NCBI RefSeq assembly: GCF_003314975.1
Contig: NZ_QNRF01000010.1
Span: 1-64,000 of the forward strand
DNA length: 64,000 nucleotides
Direction: 5' to 3'
DNA from: Marinomonas aquiplantarum
Lineage (GTDB): Bacteria; Pseudomonadota; Gammaproteobacteria; Pseudomonadales; Marinomonadaceae
Made by a program: the position numbers and the translations under genes. The notes under the pieces were generated by a model. The model searched no databases. It was not told where the DNA came from and saw only the letters and a list, made by a program, of their open reading frames with translations. This document shows, one piece after another, positions 1 through 64,000 of this stretch; position 1 is the first letter of the stretch, and each line of letters opens with the position of its first letter.

Positions 1-32
1 TCAATCTGAGCCATGATCAAACTCTTCAGTTA
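1..32 (-). rRNA. 16S ribosomal RNA, 5' end (partial)
   Basis: The reverse complement of the first 32 bases reads as the conserved bacterial 16S 5' end, with GAAGAGTTTGATC followed by ATGGCTCAG, the universal 27F priming site. The gene is transcribed leftward and only its first ~30 bases are inside the window. The mature 5' end is placed at about position 32 by alignment to the E. coli start and could be off by a few bases. Confidence 0.95.
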
Positions 33-166
33 AAAAGTTTGCTCACTCAAATCTCGAAACACTAACAATTACTTAATAAAGCGAATTGACGTGTTTGACT
101 CTCGTAAGACTTCAATTTCTTTTTTGAAGCCCCAGCGAGCGCCCACACAAATTATCTGATTATCTA

Positions 167-178
167 TTTTAAAGAGCG
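167..178 (-). promoter_or_regulatory. rrn leader boxA-like antitermination element
   Basis: On the minus strand the sequence is CGCTCTTTAAAA, close to the E. coli rrn boxA (TGCTCTTTAACA). It lies about 135 bases upstream of the mature 16S end and downstream of the putative rrn promoter, which is where the NusB/S10 antitermination signal normally sits. Confidence 0.65.
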
Positions 179-206
179 TTGCCACTGCATCGTGGCGAGG
201 TCGTGT

Positions 207-234
207 ATATTACGGTTTTCCATTCGAGATGCAA
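207..234 (-). promoter_or_regulatory. putative rrn promoter
   Basis: On the minus strand a TTGCAT -35 element (229-234) and a TAATAT -10 element (207-212) are separated by 16 bases. They lie between the fumarase terminator and the boxA-like element. The elements are seen by eye; the transcription start was not determined. Confidence 0.55.
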
Positions 235-249
235 GTACTTTTTCAACAA

Positions 250-281
250 AAATGCCGTTAATTTTATAATTAACGGCATTT
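250..281 (-). terminator. intrinsic terminator of fumarase gene
   Basis: Perfect 13-bp arms (AAATGCCGTTAAT, 250-262, and its complement, 269-281) enclose a 6-base loop. On the minus strand the stem is followed by a T-rich run. It lies about 40 bases downstream of the fumarase stop and separates that gene from the rRNA promoter. Confidence 0.85.
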
Positions 282-319
282 CAATGAGTTAGCCAAATAG
301 CGTTTTAAATAATGTGTTT

Positions 320-1837
320 CTATTTAATCTCTATGGCTTGAGCTTCAATTTTAGACTTCCACTCTGCCGGACCAGTAATGTGTACCGACGTACCTTGTGA
401 ATCAACAGCAACTGTAACCGGCATATCCACCACATCAAATTCATAAATGGCTTCCATCCCCAATTCAGGGAAGGCAACCACTTCTGCTTTTTTGATTGCT
501 TTAGATACTAGATAAGCAGCACCGCCAACGGCCATTAAGTAAACCGCACCAAACTCTTTGATGGCCTCAATCGCAACAGGACCACGTTCCGCTTTACCAA
601 TCATGCCAAGCAAGCCTGTTTTCTCAAGCATAGTATGAGTAAATTTATCCATACGAGTCGATGTCGTTGGACCAGCAGGACCTACCGCCTCTTCCTTCAC
701 AGGATCAACAGGGCCAACGTAGTAAATGAAACGTCCTTTAAGATCGACCGGCAATTCTTCGCCATTGGCCATCATTTCAACCATTTTCTTATGGGCGGCA
801 TCACGACCAGTCAACATTTTACCGTTAAGCAAGACTGTTTCACCTGGCTGCCATTCTTTCACTTGCTCCGGTGTAATCTCGTCAAGGTTAACACGACGAA
901 CACTCTCACCCACTTCCCAAGTAATTTCAGGCCAATCATCTAAAGATGGTGGAACAAGGTCAGCAGGACCAGAACCATCCAATACAAAATGCGCATGACG
1001 AGTTGCCGCACAGTTTGGAATCATAGCGACAGGCAAAGACGCAGCATGAGTCGGGTAATCCATAATTTTGACATCAAGAACTGTCGTTAAACCACCCAAC
1101 CCCTGAGCACCAATACCAAGGTTGTTAACTGCATCGAAAATAGCCAGACGTAGTTCTTCAACACGGTTTTGTGGACCACGCTCTTTCAGCTCATGTATAT
1201 CGATCGGCTCCATCAGAGATTCTTTCGCCATTACCATGGCTTTTTCTGCTGTACCACCAATACCTATACCCAACATACCTGGCGGGCACCAGCCAGCCCC
1301 CATAGTTGGAACAGTTTTCTTAACCCATTCAACAATGTCATCTGAAGGGTTCAACATGGCCAACTTGGATTTGTTTTCCGAACCACCACCTTTAGCAGCC
1401 ACATGAACCTCAACGGTATCACCTGGCACCACTTCCATATGAATAACAGCAGGTGTGTTATCTTTGGTGTTTTTACGTGCACCAGCAGGGTCATCAAGAA
1501 TGGAAGCACGAAGAACATTATCGGGATGAAGGTAAGCGCGACGCACACCTTCGTTAATCATATCAGCGACACTTTTTGTGCTTTCCCACTGCACATTCAT
1601 GCCAACCTTAACAAACACGGTAACAATACCCGTATCCTGACAAATAGGACGCTTACCTTCCGCACACATACGAGAGTTAATTAGAATCTGTGCCATGGCA
1701 TCTTTCGCTGCCTGACTTTCTTCGCGTTCGTAAGCCTCATGAACCGCATTAACAAAATCCAGCGGATGGTAGTAAGAGATAAATTGCAGCGCGTCAGCAA
1801 CGCTATCAATCAAATCATCTTCTTTAATAATGCTCAT
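320..1837 (-). CDS. fumA: class I fumarate hydratase (4Fe-4S)
   Basis: Interconverts fumarate and malate in the TCA cycle, in the cytoplasm. The 505-aa protein is the single-chain class I form. An N-terminal catalytic domain (about residues 1-300) carries the three cluster cysteines expected for the family: C66 (in PICQDTG), C184 (in AGWCPPG) and C276 (in PNCAATRHAHF). The smaller beta domain occupies about residues 330-505. The ATG start is supported by an AGGAGAG ribosome site in the minus-strand leader. It stands alone between a terminator and the next gene. The family is oxygen- and superoxide-sensitive; no obvious regulatory site was seen upstream. Confidence 0.95.
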   Translation of the reverse strand: MSIIKEDDLIDSVADALQFISYYHPLDFVNAVHEAYEREESQAAKDAMAQILINSRMCAEGKRPICQDTGIVTVFVKVGMNVQWESTKSVADMINEGVRRAYLHPDNVLRASILDDPAGARKNTKDNTPAVIHMEVVPGDTVEVHVAAKGGGSENKSKLAMLNPSDDIVEWVKKTVPTMGAGWCPPGMLGIGIGGTAEKAMVMAKESLMEPIDIHELKERGPQNRVEELRLAIFDAVNNLGIGAQGLGGLTTVLDVKIMDYPTHAASLPVAMIPNCAATRHAHFVLDGSGPADLVPPSLDDWPEITWEVGESVRRVNLDEITPEQVKEWQPGETVLLNGKMLTGRDAAHKKMVEMMANGEELPVDLKGRFIYYVGPVDPVKEEAVGPAGPTTSTRMDKFTHTMLEKTGLLGMIGKAERGPVAIEAIKEFGAVYLMAVGGAAYLVSKAIKKAEVVAFPELGMEAIYEFDVVDMPVTVAVDSQGTSVHITGPAEWKSKIEAQAIEIK

Positions 1838-1931
1838 GCTTCTCTCCTGCTGAGTATTATGAATGAATCAAAGATCGAAATGGTAAAAGATGCGGGGCCG
1901 CAAAGAAAGCTTTATGAAAGGTTTTGAAAAG

Positions 1932-1968
1932 ATATACCCCTTATTATTGACATGAATAAGGGATATAT
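1932..1968 (-). terminator. terminator downstream of DUF2786-repeat gene
   Basis: Arms of 14 bp (1932-1945 and 1955-1968, 13 of 14 paired) enclose a 9-base loop. On the minus strand the stem is followed by a short T run. It lies just past the stop of the DUF2786-repeat protein gene. Confidence 0.6.
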
Positions 1969-1980
1969 TCAGGAAGAAAA

Positions 1981-3636
1981 CTAATTAATTTTATGTTCTT
2001 TCGTTGAGTTGGGCTTTTGCACAGAATGCTGAATATACTCTTCTAAGATTTTTGCGGTAAATTTTTCACGCTCAGGCAAAGACACAATCTGCTCAGCCTC
2101 CCAATTAATCAGACGAATAAACACAGAATATTTTTTGATATATTGATAACCGATATCCCGAACACCAATATCATTTGACTCCATCAGATAAAGCACCCGC
2201 TCTAAGCTCTTCTGCGCCTCAAACTGCCCACCTTCACTCGCAGCAACCAATAAACGCTGAATCTGCTGAACAGGATTTTCAGATCTTTTCGTTTCTTTCT
2301 TGCTGTAGTTTGAAGTTAAGAACTTATCCAACATCTCTTCGGTATAACCTTCACGCTCTTGAACATCAGGAATGAGTGCCGACTCTCGCTCTAACAAACG
2401 AATAAATAAACTCTTATTCTTGATGTCAGAAAACTCAAGATCCTTTAAGGACAAGCTGTTTTCTTCCATGATTTCAATTACTCTATTGTAAGAAGCACTT
2501 GCTTCGCTTCCTGTCGAGACTGACAACATGAGCTGCCGACGTAATTCATGCATAATTTTAGCAGCACGATAATCTTCTTTTCTTTGCAAGTGTTGCTGAA
2601 AAGCATCTTTATTCTGCTCTAATGCCTTACTTACTGACTCATAGCCCTGAATGGCTTCTTGCTCATCCCTTAAGCGATCCATGCGAATATTATTACAACT
2701 CGCTTCCCAGGCCTCATAAGATTTCGCTCTCGCTTGAAAAGCACGCTCAATTGCTTCCTCAAAGCTCTGCTCAATTCTGGCTCTTTCAGCACGCTCAAGA
2801 ACCTCTTCCTGCTCATGCTCGTAACGCTTTTTCTTCTTTAACTGAAGATTTTCTTGAGCCAAAGTCAATTGAGTACCCAGATCTTCGATATCAGACTGAA
2901 CTTTTGCCTCATCAAAGTCGGCTAATTTTTCGTATACACCAGACCAATACTCATCCTCTGAAAACGGCACACTTGGATCACTGGTGGAATATTGGGTTTT
3001 AAGCGCTTCCCCAAAGTCAGTATGAGCAGGACGAAATGCCTGCGCAGCATCAATCACATTGTCATTAAATGCATTAGTAGAGGACACTACCTCCTCTTCC
3101 TCTTGATTACTGGCATTTTCAACATCATCAACAAGATTTTCAGCGGCCATATCATCCATATCCTGATCATCTAACATATAAGTATCGACATCTGAAACCG
3201 CATCAAAGGTCTCGACCTGAGAATCAGGTCCGAAAGTTTCCTGATCGCTTTCTTTTGAATTGAAATGATGATCAGCGTCACTGCTCACATCTTCTTCCAT
3301 ATCATCTAAAATTGTTCTAACTGACTCATAAGCACGATTAGGATCTACTGTAGACTTTTCGCTAAAACGGCGCTGATACACCGAATCAGATTGCACATTT
3401 TTCGGAGCAGATTCCTTTACAAATCTTGGCGCGCTATTACCCCAGCTCACTTTATAAAGCATGGAACGATCACACAGCTGCAACATTGGCAATTCTCGCT
3501 GCGCGATGCTGTATTGCCGAATTAAAGACTCAGCATGGCGCAAAGCCAAATTAGACTCACTCAAATTGCTCGATGTCGCAAGGTTAAGTAGTTTAACGAC
3601 TTTCTGAATGGCCTTTTTTCTTCTGCGTGTGCTCAT
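1981..3636 (-). CDS. DUF2786-repeat coiled-coil protein, function unknown
   Basis: The start chosen is the ATG at 3636 (MSTRRRKK), which has GGAAG (3645-3649) 8 bases upstream; an in-frame TTG at 3651 lacks such a site. The protein is 551 aa. Residues about 1-50 resemble DUF2786 (basic entry, then KVVKLLNLA, an EAL-type helix and LIRQYSI). An acidic low-complexity region (about 95-210) and a charged, Glu/Arg/Gln-rich predicted coiled coil (about 230-365) follow. Two ~80-aa C-terminal repeats (about 366-445 and 454-535) share a pattern of LL-x-A-S, an EA helix, LM-E and FIRL, and themselves resemble DUF2786. There is no signal peptide or membrane segment. No function is known for DUF2786. The gene is monocistronic, with its own terminator. 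Confidence 0.75.
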   Translation of the reverse strand: MSTRRRKKAIQKVVKLLNLATSSNLSESNLALRHAESLIRQYSIAQRELPMLQLCDRSMLYKVSWGNSAPRFVKESAPKNVQSDSVYQRRFSEKSTVDPNRAYESVRTILDDMEEDVSSDADHHFNSKESDQETFGPDSQVETFDAVSDVDTYMLDDQDMDDMAAENLVDDVENASNQEEEEVVSSTNAFNDNVIDAAQAFRPAHTDFGEALKTQYSTSDPSVPFSEDEYWSGVYEKLADFDEAKVQSDIEDLGTQLTLAQENLQLKKKKRYEHEQEEVLERAERARIEQSFEEAIERAFQARAKSYEAWEASCNNIRMDRLRDEQEAIQGYESVSKALEQNKDAFQQHLQRKEDYRAAKIMHELRRQLMLSVSTGSEASASYNRVIEIMEENSLSLKDLEFSDIKNKSLFIRLLERESALIPDVQEREGYTEEMLDKFLTSNYSKKETKRSENPVQQIQRLLVAASEGGQFEAQKSLERVLYLMESNDIGVRDIGYQYIKKYSVFIRLINWEAEQIVSLPEREKFTAKILEEYIQHSVQKPNSTKEHKIN

Positions 3637-3697
3637 AAAACAGGCTTCCAAATGGGCTTAGTCAAATTAAAGACAATAATGAATACAAACCAACAAC

Positions 3698-4141
3698 CTA
3701 ATAATACAAATCCGCTTCATCACTAGGCAATTGCAAATCATCACTCAACAATACTTGAACCTTTTGCAAAATTTCAGCCAACTTTTCCTTATCATACGGA
3801 ACAGCAGGGAATTTTCCCCAAATAGGGCCGGGCCAGCAAGAGTCCGTATCGTAACGAACAATATGATGGATATGTAATTGTGGAACCTGATTCCCCAAAG
3901 CGGCAACATTTAGCTTAGTTGCGGTAAAAGCATCATGCAGGGTTTCCGCCAACAGGCAACTTTCTGCCATCAATTGTTGCTTATCTTCATCAACCAACTG
4001 ATAGATTTCAGTAATGTTGTTACGCCGAGGAACCAAAATAAACCAGGGAAATTGAGCATCATTTATCAAACGCAATTCACACAAAGACAAGTTACCCACC
4101 AAGATGGAATCACGGCGCAACACGGGATCTAACTGAAACAT
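3698..4141 (-). CDS. HIT-family hydrolase-like protein
   Basis: Histidine-triad superfamily protein, probably a nucleotide-binding hydrolase or transferase of the cytoplasm; the substrate is unknown. The ATG at 4141 is preferred because an AGGAA site lies 9 bases upstream; a GTG at 4147 would leave only 3 bases. The protein is 147 aa. The triad region near residues 88-94 reads QLHIHHI, so the first His of the usual H-x-H-x-H is Gln while the central pair is kept. It diverges from the SMP-30 gene and is separated from the DUF2786 gene by about 60 bases. Confidence 0.85.
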   Translation of the reverse strand: MFQLDPVLRRDSILVGNLSLCELRLINDAQFPWFILVPRRNNITEIYQLVDEDKQQLMAESCLLAETLHDAFTATKLNVAALGNQVPQLHIHHIVRYDTDSCWPGPIWGKFPAVPYDKEKLAEILQKVQVLLSDDLQLPSDEADLYY

Positions 4142-4225
4142 CTTCACACATTCCTATTTACAAAAAACTCATTCATAAGCACTATAGCACCCTATTTCAA
4201 AAACACTCAGTGACTCGGAGCCTCC

Positions 4226-5095
4226 ATGACGGATATGCAATGTGCTGTGGACGCACAAGCAAAATTAGCAGAATGCCCACGTTGGGATGAACGTACACAA
4301 ACCTTGTATTTTGTCGATATAGATTCTTTTGTACTATACGCCTACGACACACAATCGAAAACCCTAAGCAATCGTAAATTTGATGAAGAAATTGGTTGTT
4401 TTTCTTTAGCTGAGAACGGTGGATTCATTGCCGCCTTCCGCTCAGGGGTTTACACATTCGACCATTTAAATGCCGAACTAAAGCCTTACTGGAAAGCCGA
4501 TTATGACCAGCAAACCACCCGCTTCAATGACGGCCGCTGCGATGCAAAAGGCCGATTCCTTGCTGGCACCATGTATTCTCCAAAAGATGCTTTTAAAGGC
4601 GCACTTCACCAATTTAGTCAAGGTCAACAGAAAATACTGGATCAAGCCGCTTGGACATCAAACGGCTTAGCTTTTTCTCCTGATCAAAGCATCATGTACT
4701 ACTCCGACACCCCTAATCATGTGGTATATCAGTTTGATTATGATGTAGAGACAGGTGAAGCGACCAATAAGCGTGAGTTCATCCGCTTCCCCCATGGCAA
4801 CGGACGACCAGATGGCGCGGCAGTTGATACAGACGGAAACTATTGGTCGGCCTTATATCAAGGCCAAAGAGTTGTTAAAATAAGTCCAGCAGGTGACATC
4901 CTAGAAGAACACCCAGTGCCAGCGACTTATCCAACTATGGTAGCCTTTGGTGGGCCAAACATGAGCACCTTATATGTCAGCACGTGTCGCGCTGCTCAAA
5001 CAGAAGAAGAGCTGCAAACATTCCCGCACGCAGGCGGTATTTTTGCACTAGAAACATCCGTAACAGGACAGGTTGAGCCTCGCTTTGCAGGCTAA
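4226..5095 (+). CDS. SMP-30/gluconolactonase-family protein
   Basis: Six-bladed beta-propeller lactonase family (SMP-30/LRE), 289 aa, cytoplasmic. Metal-site signatures expected for the family are visible: the early Glu (KLAECPRWDE), RFNDGRCDAKGRF, SNGLAFSPD and GRPDGAAVDTDGNYW. The family hydrolyses sugar or other lactones; the substrate cannot be told from sequence. A GGAG site precedes the ATG. It is 36 bases upstream of proS in the same direction and may be co-transcribed, with no evident functional link. Confidence 0.85.
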   Translation: MTDMQCAVDAQAKLAECPRWDERTQTLYFVDIDSFVLYAYDTQSKTLSNRKFDEEIGCFSLAENGGFIAAFRSGVYTFDHLNAELKPYWKADYDQQTTRFNDGRCDAKGRFLAGTMYSPKDAFKGALHQFSQGQQKILDQAAWTSNGLAFSPDQSIMYYSDTPNHVVYQFDYDVETGEATNKREFIRFPHGNGRPDGAAVDTDGNYWSALYQGQRVVKISPAGDILEEHPVPATYPTMVAFGGPNMSTLYVSTCRAAQTEEELQTFPHAGGIFALETSVTGQVEPRFAG

Positions 5096-5131
5096 CCCTC
5101 ACTCAAATTAATTTTAAGAACTTATATTACT

Positions 5132-6859
5132 ATGCGCGCTAGCAATTATTTATTTTCCACATTACGTGATGCCCCAACCGATGCAGTTGTAACAAGCCAC
5201 CAACTAATGGTGCGAGCAGGCATGATTCGCCAGATATCCAAAGGACTTTATACTTGGCTCCCGACCGGCGTAAAAGTATTTCGCAAAGTAGAAGGTATTG
5301 TCCGTGACGAAATGCAAAAAGCCGGTGCCCTTGAAGTCATCATGCCCGGCGTGCAACCTGCAGAGCTATGGCAAGAATCTGGCCGCTGGCAGAAATACGG
5401 TCCAGAATTACTGCGCCTAAAAGATCGCCATGATCGCGACTATTGTGTTGGCCCCACTCATGAAGAAGTCATTACGGAATTAGCACGCAATGAACTAACT
5501 AGCTACAAGCAACTACCCATCAACTTCTTCCAGATCCAAACCAAATTTCGAGACGAAGTTCGCCCACGCTTTGGCGTCATGCGCTCACGTGAATTTAGCA
5601 TGAAAGACGCTTATTCTTTCCATGTTAGTCCTGAATCATTACAAGAAACTTATGACGTAATGCACCAAGCTTATTGCAATGTATTTGATCGCATTGGCTT
5701 GGATTATCGTCCAGTTCTCGCGGACACCGGTAGCATTGGCGGCGCTTATTCACACGAGTTTCATGTATTAGCCGATTCTGGTGAAGACGACATCGCTTTC
5801 AGCGATAGCTCAAACTTTGCAGCCAACGTGGAACTAGCAGAAGCCATTTGCCTAAAAGAAAAGGCCGACCCAGCTACCCAAGAATTAACAGAAGTTTTCA
5901 CCCCGGATTGTAAAACGATTCAGAAAGTCGCTGAATTCTTAAAATTAGATGTCACAAAAACGGTCAAAACCATGCTCGTTAAAGGTATTGACGAAAACGA
6001 ACAAGAAACAATAGTCGCCCTTGTTCTGCGTGGTGATCACAACATCAATGAACTAAAAGTTGAAAAGCTGGATGGGATTGTTTCACCATTTGAGTTTGCC
6101 GGCGAAACCGACATCATTAACAAAATTGGTTGCGCACCAGGTTCCATCGGACCAAAAGGCCTAAAAGAAAAAGGCATTCGCATAATCGCTGATCGCTCAG
6201 CGGCCGTAATGTCAGACTTCTGCGCTGGCGCCAACAAAGACGATTACCACTTTACCGGTATCAACTGGGAACGTGACTGCCCTGAATTTGAAGTCGCTGA
6301 TTTGCGTAACGTCGTAGAAGGCGATCCTTCTCCAGACGGACAAGGCACTATTGTGATTAAACGCGGCATCGAAGTGGGCCATATTTTCCAACTTGGCCAA
6401 CAATATGCTCAAGCCCTGAACGCAAGTGTTCTTGATGAAAACGGCAAAGCGCAAATCATGCATATGGGCTGTTACGGTATCGGCGTTTCTCGCATTGTTG
6501 CCGCCGCTATCGAACAAAACTTCGATGACAAAGGCATTTTGTGGCCAGAAAGCATCGCACCCTTTGACGTGGCCATTGTGGCAATGAATTACGATAAATC
6601 TGAAGCCGTTCGTGAAGCATGCGAAACACTCTATCAAGAGTTGACGGCAAAAGGTCTAGACGTATTGCTAGATGATCGCAAAGAACGCCCAGGTGTTAAA
6701 TTTGCGGACTGCGAGCTTCTTGGTATACCACATCGCTTTGTGATCGGTGACAAAGGGTTGGCCAACAATACCTTTGAATATAAGAATCGTATTCAAGGCG
6801 AAAACCAAGACATCGCCATTGAACAAGCATGCGACTTCATACTGTCCGCAAAGAAGTAA
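5132..6859 (+). CDS. proS: prolyl-tRNA synthetase
   Basis: Charges tRNA-Pro. The 575-aa length matches the bacterial long form. Class II motif 2 is seen in [25 protein letters not shown] (written over about residues 140-165), motif 3 in [14 protein letters not shown] (about 450-463), and the YbaK-like editing insertion lies between about 225 and 390. The HGTP anticodon-binding domain fills the C-terminus. An intrinsic terminator follows directly. Confidence 0.97.
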
Positions 6860-6865
6860 CAAACC

Positions 6866-6896
6866 AAACGCCATTCTTTTGAGTGGCGTTTTTCTT
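6866..6896 (+). terminator. proS intrinsic terminator
   Basis: Arms AAACGCCA (6866-6873) and TGGCGTTT (6884-6891) with a 10-base loop, followed by a T run, 6 bases after the proS stop. Confidence 0.85.
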
Positions 6897-6920
6897 TAAA
6901 GCAGATTAAGCGAATTTACT

Positions 6921-7262
6921 ATGACCACAATTTACCACAATCCACGCTGCTCTAAATCACGACAAACTTTGGCACTTTTAGAAGAGAACGGCATTCAGCC
7001 TGAAATCCGCCTTTATCAAAAAGAACCACTCGACAAGAGCGAACTTGAACAACTTATTGCGCAACTAGACATTCAACCCATTGAACTAATGCGCACCAAG
7101 GAAGCTGCCTACAAGGAGCTTGGTCTAAACAAAAACAGCTCTGACGAAGAACGTATTGAAGCCATGCTCAATAATTCAAGCCTAATCGAACGCCCCATCG
7201 TTGTTCACAACAACAAAGCTAAATTAGGCAGACCACCTGAAAATGTATTGGATTTATTTTGA
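6921..7262 (+). CDS. arsC: ArsC-family (glutaredoxin-type) arsenate reductase
   Basis: Thioredoxin-fold ArsC family protein of 113 aa. The N-terminal catalytic Cys is C10 (YHNPRCSKSRQTL), and the C-terminal ERPIVV and GRPPE segments are typical of glutaredoxin-coupled arsenate reductases. No arsR, arsB or acr3 gene is adjacent, so a role in arsenate resistance is inferred only from the family. The stop overlaps the wrbA-like start by one base (TGATG), indicating translational coupling. This arsC-wrbA pairing is common in gammaproteobacteria. Confidence 0.85.
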   Translation: MTTIYHNPRCSKSRQTLALLEENGIQPEIRLYQKEPLDKSELEQLIAQLDIQPIELMRTKEAAYKELGLNKNSSDEERIEAMLNNSSLIERPIVVHNNKAKLGRPPENVLDLF

Positions 7263-7861
7263 TGAGTTCATCACCCTACATCCTAATACTCTTCTATAGT
7301 CGGCATGGTTCCATCGCCGAGATGGCAAAACATATTGCTCGTGGCGTCAACAAAGTCACTGGAATGGAAGCAAAAATACGCCAAGTACCAAATGTATCAA
7401 GCAATACGGAATCCACCGAACCTGCTCTTCCAGATGAAGGAGCACCTTATTGCACACTAGACGAATTAAGGGATTGCTCTGGTTTAGCTTTGGGTTCTCC
7501 ATCCTACTTTGGCAGCATGGCGGCGCCTCTCAAACACTTTATTGATCAGACATCTACCCTATGGATGACAGGCCAATTAATAGACAAACCGGCTTGTGGT
7601 TTCACTAGTGCTAGCACCATGCATGGCGGCCAAGAACAATGCCTGCATAGCATGATGACACCACTGATTCATCACGGCATGATTTGGCTTGGACTTCCCT
7701 ATAAAAACAAAGAGCTGATTAGCACCACCAGTGGCGGCACACCATACGGCGCAAGCCACTTAGCCAGCAGCACACAGGAAAATACCCTCACCAAAGAGGA
7801 GAAGAATCTATGTGAAGCACAAGGTGAGCGAATTGCCAGCGTGGCACTAAAGCTCGTCTGA
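7262..7861 (+). CDS. wrbA: NAD(P)H:quinone oxidoreductase, WrbA type
   Basis: Flavodoxin-like FMN protein of 199 aa that reduces quinones by two electrons, giving protection against redox cycling. The phosphate-binding loop is YSRHGSIAEMAKHIARGV near the N-terminus. The SPSYFGSMAAPLKHFIDQT and STMHGGQEQCL segments are diagnostic of WrbA. The start is the ATG at 7262 that overlaps the arsC stop; an in-frame TTG at 7259 is less likely. A strong bidirectional terminator follows. Confidence 0.9.
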   Translation: MSSSPYILILFYSRHGSIAEMAKHIARGVNKVTGMEAKIRQVPNVSSNTESTEPALPDEGAPYCTLDELRDCSGLALGSPSYFGSMAAPLKHFIDQTSTLWMTGQLIDKPACGFTSASTMHGGQEQCLHSMMTPLIHHGMIWLGLPYKNKELISTTSGGTPYGASHLASSTQENTLTKEEKNLCEAQGERIASVALKLV

Positions 7862-7893
7862 CCAGCCACTTCTTATCCTAAGAAACACCACAT

Positions 7894-7933
7894 AAAAAAA
7901 GCGCCGATCACGATCGTGATGGCGCTTTTTTTT
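7894..7933. terminator. bidirectional terminator between wrbA and cysB
   Basis: A long hairpin: AAAAAAAGCGCC (7894-7905), a single unpaired G, a 14-bp palindromic core (ATCACGATCGTGAT), then GGCGCTTTTTTT. It carries an A run on one side and a T run on the other, so it can serve both convergent genes. Confidence 0.9.
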
Positions 7934-7946
7934 AAAACACTATTCA

Positions 7947-8924
<978 letters not shown>

Positions 8925-8929
8925 CTACC

Positions 8930-8941
8930 TTATTCTAAAAA
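8930..8941 (-). promoter_or_regulatory. candidate CysB operator upstream of cysB
   Basis: On the minus strand the 12-mer TTTTTAGAATAA occurs immediately upstream of the cysB start. The identical 12-mer is found upstream of cysI (11861-11872). Assignment to CysB is inferred from the shared word in two sulfur-gene leaders. Confidence 0.4.
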
Positions 8942-8971
8942 GAGTTAAAAACATAAGAAAATATTACTTTA

Positions 8972-8978
8972 TAGAATA
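8972..8978 (+). promoter_or_regulatory. second TAGAATA half-site in cysB-tauE intergenic region
   Basis: TAGAATA at 8972-8978 is the exact inverted partner of TATTCTA at 8931-8937, with 34 bases between them. It lies about 50 bases upstream of the exporter start and could be the other half of a shared regulatory region. The word is short and the DNA AT-rich, so this is tentative. Confidence 0.3.
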
Positions 8979-9029
8979 GTAAAAAAGCTCTAAGGTTGCC
9001 AGCTCAAATCATTTATTTACGGCAATTCA

Positions 9030-9791
9030 ATGGAATTTATTTGGTATATTTTTGCAGGCGCAGTGGTTGGCTTAGCGGTTGGCATTACTGGGGTTGGTGG
9101 CGGTTCGTTAATGACGCCGCTACTGCTACTTTTTGGCTTTCCGCCACACATCGCAGTAGGTACCGATTTAATGTATGCCGGTATAGCAAAAAGCACTGGC
9201 GTTGTGATGCATGCAAAACGCGGCAATGTAAATTGGAGCATTGTCTTTGCCATGGCATCAGGCAGCATTCCTGCTTCGATTCTAACTATTTGGTTGCTAT
9301 CACAATTTGACAAACCAGATCACTACCAAGAAATTCTCACCACTAGCTTAGGCTTGATGCTAACACTGACCGCCATTGTTGTACTTTTTCGAAACAAGCT
9401 TATTCAGTCCTTGAAACTCAACTTTACAGAACACAAAAGCCGCAGAATCATTATGGTATGCGGTTTTATTCTAGGCGTATTGGTAACACTAACCTCAGTC
9501 GGCGCTGGCGCATTGGGTACAGCCATCATGATGCTTCTTTTCCCATTAATGCGCGCCAAAAATATTGTTGGCACCGATCTGGCTCATGCTGTCCCATTAA
9601 CCCTTATCGCGGGCACAGGTCACATTTTCCTAGGCAATGTAGACTACGCACTATTAGGCGCGTTATTAATCGGTTCAATACCCAGCATCTATTTAGGTAC
9701 ACGCATTGCGACCCACGTGCCCAATAAAATACTACAGCCTATCTTAGCAACCGCCCTACTTTCGTTTGGCGTTAAATACCTTTTCTTCTAA
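9030..9791 (+). CDS. TauE/SafE-family sulfite exporter-like membrane protein
   Basis: Inner-membrane protein of 253 aa with about eight hydrophobic segments. The first repeat begins with GITGVGGGSLMTPLL and the second with LTSVGAGALGTAIMM, the paired TauE/SafE signature. Members export or import sulfur-containing or carboxylate anions. Its position divergent from cysB suggests a sulfur oxyanion, but this is inference. Start chosen at the ATG of MEFIWYIF; the ribosome site is weak (ACGGCAATTC). Confidence 0.85.
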   Translation: MEFIWYIFAGAVVGLAVGITGVGGGSLMTPLLLLFGFPPHIAVGTDLMYAGIAKSTGVVMHAKRGNVNWSIVFAMASGSIPASILTIWLLSQFDKPDHYQEILTTSLGLMLTLTAIVVLFRNKLIQSLKLNFTEHKSRRIIMVCGFILGVLVTLTSVGAGALGTAIMMLLFPLMRAKNIVGTDLAHAVPLTLIAGTGHIFLGNVDYALLGALLIGSIPSIYLGTRIATHVPNKILQPILATALLSFGVKYLFF

Positions 9792-9898
9792 AAGGCTTAT
9801 AAATAGAGAAAAATCGTCCACAAAGGTTCATTCGATTTAAAAAAAAGGATATGGTTGACCGCCATAACTAAAAAAGCAGCAAGCAGGAATCCCCCGCA

Positions 9899-10975
9899 AT
9901 GAGTAACAAGCGTCTTGAAGACCTAAACATCGCTTCTTTTGACTCCTTGGTGACACCAAGCGAACTGAAACAAGCACTTCCAATCAGCGACAGCGTCAGC
10001 AATCATGTTGCTGAATCTCGCGACACCATCAAAAACATCATGGACGGCAAAGATCATCGCCTGGCCATAGTGATTGGCCCATGCTCTATACATGACCCAG
10101 AGGCCGCTTTGGATTATGCTAAGCGCTTAAAAGCCTTGTCAGAGAAATTAGACGACACTCTATACATCATCATGCGTGCTTATTTTGAAAAACCTCGCAC
10201 AACTGTTGGCTGGAAGGGTCTAATCAACGATCCAAATCTAGACGGCACGTTTGACATAGACAAAGGCATCCGCATTGGTCGTAAGCTGTTAATTGATCTA
10301 GCTGAGCTAGGTTTACCACTTGCCACTGAGGCACTTGACCCAATTTCACCTCAGTACATACAAGACCTCATTAGTTGGTCAGCCATTGGCGCACGGACGA
10401 CCGAGTCACAAACTCACCGAGAAATGGCCTCTGGTTTATCTGGTCCCGTTGGCTTCAAAAACGGCACTGATGGCAGCATGACCGTGGCGGTAAATGCCAT
10501 GCAATCCGTTTCTCATGGCCATTCATTCCTAGGTATCAATGAAAACGGTCAAGTAAGCATTGTTAACACAAAAGGCAACGCATACGGCCACCTAGTACTA
10601 CGTGGTGGTAATGGCAAACCAAACTATGATGCAGCCAACATTGCATTAAGCGAAGCGGCTTTAACGAAAGCCAATCTCAAGCACAACATCATGGTAGATT
10701 GTTCACACGAAAACTCGAACAAAAAACCGGAACGCCAAATAACCGTAATGGAAGACTCTACCCAGCAAATTCTAGCGGGTAACCAATCCATTATGGGGTT
10801 AATGATTGAGAGCAACATTGGTTGGGGTAATCAAAAAGTGCCAGCCAATCTTAGCGACCTAGAATACGGCGTTTCAATTACCGACGCTTGTATTGACTGG
10901 GAAGCAACCGAGAAAGCCTTAACTCAAATGGCAGATGAACTTCGAAACACATTACCAAAACGCCAACGCGGCTAA
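9899..10975 (+). CDS. 3-deoxy-7-phosphoheptulonate (DAHP) synthase, class I (AroF-like)
   Basis: Condenses phosphoenolpyruvate and erythrose 4-phosphate in the first step of aromatic amino-acid synthesis. The protein is 358 aa. Family motifs GPCSIHD (about residue 60), RAYFEKPRTTVGWKGLINDP, ATEALDP, IGARTTESQTHRE and VGFKNGTDGS are present. In the N-terminal regulatory segment and the ATEALDPISPQY stretch it looks closer to E. coli AroF (Tyr-sensitive) than to AroG, but feedback specificity cannot be read with certainty. A palindromic terminator follows. Confidence 0.93.
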   Translation: MSNKRLEDLNIASFDSLVTPSELKQALPISDSVSNHVAESRDTIKNIMDGKDHRLAIVIGPCSIHDPEAALDYAKRLKALSEKLDDTLYIIMRAYFEKPRTTVGWKGLINDPNLDGTFDIDKGIRIGRKLLIDLAELGLPLATEALDPISPQYIQDLISWSAIGARTTESQTHREMASGLSGPVGFKNGTDGSMTVAVNAMQSVSHGHSFLGINENGQVSIVNTKGNAYGHLVLRGGNGKPNYDAANIALSEAALTKANLKHNIMVDCSHENSNKKPERQITVMEDSTQQILAGNQSIMGLMIESNIGWGNQKVPANLSDLEYGVSITDACIDWEATEKALTQMADELRNTLPKRQRG

Positions 10976-10998
10976 TTCTTTCGATAGTGATTTAAAAC

Positions 10999-11026
10999 AA
11001 AAACGCGAACCTAGGTTCGCGTTTTT
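10999..11026. terminator. bidirectional terminator between DAHP synthase and nfuA
   Basis: A perfect inverted repeat of AAAAACGCGAAC (10999-11010) and its complement, with a CTAG loop and flanking A and T runs, between convergent genes. Confidence 0.9.
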
Positions 11027-11076
11027 ATTATCCTAATTTTTTGCTTTTAGTAATGTTTAAATAAAAGCATAAGACA

Positions 11077-11658
11077 TTACATAAAGGCGTTGTCAGTCAC
11101 GGTATGATCAGTAGAGTCTTTTACCGCAGTTAAGCCCGCTACTTTTTCAATTAATGTTTTCTCAACACCTTCTTTTAGAGTCAAGTCGACTGCACTACAA
11201 CCTTGACAGCCACCGCCAAATTTCAATACGGCAACTTCGCCATCAATGACTTCAACCAAGCTAACCTCACCACCATGAGCGGCCAATCCTGGGTTGATTT
11301 CAGAATACAAAACATAGTTAATCTGATCTTCAATCGGACTGTCTTCTGTAACTTTCGGCATTTTAGCATTAGGCGCTTTGATCGTGAGCTGACCACCCAT
11401 TTTCTCAGTGGCATAATCGACAAAAGCCTCATCTAAAAAGTTAACTGAGTTTTTCTCAATATATACTTTCAATTTCGGCAGGTTCAGAATTTCATCCGTT
11501 TCATTCACTTCATCAGGGCGACAATAAGCCAAACATGTTTCAGCATATGGCGTACCCGGTTGTTGGATAAAAATACGCACAGCCATACCTTCAACACCCT
11601 GTTTCTCTAATAAAGAAGCAAGGTATTCTTGAGCGGCATCGGTAATAGTAATGTTCAT
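11077..11658 (-). CDS. nfuA: Fe-S biogenesis protein NfuA
   Basis: Iron-sulfur cluster carrier of 193 aa. It has an N-terminal degenerate A-type domain (residues 1-95) and a C-terminal Nfu domain with the cluster-binding C151-x-x-C154 motif (GGGCQGC). The ATG at 11658 is preferred because AAGG lies 6 bases upstream; a TTG two codons earlier is unlikely. It diverges from cysI, whose siroheme/4Fe-4S product is a plausible client. The shared intergenic region contains two AATAAG-CTTAT palindromes. Confidence 0.95.
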
Positions 11659-11685
11659 ATACAACCTTAAATCTAGGTGACGATT

Positions 11686-11697
11686 AATAAGGCTTAT
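11686..11697. promoter_or_regulatory. palindrome AATAAG-G-CTTAT near nfuA
   Basis: An imperfect palindrome 28 bases upstream of the nfuA start. A close copy (AATAAG-C-CTTATT) lies at 11815-11827 in the same intergenic region. A regulator-binding role is only suggested by the repetition. Confidence 0.3.
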
Positions 11698-11814
11698 ATT
11701 AACTCAGTTAAAAGATAAAACCAAAGACCTAGTAAAAAACTAAGGTATTTTTCCTCTTTTTATTGAGAGTGCTTATCAACAGCAATTAAGAGCCTTTCCC
11801 AACAAAAATATGCG

Positions 11815-11827
11815 AATAAGCCTTATT
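11815..11827. promoter_or_regulatory. palindrome AATAAG-C-CTTATT upstream of cysI
   Basis: A perfect 6-bp-arm palindrome with one central base, about 100 bases upstream of cysI and 34 bases before the TTTTTAGAATAA word. The binding protein is unknown; CysB is a candidate by context. Confidence 0.3.
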
Positions 11828-11860
11828 AGGAAAACCCCTAAAGATATAGATAAATATTCA

Positions 11861-11872
11861 TTTTTAGAATAA
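11861..11872 (+). promoter_or_regulatory. candidate CysB operator upstream of cysI
   Basis: TTTTTAGAATAA, identical to the minus-strand word next to the cysB start, 55 bases upstream of the cysI start codon. This fits an activator or promoter position; the CysB assignment is inference. Confidence 0.4.
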
Positions 11873-11927
11873 AGAGTTTTTGCTAGTATTCGCTTACTTA
11901 ATTTTATTAATCACGGTTCAATTCAAT

Positions 11928-13589
11928 ATGTATCAATACGACGCCATTGACCAACAGCTTGTTGAAGAGCGTGTTGCCCAGTTTCGCGACCAAACTCGTC
12001 GCTATCTAAACAAAGAGCTAAGCGAGCAGGAATTCCTGCCATTACGCTTACAAAATGGTTTATACGTACAGCGTTATGCGCCTATGCTACGTATTGCCAT
12101 CCCATACGGTATGTTGTCTAGTGTTCAGCTTCGTAAATTGGCTGACATCAGTCGTCGTTATGACCGAGCTTATGGTCACTTCAGTACACGCCAGAATCTA
12201 CAGTTAAACTGGCCAAAACTAGAAGATGTTCCAGATATCCTAGCTGAGCTGACCGAAGTTGAAATGCACGCGGTACAAACCAGTGGTAACTGCATTCGTA
12301 ACACCACCACGGATCAGTATGCTGGGGTAATATCGGACGAAGTGGTTGACCCTCGCCCGTACTGTGAGCTGATTCGTCAGTGGTCTACCTTCCACCCGGA
12401 GTTTGCTTTCTTACCACGTAAATTTAAAATTGCTGTCAATGCCACTGAGTCCGCTGACCGTGCAGCCACTCAAGTACACGACATTGGTTTGCATATTAAG
12501 AAAAATGACGCTGGTGAAATTGGCTTTAAAGTCATTGTTGGTGGCGGCTTAGGTCGTACTCCAATGGTTGGTGTCACCATCAGTGAATTTGTTCCTCGTG
12601 AAGACCTATTGACGTATCTTGACGCCATTATTCGCGTCTATAACCAGCAAGGTCGTCGCGACAACAAGTACAAAGCACGTATCAAAATCTTAGTAAAAGC
12701 ACTTGGCATTGAAGAATTTCGTCGCCGCGTGGATGCCGAATGGGCGCATCTCAGAGGCAAAGAGAGCACCGTTCCAATGAGCGAGTTTGAGCGTTTAGCG
12801 TCTTTCTTCACAGCACCTGCTTACCAAACATTGAGCGACCAACCCACTGAACTAAGCAGTAAGCTTGCAGAAAGTGCTGGTTTTGCCCGCTGGTATGAGC
12901 GCAATACCTTCGAACATAAACAAGCCGGTTACCGCATTGTAACCCTTACTTTGAAAAAAGCAGGACAAGCGCCTGGGGATGCTACGGCAGACCAAATGGA
13001 AAAAGCCGCTGACCTAGCAGATCGTTTCAGCTTCGGCGAATTGCGTGTGAGCCATGAACAGAACTTGGTCTTAGCTGATGTTCGTCAAGACCAATTGATT
13101 GAGCTTTGGGACGCCGCTAAAGAAGCTGGCTTTGCCACCCCAACACTTGGCTTACTAACTGACATGATTTGTTGCCCCGGTGGTGATTTTTGTGCTCTGG
13201 CTAATGCCAAGTCCATTCCTATCGCCGCTCAAATTCAAGACACCTTTAACGATCTTGATTACTTGTACGACCTAGGCAATATCGACCTAAACATTTCAGG
13301 CTGTATGAATGCATGTGGACACCACCATGTGGGTAACATTGGCATTCTAGGTGTTGATAAGAAAGGCGAAGAGTTTTATCAAGTCTCAATTGGTGGCGCC
13401 TCTGGACACGATGCCAGCATCGGTAAAATCTTAGGCCCCTCTTTTGCACAGGAAGAAATCAGCAGCGTCATTCAGAAATTGATGCAAGTCTATGTTGACA
13501 ACCGTTCAGAAGAAGAGCGTTTTATCGATACCTTCCGTCGCATCGGTATTGCTGCATTTAAGGAGGCTGCGTATGCCAAAACTAATTAA
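11928..13589 (+). CDS. cysI: sulfite (nitrite/sulfite) reductase hemoprotein
   Basis: Six-electron reduction of sulfite to sulfide for cysteine synthesis, using siroheme coupled to a 4Fe-4S cluster. The protein is 553 aa when started at the ATG of MYQYDAIDQQ; the hydrophobic extension encoded upstream is not expected in the family. Two ferredoxin-like half-domains and the paired motifs C-x5-C (CPGGDFC, DNA about 13172-13193) and C-x3-C (SGCMNACGHHH, about 13300-13325) are visible. No CysJ flavoprotein lies nearby, so a ferredoxin or another electron donor is likely. The 3' end overlaps the DUF934 gene by 17 bases. Confidence 0.92.
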   Translation: MYQYDAIDQQLVEERVAQFRDQTRRYLNKELSEQEFLPLRLQNGLYVQRYAPMLRIAIPYGMLSSVQLRKLADISRRYDRAYGHFSTRQNLQLNWPKLEDVPDILAELTEVEMHAVQTSGNCIRNTTTDQYAGVISDEVVDPRPYCELIRQWSTFHPEFAFLPRKFKIAVNATESADRAATQVHDIGLHIKKNDAGEIGFKVIVGGGLGRTPMVGVTISEFVPREDLLTYLDAIIRVYNQQGRRDNKYKARIKILVKALGIEEFRRRVDAEWAHLRGKESTVPMSEFERLASFFTAPAYQTLSDQPTELSSKLAESAGFARWYERNTFEHKQAGYRIVTLTLKKAGQAPGDATADQMEKAADLADRFSFGELRVSHEQNLVLADVRQDQLIELWDAAKEAGFATPTLGLLTDMICCPGGDFCALANAKSIPIAAQIQDTFNDLDYLYDLGNIDLNISGCMNACGHHHVGNIGILGVDKKGEEFYQVSIGGASGHDASIGKILGPSFAQEEISSVIQKLMQVYVDNRSEEERFIDTFRRIGIAAFKEAAYAKTN

Positions 13590-14049
13590 AGATGGCGCCA
13601 TTATCGACAACCAATACGAATGGCTACAAGACATCGACAGCACCACTAACGAAAAAAGCATAGTGGCGGCTCAAAAGTGGCTGTCAGAAAAAGACACCAT
13701 AGGCAAAGTGGCTGGCATCTGGCTAGACGCTGGCGATGGTACTGACATTTTGGAAGGCATTGACCTAAACCAATTTAACGTCATCGGCATCAACTTCCCT
13801 GCGTTTGCTGATGGTCGTGGATTCAGTTATGCACGACTATTAAGAGAACGCTTTGACTATCAAGGTGAAGTGCGCGCTCTTGGTGGGTTCATTCCGGATC
13901 AACTAGGCTATTTATTGCGTGTCGGCTTCAACAGTTTTCAATTTGCTGAAGACGTGGATTTAGAAAAAGCCTTGTTGTTGCATAAGCCTTTTTCGGTCGC
14001 TTATCAAGGCGATGTGGCAGACCCTAGACCAATATTTTTACGCCGCTAG
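13573..14049 (+). CDS. DUF934 protein, cysI partner
   Basis: A 158-aa protein starting at the ATG of MPKLIKDGA, set by an AAGGAGG site 6-7 bases upstream inside the end of cysI. It contains the DUF934 core (GIDLNQFNVIGINFPAFADGRGFSYARLLRERF and the ALGGFIPDQLGYLLRVGF region). It is a cytoplasmic protein of unknown activity that is widely found next to cysI in gamma- and betaproteobacteria. Overlapping genes argue for coupled synthesis and a role in sulfite reduction, perhaps assembly or electron supply (inference). A UUCG-loop terminator follows. Confidence 0.88.
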   Translation: MPKLIKDGAIIDNQYEWLQDIDSTTNEKSIVAAQKWLSEKDTIGKVAGIWLDAGDGTDILEGIDLNQFNVIGINFPAFADGRGFSYARLLRERFDYQGEVRALGGFIPDQLGYLLRVGFNSFQFAEDVDLEKALLLHKPFSVAYQGDVADPRPIFLRR

Positions 14050-14074
14050 TCCACTTATTAACTATTTGTCACAT

Positions 14075-14099
14075 AAAAGGCCATTTCGATGGCCTTTTT
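14075..14099 (+). terminator. terminator after cysI-DUF934
   Basis: Perfect arms AAAAGGCCAT and ATGGCCTTTT around a stable TTCG tetraloop, followed by T residues. Confidence 0.9.
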
Positions 14100-14166
14100 C
14101 TATTGCGTCTTGCCTAAGTCATGATTATCGTTGTAAAAGATCGATTCATTGTGAAAGGAATAACAC

Positions 14167-14832
14167 GTGACAAAGATGCACCTAATTAGCCTATTAGTAG
14201 GCAGTATTTTATCGGCTTCTGCTCCTGCGGCAACCGTATATGTTTCCGACATTCAGTTTGTGGCTATTCGAGAAGGACAAGACAATAGCACCAGAGCTGT
14301 CGAGCGAGGTATCAAAAGCGGCACGCCACTGGAAGTCTTGGAGCAATCCAATGGCTACAGTAAGGTACGCACACCAAATGGTGCCGAAGGCTGGGTTGCC
14401 GATTACTATTTATCCGACGACATGGTCACTCGCGATCAACTAGATGAATTGCAGAAGCGCCTCACCACAGCCATTCAACGTCGTAACAATGTCAGCAATG
14501 AGTTAAAAGAAAGCCAAGCAGAAGCTCAGGCTTTACTCAACACTCAAGCCGAACTGCAACAAGAAAACCGTGCGTTAAAAGCTCAACTTGAAGATGTTCA
14601 GTCTATTGCAGAAAAAGCAGAAATCATCGTATCACAAAACGATACTGTTACTTATCAGATAGAAAGCTTAAAGCAACAAGCAAACATTGCCGAACAAGCC
14701 AGTCAGCAATTACAGAACAATCATCAGCAGAAGTGGTTTATGATCGGCGCCGCCACACTGTTCGGTGGACTACTACTTGGGTCTATTTTGCCCTTGCTAA
14801 GACGCAAAAAAGCAGGCACAGGCAACTGGTAA
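14167..14832 (+). CDS. SH3-domain, coiled-coil membrane protein (TIGR04211/YgiM-like)
   Basis: A 221-aa envelope protein. It has a signal peptide ending near residue 22 (ASAPAATVY), a bacterial SH3 domain (about 23-85, with VREG-type start, LEVLEQSNGYSKVRTPNGAEGWV), a coiled coil (about 95-185) and a single C-terminal membrane helix (about 190-210) followed by RRKK, so the SH3 domain faces the periplasm. The start is a GTG with GAAAGGAA 6 bases upstream; the next ATG is three codons later. Exact role unknown; the E. coli relative YgiM is poorly characterised. Confidence 0.85.
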   Translation: MTKMHLISLLVGSILSASAPAATVYVSDIQFVAIREGQDNSTRAVERGIKSGTPLEVLEQSNGYSKVRTPNGAEGWVADYYLSDDMVTRDQLDELQKRLTTAIQRRNNVSNELKESQAEAQALLNTQAELQQENRALKAQLEDVQSIAEKAEIIVSQNDTVTYQIESLKQQANIAEQASQQLQNNHQQKWFMIGAATLFGGLLLGSILPLLRRKKAGTGNW

Positions 14833-14846
14833 GAGAGCATTTATAA

Positions 14847-16019
14847 ATGGCTGACGTTTCGATTGTACACTCCTTTTTTCTGATTTTTTCTGGAGCGGCA
14901 GTCGTCGCCTCAGTCGCCCTGTATACTCGCCAGCCAATGATCATTGCTTACATTGCTCTTGGTATTTTACTGGGACCTTCTGCCTTATCTTTAATCAATG
15001 AACCCAAACTGATGGATGAGATGAGCCACATTGGCATCATCTTTCTGCTCTTCTTGCTGGGTTTGGACATGCAACCCAGCCACCTCCTCAACATGCTAAA
15101 AAAAGCATCCTGGGTAGCGCTTTTAAGCTCTGCAATATTTGCTGCTCTGGGTTATCTAGTTGCATTCTTATGTGGCTATAACCAAACCGAAAGCCTTATC
15201 ATTGGTGTCGCTATGATGTTCTCTAGCACCATAGTCTGCATTAAACTATTGCCCACGACGGTCCTGCACCACAAACACACGGGCGAGTTGGTTGTTGGTT
15301 TATTATTGCTTCAAGACCTAATTGCCATTGCTGTATTGCTCGTCTTATACAGCATGTCTGGCAATGACAATGGTGGAATGATGAACTATGTCAAACCACT
15401 CATTGGTTTGCCAATTTTAATCTGCGCCTCTTTTTTATTCGTCAAGTACATTTTATTAAAGCTAATTACCCGCTTTGATCGCTTCCACGAATACATTTTT
15501 CTCGTCTCGATCGGCTGGTGCTTATCCATGGCAGTGCTTGCTGAGACCGCTGGTTTGTCTGCTGAGATGGGAGCATTCATTGCAGGTGTCAGCTTAGCCA
15601 CAAGCCCTATTTCACAATACATAGCAACACACCTAAAACCACTACGAGATTTCTTTTTAATTCTTTTCTTCTTCTCCATTGGTGCTAGCTTCAATTTGGA
15701 CTTATTAGGCGCGGTTATCTTACCGGCTTTGATTTTGGCTGTTGGTGCCATGCTTATTAAACCCGTCATCTTCCGTTACCTCTTAAAAGGCATGAAAGAA
15801 GACTCAAGCACCGCTTGGGAAGCGGGCTTTCGGCTTGGGCAAGTGAGTGAATTTTCATTATTAATTGCGTATCTTGCAGCGAACATTGGCTTACTTGGAC
15901 AAGAAGCCTCTCATGTTATTCAGGCGACCGCGATTTTGAGTTTTGCCTTCTCAACCTATGTGGTGATTCTCAATTACCCAACCCCTATCGCCATCTCTGA
16001 CAAACTTAGAAGAGATTAA
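14847..16019 (+). CDS. Kef-type monovalent cation:proton antiporter (CPA2)
   Basis: A 390-aa inner-membrane protein with about 11-12 hydrophobic helices. CPA2 signatures are seen: LGILLGPSAL, FLLGLDMQPSHL, SSTIVCIKLL, LLLQDLIAIAVLL and the discontinuous-helix region GAFIAGVSLA. The C-terminal TrkA-N nucleotide-binding domain of KefB/KefC is absent, so it is a membrane-domain-only member. Ion specificity (K+ or Na+) is not determinable. It starts 14 bases after the SH3 gene and is probably co-transcribed. Confidence 0.88.
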   Translation: MADVSIVHSFFLIFSGAAVVASVALYTRQPMIIAYIALGILLGPSALSLINEPKLMDEMSHIGIIFLLFLLGLDMQPSHLLNMLKKASWVALLSSAIFAALGYLVAFLCGYNQTESLIIGVAMMFSSTIVCIKLLPTTVLHHKHTGELVVGLLLLQDLIAIAVLLVLYSMSGNDNGGMMNYVKPLIGLPILICASFLFVKYILLKLITRFDRFHEYIFLVSIGWCLSMAVLAETAGLSAEMGAFIAGVSLATSPISQYIATHLKPLRDFFLILFFFSIGASFNLDLLGAVILPALILAVGAMLIKPVIFRYLLKGMKEDSSTAWEAGFRLGQVSEFSLLIAYLAANIGLLGQEASHVIQATAILSFAFSTYVVILNYPTPIAISDKLRRD

Positions 16020-16132
16020 CCGCAAACACCCTATTTCCTTAGCCTTAACAAGGACTAAACCAACAATTATCAATTGCTTCAATCTAACCCTTTCTTTAGT
16101 CGCACAAAATATAATAGAATAGCGCGAAATAC

Positions 16133-16161
16133 CTGACTCTTCTCGAGAAGTCTTGTATAAT
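16133..16161 (+). promoter_or_regulatory. putative EF-G2 promoter with palindrome in spacer
   Basis: CTGACT (16133-16138), a 17-base spacer and TATAAT (16156-16161), 40 bases upstream of the gene. The spacer contains a perfect 12-bp palindrome, CTTCTCGAGAAG (16139-16150), an operator-like position. The -10 element matches the consensus; the -35 is weak. Confidence 0.6.
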
Positions 16162-16200
16162 AACGCGCAAATTTCGTCCTCACTTATTTAGAGTAATGTA

Positions 16201-18285
16201 ATGGCTGACTTATCAAAATACAGAAACATCGGTATTTTTGCCCACGTAGACGCGGGTAAAACAACCACAACAGAACGTATTCTTAAACTTACTGGTATTA
16301 TCCATAAAATCGGTGAAGTTCATGAAGGTGAATCGACTACAGACTTCATGGAACAAGAAGCTGAACGTGGTATTACCATCCAGTCTGCTGCGGTTAGTTG
16401 TTTCTGGAAAGACCACCGTTTCAACGTTATCGACACACCTGGACACGTTGACTTCACAGTAGAAGTGTACCGTTCCCTTAAAGTTCTTGACGGTGGTGTT
16501 GGTGTATTCTGTGGTTCTGGTGGTGTTGAGCCACAATCAGAAACTAACTGGCGCTACGCTAACGAATCTGAAGTTGCACGTTTGATCTTCGTTAACAAAC
16601 TAGACCGTCTAGGCGCAAGCTTCTACCGTGTTGTTGACCAAGTTAAAAACGTTCTTGGTGCGACACCTCTAGTAATGGTTCTACCTATCGGTACAGAAGA
16701 TGAGTTCGTTGGTGTTGTTGACCTACTTACTCGCAAAGCGTACATCTGGGACGAAAGTGGACAGCCTGAAAACTACAAAGTTGAAGACGTTCCTGCTGAC
16801 ATGGTTGACCAAGTTGAAGAATACCGTGAAGCTTTGATTGAAACAGCAGTTGAGCAAGACGACGACTTAATGATGGCTTACATGGAAGGCGAAGAGCCAT
16901 CTTTGGAAGACCTTAAACGTTGCATCCGTACTGGTACTCGTGACCTTGCATTCTTCCCAACTTACTGTGGTTCTGCCTTCAAAAACAAAGGTATGCAGCT
17001 TCTTCTTGACGCAGTTGTTGACTACCTACCAAGCCCAACAGATGTTGTTCCACAAGATCTTACGGACGAAGAAGGTAATGCAAATGGCGAGAAAGCCATT
17101 GTATCTGCTGACGAACCATTCAGAGCACTTGCGTTCAAAATCATGGACGACCGTTTCGGCGCCTTGACTTTCGTACGTGTATACTCTGGTGTAATCAACA
17201 AAGGCGACACCATTCTAAACAGCTTCACAGGCAAAACAGAACGTGTTGGCCGTATGGTTGAGATGCAAGCCGATGACCGTAAAGAAATCAGCCGCGCACA
17301 AGCGGGTGATATCCTAGCGATCGTTGGTATGAAGAACGTGCAAACTGGTCACACTCTATGTGATCCTAAGCACCCTTGTACACTTGAAGCCATGGTTTTC
17401 CCTGAGCCAGTAATCTCTATCTCTGTTACACCTAAAGACAAAGGCGGTAACGAGAAAATGGGTATTGCGATCGGTAAAATGGTTGCAGAAGATCCAACAT
17501 TCCGCGTAGAGACTGACCAAGATTCTGGCGAAACCATCCTGAAAGGTATGGGTGAACTTCACCTAGACATCAAAGTAGACATCTTGAAGCGTACTTACGG
17601 TGTTGACCTAGTTGTTGGTCAGCCACAGGTTGCTTACCGTGAAACCATCACGAAAGAAGTTGAAGACACATACACGCACAAGAAACAGTCTGGTGGTTCT
17701 GGTCAATTCGGTAAGATCGATTACCGCATCAAACCAGGTGAACTAGGTTCTGGCTTCACTTTCTCTTCTTCTGTTGTGGGCGGTAACGTACCGAAAGAAT
17801 TCTTCCCAGCAGTAGAAAAAGGCTTTAAGTCTATGATGGAAGAAGGCGTTCTAGCAGGCTTCCCTGTACTAGACGTTGAAGTTGAGTTGTTCGACGGTGG
17901 TTTCCACGCAGTTGACTCCTCTGCTATTGCCTTCGAAATCGCTGCTAAAGGCGCTTTCCGTCAGTCTATCCCGAAAGCTGGTCCTCAGTTGATCGAGCCT
18001 ATCATGAAAGTTGACGTATTCACGCCAGACGATCACGTTGGTGACGTAATTGGTGACTTGAACCGTCGTCGCGGCATGATCAAAGACCAAGAGAAAGGCG
18101 CTACTGGCGTACGCATTAAAGCCGACGTTCCTCTTTCTGAAATGTTTGGTTACATCAGTTCACTACGTACGATGACATCTGGTCGTGGTCAGTTCTCTAT
18201 GGAGTTCTCTCACTACCTACCATGTCCTGCAAACGTAGCAGAAACTGTTATTGCTGCGCAAAAAGAGAAGAAAAGCCAAGACTAA
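16201..18285 (+). CDS. fusA2: elongation factor G 2
   Basis: GTPase translation factor for ribosomal translocation and/or recycling, 694 aa. G1 ([12 protein letters not shown]), G2/G3 ([17 protein letters not shown]) and G4 (NKLDR) are intact. Domains II-V follow, including the domain IV segment [11 protein letters not shown]. The sequence matches the second EF-G type known from Vibrio (EF-G 2) better than the str-operon EF-G, and no rpsL, rpsG or tufA gene is adjacent. Codon use is strongly biased (CGT, GGT, AAC and CTA/CTT preferred), which suggests high expression. Whether it performs translocation, recycling or a stress role here is not shown by sequence. Confidence 0.92.
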
Positions 18286-18301
18286 TCTTTCTTGAGCGAA
18301 T

Positions 18302-18332
18302 AAAAAAACCGATGCTTGCATCGGTTTTTTTT
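18302..18332 (+). terminator. EF-G2 terminator
   Basis: Arms AAAAAAACCGATGC and GCATCGGTTTTTT with a 2-base loop and a T run, 17 bases after the stop. Confidence 0.9.
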
Positions 18333-18386
18333 GGTCTATTGTTTTTTACTCTATGACCTTTGCTCAATTAAAAGACAGCCAATAAA

Positions 18387-18419
18387 AAAGCCGAACACCC
18401 AAACAGAGTGATCGGCTTT
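18387..18419 (-). terminator. aldo/keto reductase terminator
   Basis: AAAGCCGA (18387-18394) pairs with TCGGCTTT (18412-18419), with an inner CACTC/GAGTG-like extension. On the minus strand a T run follows. Confidence 0.8.
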
Positions 18420-18444
18420 ATCATACGAGAAAGCACTTACAACA

Positions 18445-19500
18445 TTAAAAAGGTACTGGGTACTCTTTAAACACCATCATAATGTCTTTTAATGCCGGCT
18501 CACTAAGCGTCATATCAAAAGCGGCCATATCTTCTTTCAATTGATCTAAAGAAGTCGCCCCAATGATAGTCGAAGTTACACCATCCACTTGATCACACCA
18601 AGCCAAGGCCAATTGTGCCGGCGTCATATTATAAGTGTTAGCCAGCTCTACATACGCCGACACCGCTTTCTCTACTAAAGGCGTATCACGGAAAATACCG
18701 TTACGTTGCGCGTAACTCCAACGACTCCCCTCTGGACGAGCACCACCAAGATATTTACCGGTTAATGCTCCTGCGGCCAGAGGCGACCATGGTAAATATG
18801 CCACATCTTCATGGACGCAGTTTTCAATTAGGTAAGGCCAATCTTTGGCATGCAATAGACTAAACTCATTTTGAATCGAGGCAACTCTTGGCAAGTTATG
18901 CTGTTCACTTAAACGAAGATATTCATTAATGCCCCAGGTCGTATCGTCAGACAAACCAAAATGGCGAATTTTACCTGCTTTGATGCATGCATCAATGCCC
19001 TGCAAAATATCCAACATCTGATTAGAGTGATCTTCTCCACTCACATCAGTAAAGCGGAAATGATTGGGAAAATGTTTGCCAAAATGAGGAGACGTACGAT
19101 TAGGCCAGTGCAACTGATACAAATCGATGTAATCTGTCTGTAAACGCTTCAAAGAAGCGTCCACCGCCTCAATCACAGCTTGCCCAGTTATCGGACCACC
19201 GTCACGAATATATTTTAATCCAGAACCAGCTATTTTAGTCGCCAGTACGAAATCGTCACGCTTAGAAGGATGTCGAGACAACCAATCACCAATAATGGTT
19301 TCCGTTTTACCATATGACTCAGGTGTCGGAGGAACCGAATACATTTCCGCCGTATCCATAAAATTGACACCGTGATCTAACGCATATTCAATCTGCTCAT
19401 CGGCATCCGCTTGCGTATTTTGAGTTCCCCAAGTCATGGTCCCCAGACAAACTCTCGAAACCTCCAAGCCTGTACGGCCTAATGGCACATATTTCATCAT
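18445..19500 (-). CDS. aldo/keto reductase (Tas-like)
   Basis: NADP(H)-dependent oxidoreductase with a TIM-barrel fold, 351 aa. The catalytic Asp/Tyr region is MDTAEMYS (about residues 48-55), the Lys is in VLATKIAG and the His in LYQLHWPNR. The extended loop and length resemble the Tas subfamily of E. coli. Two adjacent ATG codons are possible starts; AGGA precedes both. Substrate unknown. It is flanked by its own terminator and that of the peroxidase gene. Confidence 0.88.
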   Translation of the reverse strand: MMKYVPLGRTGLEVSRVCLGTMTWGTQNTQADADEQIEYALDHGVNFMDTAEMYSVPPTPESYGKTETIIGDWLSRHPSKRDDFVLATKIAGSGLKYIRDGGPITGQAVIEAVDASLKRLQTDYIDLYQLHWPNRTSPHFGKHFPNHFRFTDVSGEDHSNQMLDILQGIDACIKAGKIRHFGLSDDTTWGINEYLRLSEQHNLPRVASIQNEFSLLHAKDWPYLIENCVHEDVAYLPWSPLAAGALTGKYLGGARPEGSRWSYAQRNGIFRDTPLVEKAVSAYVELANTYNMTPAQLALAWCDQVDGVTSTIIGATSLDQLKEDMAAFDMTLSEPALKDIMMVFKEYPVPF

Positions 19501-19539
19501 TCATATCCTTCTTAGGAAAAAGAAAGTATCCATGAAAAC

Positions 19540-19566
19540 AAAAAACTGATCATCAGACCAGTTTTA
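19540..19566 (-). terminator. terminator of the di-haem peroxidase gene
   Basis: On the minus strand AAAACTG and CAGTTTT arms (19559-19565 and 19542-19548) are followed by a T run. An overlapping alternative stem, CTGAT/ATCAG, lies in the loop. Confidence 0.6.
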
Positions 19567-19599
19567 TCAATGAAAACAATGAGGACGTGAACGAGAAAG

Positions 19600-20820
19600 C
19601 TAATTTAGCGGATTATCAGAATCGTCCAATAAAGGTTCATAACGTTGATCTGTGAGTGTTTTTAAGAAAGCGACAATCGCATCAACACGTTGATCAGGCA
19701 ATGCAGGCCCCTTTTCCAATTCAACAAAATCAATGTTTTCAGCCACTTCTGGCTCAGCCCAAAGCTCACCCGTTTCTGGGTTAATAGTACGTGTCGGGTT
19801 GTTATATTTGTCATAGAACAGCACCACAGTTCGCAAATCTTTAAATACACCATTGTGCATATAAGGACCTGTGACCGCGACGTTTCGTAAGGAAGGAACT
19901 TTAAATTTACCCGCTTGCTTAGAATCATCAATATCCGGGTTATCCAATAAGCCACGATCAATAACGCCACTCTGTGCCACTAAGGCTGGATTAGCAGGCA
20001 CGCCAATGTTTCGGTATTCATAATTTGTAAAGGTTTCTTGTTGGTTGAATGGCGAGCTATTCAACTGGTGACACGCATTACAATTGGTGAACTGTTGCGA
20101 GAAAAACAACGTCTTACCCAATTCTTCTTGCGGTGTTAACGCCACCTCTCCTCGCAACGCACGATCGTATTTTGAATCGAACGGCATAAAGAGTTCAGTT
20201 TTTTCAAAACTGGCAATGGCATCGGCAATGGCATCATAGCCCGCTTTTGGGTCATCTAATACACCTTCGCCATACAAGGTATCAAACGACTGCTGATATT
20301 GCGGATTCTCTTTAACACGCTGAACAACGCTATCACCATCTGGCAATGCCATTTCAACTGGATTGACGAATGGACCTTGAGCTTGTTCGGCCAATCCTGA
20401 AGCTCGCCCATCTAAGAACTGCCCACCACGGTATTCGCCGTTAGACATACGATGAAACGCTGGTGAAAACGCCGCGTAGCTGGCAGTTGGGGTATTACGC
20501 CCCCCCATTGAGTGCCCATCACTGCCTAACGAAACTGCACCACCTACTGCATCTAAGCGCTTATCAACAAAAGCGGTGGCAATGGCATGACAGGTAGCGC
20601 AAGACTGGTTTCTATCTTTGGATAAATTGGTATCGAAAAACAACTGCGACCCCAACAGGGCTTTAGGGTCGGTCATAGGAATGGGTAACTCGTTCGACGC
20701 TTTAGATTGAGACGTTTTAGCGTGTTTTACTACTTTAGTTTGGCTGGCAACCTGATTTGACTCGCTGCAAGCAGCCAAGAAAAAAGCGGCGGTTATGCCC
20801 AAAGAAATTCGCAATATCAT
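19600..20820 (-). CDS. di-haem cytochrome c peroxidase family lipoprotein
   Basis: A 406-aa exported protein. The signal peptide ends in a lipobox (FFLAAC, lipidated Cys near residue 18). Two c-type haem motifs are present, CATCH (about residue 74) and CNACH (about 246), as in bacterial CcpA and the MauG superfamily. Family members reduce H2O2 with electrons from cytochrome c in the periplasm. A Lys/Ser-rich linker follows the lipid anchor. It is monocistronic. The upstream region has a 15/19 Fur-box match and an 8/10 FNR/ANR-box match, suggesting oxygen and iron control. Confidence 0.9.
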   Translation of the reverse strand: MILRISLGITAAFFLAACSESNQVASQTKVVKHAKTSQSKASNELPIPMTDPKALLGSQLFFDTNLSKDRNQSCATCHAIATAFVDKRLDAVGGAVSLGSDGHSMGGRNTPTASYAAFSPAFHRMSNGEYRGGQFLDGRASGLAEQAQGPFVNPVEMALPDGDSVVQRVKENPQYQQSFDTLYGEGVLDDPKAGYDAIADAIASFEKTELFMPFDSKYDRALRGEVALTPQEELGKTLFFSQQFTNCNACHQLNSSPFNQQETFTNYEYRNIGVPANPALVAQSGVIDRGLLDNPDIDDSKQAGKFKVPSLRNVAVTGPYMHNGVFKDLRTVVLFYDKYNNPTRTINPETGELWAEPEVAENIDFVELEKGPALPDQRVDAIVAFLKTLTDQRYEPLLDDSDNPLN

Positions 20821-20883
20821 TGACTACTCGGCACTCTGTTTCCATTGTGAAAGGCATAATACACCCAAGACAAAAATCAGTAA

Positions 20884-20902
20884 AACAATGACAATCATTA
20901 TT
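20884..20902 (-). promoter_or_regulatory. candidate Fur box upstream of the peroxidase gene
   Basis: AACAATGACAATCATTATT on the plus strand matches 15 of 19 positions of the consensus GATAATGATAATCATTATC. It is centred about 73 bases upstream of the peroxidase start codon. No binding was tested. Confidence 0.5.
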
Positions 20903-20932
20903 ACTTAATTTCCACCCTTAAAAGCATTTACC

Positions 20933-20946
20933 ACGATGTACATCAA
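20933..20946 (-). promoter_or_regulatory. candidate FNR/ANR box upstream of the peroxidase gene
   Basis: On the minus strand TTGAT-GTAC-ATCGT matches 8 of 10 positions of TTGAT-N4-ATCAA. If it activates from -41.5, transcription would start near 20898, inside the Fur-like site. Confidence 0.45.
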
Positions 20947-20990
20947 ACAAGGTGACAAATGCTCTTACGCCGACATGTCTTCTATACGAA

Positions 20991-21245
20991 CTATTGATCA
21001 GGTAGGGTCACATTTAATTCTAAAACAGAACACTCATCTGTGTTGTCTAATTGAATCTGTACATCTTCACTGCCAATTTGCACATACTTTCGAATGACAT
21101 CGATAATTTCTTGCTGCATTTGCGGCAAATAATCTGGCTGCTGTCGCTTCGTACGTTCATGCGCAACGATTATTTGCAGCCTGTCTTTTGCTACAGAAGC
21201 CGAACTGGGTTCAGCTTTACTCTTAAAATAATCAAATATACCCAC
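20991..21245 (-). CDS. minE: cell division topological specificity factor MinE
   Basis: Stimulates MinD ATPase and drives Min oscillation that restricts the Z-ring to midcell. The protein is 84 aa, normal for the family. The N-terminal amphipathic membrane-binding stretch is MGIFDYFKS, and the MinD-contact helix is [16 protein letters not shown]. The start is GTG, with AGGAGG 5 bases upstream lying over the last minD codons; one base separates the minD stop from the GTG. Confidence 0.97.
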
Positions 21246-21246
21246 A

Positions 21247-22056
21247 CTAACCTCCTAATAGGCGCTTGATAAAGCCTTTCTTTTGAACCTCTAAAAAACG
21301 CAATGGTTTTTCTTCACCCATTAAGCGATCAACCGCGTCGGTATAAGCCAAACCCGCCTCAGACTCAGTCTCTAAAATCACTGGCGTCCCCTGGTTAGAT
21401 GCTTTTAAAACCGCTTCGGATTCTGGAATTACACCCAATAAAGGAATGGCCAGAATGTCTTCAACGTCAGATACACTTAGCATTTCCCCTAAAGCAACAC
21501 GCTCCGGATGGTATCGCGTTAACAGCAAATGCTCTTCGATTGGCTCTTTACCTTCTTCCGCACGTTTTGACTTACTTTGCAAAATCCCCAAAATACGATC
21601 CGAGTCTCGAACCGAAGACACTTCAGGGTTTGTCACAACAATGGCAGCATCAGCAAAATACAGAGCCATCTGAGCCCCTTTCTCAATACCTGCTGGTGAA
21701 TCACAAATAATGTAGTCAAACTCTTTGGAAAGCTCTTCCAGAACCTCCTGAACCCCTTCGATTGTCAGCGCATCTTTGTCTCTGGTTTGAGATGCTGGAA
21801 GAATGAACAAGCCTTTAGTACGCTTATCTTTAATCAATGTCTGTGATAGGGTTGCTTCTTTGTTGATGACATTGACAAAGTCATACACCACTCGACGTTC
21901 ACACCCCATAATCAAATCAAGGTTACGCAACCCCACATCAAAATCAATGATGACGGTTTTATGCCCTTTCAACGCAATGCCAGTACCAATTGCTGCACTA
22001 GACGTTGTCTTCCCAACACCACCTTTACCTGAGGTAACGACAATAATCTTTGCCAA
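21247..22056 (-). CDS. minD: septum-site determining ATPase MinD
   Basis: Membrane-cycling ParA/MinD ATPase that recruits MinC and oscillates with MinE. The deviant Walker [10 protein letters not shown], the CDSPAGIE switch and the C-terminal amphipathic helix ([11 protein letters not shown]) are present. The start is set at TTG 22056, giving 269 aa that begin as E. coli MinD does ([13 protein letters not shown]), with GGAGG (22065-22069) 8 bases upstream. A longer form from an in-frame ATG at 22089 would add 11 unconserved residues. Second gene of minCDE. Confidence 0.95.
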
Positions 22057-22107
22057 TGCTTTATCCTCCAATGACTCGAAATGAATCATTTTAATTAATC
22101 TATAAAC

Positions 22108-22833
22108 TTACAACGGAACCACTTCTAACTGTTCGTCCGCTAAATACACTTGAGCGCTGTCTTTCCATACGATCTTCTGTAATGCATCACTCAACATAAA
22201 ATTACCCGCGATAGAGACCAACTCGGCCTCCATGCTTTTACAAAAAATACGCGCTTCCGTATCCCCTTTCACGCCTGCTAAAGCACGACCACGCAAAGCA
22301 CCATAAACATGAATATTGCCATCAGCCAACACTTCAGCACCGGCACTGACTTGTGTTAATACAATCAAATCCCCTTCCGCATACACTTGCTGACCTGAGC
22401 GAATCGGCTTAGTAATGACTTTTGTCGCTTGCGGAATTAGCTTTTCTTCCACAACCGTTTTAACCACAACATCTGGACTCACTTCAGCTGACGTCACTGG
22501 CGCCATATTGATCGCACGGGCTTTACTAGCAGGCAACAAGGCAATCGACACTTGAGCGTGCCATACTGGCAATGAATCCGGATCACATCGCCAACCGATA
22601 ACACTTAACCCTAGAGTCGAAATAGCTGTTATCAAGGCTTCAAAGTCTTCGATACGAATGCCACGCTTCATCTTTGACAGATCAATGATGATCGGCGCTT
22701 GATTAAAGAAATTCGGCACTTGTGCAATTTTTTTTTCTAATTGAGTAACAATCCCCTCTAATGAAAACGAGCGAATCTCCAATAAAATAGTAGTAACCAC
22801 ACTTCCTTTTAATTGGAAGCCAGAATCAGTCAT
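22108..22833 (-). CDS. minC: septum formation inhibitor MinC
   Basis: FtsZ polymerisation inhibitor, 241 aa. The N-terminal FtsZ-binding domain spans residues 1 to about 110. A linker of Val/Pro/Lys-rich sequence follows. The C-terminal beta-helix (IRSGQQVYAEGDLIVLTQVSAGAEVLADGNIHVYG onward, about 135-230) binds MinD and carries the conserved Gly-rich turns and RGRALAG. First gene of the min operon; AGGA lies 8 bases before the ATG. No clear promoter was identified in the 282-base upstream gap. Confidence 0.95.
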   Translation of the reverse strand: MTDSGFQLKGSVVTTILLEIRSFSLEGIVTQLEKKIAQVPNFFNQAPIIIDLSKMKRGIRIEDFEALITAISTLGLSVIGWRCDPDSLPVWHAQVSIALLPASKARAINMAPVTSAEVSPDVVVKTVVEEKLIPQATKVITKPIRSGQQVYAEGDLIVLTQVSAGAEVLADGNIHVYGALRGRALAGVKGDTEARIFCKSMEAELVSIAGNFMLSDALQKIVWKDSAQVYLADEQLEVVPL

Positions 22834-23115
22834 CTACATTATCCTTATTAAACAGTCTAAACATGGCCACATGCGCAAAAAATATCACATAGCCTTAATA
22901 CCGCTGCATTCTACCAAGGCCACCAACGAAAGAAACGCTAATAAAGGGTATTTTTACAATAAAGAAACACAATATTTTGCTCTCTTATAGTGCCTCATGT
23001 AGCTTGAGTGCTCAATATTGAGCGATCTTTTAACTTTATGATTCCATTGAGGTTTTACAAGTTACTTACATACTTGTTCCCATTAAACTGGGGAAAACTT
23101 TTGCACCATAGATAA

Positions 23116-26100
23116 TCAATCTGTGACGGAAAATTCAGGCGCCAATCGACTCACCCCCAAACCACTTTGCTTCGTTAACTTAATTTGCACAGGAATTCGC
23201 TCTTTCAACGCACTAATATGGCTGATGATGCCAATGGTCTTACCCGAAGAATGCAAGTTGTCTAACGCGTCCAAAGCGGATTCCAAAGTTTCACTGTCCA
23301 ACGTGCCAAAACCTTCATCAAGAAACAAAGAATCAATACTGGTTTTATGGGATACCAAATCGGAAAGAGCCAAAGCTAAAGCCAAACTCACCAAAAAAGA
23401 CTCGCCACCAGACAGGGTTTTTGTATCTCGACTGGCATCCGCCTGCCAAGTATCAACCACCTCAAGGGAAAGTGTATCTTGCTCACGACGTTTTAGTTGA
23501 TAACGACGATGTAATACCTGCAAATGTTGGTTGGCTAAATACACTAAATGATCCAGCGTTAGGCTTTGCGCAAACCGTCTGAACTTAGCACCATCTGCCG
23601 AACCGATAACATAATTGAGACGCTCTAGATGCACAAAATCAGCTCGTTTTTTCTCCAGCTCCTCAAGTAAACTCGCTACTTGCTTGCTACGCTGCTCCTC
23701 TTGTTTCAACTGTTCAGTGACCACCCCCCACTCACGATGCAAGGCTTGCTGTTGAGTTTGCAGCTCATCCCGTTTCCTTTTCAACTCATCCAGATTAATC
23801 AACAACAAGGACGGATCAGCCAACTCATTTTGCATTTCATGATGCTGTTGCAAGTTCTGTTGGGCTTGAGTGAGTAGCGTTTGGTGTTGAGCAAAACGAG
23901 CTTGCAATGTGCTATCCATTGCTTGCCATTCTTGCCGCTGTTGCTCTGAAACACGCGCTGCTTGCCAGCTTTGTTCATCGTTAAAGCCTACCTGTTCCAA
24001 GCTTGCGAACCATTTAGGTTGCAAAACTTGCTCATGCTTCAACTGCTTTTCGATATTAGCCTGCATAGATTTAAGCTCAGTCGTCAGAGCTAATAAGTCA
24101 TCCTGCAAGGCCTGCCATTGGGATTGTTGTAAATGTTGCTCCTGCTCAGCGTGTGTCAGCTTTTCTTTCATGACCTGCTGCAGGGAGTCGACCGTCTCAT
24201 CCCCAAGCAAATCAGATAAGGCTTCACGAACCTTCGCAATCTGCTGATTTAGTTCACTCAGCTTGTTATCAACTTTCTTCAGATTACTCTGGCTTTCATC
24301 TAGGCCGGATTTGAGTTTACTCTGTTCGAACTGCGCCTGATCTCGCGTTTGCATGAGCTTATCTTGTGACGATTTAGCCTCTTTCCACGCCATCACATCT
24401 TGTTGTAAACGTGCGATTATCTGAGTCATAGGTTGATCAAACAAAGTTTGTGGCACACCAGCATGTTGCATCGCATGTTGAAGCGCCTGCTCTGCATGAG
24501 CAATGTTGTTCATCACCTCTTTCTGTCGGCTTTGCTCAGTTTCTAACGCTTGTTTGGCTAACTGCAGATGAGCATCCAATTCGGCTAATCGAGCCTCATA
24601 ATTTTGACGCTGTTCTTGCAAAGCTTGCAGCTCTTTTTCAAGCTGCATAACAGCACTGTACTTTTGTTGAACAGGAGACTGTATTTGCTGGACAGCTTGC
24701 CATGCTTGTATGAAAGGTAAGACCTGTTGTTGATTGCCCAAAACATCGAGTCGAGCATTCTGGCTATCTTCTAGATAATGAGGAGATAAACCTAAACTAG
24801 ACAATAAAGGCAAAACTTGTTGTTTTCTTTGTTCTTGTTGCTCTTGCAAACTCAAGAGCTGCTGACCGAGTAATGCAACCTCTTTTGCTAACAGTTTTTC
24901 ATCTGCTGCTAGCGTTTGACCTTGTTGCTTCACTGTGTCTAAAGACTGATTCAAGGTCATCAACTGCTGCTGGTGGCCAGAATCTTGCTGGTACAAGGCC
25001 TGATGCAAATCGTGTTGTTCTGAGCCACACAATGGACAAGATTGCCCTTCATGAAGTTGCTCACGAAGCGTGGTTAAAGCAGTAATATGACGTTCTGCTT
25101 CCACCAGCTGCTCAAGAGTTTTCTGATGCGCGGCTTTTTCTTTATAGGACTGTCGAGCATCCACCAGCTGTTGTTTTATGTTTACTATTTGAATGTTTAA
25201 TTGACTGACCTTCTCTTCAAGCTGACTTTGCTCAAGCTCATTCGACTGATAATCCTGCAACAATTGCTCTATCTGCTGACTAACTTGCGCTTGCCTTTCA
25301 ACCTGTAAAGCCTGGTCCGACCAAGTTTGCCAATCCTGACCACCAGTAAGCTCATGAAAGGCTTGCAACGCTTCAGCATGATATTGCTGTTTGATTTGCC
25401 AGTCATTACTTGAGGTCTCGCCAAGTGTCACATGCTGTCGCTGCTGACTAAGAGCCTCATCATAAGTTTGCTGCTTTTGCTGCACCGATGATGACGATTG
25501 CCCTAATGTCTGATGATTGACAGACAGGCTATCTAATTGATGCTGCCAATTGGCCAACTCTGCTTCAACCTTTTCCATGCCTTGGTATTGGTCAAGCTTT
25601 TGCTGGTTATGCTCAATAGAAGCCATGGTTTGAGCTAATGCTTTTTCTCGCTGCTCTCCTTCATCTAGCAGTAATTGATGTTTCCGATGAGCTTGCTCAA
25701 CTAAGGCTTTCTGCTCATCTAGCTGACTAGATAACCCTTGCTCTTGCAAGACCAAAGGCTGAATTTTATGTTGGATCTGTTGCTGTAACTGCTCAGCTTC
25801 CTTCTTGATCGCCGCCAAATTCTCTTTACTGATCTCAAGGTTCTTAGTGATCTCTTGTTGTGCATCAACCTTATCTTGCTTATTTTTTTCCAGAGAAAGG
25901 CATTCGTCTTTGAGTTGAGCCAAAGCATCACGAACCTCCATCAGCTTGGCAAAATCCGCATCAAGACTTTGCGCTTTTTGTGCCTGTTCCAATGCGTCTT
26001 TCTGATCGGCAAAAGCCAGCAGCGACGCTTCCGTTTCAGCCAATGACTGTGCAGCATTGTGTTCTTGTTGTTGGAGTTCTGCTTGCTTTGCCTGCCACTC

Positions 26101-26832
26101 AAATGCCCTTTGATAACTTGCTACTTGCTTAGCATAAGTTGCGTCTTGTTCGGCAAACTGTGCCTCTTTTTGCTTCAAAGCTTGGAGATCATCAGCTGAC
26201 ATCAACGGCGTTTGTTGACTAGCCAGCTCCAGCGCCACGATCGCTTGCTTTTCTTGCTTGTGCTTATCAAACACCCATTTCGATACTTGCCCATAAATTT
26301 CCGTGCCGGTCAGTTCTTCCAACAATTCAGCACGTTCATTGGCTTTGGCATTCAAAAAAGCCGAAAAGCCGCCTTGCGCCAGCAGCATAGACTTAGTAAA
26401 ACGAGCAAAATCCAGCCCTGTTATTTCAGCAATTTTGTCGATTTTATCGTTTATCTTAGTGGTGATGATGCTGCCATCAATCTCACTTAATTCACAACTC
26501 ATGGGTTGCAGCTTGCCATCACTGACATTACGCGCTCTTCTTTGCGACCAAAAAGCTCGATAGCCTTTACCCTTTACTTCAAATTCCACCTCCGCCAAAC
26601 ATTCCGCTGTATGGCGAGTCATAACGTCATTTTGACTAGGCGAGACTTTTAATCTAGGCGTCTCATGATACAAAGCCAAACAAATGGCATCTAATAAGGT
26701 GGACTTGCCTGCACCAGTGGGTCCGACAATGGCAAAGACCCCCGCTTCATCAAATGGGCTTTTGGTAAAATCGATCTGCCATTCCCCTTTTAGGGAATTG
26801 AGGTTCTTGAGTCGTAGCTTACAAATCTTCAT
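23116..26832 (-). CDS. sbcC: SbcC, large subunit of SbcCD nuclease
   Basis: SMC-like ATPase of the SbcCD (Rad50-Mre11 type) complex, which cleaves DNA hairpins and processes double-strand ends. The protein is 1238 aa. The N-terminal Walker A is GPTGAGKST (about residues 37-45). Two very long Gln/Glu/Leu-rich coiled coils flank a zinc hook with CPLC near residue 600. The C-terminal signature ([19 protein letters not shown]) and Walker B ([11 protein letters not shown]) complete the ATPase. Its ATG overlaps the sbcD stop by 4 bases (ATGA), so the two are translationally coupled. Confidence 0.95.
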
Positions 26833-28121
26833 TCGACTGTCTCCTCTTGGCTATTACTGTGGCCTGCCGTCTGCTCACTCACCGCTTCTAGGCACTGTTG
26901 AAAGAGCTGCGACAAAGCAGTCTTTTGCTCATCTGGCAAATCCAAGCTGGCGGCAACACTGCGATCGAAAACTTCCTCAACGGATAATTCAGATAGGGTT
27001 TGTCGCTCAGTAAAAGAAACCGAGTTTTCACTTTGTGTTTTTTTACGCATCACTCTTAGCAACTCAATAGGCTTGCCTTCTACGGCTTGTAATAACTGCT
27101 TATGCAAATCACTTAAGTATTCATCCGCTATGACAGACACTTCCAGCCAAATGGTTTTGCCTTCTTCACAAGATAAGCCATCAATCTGTGACACTAGACT
27201 TTGTAGATCTCCTTGCAAGCTAGTCATAGACTGAAAACACGGAACCTCTTTTAGCGCCACTGGTTCTTCTTGCTCAGCAAATAGATCATCCATAACCTGG
27301 TTATCTTTAGACAATAAATTGGTATCAATAATCACCACCGATTTTTCACGACCTAATTCGTCAAAACTGAGAGGAATGGGTGAACCGGAATAACGAAAGC
27401 AACCGTTATTGCCTATGGCCTGCGGTCGATGAATATGACCTAATGCTAAATAATCAAAAGGTGGGAAAACCGATGTGGGTAAGGTATCCAGAGTACCAAC
27501 ATACAAATCACGAACTGACTCGCTAAGCTGACTGCCAAATGCGGTAAGATGGCCAGTCCCTATAATAGGCAATGGCTCTTTTCTATCGACATTACGCTGT
27601 GTGGCGACCTGATAAAGGCTGAAGTAGAAGTCTTTAATTTGCTGTAATAACGCTTCTTTTTTGTCCTGCTCTGATTGACCCGATTGACTTTGAACAATGT
27701 CCTTTGGACGTAAATACGGCACGGCACAAAGCCAAGCAGCTTCGTTGCCTTGATGGTCCTTTAGAGAAATTACATGTGAGTTTAAGTCGGTTAAATCCGC
27801 TTGAGAAATGACCTGAACATCCAGATAGGCCAATAAACTCTTCGACTCATTGAGCATACTCACCGAGTCATGATTACCCGCAATCACCACCAACTGACAT
27901 TTTCTTGCACGCATCTCCAACACCAATTGATGGTAGATTTCACGAGCGTAACTTGGCGGAGAGCCGGTATCAAACACATCACCAGCGATGATAACGGCTT
28001 CAATAGACTCTTGCTCTACCACAATCAAAAGCCACTCAATAAATGCCTTATGTTCTTCACGACGGGACTTACCCATGAAATGTTGCCCCAAATGCCAATC
28101 TGAGGTGTGTAAAATCTTCAT
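26829..28121 (-). CDS. sbcD: SbcD, nuclease subunit of SbcCD
   Basis: Mn-dependent exo/endonuclease of the Mre11 family, 430 aa. Phosphoesterase motifs are clear: SDWHLGQ (residues 7-13), [24 protein letters not shown] and ALGHIHRPQ. First gene of the sbcDC pair. A 2Fe-2S protein gene lies 21 bases upstream in the same direction and may share the transcript. Confidence 0.96.
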
Positions 28122-28142
28122 TTGGTAACCTAATTTGATTAT

Positions 28143-28973
28143 TCAGCGCACAAAATGCAGCTGATGAGTTCGAATACGTAATGGTCTTAAATAGGCTTCC
28201 CATTGTTGCAGGGAGCGTTTTTGGCCATGATACAGAATGTTTAAATCAGTTGAGTTAGTTTTACTCAAAACTTGCGAAAAGGCTTCCCGCAAAACAACCT
28301 GTTCCACTAGGTTCTCAGGTTCAGCGGATAATGTACAACAGGCTAATAGATCGCAATTCTCGTTCGCGAGCACCTCTCGCCAATGGGTTTCATAAGCGAT
28401 ATTTTCGGCGGCTAAAACCACCAACCAAGGCCCTTGATCAACCCCTAATTCATACAACAAACGACCTTTCCTAATCCCCTGTTGAAGCTGCAAAAAAACA
28501 CGATCCGCTGGTGCAAGATTCATCGCTTTATGCCAGTTTTCAGCCGATATCTGCGACTTTGCTAGCACTAACGTCAACGCTTGCCCAGCTGAGTTTAAAG
28601 CCATGAATTCTTCCGCCAAGCCTTCTTGATCAAATGACAAGCGTAGGCGATCCCCAAAAGACTCATCGCTTGGCCCCATCAAGGTCAATTCAATATTGGC
28701 TTCATCTAGTCGTTTTGTGGAAATAAGGGAAAAAGCAAGGCTTGTTGAGACAGGTTGAGTCGTCAACATTAAGGGAGAAACAAGCTGAGTTTGGCAAGCT
28801 AGGATAGACTCACCATTCTTTTGATCGTATAAACGACATGCGCCACAGGCACCAGCACGGCAGCCATAATGAACGTCAAATTGGTTAGCAAGCAACGCCA
28901 TCAGAAGGTTGTCACCCGCCTCTACGTCAGCCTTCTTACCATTCAAACTTATCGTCAGTCTTTCTGACTCCAT
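28143..28973 (-). CDS. 2Fe-2S ferredoxin-domain protein, reductase-like
   Basis: A 276-aa protein from the ATG at 28973; an in-frame TTG two codons earlier is less likely. Residues 1 to about 80 form a 2Fe-2S domain with ligands C38-x4-C43-x2-C46-x13-C60, a short loop nearer SdhB-type than plant-type spacing. The remainder (about 85-276) resembles a ferredoxin-NADP reductase-like FAD/NAD module in outline (LTLVLAKS, RKGRLLYELG, LVVLAAENIAYETHWREVL), but the usual RxYS flavin motif is not obvious, so it may be degenerate. Electron-transfer role inferred; partner unknown. Located just upstream of sbcDC. Confidence 0.7.
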   Translation of the reverse strand: MESERLTISLNGKKADVEAGDNLLMALLANQFDVHYGCRAGACGACRLYDQKNGESILACQTQLVSPLMLTTQPVSTSLAFSLISTKRLDEANIELTLMGPSDESFGDRLRLSFDQEGLAEEFMALNSAGQALTLVLAKSQISAENWHKAMNLAPADRVFLQLQQGIRKGRLLYELGVDQGPWLVVLAAENIAYETHWREVLANENCDLLACCTLSAEPENLVEQVVLREAFSQVLSKTNSTDLNILYHGQKRSLQQWEAYLRPLRIRTHQLHFVR

Positions 28974-29159
28974 GATCAAACCTAAGCGAATTTAAAACCA
29001 AGATTATGACACAGTTTATCAGGGTAAGCTTGGATCCTATTTTTAAGATATTAAGTCAGTTTCGTTTCCTGTGACTTGCTTTATGCGCCTGAATCACTAA
29101 TCTGTAAAAGTGGTCAATTCCTAACCATCACACTCACAACCAAACCGCTGGAGGTTAAT

Positions 29160-29690
29160 ATCCATTATAGTCAGCCAATCTACAGTTTGATTGTGATATT
29201 CATTTGTCTTGGTATTAGCCACATAAGCGCAGCCAATCATCTCACTAACAACACAGACACGCTTAAAGTACACCATGATCATTTCGGGTCGATTAAATTT
29301 GGGGAAAGACTGACAGATACCCAGTTAGCGTTTACCATCCAATCAACTCTAGTCAATGAATGCCAGTATATTCGCTTCGATGACTACCCTAATGTGTCCG
29401 TCATGGTCGTTAATCATGTTATTGAACGGATAGATACCGACCAACTCAATGTCATTGACAAAGAAAGCCCCTTCTATGAATTAGCGTCACACTCACTTAG
29501 TTTGGCCGACTTTTCTAAAAAATATCCTGACATTGAAATAGCACCTCATGAATATGAGAATGGTGTGTATTTACGCTGGTACAATTCAAGTAAGACCAAA
29601 GCCATTGTCGTGGATTATATTAACGACAACATTGATATTATCAAAGCTGGGCGAGTGCCAAGCGTTTTATACATCGAAGGCTGTGCCTAA
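29160..29690 (+). CDS. predicted exported protein, unusual ATC start
   Basis: A 176-aa reading if initiated at ATC 29160, which sits 5 bases after a strong GGAGG (29150-29154). From there the protein opens with a short leader and hydrophobic segment (about residues 8-20) ending SAANH, a good signal peptide. The only conventional upstream start in frame is a TTG at 29076, without a ribosome site, and it would add 28 residues before the signal. The mature part has GSIKFGERLTDTQ, NECQYIRF, a second motif (HSLSLADFSKKYPDIEI) and ends RVPSVLYIEGCA; its two Cys may form a disulfide. Function unknown. It overlaps the next gene by one base. Confidence 0.6.
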   Translation: MHYSQPIYSLIVIFICLGISHISAANHLTNNTDTLKVHHDHFGSIKFGERLTDTQLAFTIQSTLVNECQYIRFDDYPNVSVMVVNHVIERIDTDQLNVIDKESPFYELASHSLSLADFSKKYPDIEIAPHEYENGVYLRWYNSSKTKAIVVDYINDNIDIIKAGRVPSVLYIEGCA

Positions 29691-30031
29691 TGTCAAACCT
29701 CATCCATTCTTTATCAGGCTTCAGTTTACGAACACGTCATCCCTGCCTATTTATTATCATACTCTTTATCATGTTAGCGCTAATAACCGCTTGTGATACA
29801 AAAGTTGGCGGTGCATGCCAATACAGAAATGGCATCGAGTCAGCAACCGTCTCACATATTGATAAAAGTTATGTGATGTTAAGCAATAAGCATAATCAGT
29901 TTGAAGCAGCGCTTAATCTATTTTCTTCTGCGCCAATCAAAGGAGAAAACTACACAATTCATTATCAATACATCACCCAAGGCAGCTGTACTCCTATGCA
30001 AATTGAATCCGTTCATTTAGAAACCTATTAA
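29690..30031 (+). CDS. putative small lipoprotein
   Basis: A 113-aa protein with a hydrophobic N-terminal segment and a lipobox (LITAC, Cys about residue 35), so it is probably a lipoprotein. Two further Cys (GGACQY and GSCTPM) could form a disulfide. The remaining ~78 residues look like a small beta-rich domain. No family recognised. Its ATG overlaps the preceding stop (TAATG), so the two exported products are likely made together. Confidence 0.65.
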   Translation: MSNLIHSLSGFSLRTRHPCLFIIILFIMLALITACDTKVGGACQYRNGIESATVSHIDKSYVMLSNKHNQFEAALNLFSSAPIKGENYTIHYQYITQGSCTPMQIESVHLETY

Positions 30032-30112
30032 ATGAACCCTCTAATCTTGATTAAACTTATATCCCTGAGCACCACCCTTGAAGCGTATCTAAGGTGGCAC
30101 CATCACTGTATT

Positions 30113-31585
30113 TTAAGCTTTTGGCGTTGAGGCTAATAAGGCCAACAACAAATCCCAAAAATCGGATACAGAATCAATCTCCATGCGCTCCGTTGGCGAG
30201 TGCGCACCTCGTATGTTGGGGCCAAAAGACACCATCTCCATACCGGAATATTTTGCCCCAATAATGCCGCACTCTAAACCTGCATGAATGACTTTGACAT
30301 TCGCTTCATAACCCATGACCTCTTTATGCACTTGCAAAAATGCTTTCAGTAAGCCTGCATTCGGATCGGGACGCCAACCTGGGTAGCCATTTTCCAAACG
30401 AACTTGGGCATCAATCAAAGAAAATGCCGACTTGGCGACATAAGCTTGATGTTCTACGGCAGAATCAACTAATGAGCGGACGAGCAAACAGGCATCAAAT
30501 TTCTTTATCCCTGATGCGGCGTTAGTCAGGTTGATGACCCCTAAATTGCACGACGTTTCTGTCACACCCTCTAATTCTGCACTCATTCTATGAACCCCAT
30601 GAGGGGCACAATATAAAGCATTTAACAAACTGCCTGTGTCCGTAGCATCCAGTTCAGAGTCAAGTGTCGCTGGCGTTAAGCTCACTTTTAAGTCCGCTTC
30701 AATGGAAGCAAATTCAAGCTTGGCACTTGCCTCAAAGGTTTCAATAAAACGGAATAGGACAGCCTCATCACAGGCTTTCAGATTGATTGTTGCCTTAGCG
30801 TCACGCGCAATGGCATTACGAAGAGTACCACCTGAAAAAGCGCTTAACCCAAAATCACAATGTTCTCTTAACAAAGTGAGTAATCTGACAATCAATACGT
30901 TGGCGCTGGCACGACCTTTGTGGATGTCCAAACCAGAGTGACCACCGCGTAAGCCAGAAATCGTAATGTCATAGGCTTTTTTGTCTGCGGTAGCTGGAAT
31001 CGGCGTATAAAGCTTATCGATGTTAATATCGACGCCACCGGCACAACCAATGTAGACATCACCTCGGTCTTCGGAATCCAAATTGAGTAGAATTTTACCT
31101 TGTAAAATACCTTCCTCAAGCTGCAAAGCACCTCGTAGGCTAGTTTCTTCCTCTATGGTAAACAAAGCTTCGATTGGTCCGTGTTCAAGGTCAGTAGACT
31201 CTAATACCGCCAAGGCGGCTGCCACACCAATACCATTATCCGCACCTAACGTCGTGCCTTTTGCCGACACCCAACCGTCAATGATTTGAGTTTGAATAGG
31301 GTCTTTAGTGAAATCATGCTCAAGGTCTGCTTCTTTTTGCGCCACCATATCCAAGTGACCTTGTAAGACAACTGTTTGTCTGTCCTCCATTCCTTGACTA
31401 GCAGGCTTACGAATCACCAAATTACCCACTGGATCAATATAAGTCGATAAACCAAGTGACTCCGCCCAAGAGATCAGATGATCTCGTAATTGAGCTTCAT
31501 GAAAAGAAGGCCTTGGAATACTGCATAGGGTTTGAAAATGTCGCCAAACGGGCTCTGGTTGCAAAGTGCTTAATACTTGGTTCAT
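30113..31585 (-). CDS. pepD: aminoacyl-histidine dipeptidase (peptidase D)
   Basis: M20-family zinc peptidase that cleaves Xaa-His dipeptides such as carnosine; cytoplasmic, 490 aa. Metal-site motifs are QGHLDMVAQK (about residue 76), GADNGIGVAAAL (about 115), TIEEETSLRGA (about 145) and LNLDSEDRGDVYIGCAGG (about 170). The C-terminal HAGLECGIIG and GPNIRGAHSPTERM segments carry the last ligand. It is monocistronic and convergent with the small lipoprotein gene. Confidence 0.95.
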   Translation of the reverse strand: MNQVLSTLQPEPVWRHFQTLCSIPRPSFHEAQLRDHLISWAESLGLSTYIDPVGNLVIRKPASQGMEDRQTVVLQGHLDMVAQKEADLEHDFTKDPIQTQIIDGWVSAKGTTLGADNGIGVAAALAVLESTDLEHGPIEALFTIEEETSLRGALQLEEGILQGKILLNLDSEDRGDVYIGCAGGVDINIDKLYTPIPATADKKAYDITISGLRGGHSGLDIHKGRASANVLIVRLLTLLREHCDFGLSAFSGGTLRNAIARDAKATINLKACDEAVLFRFIETFEASAKLEFASIEADLKVSLTPATLDSELDATDTGSLLNALYCAPHGVHRMSAELEGVTETSCNLGVINLTNAASGIKKFDACLLVRSLVDSAVEHQAYVAKSAFSLIDAQVRLENGYPGWRPDPNAGLLKAFLQVHKEVMGYEANVKVIHAGLECGIIGAKYSGMEMVSFGPNIRGAHSPTERMEIDSVSDFWDLLLALLASTPKA

Positions 31586-31821
31586 TCGATACTCTTAACA
31601 ATGGTCGATTTTCACTAGGGTAAAGAAGCCCAAGTACTGAGGCAATCGAAATTAAGACTAGCTCTATACAGAAAACGCATGTGACTGAGTATACCTACCT
31701 CATGCGAAATTCAAATTTTGAAATGACGTTTTATTTTATGGAATCACATTTGATATTTCGCTATTATCAATACCCAACACCGCCTAACAATCAGTACCAA
31801 TAAAAATAACAGGACGTCATA

Positions 31822-33456
31822 ATGCAAGCTGTACTGGATTATCTCACTCAATATGCTGATACCATTTTGCGCGATTTTAGCGACCCTTATCATGGTACGC
31901 CTTTATTGTTTGATGGTTGTCATGCCCAAAGCAAACAACCGATTAGTTGGAAAAATACCGATGGTCGGATATGGCAACCGTCCAACCTTGCAAGCCAGCA
32001 AAACCTATTTCGTTTTTTTGTTGGTTTGTCTAATGTCACCCAAGACCCTCAATACAAACAAGCAGCTCAAAACGCCATTCAATGGCATTTCGATCATGCC
32101 GATGCAAGCGGCTTAATCCGCTGGGGCGGTCACTCTTTTATTGATTTAAAAACCTTAGACTCGGTCGGCCCTGAAAACAAAAACATGGTGCATGAACTTA
32201 AACATCACTGTCCTTTTTATGAACTTATGTACGAAACCAACCCAGCTGCCACCCGCAAATTGATCAAGGCCATCTGGAACACCCACGTCACTAATTGGCA
32301 ACATATGGAAATGTCCCGTCATGGTCAATACGGTTTGGATTTTGATGAATTAAGTGTTTGGGATAAACCCAAGCAAGCTAACTTATCCCCTTTACGAGAA
32401 ATGAAAGGCTTGTCCTTCGTGAATATTGGCAACGATTTGGTGTTCAGTGCCGGCATGCTATATGCCATGGATGAAGATGAGAAAGCCCTATATTGGGCGG
32501 AACATTTAATGCGTCAGTACGTCAACAGTCGACACCCTGATACCCAGTTGGGTTGCTATCAATACAATCAACCCCTTAAAACCGGCAACGCACCAACGGA
32601 TGAGCACCATCCGCAATATACCTTTTCGTTTTGGGGTGACAGAGCACAACGTCAATTTGGCCCAGAATACGGCGATGTCGCAAAAGAAGCTTGGGTGCTA
32701 TTCAAGATTGACGAAGAAGCGCTCAATGGCCCTGAAGGTATTTACGGTGACTGCGCCTTAGCACAAACGTTACTCGCCAGAGAGTTAGGCACAAGAGGCA
32801 AACAATTACTGAATTGGACAACCGAAGGGCTAGAAGCCTGGGCGCATTACGCTTACGACTCGGATACCAACGAAATAAAACCCATGTTCGCGGATGGTAA
32901 AGACCTCACCGGTCACAAGATTCCACGCTTTGGTTATTATGGCCAACAAGGTCAAGAACTGCTTCGCCGCCCTCTTCCTGCCCATGTCTTCCTTGCTTAC
33001 GTGACGAACTGGTGTGAATCTAGAAGCCAAGCACTCTGGCCGACTGTTTGCGCTATGGCAGCACACTTTGGCTTGGGTGATTGGCAAAAAAGAAAAGCTA
33101 TCGAATTTGATGGATCAATCGATCCTTTACTCTTATTTGCCTCATTGGAAATGCATCGCTCAACAAAAGACCCTTTCTTTATGACATTATCGGATACGTT
33201 GGCAAGCGCTCTCTTCAAACAAATGGCGCATCATGGTCTATTCACCCCATCATCTGAACACATATATTGTCGTTTCGATGATGTCGCCCCACTGGCCCTA
33301 CTCACCTGGATTGCCCATAAAAAAGGCTCATTTGATCAAGTACCAATTTATCGCAGCCGAGGTGGCTACATTCATGGGGACATATTGCTGGATAACGGCA
33401 AAGTAAAAAACATCATGGATGTGAAGTTTATTTATGAGCAGAAAAGACAGTATTAG
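31822..33456 (+). CDS. polysaccharide lyase family 2 (pectate/oligogalacturonate lyase), cytoplasmic
   Basis: A 544-aa protein without signal peptide, the same size as intracellular PelW of Dickeya. It matches PL2 in the conserved stretches WGGHSFIDL, VHELKHHCPFYELMYE, SRHGQYG, RHPDTQLGCYQY and the GDRAQRQFGPE block. From knowledge of Yersinia PL2A (metal ligands His109, Glu130, His172; catalytic Arg171), the equivalents here are His104, Glu125, His167 and Arg166, all at a constant offset of 5. It would cleave (oligo)galacturonate by beta-elimination after uptake. No other pectin gene lies nearby. The family is recalled, not searched. Confidence 0.8.
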   Translation: MQAVLDYLTQYADTILRDFSDPYHGTPLLFDGCHAQSKQPISWKNTDGRIWQPSNLASQQNLFRFFVGLSNVTQDPQYKQAAQNAIQWHFDHADASGLIRWGGHSFIDLKTLDSVGPENKNMVHELKHHCPFYELMYETNPAATRKLIKAIWNTHVTNWQHMEMSRHGQYGLDFDELSVWDKPKQANLSPLREMKGLSFVNIGNDLVFSAGMLYAMDEDEKALYWAEHLMRQYVNSRHPDTQLGCYQYNQPLKTGNAPTDEHHPQYTFSFWGDRAQRQFGPEYGDVAKEAWVLFKIDEEALNGPEGIYGDCALAQTLLARELGTRGKQLLNWTTEGLEAWAHYAYDSDTNEIKPMFADGKDLTGHKIPRFGYYGQQGQELLRRPLPAHVFLAYVTNWCESRSQALWPTVCAMAAHFGLGDWQKRKAIEFDGSIDPLLLFASLEMHRSTKDPFFMTLSDTLASALFKQMAHHGLFTPSSEHIYCRFDDVAPLALLTWIAHKKGSFDQVPIYRSRGGYIHGDILLDNGKVKNIMDVKFIYEQKRQY

Positions 33457-33463
33457 AAAATGT

Positions 33464-33490
33464 GAGCTCACTTTGATATGGAGTGAGCTC
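33464..33490. terminator. stem-loop between convergent PL2 and beta-barrel genes
   Basis: Perfect 9-bp arms GAGCTCACT and AGTGAGCTC with a 9-base loop lie between the two stops. T runs are weak on both strands, so termination efficiency is uncertain. Confidence 0.45.
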
Positions 33491-33504
33491 GGAGGGATTC
33501 ATTC

Positions 33505-34095
33505 TTAGAATTGGTAGCCAAATCCTATAGCTACAGTACTGGTATCGTTTTCAAATTTGTATTTAGTACCATCTACTTCAAAAGCACCATCCATTGAAGA
33601 TACAGAGTAGTTGGCTGAAACAAACATATCTTCTTTAATTAAATATTCAAAACCGACACTATAATATAGGTCATTACTTGTATCAGACAATTTAGTATCA
33701 TCCGACAAACTTTTATCATCATATTCACTGGTGTATTCGGTATCCCAAAGCGAAATTCCTAAACGGGCATTAACTGTAAGGGCATCATTTATCTCAAATG
33801 ATTTTTTAATGCCTACGTTTATGGCTGAAGAAGTGAAAGTGTCAGTATATTTATCATCTTCATCAATCAAACGAGAAGAAGCCGTTCCATAATCATGATA
33901 TGCAAGCTCTGCTGACCAAGATGGAACAAATTGATAGGCAACTCTTAAAGCCAGAGAAGTATCATCACTGTCTACAGAATTTTTTACTTTTTGACTAGTT
34001 TTCCCCACCAACACCTCTGCGGTAAAAGGCTTATCTGCGGCCATTGCCATAGAAGCCCCTGAAATAGCTAAAACACCCAACAATACTTTTTTCAT
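33505..34095 (-). CDS. outer-membrane beta-barrel protein
   Basis: A 196-aa protein from the ATG at 34095, set by AAGGAA 3-4 bases upstream. A classical signal peptide (MKKVLLGVLAISGASMAMA) is followed by alternating beta-strand pattern sequence and a C-terminal GFGYQF with terminal Phe, the BAM recognition signature. The size fits an eight-stranded OmpA/OmpW/OmpX-like barrel. Acidic loops (DSDD, DEDDK, SEYDDKSLSDDTK) would face outside. Specific function unknown. Confidence 0.8.
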   Translation of the reverse strand: MKKVLLGVLAISGASMAMAADKPFTAEVLVGKTSQKVKNSVDSDDTSLALRVAYQFVPSWSAELAYHDYGTASSRLIDEDDKYTDTFTSSAINVGIKKSFEINDALTVNARLGISLWDTEYTSEYDDKSLSDDTKLSDTSNDLYYSVGFEYLIKEDMFVSANYSVSSMDGAFEVDGTKYKFENDTSTVAIGFGYQF

Positions 34096-34204
34096 TTCCT
34101 TATAAACTCCATGTATTTGTAAAACAACGTAAGCATTACGTAAGATTTTGTAATTTACCAAAACGAATGCTGTTAAGCAATTGGAACATAAGGCTTTTAT
34201 AAAC

Positions 34205-34231
34205 AAAAAAAGACGCACAAGGCGTCTTTTT
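34205..34231 (-). terminator. gor terminator
   Basis: GACGC/GCGTC stem extended by A/T pairs, with a 5-base loop. On the minus strand it ends in a T run, 26 bases after the gor stop. Confidence 0.85.
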
Positions 34232-34256
34232 AGAGGTTGTTATTTATGCTTTTTAA

Positions 34257-35633
34257 TTACTCACGTTTTTTAAGCGATCCTTCTGAGAAAGTCACAAATT
34301 CTTCTGCGCTCGTTGGGTGAACACCAACAGTAGCGTCGAAATCGGCTTTGGTCGCGCCCGCTTTAATGGCAATACCCAGACCTTGAATGATCTCACCGGC
34401 ATAATCCCCCACCATGTGCGCACCAATCACTTTGTCATTAGCGTTGTTCACCAGTAGCTTCATTAATGAACGAGAAGTACTGGCGCTCAACGTGTGCTTC
34501 ATTGGACGGAAATCCGTTTGATAAACGCGGAAATCTAACCCTCTGGCTTCGGCTTCTTGCTCACTCAATCCCACAGTACCAATTGCCGGTTGGCTAAATA
34601 CCGCAGTAGGAATATTATCGTAATCAAAATTCACCGGTTTACCTTCAAACCAGTAATCAATCAACGCCATGGCTTCTTTGATCGCAACTGGGGTCAGTTG
34701 AATATTATCGGTGACATCACCAAGGGCAAATACACTTGACACCGATGTAGTGAAGTTACTATCAATGACCACAGCACCATTTTTACCTGTAATGATATTG
34801 GCTTTATCTAGACCTAAAGAACCAACATTAGGCACACGGCCTGTCGCGTATAGAACCAAGCCAAACTCTTCACTACGTCCATCTTTAAAGTGCACCATAC
34901 GAGAACCATTGGGTTGCTTAGGATCAACCAACTCAATACGTTCCACATCCGTGTTTAATTGCACATCAATGCCTGATTTCTCGTATTCGACGCTAGCAAA
35001 GTTGCGCACATCTTCATCAAAACCACGCAACAGTTGATCACCACGATACGCTAATGTGGTTGTTACCCCCAAGCCATTCAAAATACCGGCAAACTCAACG
35101 GCAATGTAACCCCCGCCGACAACCAATGCTTTACTAGGAAGTGATTCTAAATAAAACATTTCATTGGAACTGACCACAAGATCATTACCTTCGAAGTCAG
35201 GAATAAATGGCTTAGCACCAACCGCGATCAAAATACGCTCGGCCGTGTAAGTTTGACCATTTACTTCGACTGTATTGGCATCCACAAAACTGGCATAGCC
35301 TTTGATCAAGTCCACTCCAGCATTGTTTAATAAATTGCCATAAATACCATTTAATCGTTCAATTTCCTTGGTTTTGTTGTCACGCAAAACAGACCAATCA
35401 AATGATACGCCTTCATGTTGCCAACCAAAACCTGCTGCTTCTTCAAAACCATGACCAAATTCAGAACCATACACGAATAATTTCTTTGGCACACAACCAA
35501 TATTGACACAGGTTCCGCCTAATGCGCTGCCTTCCGCAACCGCTACTTTGTAACCTTTTGACGCTGCCACTCGACTTGCTCTTACTCCGCCTGAGCCAGC
35601 ACCGATAACAAATAAATCGTATTGATAAGCCAT
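34257..35633 (-). CDS. gor: glutathione-disulfide reductase
   Basis: NADPH-dependent flavoprotein that regenerates glutathione, 458 aa from the ATG at 35633 (GGAG 9 bases upstream); a longer 465-aa reading lacks support. The FAD fingerprint GAGSGGVRASR, the redox pair C42-x4-C47 (GGTCVNIGCVPKK), the NAD(P) fold VVGGGYIAVEFAG and the C-terminal GVHPTSAEEFVTF with the catalytic His are present. It diverges from xthA; both serve oxidative-stress defence. No clear OxyR site was recognised. Confidence 0.95.
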   Translation of the reverse strand: MAYQYDLFVIGAGSGGVRASRVAASKGYKVAVAEGSALGGTCVNIGCVPKKLFVYGSEFGHGFEEAAGFGWQHEGVSFDWSVLRDNKTKEIERLNGIYGNLLNNAGVDLIKGYASFVDANTVEVNGQTYTAERILIAVGAKPFIPDFEGNDLVVSSNEMFYLESLPSKALVVGGGYIAVEFAGILNGLGVTTTLAYRGDQLLRGFDEDVRNFASVEYEKSGIDVQLNTDVERIELVDPKQPNGSRMVHFKDGRSEEFGLVLYATGRVPNVGSLGLDKANIITGKNGAVVIDSNFTTSVSSVFALGDVTDNIQLTPVAIKEAMALIDYWFEGKPVNFDYDNIPTAVFSQPAIGTVGLSEQEAEARGLDFRVYQTDFRPMKHTLSASTSRSLMKLLVNNANDKVIGAHMVGDYAGEIIQGLGIAIKAGATKADFDATVGVHPTSAEEFVTFSEGSLKKRE

Positions 35634-35818
35634 TATGTATTTCTCCAACATCATGCTTTATAAATCTATCTCGCCAGTGTAGCAGGGCTAACCAAAAAAG
35701 TTCAAAAGAATCATTCTATTAGAGCGATCAAAAAAAGCATTTAAATGTGCAAAGCAAAGACAAGATTGACGACGCCACATCTGCTATTATTGGCAAAAAA
35801 TACAGTTGGAAAGATGCT

Positions 35819-36631
35819 ATGAAGTTTGTCTCTTTTAATATTAATGGTCTGCGCGCTCGACCACACCAAATTGATGCTCTAGTAGAAAAACATCAACCTG
35901 ATGTGATTGGTTTACAAGAGATCAAAGTCCACGATGACGCTTTTCCTCATGAAATCCCTCAAGCCGTTGGCTATCACGCCTATTATTACGGCCAGAAATC
36001 TCATTACGGAGTCGCCATATTCAGTAAACAACAAGCCACTCAAGTGGAATACGGATTTCCAGGTGATGATGACGATGCCCAACGACGTATGATCATCGCC
36101 ACTTTTGATACACCTCACGGGCCAGTCAAGGTTCTGAATGGGTATTTTCCACAAGGTGAAAATCGCGATCATGAGACGAAATTCCCTGCGAAACGCAAGT
36201 TCTACGCTGACTTAATGAACTACCTTGAGAATCATACTGCGGACGAGAAAATCATTGTCATGGGTGACGTTAACATTTCACCAACAGATCTCGACATAGG
36301 CATTGGAGAAAATAACGCGAAACGCTGGTTAAAGACTGGTAAATGCAGCTTTTTGCCAGAAGAAAGAGAATGGTTTAAAACCTTATTAGATTGGGGATTC
36401 ACTGACACCTACCGCCACCTGAACCCCTCTAAAAATGACCGATTCAGCTGGTTTGACTACCGATCGAAAGGCTTTGACGACGACCCTAAACGAGGTCTTC
36501 GAATCGATGTCATCTTATCCTCGGCAGGCTTAACCCCCTATGTAGCGGAAGCCGACGTCGATTATGAATTGCGAGGTTTGGAAAAACCATCAGACCATGC
36601 ACCTATTTGGACACGTTTCGACTTTAAGTAA
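35819..36631 (+). CDS. xthA: exodeoxyribonuclease III
   Basis: AP endonuclease and 3'-5' exonuclease of base-excision repair, 270 aa. The start at the ATG of [14 protein letters not shown] is fixed by homology (E. coli [14 protein letters not shown]-like) and a GGAAAG site; an in-frame extension from 35747 is not expected. E34 (GLQEIKV), the [13 protein letters not shown] segment, RIDVILSS and SDHAPIW carry the metal and catalytic residues of the EEP fold. Confidence 0.95.
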
Positions 36632-36644
36632 TCAGGATCACACA

Positions 36645-36686
36645 ACGGCCACTGTTTATTTTTTGAACAAATTAGACAGAGGCCGT
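36645..36686 (+). other. imperfect inverted repeat downstream of xthA
   Basis: ACGGCC-x-CTGT arms (36645-36655 and 36676-36686) pair at 10 of 11 positions around a 20-base AT-rich loop. No T run follows, so it may be a weak terminator or an mRNA 3' structure. Confidence 0.4.
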
Positions 36687-36802
36687 CTTACTTGATGAGA
36701 ATAAATATTAACTAATACTACCCCCAGATTTATCCACAGACATTGTGGATGACTTTTTTTTGATGAGACAATGCAAAGCAATGCGACATAAAGGAAAGAT
36801 GT

Positions 36803-37117
36803 ATGGCCAATAATTCCATGACAATGCAGGAGATGATTACACAATCGTCCCAAGCTGCCGTGTTTCTGAAAGCACTAAGCAATGAGAATCGATTATTAAT
36901 TTTATGTCATTTATTAGAAGGCGAAATGTCGGTCACGGCCTTGAATGAAAAGCTCCCACTTAGCCAGTCTGCTTTATCACAACATCTTGCTGTGCTTCGA
37001 AAAGACAATCTGGTCGCCACTCGTCGTGAATCCCAAACTATCTATTACAGTTTAGGCGATCAGCGGGTGAAAACCTTGATAGAAACCATGCACAGTTTGT
37101 TTTGCCCAACATTGTAA
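36803..37117 (+). CDS. ArsR/SmtB-family regulator, HlyU/BigR/YgaV-like
   Basis: A 104-aa winged-helix repressor. The recognition-helix region is LPLSQSALSQHLAVLRKDNLV. Cys35 (RLLILCHLLEG) and Cys101 (SLFCPTL) occupy the positions of the thiol pair of HlyU, BigR, SqrR and YgaV, regulators known to sense reactive sulfur or redox state. Metal-site ELCVCDL motifs of ArsR/SmtB are absent. AAGGAAAG precedes the ATG. No sulfide or persulfide gene is adjacent, so the target is unknown. Confidence 0.85.
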   Translation: MANNSMTMQEMITQSSQAAVFLKALSNENRLLILCHLLEGEMSVTALNEKLPLSQSALSQHLAVLRKDNLVATRRESQTIYYSLGDQRVKTLIETMHSLFCPTL

Positions 37118-37125
37118 AGGCCACT

Positions 37126-37158
37126 CCAGCCAATCATGCAAAGCATGAATTCAGCTGG
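37126..37158. terminator. nested stem-loop between convergent genes
   Basis: CCAGC/GCTGG (37126-37130, 37154-37158) encloses an inner CATGC-AAA-GCATG hairpin between the ArsR-type gene and the hydrolase gene. No strong T run; termination is tentative. Confidence 0.3.
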
Positions 37159-37166
37159 TAGAAAAC

Positions 37167-37859
37167 CTATTCGGTAAAACACGCTTGCACATACTTAGCA
37201 AAACACTGTGGTCGTTCTATCGGTATCATGTGGCCACAAGTATGGATATCAAACCATTCTGCGACATGACTGTCTTTAAAGCGTTGCCGATCAGATACAG
37301 ACAACAAACTATCTTCCGTTCCCGCCAAGACATGAATTGGTATCTTTAATTCTTTAAGACGAGTGATTAAATCTGGTCGCTCTAAACTGGCCGTTAATTG
37401 TTGCACCAAAGAGGCTTCGCCCAACGCGCCATCCATCGCCTGAATCAGGGCAATCAAATGCTCATTGTCTCGAGAAGATGCCGCCAGCATCGACTGCGCT
37501 TTCCTTCTCGGTATACCAGAATAACCTTGCTTAGCCACCCAATTGAGTGCCACTTGCCTTTGCTGACGCTCTGCTTCGGGCAACCCAGTTGCAAGATTGG
37601 ATACCAGCATCAACCGCTGTACCCTATGAGGGTGTCTTACCGCCAATGCAGCGGCTAAGTATGCTCCCATGGAAAACCCCAGTAAATTCACTGGCGAGTC
37701 AGGCAATCGTTTTAACAAACAAGCCACCATATCATCCAATGAACTTTCAAACGGAATAGCTTGATGTGTTAACAGAATATTTTGATCTAAATATTCATTG
37801 GCTTGCTGCCAAAGTCGTTCATCACACATAGTGCCAGGTAAACAATGTATTTCCGTCAC
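37167..37859 (-). CDS. alpha/beta-hydrolase
   Basis: A 230-aa cytoplasmic hydrolase. The nucleophile elbow is GFSMGA (Ser63), the acid lies in LAGTEDSLLS and the His in TCGHMIPIERP. The start is GTG at 37859 with a GAGTGAG purine stretch upstream. Substrate not evident; BioH-like and esterase-like members share this layout. It is followed on the same strand, 19 bases away, by the ligase gene in reverse order of transcription (the ligase gene lies upstream), so the two may form one transcript. Confidence 0.8.
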   Translation of the reverse strand: MTEIHCLPGTMCDERLWQQANEYLDQNILLTHQAIPFESSLDDMVACLLKRLPDSPVNLLGFSMGAYLAAALAVRHPHRVQRLMLVSNLATGLPEAERQQRQVALNWVAKQGYSGIPRRKAQSMLAASSRDNEHLIALIQAMDGALGEASLVQQLTASLERPDLITRLKELKIPIHVLAGTEDSLLSVSDRQRFKDSHVAEWFDIHTCGHMIPIERPQCFAKYVQACFTE

Positions 37860-37877
37860 AACTCACTCTTTCGTCAT

Positions 37878-38717
37878 TTAATAGACGGAATATCTTAACC
37901 TTTGAAACACCGCAAAACGAGGAATACCTCGCTGGGTAAAGCCACTGTGCTTGAAGATAACCGTTGAGCCCACTGCTGGCGGATTTTCTCTTTCTTGATC
38001 ACTGAAACCACTGCCAATTTTAAAACGCACACCTGACGGCATTTCCACTAAAATCGCCCCCATTTTATGTTCATATTTCCCCTGACCGGGTAACAAAGCG
38101 ATTACTTTCGCCTCTTTTTCTTCATAAGGTTTGAGTTTTAATAAGTTATCTGTACGACCACTTTCAAACACCGCCATTTTACGATGCAACATCAAGCCTT
38201 CCGCACCTGATGCAACATATTCATTCAATCGATCGTACAGTTCAGGTAAGCTCGCTACGGTAAATTGTTCCACTGGTATCACGTGAGGCAAATCAAGGTG
38301 GTCTAAAATACGTTTATAACGAGCATACCGCTGTTCAAACGTCATGCTTCGTTCTTGGTCTGGGGCATCAAAGATCATGTATTTTATTTGTCGCCACTCA
38401 TGCTCAACCGGCTGTTTCTTTCGCACGATCGACATAACGTTGGCAAAGTCATCCCGCTGAGTCCAAAGCTCACCATCTAACCAAATATTGGGCAGTTTTT
38501 CGGTGAACCACTGCGGCGCATTAATGTCATTTCCTTTACGAGTAATCAGCTTAGATCCGGTCCAGATGGCTCGAATACCATCGTATTTTTCGCTAATAAG
38601 GTAATCTTTAACGCGAGTTTCGTCACTAAATTGAGTGGCTAATTGCACATCTGTTTGGGCAATGCTTGAGGCGGGAAGGCTTATCATAAGCCCAATCAAA
38701 AAAAATCGTATCCACAT
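37878..38717 (-). CDS. exported minimal ATP-dependent DNA ligase (LigE-type)
   Basis: A 279-aa protein. An N-terminal signal peptide (cleavage near SSIAQ, residues 17-21) is followed by an adenylation domain with motif I EKYDGIRA (Lys44 the AMP acceptor), WLDGELW (motif III region), EGLMLHRK (motif IV) and LLKLKPYEEKEA (motif V). A compact OB domain follows. Such minimal bacterial ligases are predicted periplasmic and have been linked to DNA uptake or biofilm DNA. ATP supply outside the cytoplasm is unexplained. This is separate from the NAD-dependent replicative ligase. Confidence 0.88.
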   Translation of the reverse strand: MWIRFFLIGLMISLPASSIAQTDVQLATQFSDETRVKDYLISEKYDGIRAIWTGSKLITRKGNDINAPQWFTEKLPNIWLDGELWTQRDDFANVMSIVRKKQPVEHEWRQIKYMIFDAPDQERSMTFEQRYARYKRILDHLDLPHVIPVEQFTVASLPELYDRLNEYVASGAEGLMLHRKMAVFESGRTDNLLKLKPYEEKEAKVIALLPGQGKYEHKMGAILVEMPSGVRFKIGSGFSDQERENPPAVGSTVIFKHSGFTQRGIPRFAVFQRLRYSVY

Positions 38718-38833
38718 ATCTCACTCCTTGAGATCATTTCAAAGTTATCTGTTCCTAGGTATAAAATTAAAGTATTTAATTCTGTTTAGCAATTTTTAAG
38801 AAAAAGTTGTCTTTTTTCAAAAAGCGCACACAA

Positions 38834-38859
38834 AAAAGCCAAGCATATGCTTGGCTTTT
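38834..38859 (-). terminator. DUF1127 gene terminator
   Basis: A perfect 13-bp-arm palindrome (AAAGCCAAGCAT core) followed on the minus strand by a T run, about 20 bases after the stop. Confidence 0.85.
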
Positions 38860-38879
38860 AAACTTGCAAAAAGACTGGC

Positions 38880-39062
38880 TTAAGCTGCTGATTGACGGCC
38901 ATATTGAACCGCCTCTTTAATGTTAAATCGAGAAATACCCAACTCAGCCAATTCGCGATCTGAGTAAGATTTCAATTCATTAATCGCTTGTTTCGTTTCA
39001 CAATTGTCTTTTGTACTAAAAAGAGAAACAAGGGATGCGAAGAAAGTCGTTAGTTTAGTCAT
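38880..39062 (-). CDS. small DUF1127 protein
   Basis: A 60-aa protein from the ATG at 39062, with GAGG 6-7 bases upstream. The C-terminal half is the DUF1127 motif (LKSYSDRELAELGISRFNIKEAV), and the N-terminal half is a hydrophobic amphipathic segment. Alphaproteobacterial relatives act in RNA turnover and phosphate or stress regulation; the role here is unknown. It has its own terminator and a 259-base upstream region with palindromes. Confidence 0.8.
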   Translation of the reverse strand: MTKLTTFFASLVSLFSTKDNCETKQAINELKSYSDRELAELGISRFNIKEAVQYGRQSAA

Positions 39063-39229
39063 ATTGAGCCTCATATGAATGATCGAATTAAACAATCTTG
39101 ACCCCAATTGCATATTGAAGCAGTTGCTTTCAAATGCATGACAAGGTTCGTTTTAGGCTGCCGAGCGGCAATTGTTATTTTTCTGAGGCTTTATCGAACG
39201 TCTTGACAATGGAATGTGGTAAAATCACC

Positions 39230-39241
39230 ACTTGATCAAGT
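39230..39241. promoter_or_regulatory. 12-bp palindrome ACTTGATCAAGT upstream of DUF1127 gene
   Basis: A perfect 12-bp palindrome directly adjoining a GTGGT-6-ACCAC inverted repeat (39216-39231), about 170 bases upstream of the DUF1127 start. No gene is seen in 39063-39321. Possible operator; binding protein unknown. Confidence 0.3.
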
Positions 39242-39321
39242 CGTGTATAGATTAATTTCTAACCAACTTTATGTCTAGTCTTTTACCCCTTAAAACACAC
39301 TTTTTTCATGATTTTTCGTCA

Positions 39322-40212
39322 TTAACTTACCTCCTTTTTACAACCAACAGATCTATATACCTCACTCATCAAATGTTTCACTCGATTTGGTTGTAAACGG
39401 CCTTTTCTTTGTACTAAATACAAAGGCTCAGTAACACGATTAGACATGCTATGAACACGAATTAAGTCCTGTTTTGCAAACGCCTTTACAGCATAATTTG
39501 GCAAAACCGTAAAACCAATCCCTCGACTAACAGGCTCTAAAATCAAACTAATTTGATTAGAAAATGCTTTTTTGGGAATTTGACCAACATGCTGAAAGTC
39601 TTCAAAGTTCGCTGACAACAATAGACTGGTATGATGCTTACCATCAGGATGATCTACCAAGCCTAGTGACAATAAGTTTTGCCAAGTCACCTCAGAAAAC
39701 TCAGCAGGTGTCACCAAAAGCAAAGCTTCTTCAGCTAATTGATTTGAAACAACATCAAGACTCTTAGCAGGATAAGTCATCAAACCAAAATCGATCCTAT
39801 CCTCCAACACCGCGGCTTCAACATCCTCGTTTGAAGCAAAGCGGTACTCTAAGATCAATTCTTTGTGAGACCGCTGTAGATCCAGTAATTGAGGATACAA
39901 GTTTAATCCGACACTGCCAGGAGACATAATGCTGACAACCCCTTCATAAGCTGGATCGGCCATGACCTTACGCTCAAGGTTATTCAGCGACTCTAACAAC
40001 CGCTTTGCCTCTTGATAAAGTGTCTGTCCCCTGTCGGTTAAGCTGAAGCGTTTGCCTTCCCGCATTAACAATTCAACAGACAAATGCTCCTCTAATTTTT
40101 TCACTTGCTGACTGACTCCAGACTGCGTCATATGCAAACTGTCGGCCGCTCTGGTGAAATGCCCAACGTCCACTAAGGTAACAAATGTTTTAAGCCAAAC
40201 CGGATTAATCAT
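39322..40212 (-). CDS. LysR-family transcriptional regulator
   Basis: A 296-aa regulator with N-terminal HTH (FTRAADSLHMTQSGVSQQVKKLEEHL, residues about 18-43) and a C-terminal effector domain (about 90-285). It diverges from the VOC gene 91 bases away, the usual arrangement for a LysR regulator and its target. Ligand unknown. Confidence 0.9.
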   Translation of the reverse strand: MINPVWLKTFVTLVDVGHFTRAADSLHMTQSGVSQQVKKLEEHLSVELLMREGKRFSLTDRGQTLYQEAKRLLESLNNLERKVMADPAYEGVVSIMSPGSVGLNLYPQLLDLQRSHKELILEYRFASNEDVEAAVLEDRIDFGLMTYPAKSLDVVSNQLAEEALLLVTPAEFSEVTWQNLLSLGLVDHPDGKHHTSLLLSANFEDFQHVGQIPKKAFSNQISLILEPVSRGIGFTVLPNYAVKAFAKQDLIRVHSMSNRVTEPLYLVQRKGRLQPNRVKHLMSEVYRSVGCKKEVS

Positions 40213-40303
40213 TACAAAAAATACTCAAATATATAATTTTTAATAATTTTACAGAATTAAAAAGGAATTGTAATCTGCCTTCCATCAAACGAAGGAGATC
40301 ATT

Positions 40304-40804
40304 ATGCAAAAGCAATATCCAAGAAGTTTTTCTCATATCGGCATTTCTGTTCCTGATCTAGAAAAAGCCGTTGAATTTTATACTCAAGTATTGGGTTGGT
40401 ATCTAATCATGGCGCCAACAGACATTACAGAAGATGACAGTGCCATAGGTGAAATGTGCACTGATGTATTTGGTGCAGGGTGGAATTCATTTCGCATCGC
40501 CCACCTTTCCACCGGTGATCGTATTGGGGTAGAGCTTTTCCAATTTGAAAACCAACAAAACCCTGAGAACAATTTTGAATATTGGAAAACAGGCATCTTC
40601 CATTTTTGTGTGCAAGATCCCAATGTAGAAGAGTTAGCCGATAAAATCGTCGCGGCAGGCGGAAAAAAACGTATGCCAGAACCAAGATACTATTATCCTG
40701 GCGAAAAACCTTATCGCATGATTTATATGGAAGACCCGTTTGGTAACATTTTGGAAATTTATAGCCACAGCTACGAATTAATTTACAGTGCTGGCGCTTA
40801 CTAA
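40304..40804 (+). CDS. VOC-family (glyoxalase/dioxygenase superfamily) protein
   Basis: A 166-aa single-chain vicinal-oxygen-chelate protein with two beta-alpha-beta-beta-beta modules. Probable metal ligands are His11 or nearby (FSHIGISV), Glu (RIGVELFQF), His (GIFHFCVQD) and Glu (NILEIYSHS). GAAGGAG precedes the ATG. Substrate unknown: glyoxalase, fosfomycin-type or dioxygenase roles are all possible. Likely controlled by the divergent LysR regulator (inference). Confidence 0.85.
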   Translation: MQKQYPRSFSHIGISVPDLEKAVEFYTQVLGWYLIMAPTDITEDDSAIGEMCTDVFGAGWNSFRIAHLSTGDRIGVELFQFENQQNPENNFEYWKTGIFHFCVQDPNVEELADKIVAAGGKKRMPEPRYYYPGEKPYRMIYMEDPFGNILEIYSHSYELIYSAGAY

Positions 40805-40813
40805 TGTTCTACA

Positions 40814-40842
40814 GTCGAACAGGCTAGCCTAGTCTGTTCGAC
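40814..40842 (+). other. stem-loop downstream of VOC gene
   Basis: Perfect 9-bp arms GTCGAACAG and CTGTTCGAC enclose an 11-base segment. A second palindrome, AGGCTAGCCT, overlaps the left arm. No T run follows immediately, so it may stabilise the mRNA end or terminate weakly. Confidence 0.45.
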
Positions 40843-40895
40843 CACACCATTTTCACGTAAGCTAGGCTTTTATCAATAGAGAATAAAACAAGCTG

Positions 40896-41780
40896 ATGCG
40901 AGTCGTTATATTACTTTCTATTTTGCTAATCAGTGCTTTTAATCCAGCGTTAGCCGAACCTGATTTTGCTCACATAAAACACATGGCACAACTGTCTTCG
41001 GATACCTATGAAGCCGCTCAGCAAGAAGAGCTGAACACAAATACTTTAGCGGATAAACTAGCGCAACAAGACGAAGTTTTATTACATGATTCTGTTATAC
41101 CCAATTCGGATGTGCTGTATTTTTTATCGGAAAACAGCCAATACCAAACCATCGCGATTCGTGGCACTGCTAACCTAAATAATGTCATTGTGGATTTAAC
41201 CGTCTCACTGCAACCCAATAAAGCGCTGGGTATTCTTCTACATCAAGGCTTTGCCGAAGCCGCTCAGCAAGTGTTAGAAGATGTTAGACCCTACTTAAGA
41301 AGTAACAAACCAATTCGCATTACAGGTCACAGTCTAGGAGGCGCGATTGCCGTAGTATTGGGCATGTTGGTTCAAGAGGAATCCCTACCGCTTGAGCAAA
41401 TTACGACATTTGGACAGCCCAAAGTAACCAATGTCAGTGGCGCTAAAAAGTTTGCTGACCTGCCTCTGATCCGCGTCGTAACACAAGACGACATCGTCCC
41501 CTTAGTGCCACCCATCAGCCCATTACAAATTCGGAATTTAGACATTTTTTGGCACATGGGAGAAGAGATCATCCTGTTAGCACCTCACCAATATTCCATC
41601 ACCAGTGGCCTAAAAAGCGCCATGAGAGCAACCAAGTTCACCAATAAATTACCGAGTGAAGCGAACTTGCTCGCCCATACCATGGCGCAATATTTGAGTT
41701 TATTAGAGCAATTGCAGCAGAACAAACAGGCCATTCCCTATCGCATGGACATAAACCTGTTTGGCATTTCCATTGACTAG
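40896..41780 (+). CDS. class 3 lipase, exported
   Basis: A 294-aa protein with a signal peptide (cleavage after about residue 20, PALA-EP). The lipase nucleophile motif is GHSLGG (Ser146), followed by FGQPKV and the Asp region VTQDDIVPLVPP; His is probably in the LAHTMAQY or HQYSI segment. The oxyanion and fold pattern match fungal-type class 3 lipases. Its stop codon shares the CTAG tetranucleotide with the stop of the convergent Hsp70 gene. Confidence 0.85.
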   Translation: MRVVILLSILLISAFNPALAEPDFAHIKHMAQLSSDTYEAAQQEELNTNTLADKLAQQDEVLLHDSVIPNSDVLYFLSENSQYQTIAIRGTANLNNVIVDLTVSLQPNKALGILLHQGFAEAAQQVLEDVRPYLRSNKPIRITGHSLGGAIAVVLGMLVQEESLPLEQITTFGQPKVTNVSGAKKFADLPLIRVVTQDDIVPLVPPISPLQIRNLDIFWHMGEEIILLAPHQYSITSGLKSAMRATKFTNKLPSEANLLAHTMAQYLSLLEQLQQNKQAIPYRMDINLFGISID

Positions 41781-44476
41781 TCAGAAGATAAACGCAAACC
41801 AATGGGCAAACTCTCGCCCACTAACGAATTTAATTCTTCCGAACTGATCTCGACCTGACTCTCAAGACGACTTGCCCATTGCGATGGGCATTTGTCTTTG
41901 ACTAACTTTTTAGACACTTTCTTGCGATAGTCAGTCAACCAATCCGATTCCCCGACTGATATCTGGCACATGAGAACAGCAGCTAAACCAGCTTGCTTAC
42001 GTTTCTTCCAATCTTCTTTCAATGCTCGATCTAAAATGGCCTGTAACTCCGACTCAGGCAATCGATCAGACGCCTCTCCAGACAAAAGACGACGAGAAGC
42101 AATTCGTCCCAACGTCCACCAAGCGGTGTCTGGCTCAGACGATTTCGTCAAACGCTTCAACAACCACTCTACCAAGGTTTGTTTTTCAGACAGGGACAAG
42201 CTTTCCAACGCGCCCATCAATCGAATGAGATCATCGCTAGAACGGGTGGCGAGCGCCTTCATTTTCTCTCTTGAGCGCTGTCCCGCAGGTGAATAGAACT
42301 GGCTGAACTGCTTAAACAAGTTCATTTGTTGATCTAATGACAAACCACCCGCAATACGGCGATACAAGGTCCAATATTGTCCCCAAACGGCCGCACTATC
42401 GAACTGAGTACCTGCTTTGGTTAAATTAATGACTTGCTGAACTCGGCTTTCATCGCCTTCTGCGCCATAACCCGGGCGCAGACAATAGCCCAATAACTGA
42501 AGCCACTGCCGTTCATGCTGGGCACTTTTCACTCGACCAGACTTTAATACCAGCAATTTATCCACCACTCTTCGAGAAGTGGCCAAACTCCAGTCGTCGC
42601 GAGCACCAAGTAATTGATCCAGATCTTGTTTTAACGATTTCACCAAATCTGGTGATTGCTTTTGACCCGCACTGGAAAAGCATCGCGCCAAATGCTCTTC
42701 TGCTTCGCCCATTTTGGCGGCGAGCAAACCTTCATTGTCGCGGGTAACACGCTCTTCTGAAGCTTGCGTGGAAAACTCCAAACGCCATTTGTCAGATGAA
42801 CCCGCACTTAACAGTTCCAGCTGCAGAATGCCCACCTCAGTCATTTGCGCAGCAACATTGACCTGCACTTCTGCGCTGTCTTGCTGCGCATCCAACTCAG
42901 TGGCTAAAGTAGATATATAATGTAGACCTGACTCGTCACGCACCTCACCAAGCTTGCCAATAATATGGTCGCCTGCACGATAAAGAGGAAATTGCACTTC
43001 CTCTCCCAAGGTCACCATAAAATCCCGTGACAATGTCAGGGGTTCAGCCGTCAATGTGCCTTTAGGCAAGATACAAACAAACTGCTGCTCTGCCAGTTTT
43101 AAATACAAGCTATGCGGCACACCGCTCTCAATTCGGTGCCCTTCACCGGCTAAGGCTTTCAGATACCAAGCTGCCCCTTTGGCAACCGCCTCGTTCGGCG
43201 CTTCCGCAAGACATTCTAAAATAGGCTGATCTGTCCAAGTATTTAACTGCTTAAGCAACTGGCTTTTTAGAAGCTCACTGTTAAATAAACCACCATTAAA
43301 AAGCACAGCGTCTGGCATAGACGACTGAGTCGCTTGCTGAATATCGGCTTGGTGTTGACGAATGAAATCCGCGATATGACGTGTAAAAGCCGGATCAGAT
43401 TCATAGGCTAATCCTAGCGTATGCATCGCATATGAGCTTTTATGCACGCTATCGTCCAATGCGACCATAGGGAAAAAGCCAGAGCTGACTTGATCTAATA
43501 ATGCAGCACGAGAGACATCGAATTTTTGTGCACCACCAATCAATCGACTGCCGCCGCCTAATACCGTAATACTCAAGGATTCAGGTGCGTCATCACTGAG
43601 CAAGGTTTCTTTTGCTCGGCGGGTTTGCTGCACCAAGGCCGCTAATCGAGACGCCGATAAAGCAGAGATTTGTTTAGGATCCAACTGAAACGCCAAAGCT
43701 TGATCAAGATTATCGCCACCCAATAATAGGTGTTCACCAACAGCGATTCGCTTCAAGGCAATGTGGTTCTTCTTCGTGCTAGGTAAAATCGATACCAAAC
43801 TGAAGTCACTGGTGCCACCACCAATATCCACTACCAGCAGCATTTTTTTATCCGCAAGATCCGCACGCTTTTGGTCATCACTAATATAGTGATAACAAGC
43901 GGCTTGTGGTTCTTCTAATAAATACAGATCATTCAAACCTGCTTTCTTCGCCGCTTCTAGCGTCAAAGCTCGGGCTTCTTCATCGAACGAGGCCGGCAAG
44001 GTTAACGCCACTTGCTGCTGCTCTAAAGGCGCATCGGCAAATTGCTGATTCCAACTTTGACGAATGTGCTGCAACAAGAGTTCGCTGGCTTTGAGTGGAC
44101 TGATTTTATTTTTTAGCTCACTTCCCCACGGCAGAATAGCCGCACGGCGATCCACTTGACGATGACTAAGCCAACTTTTAGCACTTTGTACCAATTGACC
44201 CGCTCGACGTTGGCCTAATGCCAAAGCTCCCATTCCAACAATGTAGTCTTTATCTTGGCTATTATGCCAAGGTAAAACAGGATCAATCTTACCCAGTTCG
44301 TCGTCGGCTAAAAGATAAATCGCACTGGGCAGATAATCGAACGTTTGTACCGACGCATCTGCCATGAACTGCGGCATAGATAATAACAAAGGCTCGGACG
44401 CTTCTGGTGTTAAATAAGACACCACACAGTTTGTTGTCCCTAGGTCAATACCAACTCGATAAGCGCCTTTTGTCAT
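41777..44476 (-). CDS. Hsp70-like protein with DUF3731 C-terminal region
   Basis: An 899-aa DnaK-related protein. The actin-like ATPase domain (residues 1 to about 420) has phosphate-1 GIDLGTTNC, LPASFDEEAR, phosphate-2 VVDIGGGTSDFSL, GGDNLD and the adenosine-site-like LFNGGLFNS. A short beta-module (about 480-560, QVNVAAQMTEVGILQLEL, then KWRLEFSTQ) resembles the end of the neighbouring Hsp70. A ~320-aa helical C-terminal part matches the DnaK-related DUF3731 family. No standard substrate-binding lid is seen. Its start overlaps the upstream Hsp70 stop by one base. Function unknown. Confidence 0.88.
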   Translation of the reverse strand: MTKGAYRVGIDLGTTNCVVSYLTPEASEPLLLSMPQFMADASVQTFDYLPSAIYLLADDELGKIDPVLPWHNSQDKDYIVGMGALALGQRRAGQLVQSAKSWLSHRQVDRRAAILPWGSELKNKISPLKASELLLQHIRQSWNQQFADAPLEQQQVALTLPASFDEEARALTLEAAKKAGLNDLYLLEEPQAACYHYISDDQKRADLADKKMLLVVDIGGGTSDFSLVSILPSTKKNHIALKRIAVGEHLLLGGDNLDQALAFQLDPKQISALSASRLAALVQQTRRAKETLLSDDAPESLSITVLGGGSRLIGGAQKFDVSRAALLDQVSSGFFPMVALDDSVHKSSYAMHTLGLAYESDPAFTRHIADFIRQHQADIQQATQSSMPDAVLFNGGLFNSELLKSQLLKQLNTWTDQPILECLAEAPNEAVAKGAAWYLKALAGEGHRIESGVPHSLYLKLAEQQFVCILPKGTLTAEPLTLSRDFMVTLGEEVQFPLYRAGDHIIGKLGEVRDESGLHYISTLATELDAQQDSAEVQVNVAAQMTEVGILQLELLSAGSSDKWRLEFSTQASEERVTRDNEGLLAAKMGEAEEHLARCFSSAGQKQSPDLVKSLKQDLDQLLGARDDWSLATSRRVVDKLLVLKSGRVKSAQHERQWLQLLGYCLRPGYGAEGDESRVQQVINLTKAGTQFDSAAVWGQYWTLYRRIAGGLSLDQQMNLFKQFSQFYSPAGQRSREKMKALATRSSDDLIRLMGALESLSLSEKQTLVEWLLKRLTKSSEPDTAWWTLGRIASRRLLSGEASDRLPESELQAILDRALKEDWKKRKQAGLAAVLMCQISVGESDWLTDYRKKVSKKLVKDKCPSQWASRLESQVEISSEELNSLVGESLPIGLRLSSD

Positions 44477-46233
44477 TAACCTTCCCTCACCTGAAACTCA
44501 ATTTTCCATTGTAAATCCGAACGAGTATCGTGAGCTTGTAACAGCAACAAACCTAAATCTGTCACTTGCGCAGTAACGTAAACACGTACCATCTCGCCTT
44601 TGGCGTAATGTCCCTCATCAAGTTGAATGCTTAATGGGTTCAATTCGTTTAGCTGAGCCAAGGAGAAAGAAGAAATGACCTTACCCAAGGGTTCGGCTTC
44701 ACTTTTTTGCGATTGAAAGAAACGGAAATGAACGGGCTCACCCACAACCAATGAGAACTCATTTGGCAGCATTTGCTCATCACTCCCTTCTTCCAACCCA
44801 AACGGCGCCACACAGATAGCATCTATTGGTGGCGGCATACCCGGAATCGCCGGCATGGGACTGGCAACCCCTATGTAATAGTTCGCTGCTAAACCGCTTT
44901 TTACTTTGACTCCGCCATTGGCTTGAACCTGAGCATAATAGGTCGCGCCCTTCGCCACCGCATGATCTAGGTGAGCAGGCGTCAACATAGTAAATTGAGC
45001 CCCTTCAAGCAGTTCACTCAGTCGAGAAGACAAACTTGTCACCATAGGCGAAGCGTTAAACACACCACCGTTTAGCAAGACTTTAGTCGGCTTCGCCTGA
45101 TATTGACCTATAAACTCACTGATATGCCGAGTGATCGCCGGGTCACTTTCGTAATCCAGATTGATCGTACTGATACCAGAACGAGCTATTTTTTGAGCTT
45201 GCTCACCCGCGCTCACCGCAGGGAAAAAGCCCTCAATTAATAACTGCTGAACATCACTCTGCGTTAACGTCGCTTTGATGCTTTTGTTAAAGATGCTGCG
45301 CCCACGGCTTGGCACCACAACCGAAGCGTCCGTTAGCTCAGGATTAGCAAGCAGACGCTCTTTCGCATCCCGACACGCTTGAGTCAAACCACTAATTTGC
45401 CATGGCTCTAGCTGGGTACCTTGTTGTGCTAATTGCCCAGCCAAATGGTAGGTTAACGTCATGTCCATATTGTCGCCGCCAAGCAAAATATGACGACCAA
45501 CAGCAATGCGCTCTAAGCCCAACGCTCCCGATTCTTCGGTCACTTGAATCAAAGATAAATCGGTAGTACCACCGCCGACATCAACTACAAGAATCTGTTC
45601 GCCTAGCGTTAACTGGCTTTGCCAATCCTGCTGATCCGCTAACCAAGCGTAGAATGCCGCTAAAGGCTCTTCGATGAGTCTCGCCCTTAATCCTACTTTC
45701 TCAGCCGCTTGTTCAGTAACCGTTCGAGCGGCAGGGTCAAATGATGCCGGTACCGTAATGACGACCTCTTGTTGTGACATCGGCGACATTGGAAAAGCAT
45801 GATTCCAAGCGGACACCAAATGGCCTAGCAAGCTTTCAGTCACCTGCGCGGGCGACACCTTGTCGACTTCTTCCAAAGCATCGATTGGCAATACCGCTTC
45901 GTCTGGCCCAACTTGCGAATGGCATAACCAACTTTTTGCACTTTGCACCATACGACCAGATGACTTTGCCCCCAATTCACGGGCCAGTTGACCAAGAATG
46001 TACGAGGTTTCCCCCCACGGCAACTGTAAGTCACTTTCAAGAAATTCCGTGGCATGAGGGTAATACACAAAGGATGGCAATAGCGGACGTTCTACCACCT
46101 GCCCTGCAGCACTTAACTGAGGAATCAGTAGTTGCTGTAAGCTAGGAGACGGCTCATTCGCTTTGTTTTTCTCTAAAAAGTAGACAGCCGAATGCGTGGT
46201 ACCTAAATCGATACCAATGACATAGTCACTCAT
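44476..46233 (-). CDS. Hsp70-family protein without lid domain
   Basis: A 585-aa DnaK-related ATPase. The nucleotide-binding domain (about 1-420) has GIDLGTTHS, VPASFDPAART, IEEPLAAFYAW, VVDVGGGTTDLSL, GGDNMD and LLNGGVFNA. The C-terminal ~150 residues make a beta-rich module ending with VTDLGLLLLQAHDTRSDLQWKIEF, shared in pattern with the 899-aa paralogue, and stop where a DnaK lid would begin. It lies 2 bases after the DUF2760 gene and overlaps the next Hsp70 gene. No dnaJ or grpE is adjacent. Confidence 0.88.
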   Translation of the reverse strand: MSDYVIGIDLGTTHSAVYFLEKNKANEPSPSLQQLLIPQLSAAGQVVERPLLPSFVYYPHATEFLESDLQLPWGETSYILGQLARELGAKSSGRMVQSAKSWLCHSQVGPDEAVLPIDALEEVDKVSPAQVTESLLGHLVSAWNHAFPMSPMSQQEVVITVPASFDPAARTVTEQAAEKVGLRARLIEEPLAAFYAWLADQQDWQSQLTLGEQILVVDVGGGTTDLSLIQVTEESGALGLERIAVGRHILLGGDNMDMTLTYHLAGQLAQQGTQLEPWQISGLTQACRDAKERLLANPELTDASVVVPSRGRSIFNKSIKATLTQSDVQQLLIEGFFPAVSAGEQAQKIARSGISTINLDYESDPAITRHISEFIGQYQAKPTKVLLNGGVFNASPMVTSLSSRLSELLEGAQFTMLTPAHLDHAVAKGATYYAQVQANGGVKVKSGLAANYYIGVASPMPAIPGMPPPIDAICVAPFGLEEGSDEQMLPNEFSLVVGEPVHFRFFQSQKSEAEPLGKVISSFSLAQLNELNPLSIQLDEGHYAKGEMVRVYVTAQVTDLGLLLLQAHDTRSDLQWKIEFQVREG

Positions 46234-46235
46234 GA

Positions 46236-46829
46236 TTACACCTCGACTTCAGCAGGCGCCAGAATAGACAAGCTTTGGGTTTGGCTGACTTTAGGCAATC
46301 GTATGTCTGTCACTTGCCAGCCTGGGTGAATCAAGTTCCCCGAATATGGCCCCGTTCCTTCGACACGACCTTCCAGCTTGATTTGCTGTGCATCATAATC
46401 CGCTGGGACAGTCACCGAGGTATTTTCAGGCGCCGAATTCACCACCTCAATGGTAAAGTTTTGCGCCAAAACCTTGCTGCTACCAGCATGAATTTGACGC
46501 GCTGCAGCACCCACTTCTTCATCGGAATAGGCATCAATGCTTTCCTGCACGAAGTCAATAAAACGCGCTTCTTGCTGTAAAAGTTGCAGCAATTGCAATG
46601 CACCATCTGTATTCACTGACGCGAGAGCCGGCGCAGCCACCTCGATCTCGCGAATCACTTCAACTTCTTCTGTGATGACTTTCGGCTCTACTTCAAAGGC
46701 CAACTTTTCACCTTGGCCTATGGCAAGACAACGAGCCGCATAATCCCCATTGCTCAAATATTTAAAAAATTGACCAAAGGCACCAAATAAGCGCGGAATG
46801 AAAGACACTTTCGTTAATGTTTGACTCAT
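46236..46829 (-). CDS. DUF2760 protein, Hsp70-associated
   Basis: A 197-aa protein. An N-terminal stretch (about 1-45) and a Glu/Val-rich segment precede the DUF2760 core (about 75-197: LQLLQQEARFIDFVQESIDAYSDEEVGAAARQIH, then YSGNLIHPGWQV, ending LSILAPAEVEV). There is no signal peptide or clear membrane helix. DUF2760 is recurrently found beside these Hsp70 genes; its role is unknown, perhaps an adaptor or client-recognition subunit (inference). It begins 3 bases after the uup stop. Confidence 0.8.
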   Translation of the reverse strand: MSQTLTKVSFIPRLFGAFGQFFKYLSNGDYAARCLAIGQGEKLAFEVEPKVITEEVEVIREIEVAAPALASVNTDGALQLLQLLQQEARFIDFVQESIDAYSDEEVGAAARQIHAGSSKVLAQNFTIEVVNSAPENTSVTVPADYDAQQIKLEGRVEGTGPYSGNLIHPGWQVTDIRLPKVSQTQSLSILAPAEVEV

Positions 46830-46832
46830 GTT

Positions 46833-48749
46833 TTATCCGTTCTGCATTTCTTCTAACTCAAGCCAACGCTCCATTGTTGTCTCCAGTTCTTGTTCTTTTT
46901 CGGCCATTTTCGCTAAGGTGTCCTGTACCTTTTGCGCATCGCCGCTGTAAAAATCTGCCGCGCCCGTTATTTGCTGAAAGGCTTCCAGCTCGGCTTCTAA
47001 TTTAGCAATGGCATCTGGCATGCCATCGAATTCTCGTTGTAATTTATAGCTCAGCTTACTTTTCGCTTTGCTGGCTGGCGCTGGCTTGTTCACTTCCGTT
47101 GTCGAGGTATCAGCTTTAGCTTTAGGCTTGCTCTCGGTCGTCTGAGAGGTAGATTCCGCTGGGAACTTACCACCCTGACGAATCCAATCTTGATAACCGC
47201 CCACATACTCGCGCACCACGCCTTCACCTTCAAAGGCAATGACGCTGGTCACCACATTGTCTAGGAAAGCACGATCGTGACTGACCAATAACAAGGTGCC
47301 ATCGTAGTTCATTAAAAGCTCTTCTAGTAACTCAAGGGTTTCAACGTCTAGGTCATTGGTCGGTTCGTCCATCACCAAAAGGTTCGCAGGCTTGGTAAAG
47401 AGTTTCGCCAGCAATACGCGGTTTCGCTCGCCACCGGACAAAGCTTTCACTGGAGTACGTGCTCGCTCTGGGGGAAACAGGAAATCCCCTAAATAACCAA
47501 TAACGTGCTTGTTCTGACCATTAATTTCAATAGTCTCTTTGCCTTCACCAACGTTTTCTGCCACCGTTTGCTCAGGGTTAAGCTGTTCACGTAGCTGATC
47601 AAAATAGGCAACGTTAAGCTTAGTCCCTTGACGTACGGTACCTGAGCTTGGCTCTAAATCACCCAGCAAGATTTTTAAGAAAGTACTCTTACCACAACCG
47701 TTCGGACCGATTAAACCAATGCGATCACCACGATTAACCATGAAGTCCATTGGTTGCAGGATAACCTTGTCTTCAAAAGCATGACCGACTTGCGTAAATT
47801 CGGCGACCAACTTGCCGGATTTCTCCTTGGTCTCAATCGACATTTTAGCGTTGCCTTGACGATCAATACGCTCTGAACGCTCAACTCGCAAAGCCTTCAA
47901 TGCTCTGACTCGACCTTCATTACGAGTTCGACGAGCTTTGATGCCCTGTCGAATCCAGACTTCTTCTTCGGCTAGACGTTTATCAAATAACGCATTAGCA
48001 CGCTCTTCTTCTTCCAACAGTTTTTCTTTGAAGACTAAAAACTCATTAATATTGCCGGTGAAAGACAGCAAATTCCCGCGATCTAATTCAACAATGCGGT
48101 TCGCCAATTTTTCAAGAAAGCGTCTATCGTGGGTAATAAAGAGAATCAAACCACGAAACTGTAGCAGCTGTTGTTCCATCCATTCTATGGTCGGTACGTC
48201 CAAATGGTTGGTTGGCTCGTCCAGTAGTAAAACATCTGGGGCCGAAATCAAAGCTTGCGCTAAAATGACTCGGCGACGCCAGCCACCGGACAATTCAGAC
48301 ATCAACTTATCCGCCGGTAACGCCAAACGCTGAATCATGTGATTAACACGTTGCTCTAAATCCCAACCTTGCAAACGATCGAGATCATTTTGAATGTGGC
48401 CCAGTTCATCAGAATGATCCTGCTCCATATCTTCCAAGAGTTTAAAATAGCGCGTCATCAATTGATGTATTTCGCCCGCGCCTTCACTGACCACTTCGCG
48501 TACCGTTTTACCATTTGCTTCTGGCAACTCTTGTGGCAATTGCGCAATGCGCATGCCACCTTCAAGGCGCACCACACCTTCATCTGGAATTTGTTCGCCA
48601 GACACCACTTTTAAAAAGGTCGATTTACCAGCACCATTACGGCCAATGATTGCAACACGTTCACCCGCTTCAGCGGAAAAACTGATTTTTGACAACAGCG
48701 GGTTGTGTCCAAACGCAACACTCACCTGCTCTAAAGACAATAGACTCAT
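46833..48749 (-). CDS. uup: ABC-F ATPase Uup
   Basis: A 638-aa soluble protein with two ABC cassettes: Walker A GRNGAGKST (about residue 36) and GPNGCGKST (about 352), signatures LSGGWRRRV and LSGGERNRV, Walker B LLLDEPTNHLD and LVMDEPTNDLD. A charged ABC-F linker lies between them and a C-terminal Uup coiled coil (about 560-638). E. coli Uup acts on ribosomes and affects transposon excision. It appears to be the first gene of a four-gene unit with DUF2760 and two Hsp70 genes. Confidence 0.95.
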   Translation of the reverse strand: MSLLSLEQVSVAFGHNPLLSKISFSAEAGERVAIIGRNGAGKSTFLKVVSGEQIPDEGVVRLEGGMRIAQLPQELPEANGKTVREVVSEGAGEIHQLMTRYFKLLEDMEQDHSDELGHIQNDLDRLQGWDLEQRVNHMIQRLALPADKLMSELSGGWRRRVILAQALISAPDVLLLDEPTNHLDVPTIEWMEQQLLQFRGLILFITHDRRFLEKLANRIVELDRGNLLSFTGNINEFLVFKEKLLEEEERANALFDKRLAEEEVWIRQGIKARRTRNEGRVRALKALRVERSERIDRQGNAKMSIETKEKSGKLVAEFTQVGHAFEDKVILQPMDFMVNRGDRIGLIGPNGCGKSTFLKILLGDLEPSSGTVRQGTKLNVAYFDQLREQLNPEQTVAENVGEGKETIEINGQNKHVIGYLGDFLFPPERARTPVKALSGGERNRVLLAKLFTKPANLLVMDEPTNDLDVETLELLEELLMNYDGTLLLVSHDRAFLDNVVTSVIAFEGEGVVREYVGGYQDWIRQGGKFPAESTSQTTESKPKAKADTSTTEVNKPAPASKAKSKLSYKLQREFDGMPDAIAKLEAELEAFQQITGAADFYSGDAQKVQDTLAKMAEKEQELETTMERWLELEEMQNG

Positions 48750-48911
48750 ATCTATCCAGTAATAATAGGGAAAATTTGTGGCGCTATCATATCACTCTTC
48801 TTTTGGAAGGTTTAGCTTAGAGCTTGTGTTATCACTAAGAACTTAAGATTAAAGAACATTTAAAGGATATTAAGCGCAAGTTTGCAGTGATTTTAGGGAG
48901 GTTAAAAAATA

Positions 48912-48932
48912 AATATCTGATATAGCGATATT
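48912..48932. promoter_or_regulatory. inverted repeat upstream of RND operon (distal)
   Basis: AATATC and GATATT arms separated by 9 bases in AT-rich DNA, about 90-110 bases upstream of the adaptor gene. Possible operator. Confidence 0.25.
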
Positions 48933-48956
48933 ATCTATACCTGAAACAGTTTTTCT

Positions 48957-48974
48957 TTATATTATTTAATATAA
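48957..48974. promoter_or_regulatory. inverted repeat upstream of RND operon (proximal)
   Basis: A perfect 8-2-8 repeat, TTATATTA-TT-TAATATAA, 45 bases upstream of the adaptor start codon. The position fits a repressor site, but very AT-rich palindromes also arise by chance. Confidence 0.35.
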
Positions 48975-49018
48975 TTATTTCGTTATAACTATAAATTTTA
49001 AAATTCACGGAGTGGTAG

Positions 49019-50119
49019 ATGGAATTAAAAAGTAAGGCGGGGATGATTACGGCAATCGGTTTAACCTGTGCCGCTGTCGCTTGGATGGTGCTTGGTGGAA
49101 ACGGCATCACGGTCAGCCCAACCAGCACCGACACCGTATCGCAAGACAGCACCCTCGTTACACAAACCAATGAAAACCAACTCGCCTACTCGGTACAAGC
49201 CAAAACACTGAGTGCACAAATCATTGAAATTCATCTACCATTGAGTGGCCAAACCGCCGCGAATGAGACCTTAACGCTTGTTAATAATTATCATGGCAAA
49301 GTCACCAAATTAGCCGTTGAAAAAGGCGATACGGTTAACCAAGGTCAAGCCATTCTCGCCATCGATACGAGAAGCTTAACCAGCCAGATTGAACAAGCGA
49401 AACTCTTAGTTAAACAGCGTGCTTTGGAATTAGACGGCATTAAAAAGTTGAATGCGGGCAACTTCAGTTCAAAAGTGAATTTAGCCCAAGCTGAAACCGA
49501 TCTAGCATCAGCGAAATCGGCGCTAAAAGCATTAGAAATCGACCTTGAAAATGCCACCTTAACCGCACCTTTTTCTGGCATAGTGAATAGCTTGGATGTG
49601 AAACAAGGACAAGTTTTGTCGGTCGGCACTCAGGTCGGTAACTTGGTGTCATTAAACCCGATTAAAATCAGCGTCAACATCCCACAAAATAAAATCCAAC
49701 AAATTCAACTCGGCACAGTGGGTAAAGTCACACTAGAATCAGGTTACCAAGCTGAAGGCGCAGTGTCGTTTATTAACGCAACCGCCAACACATCAAGCCG
49801 AACCATTCAGGTTGAAATGGAAGTGGATAATCCAGACAACAAAATCGCGGCAGGCTTAACCGCCAGTGTCGATTTTATTCTAGAAGCACAAAAAGCCCAT
49901 GCCTTTTCACCCGCTCTTCTTACTCTGGATGATTCTGGCCATACGGCGGTAAAAGTCATCGACATTGATAATAAAGTGAAAATCATGCCAGTGGTCATCG
50001 TCAAATCAGAACGCGATCAAATATGGGTCAAAGGCCTACCAAATAATGTGAACATCATTACCGTCGGACAGGGCTTTGTGTCCGAAGGCGATACCGTTAA
50101 CGCACATTATCAAGATTAA
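49019..50119 (+). CDS. RND efflux periplasmic adaptor (membrane fusion protein)
   Basis: A 366-aa adaptor joining an inner-membrane RND pump to an outer-membrane channel. An N-terminal hydrophobic anchor (about 8-27) is followed by the biotinyl-lipoyl half-motifs (VTKLAVEKGDTVNQGQAIL and APFSGIVNSLDVKQGQVLS), a short alpha-hairpin (about 120-165) and a beta-barrel domain. GGAG precedes the ATG. First gene of a two-gene operon; no TolC-like gene and no regulator gene is adjacent. Confidence 0.92.
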   Translation: MELKSKAGMITAIGLTCAAVAWMVLGGNGITVSPTSTDTVSQDSTLVTQTNENQLAYSVQAKTLSAQIIEIHLPLSGQTAANETLTLVNNYHGKVTKLAVEKGDTVNQGQAILAIDTRSLTSQIEQAKLLVKQRALELDGIKKLNAGNFSSKVNLAQAETDLASAKSALKALEIDLENATLTAPFSGIVNSLDVKQGQVLSVGTQVGNLVSLNPIKISVNIPQNKIQQIQLGTVGKVTLESGYQAEGAVSFINATANTSSRTIQVEMEVDNPDNKIAAGLTASVDFILEAQKAHAFSPALLTLDDSGHTAVKVIDIDNKVKIMPVVIVKSERDQIWVKGLPNNVNIITVGQGFVSEGDTVNAHYQD

Positions 50120-50134
50120 CGAGGCGGTTACCCT

Positions 50135-53100
50135 ATGCAAACATTAATTGAAGCCGCTTTAGCCCGCTCTAGAACCGTTATGATGTTCTTTGTGCTGGTG
50201 CTGATTATGGGCACAGTTTCCTATATTGAAATTCCAAAAGAGAATGATCCAGACATTACGATCCCAATGGCCTATGTCTCGGTGACACTGGATGGCATCT
50301 CTCCAGAAGACGCAGACAGCTTATTGGTCCACCCTCTGGAAAAAGAGCTACAAGGCTTAGAAGGGTTAAAAGAACTTAAATCCACCGCTTCTGAAAGCCA
50401 TGCCTCAATCATGCTCGAGTTTGAATCCGGTGTAGACATAGATCAAGCGATTAGCGATACCCGAGACAAAGTCGATCGTGCCAAAAGTGAGCTGCCTGAT
50501 GACGCTGAAGAACCCACTGTCACAGAGATCAATCTATCCACTTTCCCTGTCATTCGAGTCAACTTGTCTGGCAACGTCGATTTCGCCACGCTCAGTCAAA
50601 CAGCACAACACCTACAAGACTCGATTGAAGCCATTGACGGTGTGTTAGAAGCCAACATCAGTGGTGATCGTGATCAACAAGCGCAGATCATTGTTCGCCC
50701 CGAACAGTTAGAAACGTACAATCTGTCTCTGACCGAAGTAGCCAATTTCGTGTCCGGCAACAATCGTCTTGTGGCAGCAGGCAACCTAGACACGGGAGCG
50801 GGTCGCTTCTCTTTAAAAGTACCCGGCTTGCTCAAAACCAAAGAAGACATCCTCAATTTGCCAGTCAAAGTAGACGGTGATCAAGTCGTTTTACTGGGCG
50901 ACATCGCAACCGGCGAACTGACCTTCGAAGACCCAAATAGCTACGCCCGTGTTAACGGCACACGCAGTATTACCCTTGGTGTTTCTAAGCGCGTCGGGGT
51001 CAACATCATTGAAACCATTGAAGCGGTTAAAGCCGTGGTGGAAAAAGAAAGCGAGACGTGGCCTGAAGGTGTTCAGTACAGCTTAACAGGTGACAAATCC
51101 GTTGATATTGAAACCTCCCTAAATGACCTATTCAATAACGTTCTAACCGCTACCTTGCTGGTTATGATTGTCATTGTTTGGGTATTGGGAATACGCAGCT
51201 CAATTCTAGTTGGACTGGCCATTCCAGGTGCGTTTTTAACGGGGATATTGCTGCTTAACCTTCAAGGCTTCACCATCAATATGGTGGTGTTATTTGCATT
51301 AATCTTAAGTGTCGGCATGCTGGTGGATGGCGCTATCGTGGTCACCGAATACGCTGATCGCAAACTCGCAGAAGGGGCTTCTAAACGTCAAGCCTACAGT
51401 GAAGCTGCGAAACGCATGGCTTGGCCTATCACTGCATCGACGGCCACCACATTAGCCGTATTTATGCCTTTGCTATTCTGGCCAGACATTGTTGGCGAGT
51501 TCATGCGCTTTATGCCTATTACCATTATTGCGACACTCACCTCCTCCCTCATCATGGCGTTGATTGTGTTGCCCACCATTGGTTCAATCATTGGCAAAAA
51601 AGGCGCTTATAGCCAAAAAACCATGAACACACTGCGCATTACAGAAACTGGTGACTTAAGCCAACTTTCTGGCTTTACTGGCGCATATGGTCGAATGCTG
51701 ACTCGTCTGGTAGAACACCCAATTTGGGTTTTACTCTTTACCATTACTCTGTTGATTTGTGTGTTTGCCAGTTATGGTAAATTCGGTAAAGGTGTTGAGT
51801 TCTTCCCTAATGTGGAACCTGAGTCGGCAAACTTAGACATTCGTGCTCGTGGCGATTTGTCCTTGGACGAAAAAGACGTCTTGGTCAAACAAGTGGAAGC
51901 ACAAGTGCTTGGCACCCCGGAATTAAAGAGCGTGGTAGTCAGGTCCTATGCCACACCAGGCAACAGTGCTGCGCCAGACAGCATTGGCTCCATCACCATG
52001 GAATTTGTTGACTGGTATGAGCGTCCTTCTGCGAGCAAGATTCTCGATCAAATACGTGAGAAAACCAAGCAAATTCCAGGCATTGAAGTCAGTGCAGAGA
52101 AAGAGCAAGGGGGCCCACAATCTGGTGCAGATATTCAGTTACAGCTAAGCTCCAGTTACAGCGAAGCCTTGAATATCGCCGCAGACCAAATCACCAAAGA
52201 GCTACTACAACGGGACGAAATCGTTACTGTCAGTGATGATCGCTCCTTACCTGGCATCGAATGGCGAATTGACATCAACCGAGAGGAAGCAAGCCGCTAC
52301 GGTGTCGACGTCAACAGTTTAGGTAATGTCATTAAATTGGTAACAACTGGCATTACCTTAAGTGATTTCTTACCGGAAGGTGCGGACGATAAAATTGACA
52401 TCGTCTTACGCTACCCAGTTAATCAGCGCAGCTTAGATCAATTAGATCAACTGCAAATACCTACTAACCAAGGCAGCATTCCGGCGAGTAACTTCATCCA
52501 TCGTTATGCCGCGCCCAAGCAAGGTGTGGTAATCCGTACCGATGGTAAGAAAACCATTACCATCGACGCTGATGTAGTGGACGGATTAGTGGTTGACGAA
52601 GTCATCAAGAAAATTAAAGCCAAACTGGATGCCTCAGATTTGGGACAAACGGTAAATTATGAATTCCGCGGAAATACCGAAGAGCAACAAAAATCGATGA
52701 TTTTCTTGGTCAAAGCCTTTGGTATCGCTTTTTTCATCATGGCCATTATTCTAGTGACCCAGTTTAATAACTTCTTCCAGTGTCTTCTCATCCTCAGCGC
52801 TGTGGTGTTTTCAACCATGGGGGTTTTCATCGGCTTAATGGTGAAAGGACAACCTTTTGGGGTAGTCATGAGTGGCGTTGGTGTCATTGCCTTAGCCGGC
52901 ATTGTGGTGAACAACAATATTGTCTTAATCGACACCTTTAATGGCCTACGAAAACAGGGCATGAAGGTAAGAGAAGCCGCCGTTCGCACTGGTGTTCAGC
53001 GTTTACGCCCTGTCATCTTAACGACCATTACCACCATTCTTGGACTAGTGCCTATGGTGTTCCAACTGAACATCGACTTGGTTCACCAGGCGTTCAGCAT

Positions 53101-53320
53101 TGGCGCTCCTTCCTCGCAATGGTGGACACAATTGTCGACAGCCATTGCAGGCGGTTTAACCTTCGCGACACCACTGACCCTGATCCTGACGCCTTGTCTT
53201 TTGGTATTAGGGTATCGTCGTAAAGAGCGCAAACAACTTGAAGCTCTTCAAGCGACAGAAGAATCCGACATTGACATGGATGATACAGCTGCCGAGCCAT
53301 CCACCTCTCAGTCGATTTAG
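50135..53320 (+). CDS. RND efflux permease
   Basis: A 1061-aa inner-membrane proton-driven pump of the AcrB/MexB superfamily with two halves of six helices and large periplasmic loops. The TM4 proton-relay pair appears in VGMLVDGAIVVTEYADRKLAEG (Asp-containing), and in the second half GVIALAGIVVNNNIVLIDTFNGLRKQGM. Substrates unknown; the sequence style (IPKENDPDITIPMAYVSV start) belongs to the branch often annotated as generic multidrug or VexF/AcrB-like pumps. It begins 15 bases after the adaptor stop. A strong terminator follows. Confidence 0.94.
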   Translation: MQTLIEAALARSRTVMMFFVLVLIMGTVSYIEIPKENDPDITIPMAYVSVTLDGISPEDADSLLVHPLEKELQGLEGLKELKSTASESHASIMLEFESGVDIDQAISDTRDKVDRAKSELPDDAEEPTVTEINLSTFPVIRVNLSGNVDFATLSQTAQHLQDSIEAIDGVLEANISGDRDQQAQIIVRPEQLETYNLSLTEVANFVSGNNRLVAAGNLDTGAGRFSLKVPGLLKTKEDILNLPVKVDGDQVVLLGDIATGELTFEDPNSYARVNGTRSITLGVSKRVGVNIIETIEAVKAVVEKESETWPEGVQYSLTGDKSVDIETSLNDLFNNVLTATLLVMIVIVWVLGIRSSILVGLAIPGAFLTGILLLNLQGFTINMVVLFALILSVGMLVDGAIVVTEYADRKLAEGASKRQAYSEAAKRMAWPITASTATTLAVFMPLLFWPDIVGEFMRFMPITIIATLTSSLIMALIVLPTIGSIIGKKGAYSQKTMNTLRITETGDLSQLSGFTGAYGRMLTRLVEHPIWVLLFTITLLICVFASYGKFGKGVEFFPNVEPESANLDIRARGDLSLDEKDVLVKQVEAQVLGTPELKSVVVRSYATPGNSAAPDSIGSITMEFVDWYERPSASKILDQIREKTKQIPGIEVSAEKEQGGPQSGADIQLQLSSSYSEALNIAADQITKELLQRDEIVTVSDDRSLPGIEWRIDINREEASRYGVDVNSLGNVIKLVTTGITLSDFLPEGADDKIDIVLRYPVNQRSLDQLDQLQIPTNQGSIPASNFIHRYAAPKQGVVIRTDGKKTITIDADVVDGLVVDEVIKKIKAKLDASDLGQTVNYEFRGNTEEQQKSMIFLVKAFGIAFFIMAIILVTQFNNFFQCLLILSAVVFSTMGVFIGLMVKGQPFGVVMSGVGVIALAGIVVNNNIVLIDTFNGLRKQGMKVREAAVRTGVQRLRPVILTTITTILGLVPMVFQLNIDLVHQAFSIGAPSSQWWTQLSTAIAGGLTFATPLTLILTPCLLVLGYRRKERKQLEALQATEESDIDMDDTAAEPSTSQSI

Positions 53321-53375
53321 ACTTATTCACTGGTTGCTTAAGATCCCATTGATCAAAACCAACCAGTTTTAGCAC

Positions 53376-53416
53376 AAAAAAAAGGCGGGGTTAGAATTTT
53401 CTAACCCCGCCTTTTT
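53376..53416. terminator. bidirectional terminator between RND permease and metZ
   Basis: A long perfect hairpin with AAAAAGGCGGGGTTAGAA and its complement, ending in a T run in both directions, between convergent genes. Confidence 0.95.
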
Positions 53417-53428
53417 GTTTGTCTATCG

Positions 53429-54604
53429 TTAAGATAATTGCGTCAATGCCGCTTCCACATCCGCGATAATGTCTTCAATGTCTTCCAGTCCGACAGAGAC
53501 ACGAATCAAACCTTCCGTAATACCCGCTTTGGCTTTTTCTTCATCCGTTAAACGACCATGTGTGGTCGTTGCCGGATGGGTTACCAATGTCTTGCTATCG
53601 CCTAAGTTGCCAGTGATCGACATTAACTTGGTAGCATTAATAAATGCCCAAGCAGAATCACGCCCTCCCGCTAATTCAAACGACAACAAGCCACCAAAAT
53701 CATTTTGCTGCTGTTTAGCAAGCTGATGATATTTATGACTTGGCAAACCACCATAATTGACCTTAAGCACTTTTGGATGCGCTTCAAGGTATTCCGCCAA
53801 TTGCAACGCACTAGCGGAATGAGCTTTCATTCGTAAGGATAAAGTTTCAAGGCCATTCAACAACACCCAGGCATTAAACGGACTCATACAAGGCCCAGCA
53901 CTGCGCATGAAAGCGGTAAAAATATCCACAATCTCTTGGCTGGCAATTAACGCACCACCTAAGCAACGCCCTTGACCATCAATGAATTTCGTCGCTGATT
54001 GCATGACGATATCGGCTCCCTGTGTCAACGGGTTTTGCAACGCAGGCGTGGCTAATACCGTATCGACACACAACAAGGCGTTTTTCGCATGAGCTAATTC
54101 CGCTACCTTGGCAACATCCACAACCTCATACAATGGGTTAGATGGTGTCTCAAAATAACACAGGCGAGTCTTGTCATTAATCGCCGCTTGCCATGCATCG
54201 TAGTCAGTGGCGTCAACATACACCACTTCTACTCCAAACTTGGTCGTGTAAGTGTTAAAGAACTTCACAGTAGAACCAAAAATGTTACGCGAACAAACGA
54301 CTCGGTCACCCGCGCTTAACAAGCTGTATGCCAAGGTCATTAAAGCTGCCATACCAGAACTGGTGGCAATGGCTGCCTCGCCTTTTTCTAACATTGCTAA
54401 ACGCTTCTCAAACAACTCTACCGTTGGATTGGTAAAACGTGAATAAACATTACCATCCTCATCACCTGAAAATTTGCCCGCCGCCTCTTCTGCACTAGCA
54501 TAGGCAAAACTGGAGGTGACAAAAATGGCTTCACTGTTTTCTTGCTCTTGAGTTTGACGCGTAGCCGCATGAATCGCATTCGTTGCGTCTTTATAAGCCG
54601 ACAT
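53429..54604 (-). CDS. metZ: O-succinylhomoserine sulfhydrylase
   Basis: PLP enzyme of the Cys/Met metabolism family that converts O-succinylhomoserine and sulfide directly to homocysteine, bypassing MetB/MetC. The protein is 391 aa from the ATG at 54604, with GGAG 7 bases upstream; an in-frame GTG five codons earlier has no site. The PLP lysine is K206 (MQSATKFIDGQGR). The C-terminal VSVGLED motif closes the fold. It consumes sulfide of the kind produced by CysI encoded in this window. It lies at the end of the purF cluster behind its own terminator. Confidence 0.92.
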   Translation of the reverse strand: MSAYKDATNAIHAATRQTQEQENSEAIFVTSSFAYASAEEAAGKFSGDEDGNVYSRFTNPTVELFEKRLAMLEKGEAAIATSSGMAALMTLAYSLLSAGDRVVCSRNIFGSTVKFFNTYTTKFGVEVVYVDATDYDAWQAAINDKTRLCYFETPSNPLYEVVDVAKVAELAHAKNALLCVDTVLATPALQNPLTQGADIVMQSATKFIDGQGRCLGGALIASQEIVDIFTAFMRSAGPCMSPFNAWVLLNGLETLSLRMKAHSASALQLAEYLEAHPKVLKVNYGGLPSHKYHQLAKQQQNDFGGLLSFELAGGRDSAWAFINATKLMSITGNLGDSKTLVTHPATTTHGRLTDEEKAKAGITEGLIRVSVGLEDIEDIIADVEAALTQLS

Positions 54605-54650
54605 TTTGTTCTCCACCAAACAATCTAAAACACTTTATTAATTACGCTTT

Positions 54651-54682
54651 CAAAAAACTAAGCCAGGTTAGACCTGGCTTAG
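54651..54682 (-). terminator. purF terminator
   Basis: Perfect 11-bp arms CTAAGCCAGGT and ACCTGGCTTAG with a 3-base loop, followed on the minus strand by TTTTTT. It separates purF from metZ. Confidence 0.9.
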
Positions 54683-54710
54683 AAAGAACACTAATTAGGC
54701 CCAATGAGTA

Positions 54711-56219
54711 TTACATAGGGTGCATCATATCACTAGCTTGCACCGTCTCAACAGAAGCCTTGTTTTCATCGTTACGGCTGCCTTCTAAGTTCGTTAGATA
54801 CTCTAAGTCAATATTGCCTGCAATGTAGGTTGCATCAAACACTGATGTATCAAACTCCCGTACTTCTGAGTGTTTCTCATCGATACACGCTTCAATCAAA
54901 TCCTGCAAATCTTGGAAAATCAGTTTATCTGCTCCAATTAACTCACAAATTTCATCGACATTACGGTTATGAGCGATTAGCTCTTTCGCCGCAGGCATAT
55001 CAATACCGTATACGTTAGGGTAACGAACTTCAGGGGCCGCCGAGGCGATATACACTTTCTTCGCGCCCGCCTCTCTTGCCATCTCAATGATTTCTTTACT
55101 GGTCGTACCGCGCACAATCGAATCATCGACCAATAAAACCGTTTTGTCTTTGAATTCAAATGGCACTGGGTTCAATTTCTGACGAACCGATTTTTTACGA
55201 ACCGATTGGCCTGGCATGATAAAGGTACGACCAATATAGCGGTTCTTCACCAAGCCTTCACGGAATGGGATATTGAGTGTCTGTGCTATTTGTAACGCAG
55301 CGGTGCGGCTGGTATCCGGAATCGGGATCACTACATCGATATCGTGATCTTGCCATTCGCGGCGAATCTTTTCGGCCAAACGGTCACCCATGTTCATGCG
55401 AGCTTTATAAACCGAAATACTGTCAATCACTGTGTCTGGACGAGCAAAATACACATATTCAAACAAACAAGGACGAGGGGCTTTTTTCGGTGTGCACTGA
55501 CGAACATGGACATTGTGATTCACATCAAAAAAGATGGCTTCACCTGGCTCTATATCACGCTCAAGTTTGAATCCTGCCGCATCCAAAGCAACACTTTCAG
55601 ACGCCACCATGTATTCAATTCCATTGTCAGTTTGGCGAGAGCCATAAATCAAAGGACGAATACCATCAGGGTCACGGAAAGCAAGAATGCCGTAGCCAGT
55701 AATCAATGCGACGACCGCATAACCACCTTCAATGCGGTGATAAACACGCTCCAAAGCATTGAAGATATCATCAGGTTTAGGTACTAGTTTGCCTTCTTCA
55801 TGAAGTTCATGGGCAAGAACGTTAACCAAAACTTCTGAGTCTGACGTCGTGTTAATGTGACGCAGATCCGATTCAAAGACTTCCTGCTTCAACTTCGCCG
55901 TATTCGTCAAATTGCCATTATGCGCTAACGAAATACCGTAAGGGGAGTTTACATAGAATGGTTGAGCCTCTGCTGAACTAGAGGTGCCAGCGGTTGGGTA
56001 ACGAACATGGCCAATACCAATGTTACCCAATAATTTTTTCATATGACGAGTGCGAAATACTTCACTCACCGGACCATTGTCTTTGCGCAAACATAAACGT
56101 CCATTATGGCTGGTCACCATACCTGCAGCATCCTGCCCACGATGCTGAAGAAGGGTTAACGCATCAAAAATTGACTGATTAACCACCGACGTGCCTACGA
56201 CACCAACGATACCACACAT
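54711..56219 (-). CDS. purF: amidophosphoribosyltransferase
   Basis: First committed step of purine synthesis: PRPP plus glutamine to phosphoribosylamine. The protein is 502 aa. It starts MCGIVGVVG, so Cys2 becomes the N-terminal nucleophile of the glutaminase domain. The C-terminal phosphoribosyltransferase domain has the PRPP loop [17 protein letters not shown] (about residues 365-381). It follows cvpA by 81 bases, the usual cvpA-purF arrangement. Confidence 0.97.
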
Positions 56220-56300
56220 TATCTAGATCCTCGTGTTGGGGAATTGCGACTTGATAAGCCGCACGATTTTCTCTCTAATTTTCAATCACTTATTAAGCGA

Positions 56301-56816
56301 TTAATTACTCAGGGCGCGCTCAATGAGAGCCGGATCAATCAGTTCCGAACTCTTGCCTAACATATCACGCGTCCAATCATTCAACTGCCCTAACTGAGGG
56401 ATCAATTGCGATGTTTTCCAAAAATCTGTTTCTTGAATGGCTGGACTCAAACTCAACAAGGAGACAAACGCCACCACAATTAAGCTACCACGTGCAAAAC
56501 CAAACAACATGCCCATGACTCGATCGGTGCTGGATAACCCAGTCACCTGAATCAAGGATCCCAATAAAAAGCTCACTAACGCACCCACCACTAAGGAAGC
56601 AACGAACAGAGAAATAAAGGCAACGATATAGCGAATCTGATCATTTTGTACTTGCTCAATCAGCAGAGATTGCATCTGATCCGAAAACTTCACCGCCACC
56701 ACAAAAGCAATCACCCAAGTTAATAAGGATAATACCTCTTTGACAAAGCCTCTTTTCAAACTTAACAAAGACGACATCACTACTACTGCAATGATCAACC
56801 AATCAACTGTTGCCAT
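56301..56816 (-). CDS. cvpA: CvpA-family membrane protein
   Basis: A 171-aa inner-membrane protein with four hydrophobic segments and the family N-terminus (VDWLIIAVVVMSSLLSLKRGFVKEVLSLLTWVIAF). Required for colicin V production in E. coli; its molecular role is poorly defined. It lies between the SPOR gene and purF. Confidence 0.93.
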   Translation of the reverse strand: MATVDWLIIAVVVMSSLLSLKRGFVKEVLSLLTWVIAFVVAVKFSDQMQSLLIEQVQNDQIRYIVAFISLFVASLVVGALVSFLLGSLIQVTGLSSTDRVMGMLFGFARGSLIVVAFVSLLSLSPAIQETDFWKTSQLIPQLGQLNDWTRDMLGKSSELIDPALIERALSN

Positions 56817-56905
56817 TAATAACCTTGCTCCATGAACATGCTCGAATCGCGAGGGAGTGTATCAGATGATCACTTGATTCCAAATACTGTTAAAGACAAG
56901 TGACA

Positions 56906-57466
56906 TTAATTCACTGAATACTTCACTACAAGACCCGCTAAACCAAATTCTTTTTTGATGTCATCACGAATTTTTTTGGAGGTATCTCGTTTAAACTCAG
57001 GTCCAACAAAAACCTTATATAAAGAGTTTGTCGTCATACTGTAGGCGTCATAATTCGCCTTTTTCAATTTCTCAACTAAACGCGTCGCATTGTTTTTACT
57101 TTTAAAGGTGGCGATTTGAACAGCCCAACGATCTGCCACTTTTTTAGGCTCAGTCTTAGCCGTTTTTACGGGCTCTGGCGCTTTCACTTCTTGTTTAGGC
57201 TGCGTCGCTGACGGTGTAACAGACTTTGCAAGTGGAATGAGCTGAATGTCTTGCGGGGCTTTCTCGGCTTCTTCTGTCGCAATCTCTTGAGCCGACTTAA
57301 CTGGTGCAATGTCTACCACTTCAAATGCCGGTGGTTCAGAAACCACCACCTGCATGTCCAATTCAGGTGGTCGCTCACCATCTAACACTAATGGCAGCAC
57401 AATGGCGGCAGACGCTACCATCAAGCCCGCGCCAATCAAACGATAAGTCAAACGTCTGTCAATCAT
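56906..57466 (-). CDS. SPOR-domain cell-division protein (DedD-like)
   Basis: A 186-aa bitopic protein. A short cytoplasmic start is followed by one membrane helix (about 10-28), a Pro/Lys/Glu-rich periplasmic linker, and a C-terminal SPOR domain (about 112-186, WAVQIATFKSKNNATRLVEKLKKANYDAY onward) that binds denuded septal peptidoglycan. The position after folC equals that of dedD in enterics. The ATG overlaps the folC stop by 4 bases. Confidence 0.9.
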   Translation of the reverse strand: MIDRRLTYRLIGAGLMVASAAIVLPLVLDGERPPELDMQVVVSEPPAFEVVDIAPVKSAQEIATEEAEKAPQDIQLIPLAKSVTPSATQPKQEVKAPEPVKTAKTEPKKVADRWAVQIATFKSKNNATRLVEKLKKANYDAYSMTTNSLYKVFVGPEFKRDTSKKIRDDIKKEFGLAGLVVKYSVN

Positions 57467-58713
57467 AAATCATTCTTTCCCTTGGCGAATTGTAGATAGT
57501 CAGAAACTGTGACAAAAGACCCAAAAACAACCAACGAACGCCCTTCTTGTCTTGCTTGTTCAGTCGCACTGATCAAAGCACTAGCCATGCTAGAGTAGCA
57601 CCGAGCACTGACCTCAAGTGGCGTCAAATGCGTCACCAACTCTTGCGCTTTTGCACCTCTAGGCCCTGCCAAATCAGTACAATGCCAAGTCGAAAAAGAA
57701 TTGGCAAGAATGGACACGACTGAGGCAATGTCTTTGTCATGCAACATACCACACACCGCAATGGGTTGCGTATCAAACGCAGCTAATCGCTGTTGTAACT
57801 CAATAGCAGCCTCTGGATTATGGGCCACATCAATATACACATCAGGTTGCTGAGATACCTTTTGAAAACGCCCTGTCAATTCGGCACTGGCAAATAACGC
57901 TGCCAAATCGGATGCCTTCGGCTCTAACCCCATGTAGGTCAACACCGCCACGACGGTGGCGGCATTTTGCAATGGCAAAGACGGAATCGGCAGATCATCA
58001 TATTGATGTTCGTCATTCTGCCAAGACCATGTCTTTTGTTTAGCCGAAAACTGAAAATCAACGCCTTTTTGTTTTAGCACAGCGCCAATATCAGCAGCGG
58101 TATCCGCAATCCCCTTAGGCGGGGTTACAACACCACTAACTAACAATTTTCCTTCACGCGCGATACCTGTTTTTTCACAAGCAATGACATCAATATCATC
58201 ACCCAGCCAATCAACATGATCGAGTGCAATGGACGTCACTACCGCTACATCCGCATCAACCATATTCACCGAATCAAGTCGTCCGCCTAAGCCTACTTCC
58301 AATACCCAGTAATCCAGTTCAGATTGGTCAAACACCCAAAGGGCAGCCAAGGTACTAAACTCAAAATAGGTTAACGGGATATCTGCACGCAACTGCTCGA
58401 TCAACTCAAACGCTTGGCAAATCAAAGCGTCTTCACAAGGCTGGTTGTTTAGGGCGATACGTTCATTGAAATGAAGAAAATGTGGGGAAGTGTAGGTACC
58501 GACAGAATACCCTTGAGACACCAAATATTGGGTCAGCATGGCACAAGTGGAACCTTTGCCGTTGGTACCAGCAACGGTAATCACCTTATGCTTAGGGCGT
58601 TTTAAGCCCAGTTTTGCTAAGACTTTATTCCCTCTTTCTAGACCTAACTCAATCTCAGAGGGATGTTGGCTCTCAATGTATGAGAGCCAATCCGCTAATG
58701 ACGTTGGCGTCAT
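57463..58713 (-). CDS. folC: bifunctional folylpolyglutamate/dihydrofolate synthase
   Basis: Adds glutamate to dihydropteroate and tetrahydrofolates; Mur-ligase family, 416 aa. The ATP loop is TVAGTNGKGSTCAML (about residues 45-59). YTSPHFLHFNERI, EVGLGGRLDSVN and the C-terminal VDVAHNPEA-like segment (YIDVAHNPEAAIEL) are diagnostic. It begins 4 bases after accD and overlaps the SPOR gene. Confidence 0.95.
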   Translation of the reverse strand: MTPTSLADWLSYIESQHPSEIELGLERGNKVLAKLGLKRPKHKVITVAGTNGKGSTCAMLTQYLVSQGYSVGTYTSPHFLHFNERIALNNQPCEDALICQAFELIEQLRADIPLTYFEFSTLAALWVFDQSELDYWVLEVGLGGRLDSVNMVDADVAVVTSIALDHVDWLGDDIDVIACEKTGIAREGKLLVSGVVTPPKGIADTAADIGAVLKQKGVDFQFSAKQKTWSWQNDEHQYDDLPIPSLPLQNAATVVAVLTYMGLEPKASDLAALFASAELTGRFQKVSQQPDVYIDVAHNPEAAIELQQRLAAFDTQPIAVCGMLHDKDIASVVSILANSFSTWHCTDLAGPRGAKAQELVTHLTPLEVSARCYSSMASALISATEQARQEGRSLVVFGSFVTVSDYLQFAKGKNDL

Positions 58714-58717
58714 TTAA

Positions 58718-59587
58718 TTATGCAACCTTGTGTTTGGTCAACAACGACAATACATTAAACAAGCGATCACGCATTTCATCACGTTTGATAATGGTATCCA
58801 ACGCGCCTTTATCCAATAGGAATTCACTGCGCTGGAAGCCTTCTGGCAACTTCTCACGAACTGTTTGCTCAATTACACGAGGGCCAGCAAAACCGATCAA
58901 TGCGTTTGGTTCAGCAACGTTCAGGTCACCTAGCATTGCCAACGAAGCCGATACACCACCGAACACTGGATCTGTCATCACAGAAATGTAAGGAATTCCT
59001 TCTTGCTTCATGCGCTCAAGACCGGCACTGGTTTTGGCCATCTGCATCAAAGAAATCAAAGCTTCTTGCATACGTGCACCACCACTGGCAGAGAAACACA
59101 CCAATGGGATACGCTTTTCAAGACAAACGTTTACAGCTTGAATAAAGCGCTCCCCCACGATGGCACCCATGGAACCACCAAGGAAACTGAATTCAAACGC
59201 CACCGCCACTACAGGCATACCGTTCAATTCACCCTGCATCGCGACCAAAGCATCTTTTTCGCCCGTTGCTTTTTGAGCATCGGCAATACGATCTTTGTAG
59301 CGCTTAGAGTCTTTGAATTTCAATTTGTCTTCTGGCTCTAGGTGCGCACCAATTTCAGTACGACCCTCTTTATCTAAAAAGATGTCCAAACGACGACGCG
59401 CATTGACACGCAAATGATGATTACACTTAGGGCAAACATCCAGATTTTTTTCTAACTCTGGGCGATACAAAACGTTTTCACATTTTGGGCACTTCTTCCA
59501 AAGACCTTCTGGCACAGAGCCAGATGATGTACGTCGTGATTCACTACGCACAATGGAAGGTACAAACTTATCTAACCAGCTACTCAT
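58718..59587 (-). CDS. accD: acetyl-CoA carboxylase carboxyltransferase beta subunit
   Basis: Beta subunit of the carboxyltransferase that makes malonyl-CoA for fatty-acid synthesis, 289 aa. The zinc ribbon C33-x2-C36 and C52-x2-C55 at the N-terminus is intact. The crotonase-fold part has [21 protein letters not shown] and [16 protein letters not shown]. It is 32 bases downstream of trpA. Confidence 0.97.
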
Positions 59588-59619
59588 TTATTTCTCCATA
59601 CTTCTGTATTTGCTGCCAC

Positions 59620-60426
59620 TCAGGCGTCCATTTCACTACGCATTGGAGTCAAAATTGCCCCCAGAGCGTCAGCTATATATTCTTTTTGTTGATCTTTATT
59701 TTCAGCAATGCAGTTCACTAATACGCTGCCGACAATGACACCATCAGAGCAACGACTCACGGCGGCGGCAGTTTTTGCATCGCGAATGCCAAAGCCCACC
59801 CCAATAGGTAAAGATGTCACACTACGTAGGGTATCTACATGCTGTTTAACACTGTCCACGTCCAACTCACTGGAGCCTGTTACGCCTTTTACTGAAACGT
59901 AATAAACATAACCAGACGCCAAGTCGCAAATTTTCTTTGCTCGCTCAAGTGTGGTGGTCGGTGACAATAAGTAAATCAGATCAATCTCATTTTGTCGGAA
60001 GCATTCTACTACATCTGTCGCCTCTTCAGGAGTCAGATCTACTAATAAAACGCCATCTACCCCTGCTTCTTTTGCTGCATCGGCAAATTTTTGATAACCA
60101 AAAAACTCAATCGGGTTTAAATACCCCATCAAAACAATTGGGGTCGTACTATTGCCTTGTCTAAACTCAGCAATAATTTCCAATACTTTTCGAACACTGG
60201 TGCCCGCCGCTAAACTGCGCTCACAGGCAAGCTGAATAACCGGACCATCCGCCATCGGATCAGAGAACGGCATACCAATCTCGATCACATCTGCACCCGC
60301 ATCCACTAAAGCATTCATAATGGTCACTGTATGCTCAGGAGATGGATCGCCTGCCGTGATGTATGGAATGAGCGCCTTTTTACCAGATTTTTCTAAATTT
60401 TCAAAACATTGCTTTATGCGACTCAT
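59620..60426 (-). CDS. trpA: tryptophan synthase alpha subunit
   Basis: Cleaves indole-3-glycerol phosphate, passing indole to TrpB; TIM barrel of 268 aa. Catalytic Glu49 and Asp60 are in [15 protein letters not shown]. Its ATG overlaps the trpB stop by 4 bases. Confidence 0.97.
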
Positions 60427-61634
60427 ACTTCAATCCCATCCAATTCAGCAACCGTCAAAATATCTTTATCGCCACGCCCAGACAAATTTACAACAACGAC
60501 TTGGTCTGGAGACATGGTCGCCGCGAGTTTCATACCATAAGCCACAGCATGACTGGACTCCAATGCTGGCATAATACCTTCAAGGCGCGTTAAGTCTCGG
60601 AACGCATCCATGGCTTCATCATCATTAATGGCCACATAATGAGCACGACCCACATCTTTTAACCAAGCATGTTCTGGTCCTACACCTGGGTAATCCAACC
60701 CAGCCGAGATAGAATGAGTACCGATAATTTGCCCATCATCGTCTGCCATGACATAAGTTCGATTACCGTGCAGGACACCTGGACGACCAGCAGATAACGG
60801 CGCAGCGTGACGCCCAGTTTCAAGACCATCACCACCCGCCTCAACACCGTACATGGCCACAGACTCATCCTCAATAAAAGGATGAAACATTCCAATCGCA
60901 TTAGAACCGCCACCAACACAAGCGACAACCGCATCAGGCAAACGCCCTTCATGCTCAATACATTGCTGCTTCGTCTCACGGCCAATAATCGCCTGAAAAT
61001 CACGAACCAACTTAGGATAAGGATGAGGACCTGCCGCCGTACCTATGATGTAAAAGGTATCATCCACATTGCCAACCCAGTAACGCATGGCCTCATTCAA
61101 CGCGTCTTTCAGAGTTTGCGTACCGGACTCAACAGAAATCACTTCTGCGCCCAACAGCTTCATACGATAGACATTAAGAGACTGACGACGGATGTCCTCT
61201 GCGCCCATAAACACTTTGCATTTCAAACCAAGACGAGCCGCCACCGTCGCCGAAGCCACACCATGCTGCCCAGCCCCAGTTTCCGCAATAATATTGGGCT
61301 TACCCATATGTTTCGCCAATAAGGCTTGACCTATGGTGTTGTTAATTTTATGCGCCCCTGTGTGGTTCAAATCTTCACGTTTTAAGTAGATCTTCGCCCC
61401 ACCGGCTTTTTGTGTCAGACGTTCAGCAAAGTACAAAGGTGAAGGTCGCCCAACGTAATGAGCCAAATCGTAATCAAACGCGGCTTGGAAATCCGCATCC
61501 TTTGATAAGGTTTCATACATTTTCGACAAATCATCCAATGCCGACATCAGTGTTTCGGAAACAAACACACCACCATAATCACCAAAACGCCCATGTTCAT
61601 CCGGCAAATTGATATGATCTTTCTTGCTATCCAC
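60423..61634 (-). CDS. trpB: tryptophan synthase beta subunit
   Basis: PLP enzyme that condenses indole with serine, 403 aa, TrpB1 type. The PLP lysine is K96 ([14 protein letters not shown]), and the phosphate-binding loop is [10 protein letters not shown]. The gene overlaps trpF by 8 bases and trpA by 4, giving a tightly coupled trpFBA. Confidence 0.97.
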
Positions 61635-62244
61635 GTTTTGCTCCCGTTATAAACTCTGTCACTTTCAAATTATTTTTGATGCCTTTTGATTGCTCAACAC
61701 CACCACTCACATCAACCGCATAAGGTGACACTTGAGTCACCGCTTGAGTGACATTATCTGGCGTTAAGCCACCCGCCAATACAATAGGTTTAGGCAAATC
61801 ACTGGGTATCAACGACCAGTTAAAGGTTTCACCTGTGCCACCTGGAATTCCTTTCTTATAAGCATCCAACAGAATAGCACTTGCGCTGGGGTATTGTGAC
61901 ACATTGAGGGCAATGTCATCACCCTCTTTCACCCGTAAGGCCTTCATATAATGACGCTGATAAGACACGCATTCAGCCTCAGTTTCATGGCCATGAAATT
62001 GAATCATCCAACGGGCACTGGAGCCAATAACCGACTCAATCAGACTTTTTCCCGCGTCAACAAACAACGCCACTGGCACCACGAATGGCGGCAACTGAGC
62101 CACAATATCATTCGCCACATCAGGGCTGACATAACGCGGGCTTTTTTCATAAAAAACAAAGCCCAAAGCATCCGCGCCCGCTTCACAAGCCGATAGCGCA
62201 TCCGCTAAATTAGTAATTCCACAGATTTTAACTCGACAACTCAT
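61627..62244 (-). CDS. trpF: phosphoribosylanthranilate isomerase
   Basis: Third enzyme of tryptophan synthesis; TIM barrel of 205 aa, here unfused to trp[13 protein letters not shown] carries the catalytic Cys near residue 8, and the catalytic Asp is in [20 protein letters not shown]. It overlaps truA by 17 bases. Confidence 0.95.
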
Positions 62245-63052
62245 AACGGGACTCGTCTACAAAGGGTAAAAAATGAGGGCCTAATTTGCACACAGGCACA
62301 TTAAAATGTTTTGGGTATTCAGCATCAACAAAATACAAACCGTATGGCGGTGCAGTAATACCGCCTTTCGCTCTGTCTTTAGCATCTAATACTTGTTGTG
62401 CCCATTCCAGCGGCTGCTCACCAGCACCTATCGTCATCAACACACCGGCAAAGTTTCGTATCATGTGATGCAGAAAAGCATTCGCTCGTACATCCAAAAC
62501 GATGTACTGACCCAATTGATGAACGTCAAAATTCAAGATGGTTCGAACTGGTGTATTGGCTTGACAACCAACCGCACGAAAAGACGTAAAATCATGCGTA
62601 CCAATAAAGGTCGCAGCGGCTTGTCGCATGACATTGACATCAAGTGACTTGTAAGTCCAAGTCACTCCTTTAGCCAAAATAGCCGGACAAAAATCTGCTT
62701 GATAGATCACATAACGATAGCGGCGACTTAAAGCACTGAATCGAGCATGAAAGTCATCCTCTACATAACGGGCCGCCACAACGGTAATATCATCAGGAAG
62801 GTATGTGTTAACACCCAAAGTCCAAGCTCGCTCATTTCGCTCCGCTTGAGTCTCAAAATGCACAACTTGCGCACTGGCATGAACACCTGAGTCTGTGCGC
62901 CCTGCGCATACAACTTTTACCGTATGATTGGCGATCACAGACAAGGCTTTTTCTAAATTTTCTTGAACACTTGGAACATCAAACTTTTGGGCTTGCCAGC
63001 CCTTATACGCTGAGCCGTTATACTCAACGACCAGTACTACTTTCTTAGTCAC
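62228..63052 (-). CDS. truA: tRNA pseudouridine(38-40) synthase
   Basis: Modifies U38-U40 in the anticodon stem-loop. The protein is 274 aa. Catalytic Asp54 lies in CAGRTDSGVHASAQVVHF. The position between fimV and trpF is conserved in Pseudomonas and relatives. It overlaps fimV by 8 bases. Confidence 0.97.
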   Translation of the reverse strand: MTKKVVLVVEYNGSAYKGWQAQKFDVPSVQENLEKALSVIANHTVKVVCAGRTDSGVHASAQVVHFETQAERNERAWTLGVNTYLPDDITVVAARYVEDDFHARFSALSRRYRYVIYQADFCPAILAKGVTWTYKSLDVNVMRQAAATFIGTHDFTSFRAVGCQANTPVRTILNFDVHQLGQYIVLDVRANAFLHHMIRNFAGVLMTIGAGEQPLEWAQQVLDAKDRAKGGITAPPYGLYFVDAEYPKHFNVPVCKLGPHFLPFVDESRYELSS

Positions 63053-64000
63053 TTGGGAACATGCGCTCCATCATACTTTGTGCTTCGGCAATTTGCTGTT
63101 CATTACCGGATTCAACCACATCTTCTAAAATTACACGAGCACCTTCTTCGTCACCCATATCCATATAGGCTCTTGCCAGATCAAGTTTGGTTGCAACTTC
63201 ATCACCACTGGCATCAAAGAAATCAAACTCTTCTTCATCATCACTTATTGCTTCATCCGAAGCCGCTTCAGCCTCACCAAAAGCTGGCACATCGATCTCT
63301 TCGACCTCGTCCTGCATTTCAGCAAGTGTTTCTTCAATAGAATTTTCCACACTGTCGTCTGGCACACCATTGAAGATCGCAGATTCATCTACATCTTCTT
63401 GCTCAGTGTCTTCTAACAAATTTGAAACAAAAGACTCTTCTTCACTGTCAATTTGAAGATCGTCTGGTGCGGTAAATTCGGATAGATCGTCTTCCGCTTC
63501 TGCTTCTGGTTCATCCAAAGAATCAAATTCATCCAGTTCAGGCTCCATGGTTGGGATATCATCACCATCAAACGCCTCTTCAGCAGAACTCTCTTCATCG
63601 GCCAAATCCAATACAGGATCAGGCAGATCATCGATATCTTCGAACCCAGGAAACTCTTCTTCAGGCTCATCAGCATTTTCAAGAATGTCTTCTGCAGCCG
63701 CCTCTTCCTCAAAGCCCATATCCATGTCATCGGCTACTTCTGGGAAATCAGTTGAAGCAACCTCTTCATCAAAAGCATTAAAATCCTCAGGCTCGTCTTC
63801 AGGGGTATCAAAGTCGAATGCAAAAGGGTCTTCTTCTGCTAGCTCTTCTTTCGCTTCTGGCTCATCAATAGCTTCATCTAACGCCACCGCCGCAACCGGT
63901 GCTGCAGCCACTGCTGCGGTAGATAAATCAAATTCATCCTTTTTTGCGCTGTCGACATCCTCAATTTGTTTCTTACCCGAGCGGCGCATAATTAAGCCGA
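63045..64000 (-). CDS. fimV: FimV C-terminal region (partial, runs out of window)
   Basis: The reading frame is open to the right edge (codons for G-L-I before the Met at 63989), so the Met is internal and the gene's N-terminal part lies outside the window. The visible ~317 residues begin just after an expected membrane helix (GLIMRRSGKK). They form a long very acidic cytoplasmic region (Glu/Asp-rich, about 25-255) and end in the conserved FimV C-terminal TPR-like domain (KLDLARAYMDMGDEEGARVILEDVVESG). FimV is a polar hub for type IV pili and cyclic-di-GMP or cAMP signalling. Confidence 0.88.
   Translation of the reverse strand, partial: GLIMRRSGKKQIEDVDSAKKDEFDLSTAAVAAAPVAAVALDEAIDEPEAKEELAEEDPFAFDFDTPEDEPEDFNAFDEEVASTDFPEVADDMDMGFEEEAAAEDILENADEPEEEFPGFEDIDDLPDPVLDLADEESSAEEAFDGDDIPTMEPELDEFDSLDEPEAEAEDDLSEFTAPDDLQIDSEEESFVSNLLEDTEQEDVDESAIFNGVPDDSVENSIEETLAEMQDEVEEIDVPAFGEAEAASDEAISDDEEEFDFFDASGDEVATKLDLARAYMDMGDEEGARVILEDVVESGNEQQIAEAQSMMERMFPSD

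Follow-up and report, generated by a model that had tools for sequence, protein, structure and literature searches.

DUF2760, HspA and HspD form a conserved, co-inherited unit over many phyla. In the 64,000-nucleotide stretch of DNA analysed here (the window), their genes follow that of the ABC-F ATPase Uup, and the four leftward genes are packed with spacings of 3 and 2 bases and then a 1-base overlap, just as the preliminary description had read them (Table 1). This is a real, widespread and apparently undescribed Hsp70 unit; no paper on DUF2760 or DUF3731 was found in the open-access literature, nor was any account of the unit found among open-access papers dealing with membrane GrpE, Hsp70 paralogues or Hsp70s without a lid. 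With a probability of about 0.5, we propose that the three proteins make up one J-protein-independent, stress-linked and often membrane-associated machine, in which DUF2760 would serve as exchange factor or tether. To our knowledge, all well-studied Hsp70s depend on a J-protein. A widespread Hsp70 pair with catalysis kept and the known J interface lost would show another way of driving the Hsp70 cycle, and the unit gives DUF2760 and DUF3731, domains of unknown function, a testable setting.

Table 1. Genes and protein segments of the locus, in window positions.
Feature	Position	Strand	Description
uup	46833..48749	(-)	ABC-F ATPase, 638 aa
DUF2760 protein	46236..46829	(-)	197 aa; PF10816 E 3.6e-48, residues 74-196
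DUF2760 N-terminal helices, residues 11-38	46716..46799	(-)	amphipathic in the window protein
DUF2760 core, residues 74-197	46239..46610	(-)	helices then seven short strands; C-terminal end ..LP...LAPAEVEV
HspA, lidless Hsp70	44476..46233	(-)	585 aa; PF00012 E 1.8e-21
HspA interdomain linker	44875..44907	(-)	Gly-rich I/V-K/R-x-G motif at the place of DnaK VLLLD
HspA SBDbeta	44485..44874	(-)	end of the protein, without alpha lid; alignment to DnaK
HspD, Hsp70 + DUF3731	41777..44476	(-)	899 aa; Pfam confirms HSP70
HspD SBDbeta, residues 457-569	42770..43108	(-)	model superposed on DnaK
DUF3731, residues 651-896	41789..42526	(-)	PF12531 E 6.6e-74, 246 aa; bulk of the C-terminal helical array
Class-3 lipase gene	40896..41780	(+)	convergent; 4-base overlap with the HspD end, 41777-41780

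A survey of the genomic co-occurrence of DUF2760 and DUF3731, proposed in the preliminary description, bore out their association. Among 299 Pseudomonadota genomes, DUF3731 was present in 21 and DUF2760 in 22, and 21 of the 22 carry both; in the one DUF2760 genome without DUF3731, DUF2760 lies on a separate contig, and a broken assembly is possible. The hypergeometric probability of this overlap is 2e-31 when genomes are counted without regard to relatedness, and counting by genus, with both families in the same 8 of 153 genera, gives a p of about 1e-13. Exactly one DUF3731 and one DUF2760 were found in each of 14 genomes from many phyla, even when the genes were unlinked. This sample included genomes whose locus missed one gene, and its one-copy result is conditional on the presence of HspA or HspD because all 14 were picked for an HspA- or HspD-like gene. 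As for the suggestion that the two Hsp70s are an obligate pair, co-occurrence across genomes speaks for it and linkage against it, with one gene lying elsewhere in several genomes. Obligatory linkage of HspA and HspD was dropped, since the genes are split in some genomes.

The gene order DUF2760 > HspA > HspD recurs in Pseudomonadota, Thermodesulfobacteriota, Acidobacteriota, Verrucomicrobiota and Riflebacteria. When 84,980 named genomes were scanned, the 80 matches listed (from L085 onward, the loci are those of ordinary DnaK or HscA) included relatives in Gamma-, Beta- and Alphaproteobacteria, Thermodesulfobacteriota, Myxococcota, Acidobacteriota, Verrucomicrobiota, Planctomycetota, Cloacimonadota and Riflebacteria. 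Among plasmids and megareplicons, DUF2760 and HspA occur on an identical set of 11 records.

Individual loci show further variation. The conjugative 110-kb Bradyrhizobium barranii plasmid pCC829_3 (L135, 9725-15134) carries the full trio beside trb transfer genes, and Thiodictyon plasmid pTs485 (L134, 8662-11180) carries DUF2760 and HspA without HspD, next to annotated anti-phage genes. Unrelated genes sit between HspA and HspD at two loci (L043, 8053-10973; L082, 4422-12005). The three genes of Cupriavidus sp. UYMMa02A (L083, 5516-10898) appear as several overlapping open frames, reflecting decay or sequencing errors.

The association with uup has a much narrower range. The uup product scores 874.9 bits over residues 1-636 against NCBIfam ABC_ATPase_Uup, slightly below the cut-off of 900. 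DUF2760 is carried by 47 of 49 genomes of the window's genus, and uup stands directly before it in all 30 loci examined there, mostly with a gap of 3-7 bp. Among the loci examined outside this genus uup was never beside the unit, and no shared neighbour that would name a pathway recurs beyond single genera. Since uup is a neighbour only inside the genus and no other neighbour recurs, the uup-DUF2760 link is a local operon fusion confined to it. There, uup probably supplies the promoter of the unit, and placement behind uup would lead to constitutive co-transcription, which does not necessarily imply a shared function. The preliminary description had tied the unit to Uup and thereby possibly to the ribosome. 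A ribosome role is not supported, because the link is confined to one genus; about half of the DUF2760 members have a clear N-terminal transmembrane segment, which points towards the membrane. Joint action of the unit with Uup at the ribosome, to which the preserved tight spacing in the genus would lend itself, is therefore difficult to square with either the absence of uup beyond the genus or the many membrane anchors, and we regard it as highly improbable.

HspA and HspD belong to the Hsp70 superfamily. Against the NCBIfam DnaK and HscA equivalogs their best scores are 58-91 bits, with cut-offs of 620-822. A quick tree placed HspA in a single clade (SH-aLRT 99) and HspD as a grade around it, both far from DnaK; some branches are long and the deeper order is unsure. 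The full nucleotide-binding motifs, related post-ATPase beta modules and missing DnaK-type lid noted from the letters alone were all confirmed. D8, T11, K70, P143, E171, D194, T199 and D201 (E. coli DnaK numbering) are invariant across 44 HspA and 45 HspD sequences aligned, so both proteins are expected to hydrolyse ATP. The beta modules correspond to SBDbeta, by alignment for HspA and by superposition for HspD, whose model (pLDDT 82) fits DnaK over residues 3-573, NBD plus SBDbeta, with Z 33-38. The model is closest to ATP-bound forms of DnaK, with SBDbeta docked likewise. HspA stops after SBDbeta, and HspD has DUF3731 helices instead of a lid: residues 582-886, about 300 aa, are helical in the model at the place of the DnaK lid. 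The ~320-aa DUF3731 region reported earlier matches this whole predicted helical C-terminus; the Pfam domain itself covers 246 aa only.

These features bear on whether the pair are chaperones at all. An actin-like or signalling ATPase that acts like PilM or MreB could account for weak MreB matches within the ATPase domain and for a membrane-linked partner. We consider this very unlikely, given an SBDbeta docked as in ATP-bound DnaK and the sigma-32-like promoters described below.

The surfaces through which DnaK engages J-proteins have changed. Y145S, N147D, N170E and V218R (DnaK numbering) occur without exception in all 89 proteins aligned, and T173 is replaced by Q in almost all of them. In DnaK, Y145, N147, N170 and T173 also influence DnaJ binding. 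R167 and D393 are not conserved in the 44 HspA sequences, R167 is kept in 17 of 45 HspD sequences, and the DnaK linker VLLLD is replaced in HspA and HspD by a Gly-rich I(R/K/G/E)(G/A/S)G(T/A/S). In DnaK, R167, D393, L391 and the acidic residues around 206-217 are central to J-domain action, and the interdomain linker is required for ATPase stimulation (PMC8215388). The combination of J-domain interface residues and VLLLD linker that marks a J-protein-dependent Hsp70 is absent from HspA and HspD. The earlier observation that no DnaJ gene is nearby extends to the relatives: a scan of 52 relative loci found no J-domain ORF in their vicinity. On these well-founded grounds, we infer from the alignments that HspA and HspD are probably independent of J-proteins; another mode of J-protein action would be compatible with the loss of the known contact residues.

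The host genome encodes DnaK, DnaJ and a normal GrpE, with four J-domain proteins in total. HspA and HspD might then be ordinary accessory Hsp70s that borrow these housekeeping J-proteins and GrpE, with DUF2760 as a client-specific add-on. Both paralogues have invariably lost several of the residues that contact J-proteins, along with the linker, and no J gene was found near any locus, which makes this unlikely. The same genome has no HscA above cut-off and no match to HscB, which is unusual for a gammaproteobacterium and led us to consider the unit as a replacement of HscA.

The AF2 model of DUF2760 has a pLDDT of 83 overall and 93-97 over most of the core, in which helices precede seven short strands. 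The core has 26 invariant columns, and fewer in a wider sequence set. The N-terminus is amphipathic in the window's genus and in Burkholderiaceae, and the window protein lacks a clear transmembrane helix; in many other members, long V/E/K or P/A linkers accompany the transmembrane segments. In Vibrionaceae (L034, L036, L037, L038, L056 and L077), a long VEKVVEKPVEKIVEVE-type repeat runs from the membrane helix to the core, a stiff spacer of varying length. No solved relative was found by sequence search, and a viral structure library gave no match. A defence role was rejected: the sole PADLOC match was weak (ATPase type, 25 bits), and no phage relatives of DUF2760 were found.

A resemblance to GrpE is the best single lead on DUF2760, and it is suggestive only. 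A Foldseek search with the model gave no match with E below 0.001, with GrpE 1dkg at rank 5. In VIA, GrpE entries 3a6m, 9blt and 4ani were among the few rows reaching the beta-domain, and 4ani spans DUF2760 128-197 at 3.1 Å with 22% identity; the Z of these rows is about 4, a level that the tool itself calls common. In the model, the order of elements is similar to that of GrpE, long helices followed by a C-terminal beta-domain. Pfam GrpE did not match DUF2760. In a profile-profile comparison by hhalign, for which GrpE was chosen once the structure matches were known, the DUF2760 core scored 28.1 (P 0.001, probability 22%). None of 300 column shuffles reached this score (maximum 20.7), and reversing the profile gave 10.0. 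Ranked together with 43 unrelated families from these loci, GrpE came top at 25.9, with the runner-up at 22.5; full-length alignments gave P of 0.065 and 0.014 only. The match is co-linear and pairs the terminal motifs '..GW...LP....APAEVEL' and '..GY.L..R.LRPA.V.V'. Actual kinship of DUF2760 and GrpE is probably wrong, or else unprovable by sequence alone. The earlier proposal of an adaptor or exchange factor gains weak but specific support from this resemblance, in the VIA rows and the profile comparison, and we treat an exchange-factor role as a hypothesis.

The Hsp70 partners give mixed signals on nucleotide exchange. The K55-E267 and R56-E264 salt bridges, which make DnaK need GrpE (PMC8215388), are absent from HspA and HspD in the alignment, just as they are from HscA and HscC, which work without an exchange factor (PMC8215388). 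The lobe-IIB loop, site of DnaK's GrpE signature, retains its length (median 39 vs 37 in DnaK and 32 in HscA). A retained loop alongside lost cleft salt bridges cuts both ways for the exchange-factor idea. DUF2760 might instead tether both Hsp70s as a membrane receptor or scaffold without exchange activity; exchange would then be rapid and need no helper, as in HscA and HscC. The transmembrane segments and long linkers of many members fit such a tether, as does the loss of the salt bridges by which DnaK retards the release of ADP; the GrpE-like core and the kept lobe-IIB loop do not, and we find this account rather doubtful. As a tentative possibility, DUF2760 could be a GrpE homologue that has diverged, is anchored in the membrane and serves a J-protein-free Hsp70 pair alone, with a built-in DUF3731 module replacing the lid or the J-protein. 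If true, bacteria would own a second Hsp70 cycle, based at the membrane and equipped with an exchange factor of its own.

Promoter sequences may connect the unit with stress. Sigma-32-like sites (CTTGAAA-N12-16-CCCCAT, score at least 10.4, a threshold read off the score table) stand before DUF2760 at 7 of 42 loci and before 1 of 348 flanking genes (Fisher 8e-7); a single genus contributes three of these seven loci, and a verrucomicrobium one. In its first form, the test was passed by 10 of 11 grpE controls. No such site was seen in the window's uup promoter region, nor in most of the 42 loci. The unit looks heat-shock inducible in several gammaproteobacterial lineages, and given this appearance its likely task would be protein quality control under stress, with clients that are probably membrane or membrane-proximal.

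A proteomic study of Burkholderia pseudomallei reported a 65-kDa 'Hsp70 family protein' (PMC7085900). Its forward primer encodes GEHILL, the HspA motif; in every related betaproteobacterial locus tested, the primer lies closest to this site, with 2-4 mismatches. No position was found for the reverse primer. If the 65-kDa protein is HspA, then HspA is expressed.

In the proposed joint machine, HspA and HspD would hydrolyse ATP and bind clients without a J-protein. HspA, being lidless, may bind and release clients quickly, and HspD may retain a partner or client through its helical DUF3731 array. DUF2760 would keep both Hsp70s at the inner membrane face, where its GrpE-like beta-domain could open the nucleotide cleft of one or both.

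Compared with known systems, the unit shares with DnaK-DnaJ-GrpE the Hsp70 fold of NBD plus SBDbeta, identical catalytic residues, a third component whose core is weakly GrpE-like and, in some loci, sigma-32-like promoters. It differs in having two Hsp70 paralogues with either no lid or a DUF3731 array, replaced J-contact residues and hydrophobic linker, no J-protein gene and a membrane-anchored third component. E. coli HscC with tail-anchored DjlB/DjlC likewise combines an accessory Hsp70, believed to work at the membrane, with a co-factor bound there (PMC8215388), but its anchor is a J-protein, whereas that of the unit is DUF2760, and the unit has two Hsp70s. HscA-HscB resembles the unit as a specialised Hsp70, and the ATPase domain scores nearest to HscA models; however, it does so with 87 bits against a cut-off of 708, and HscA has a lid, an LPPVK-type client and a J-protein. 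The eukaryotic Hsp70-Hsp110 pair and Ssz1 of RAC also join two dissimilar Hsp70s, one with a shortened or extended C-terminus. Their kinship to HspA and HspD is at the superfamily level only, and the parallel is no more than an analogy.
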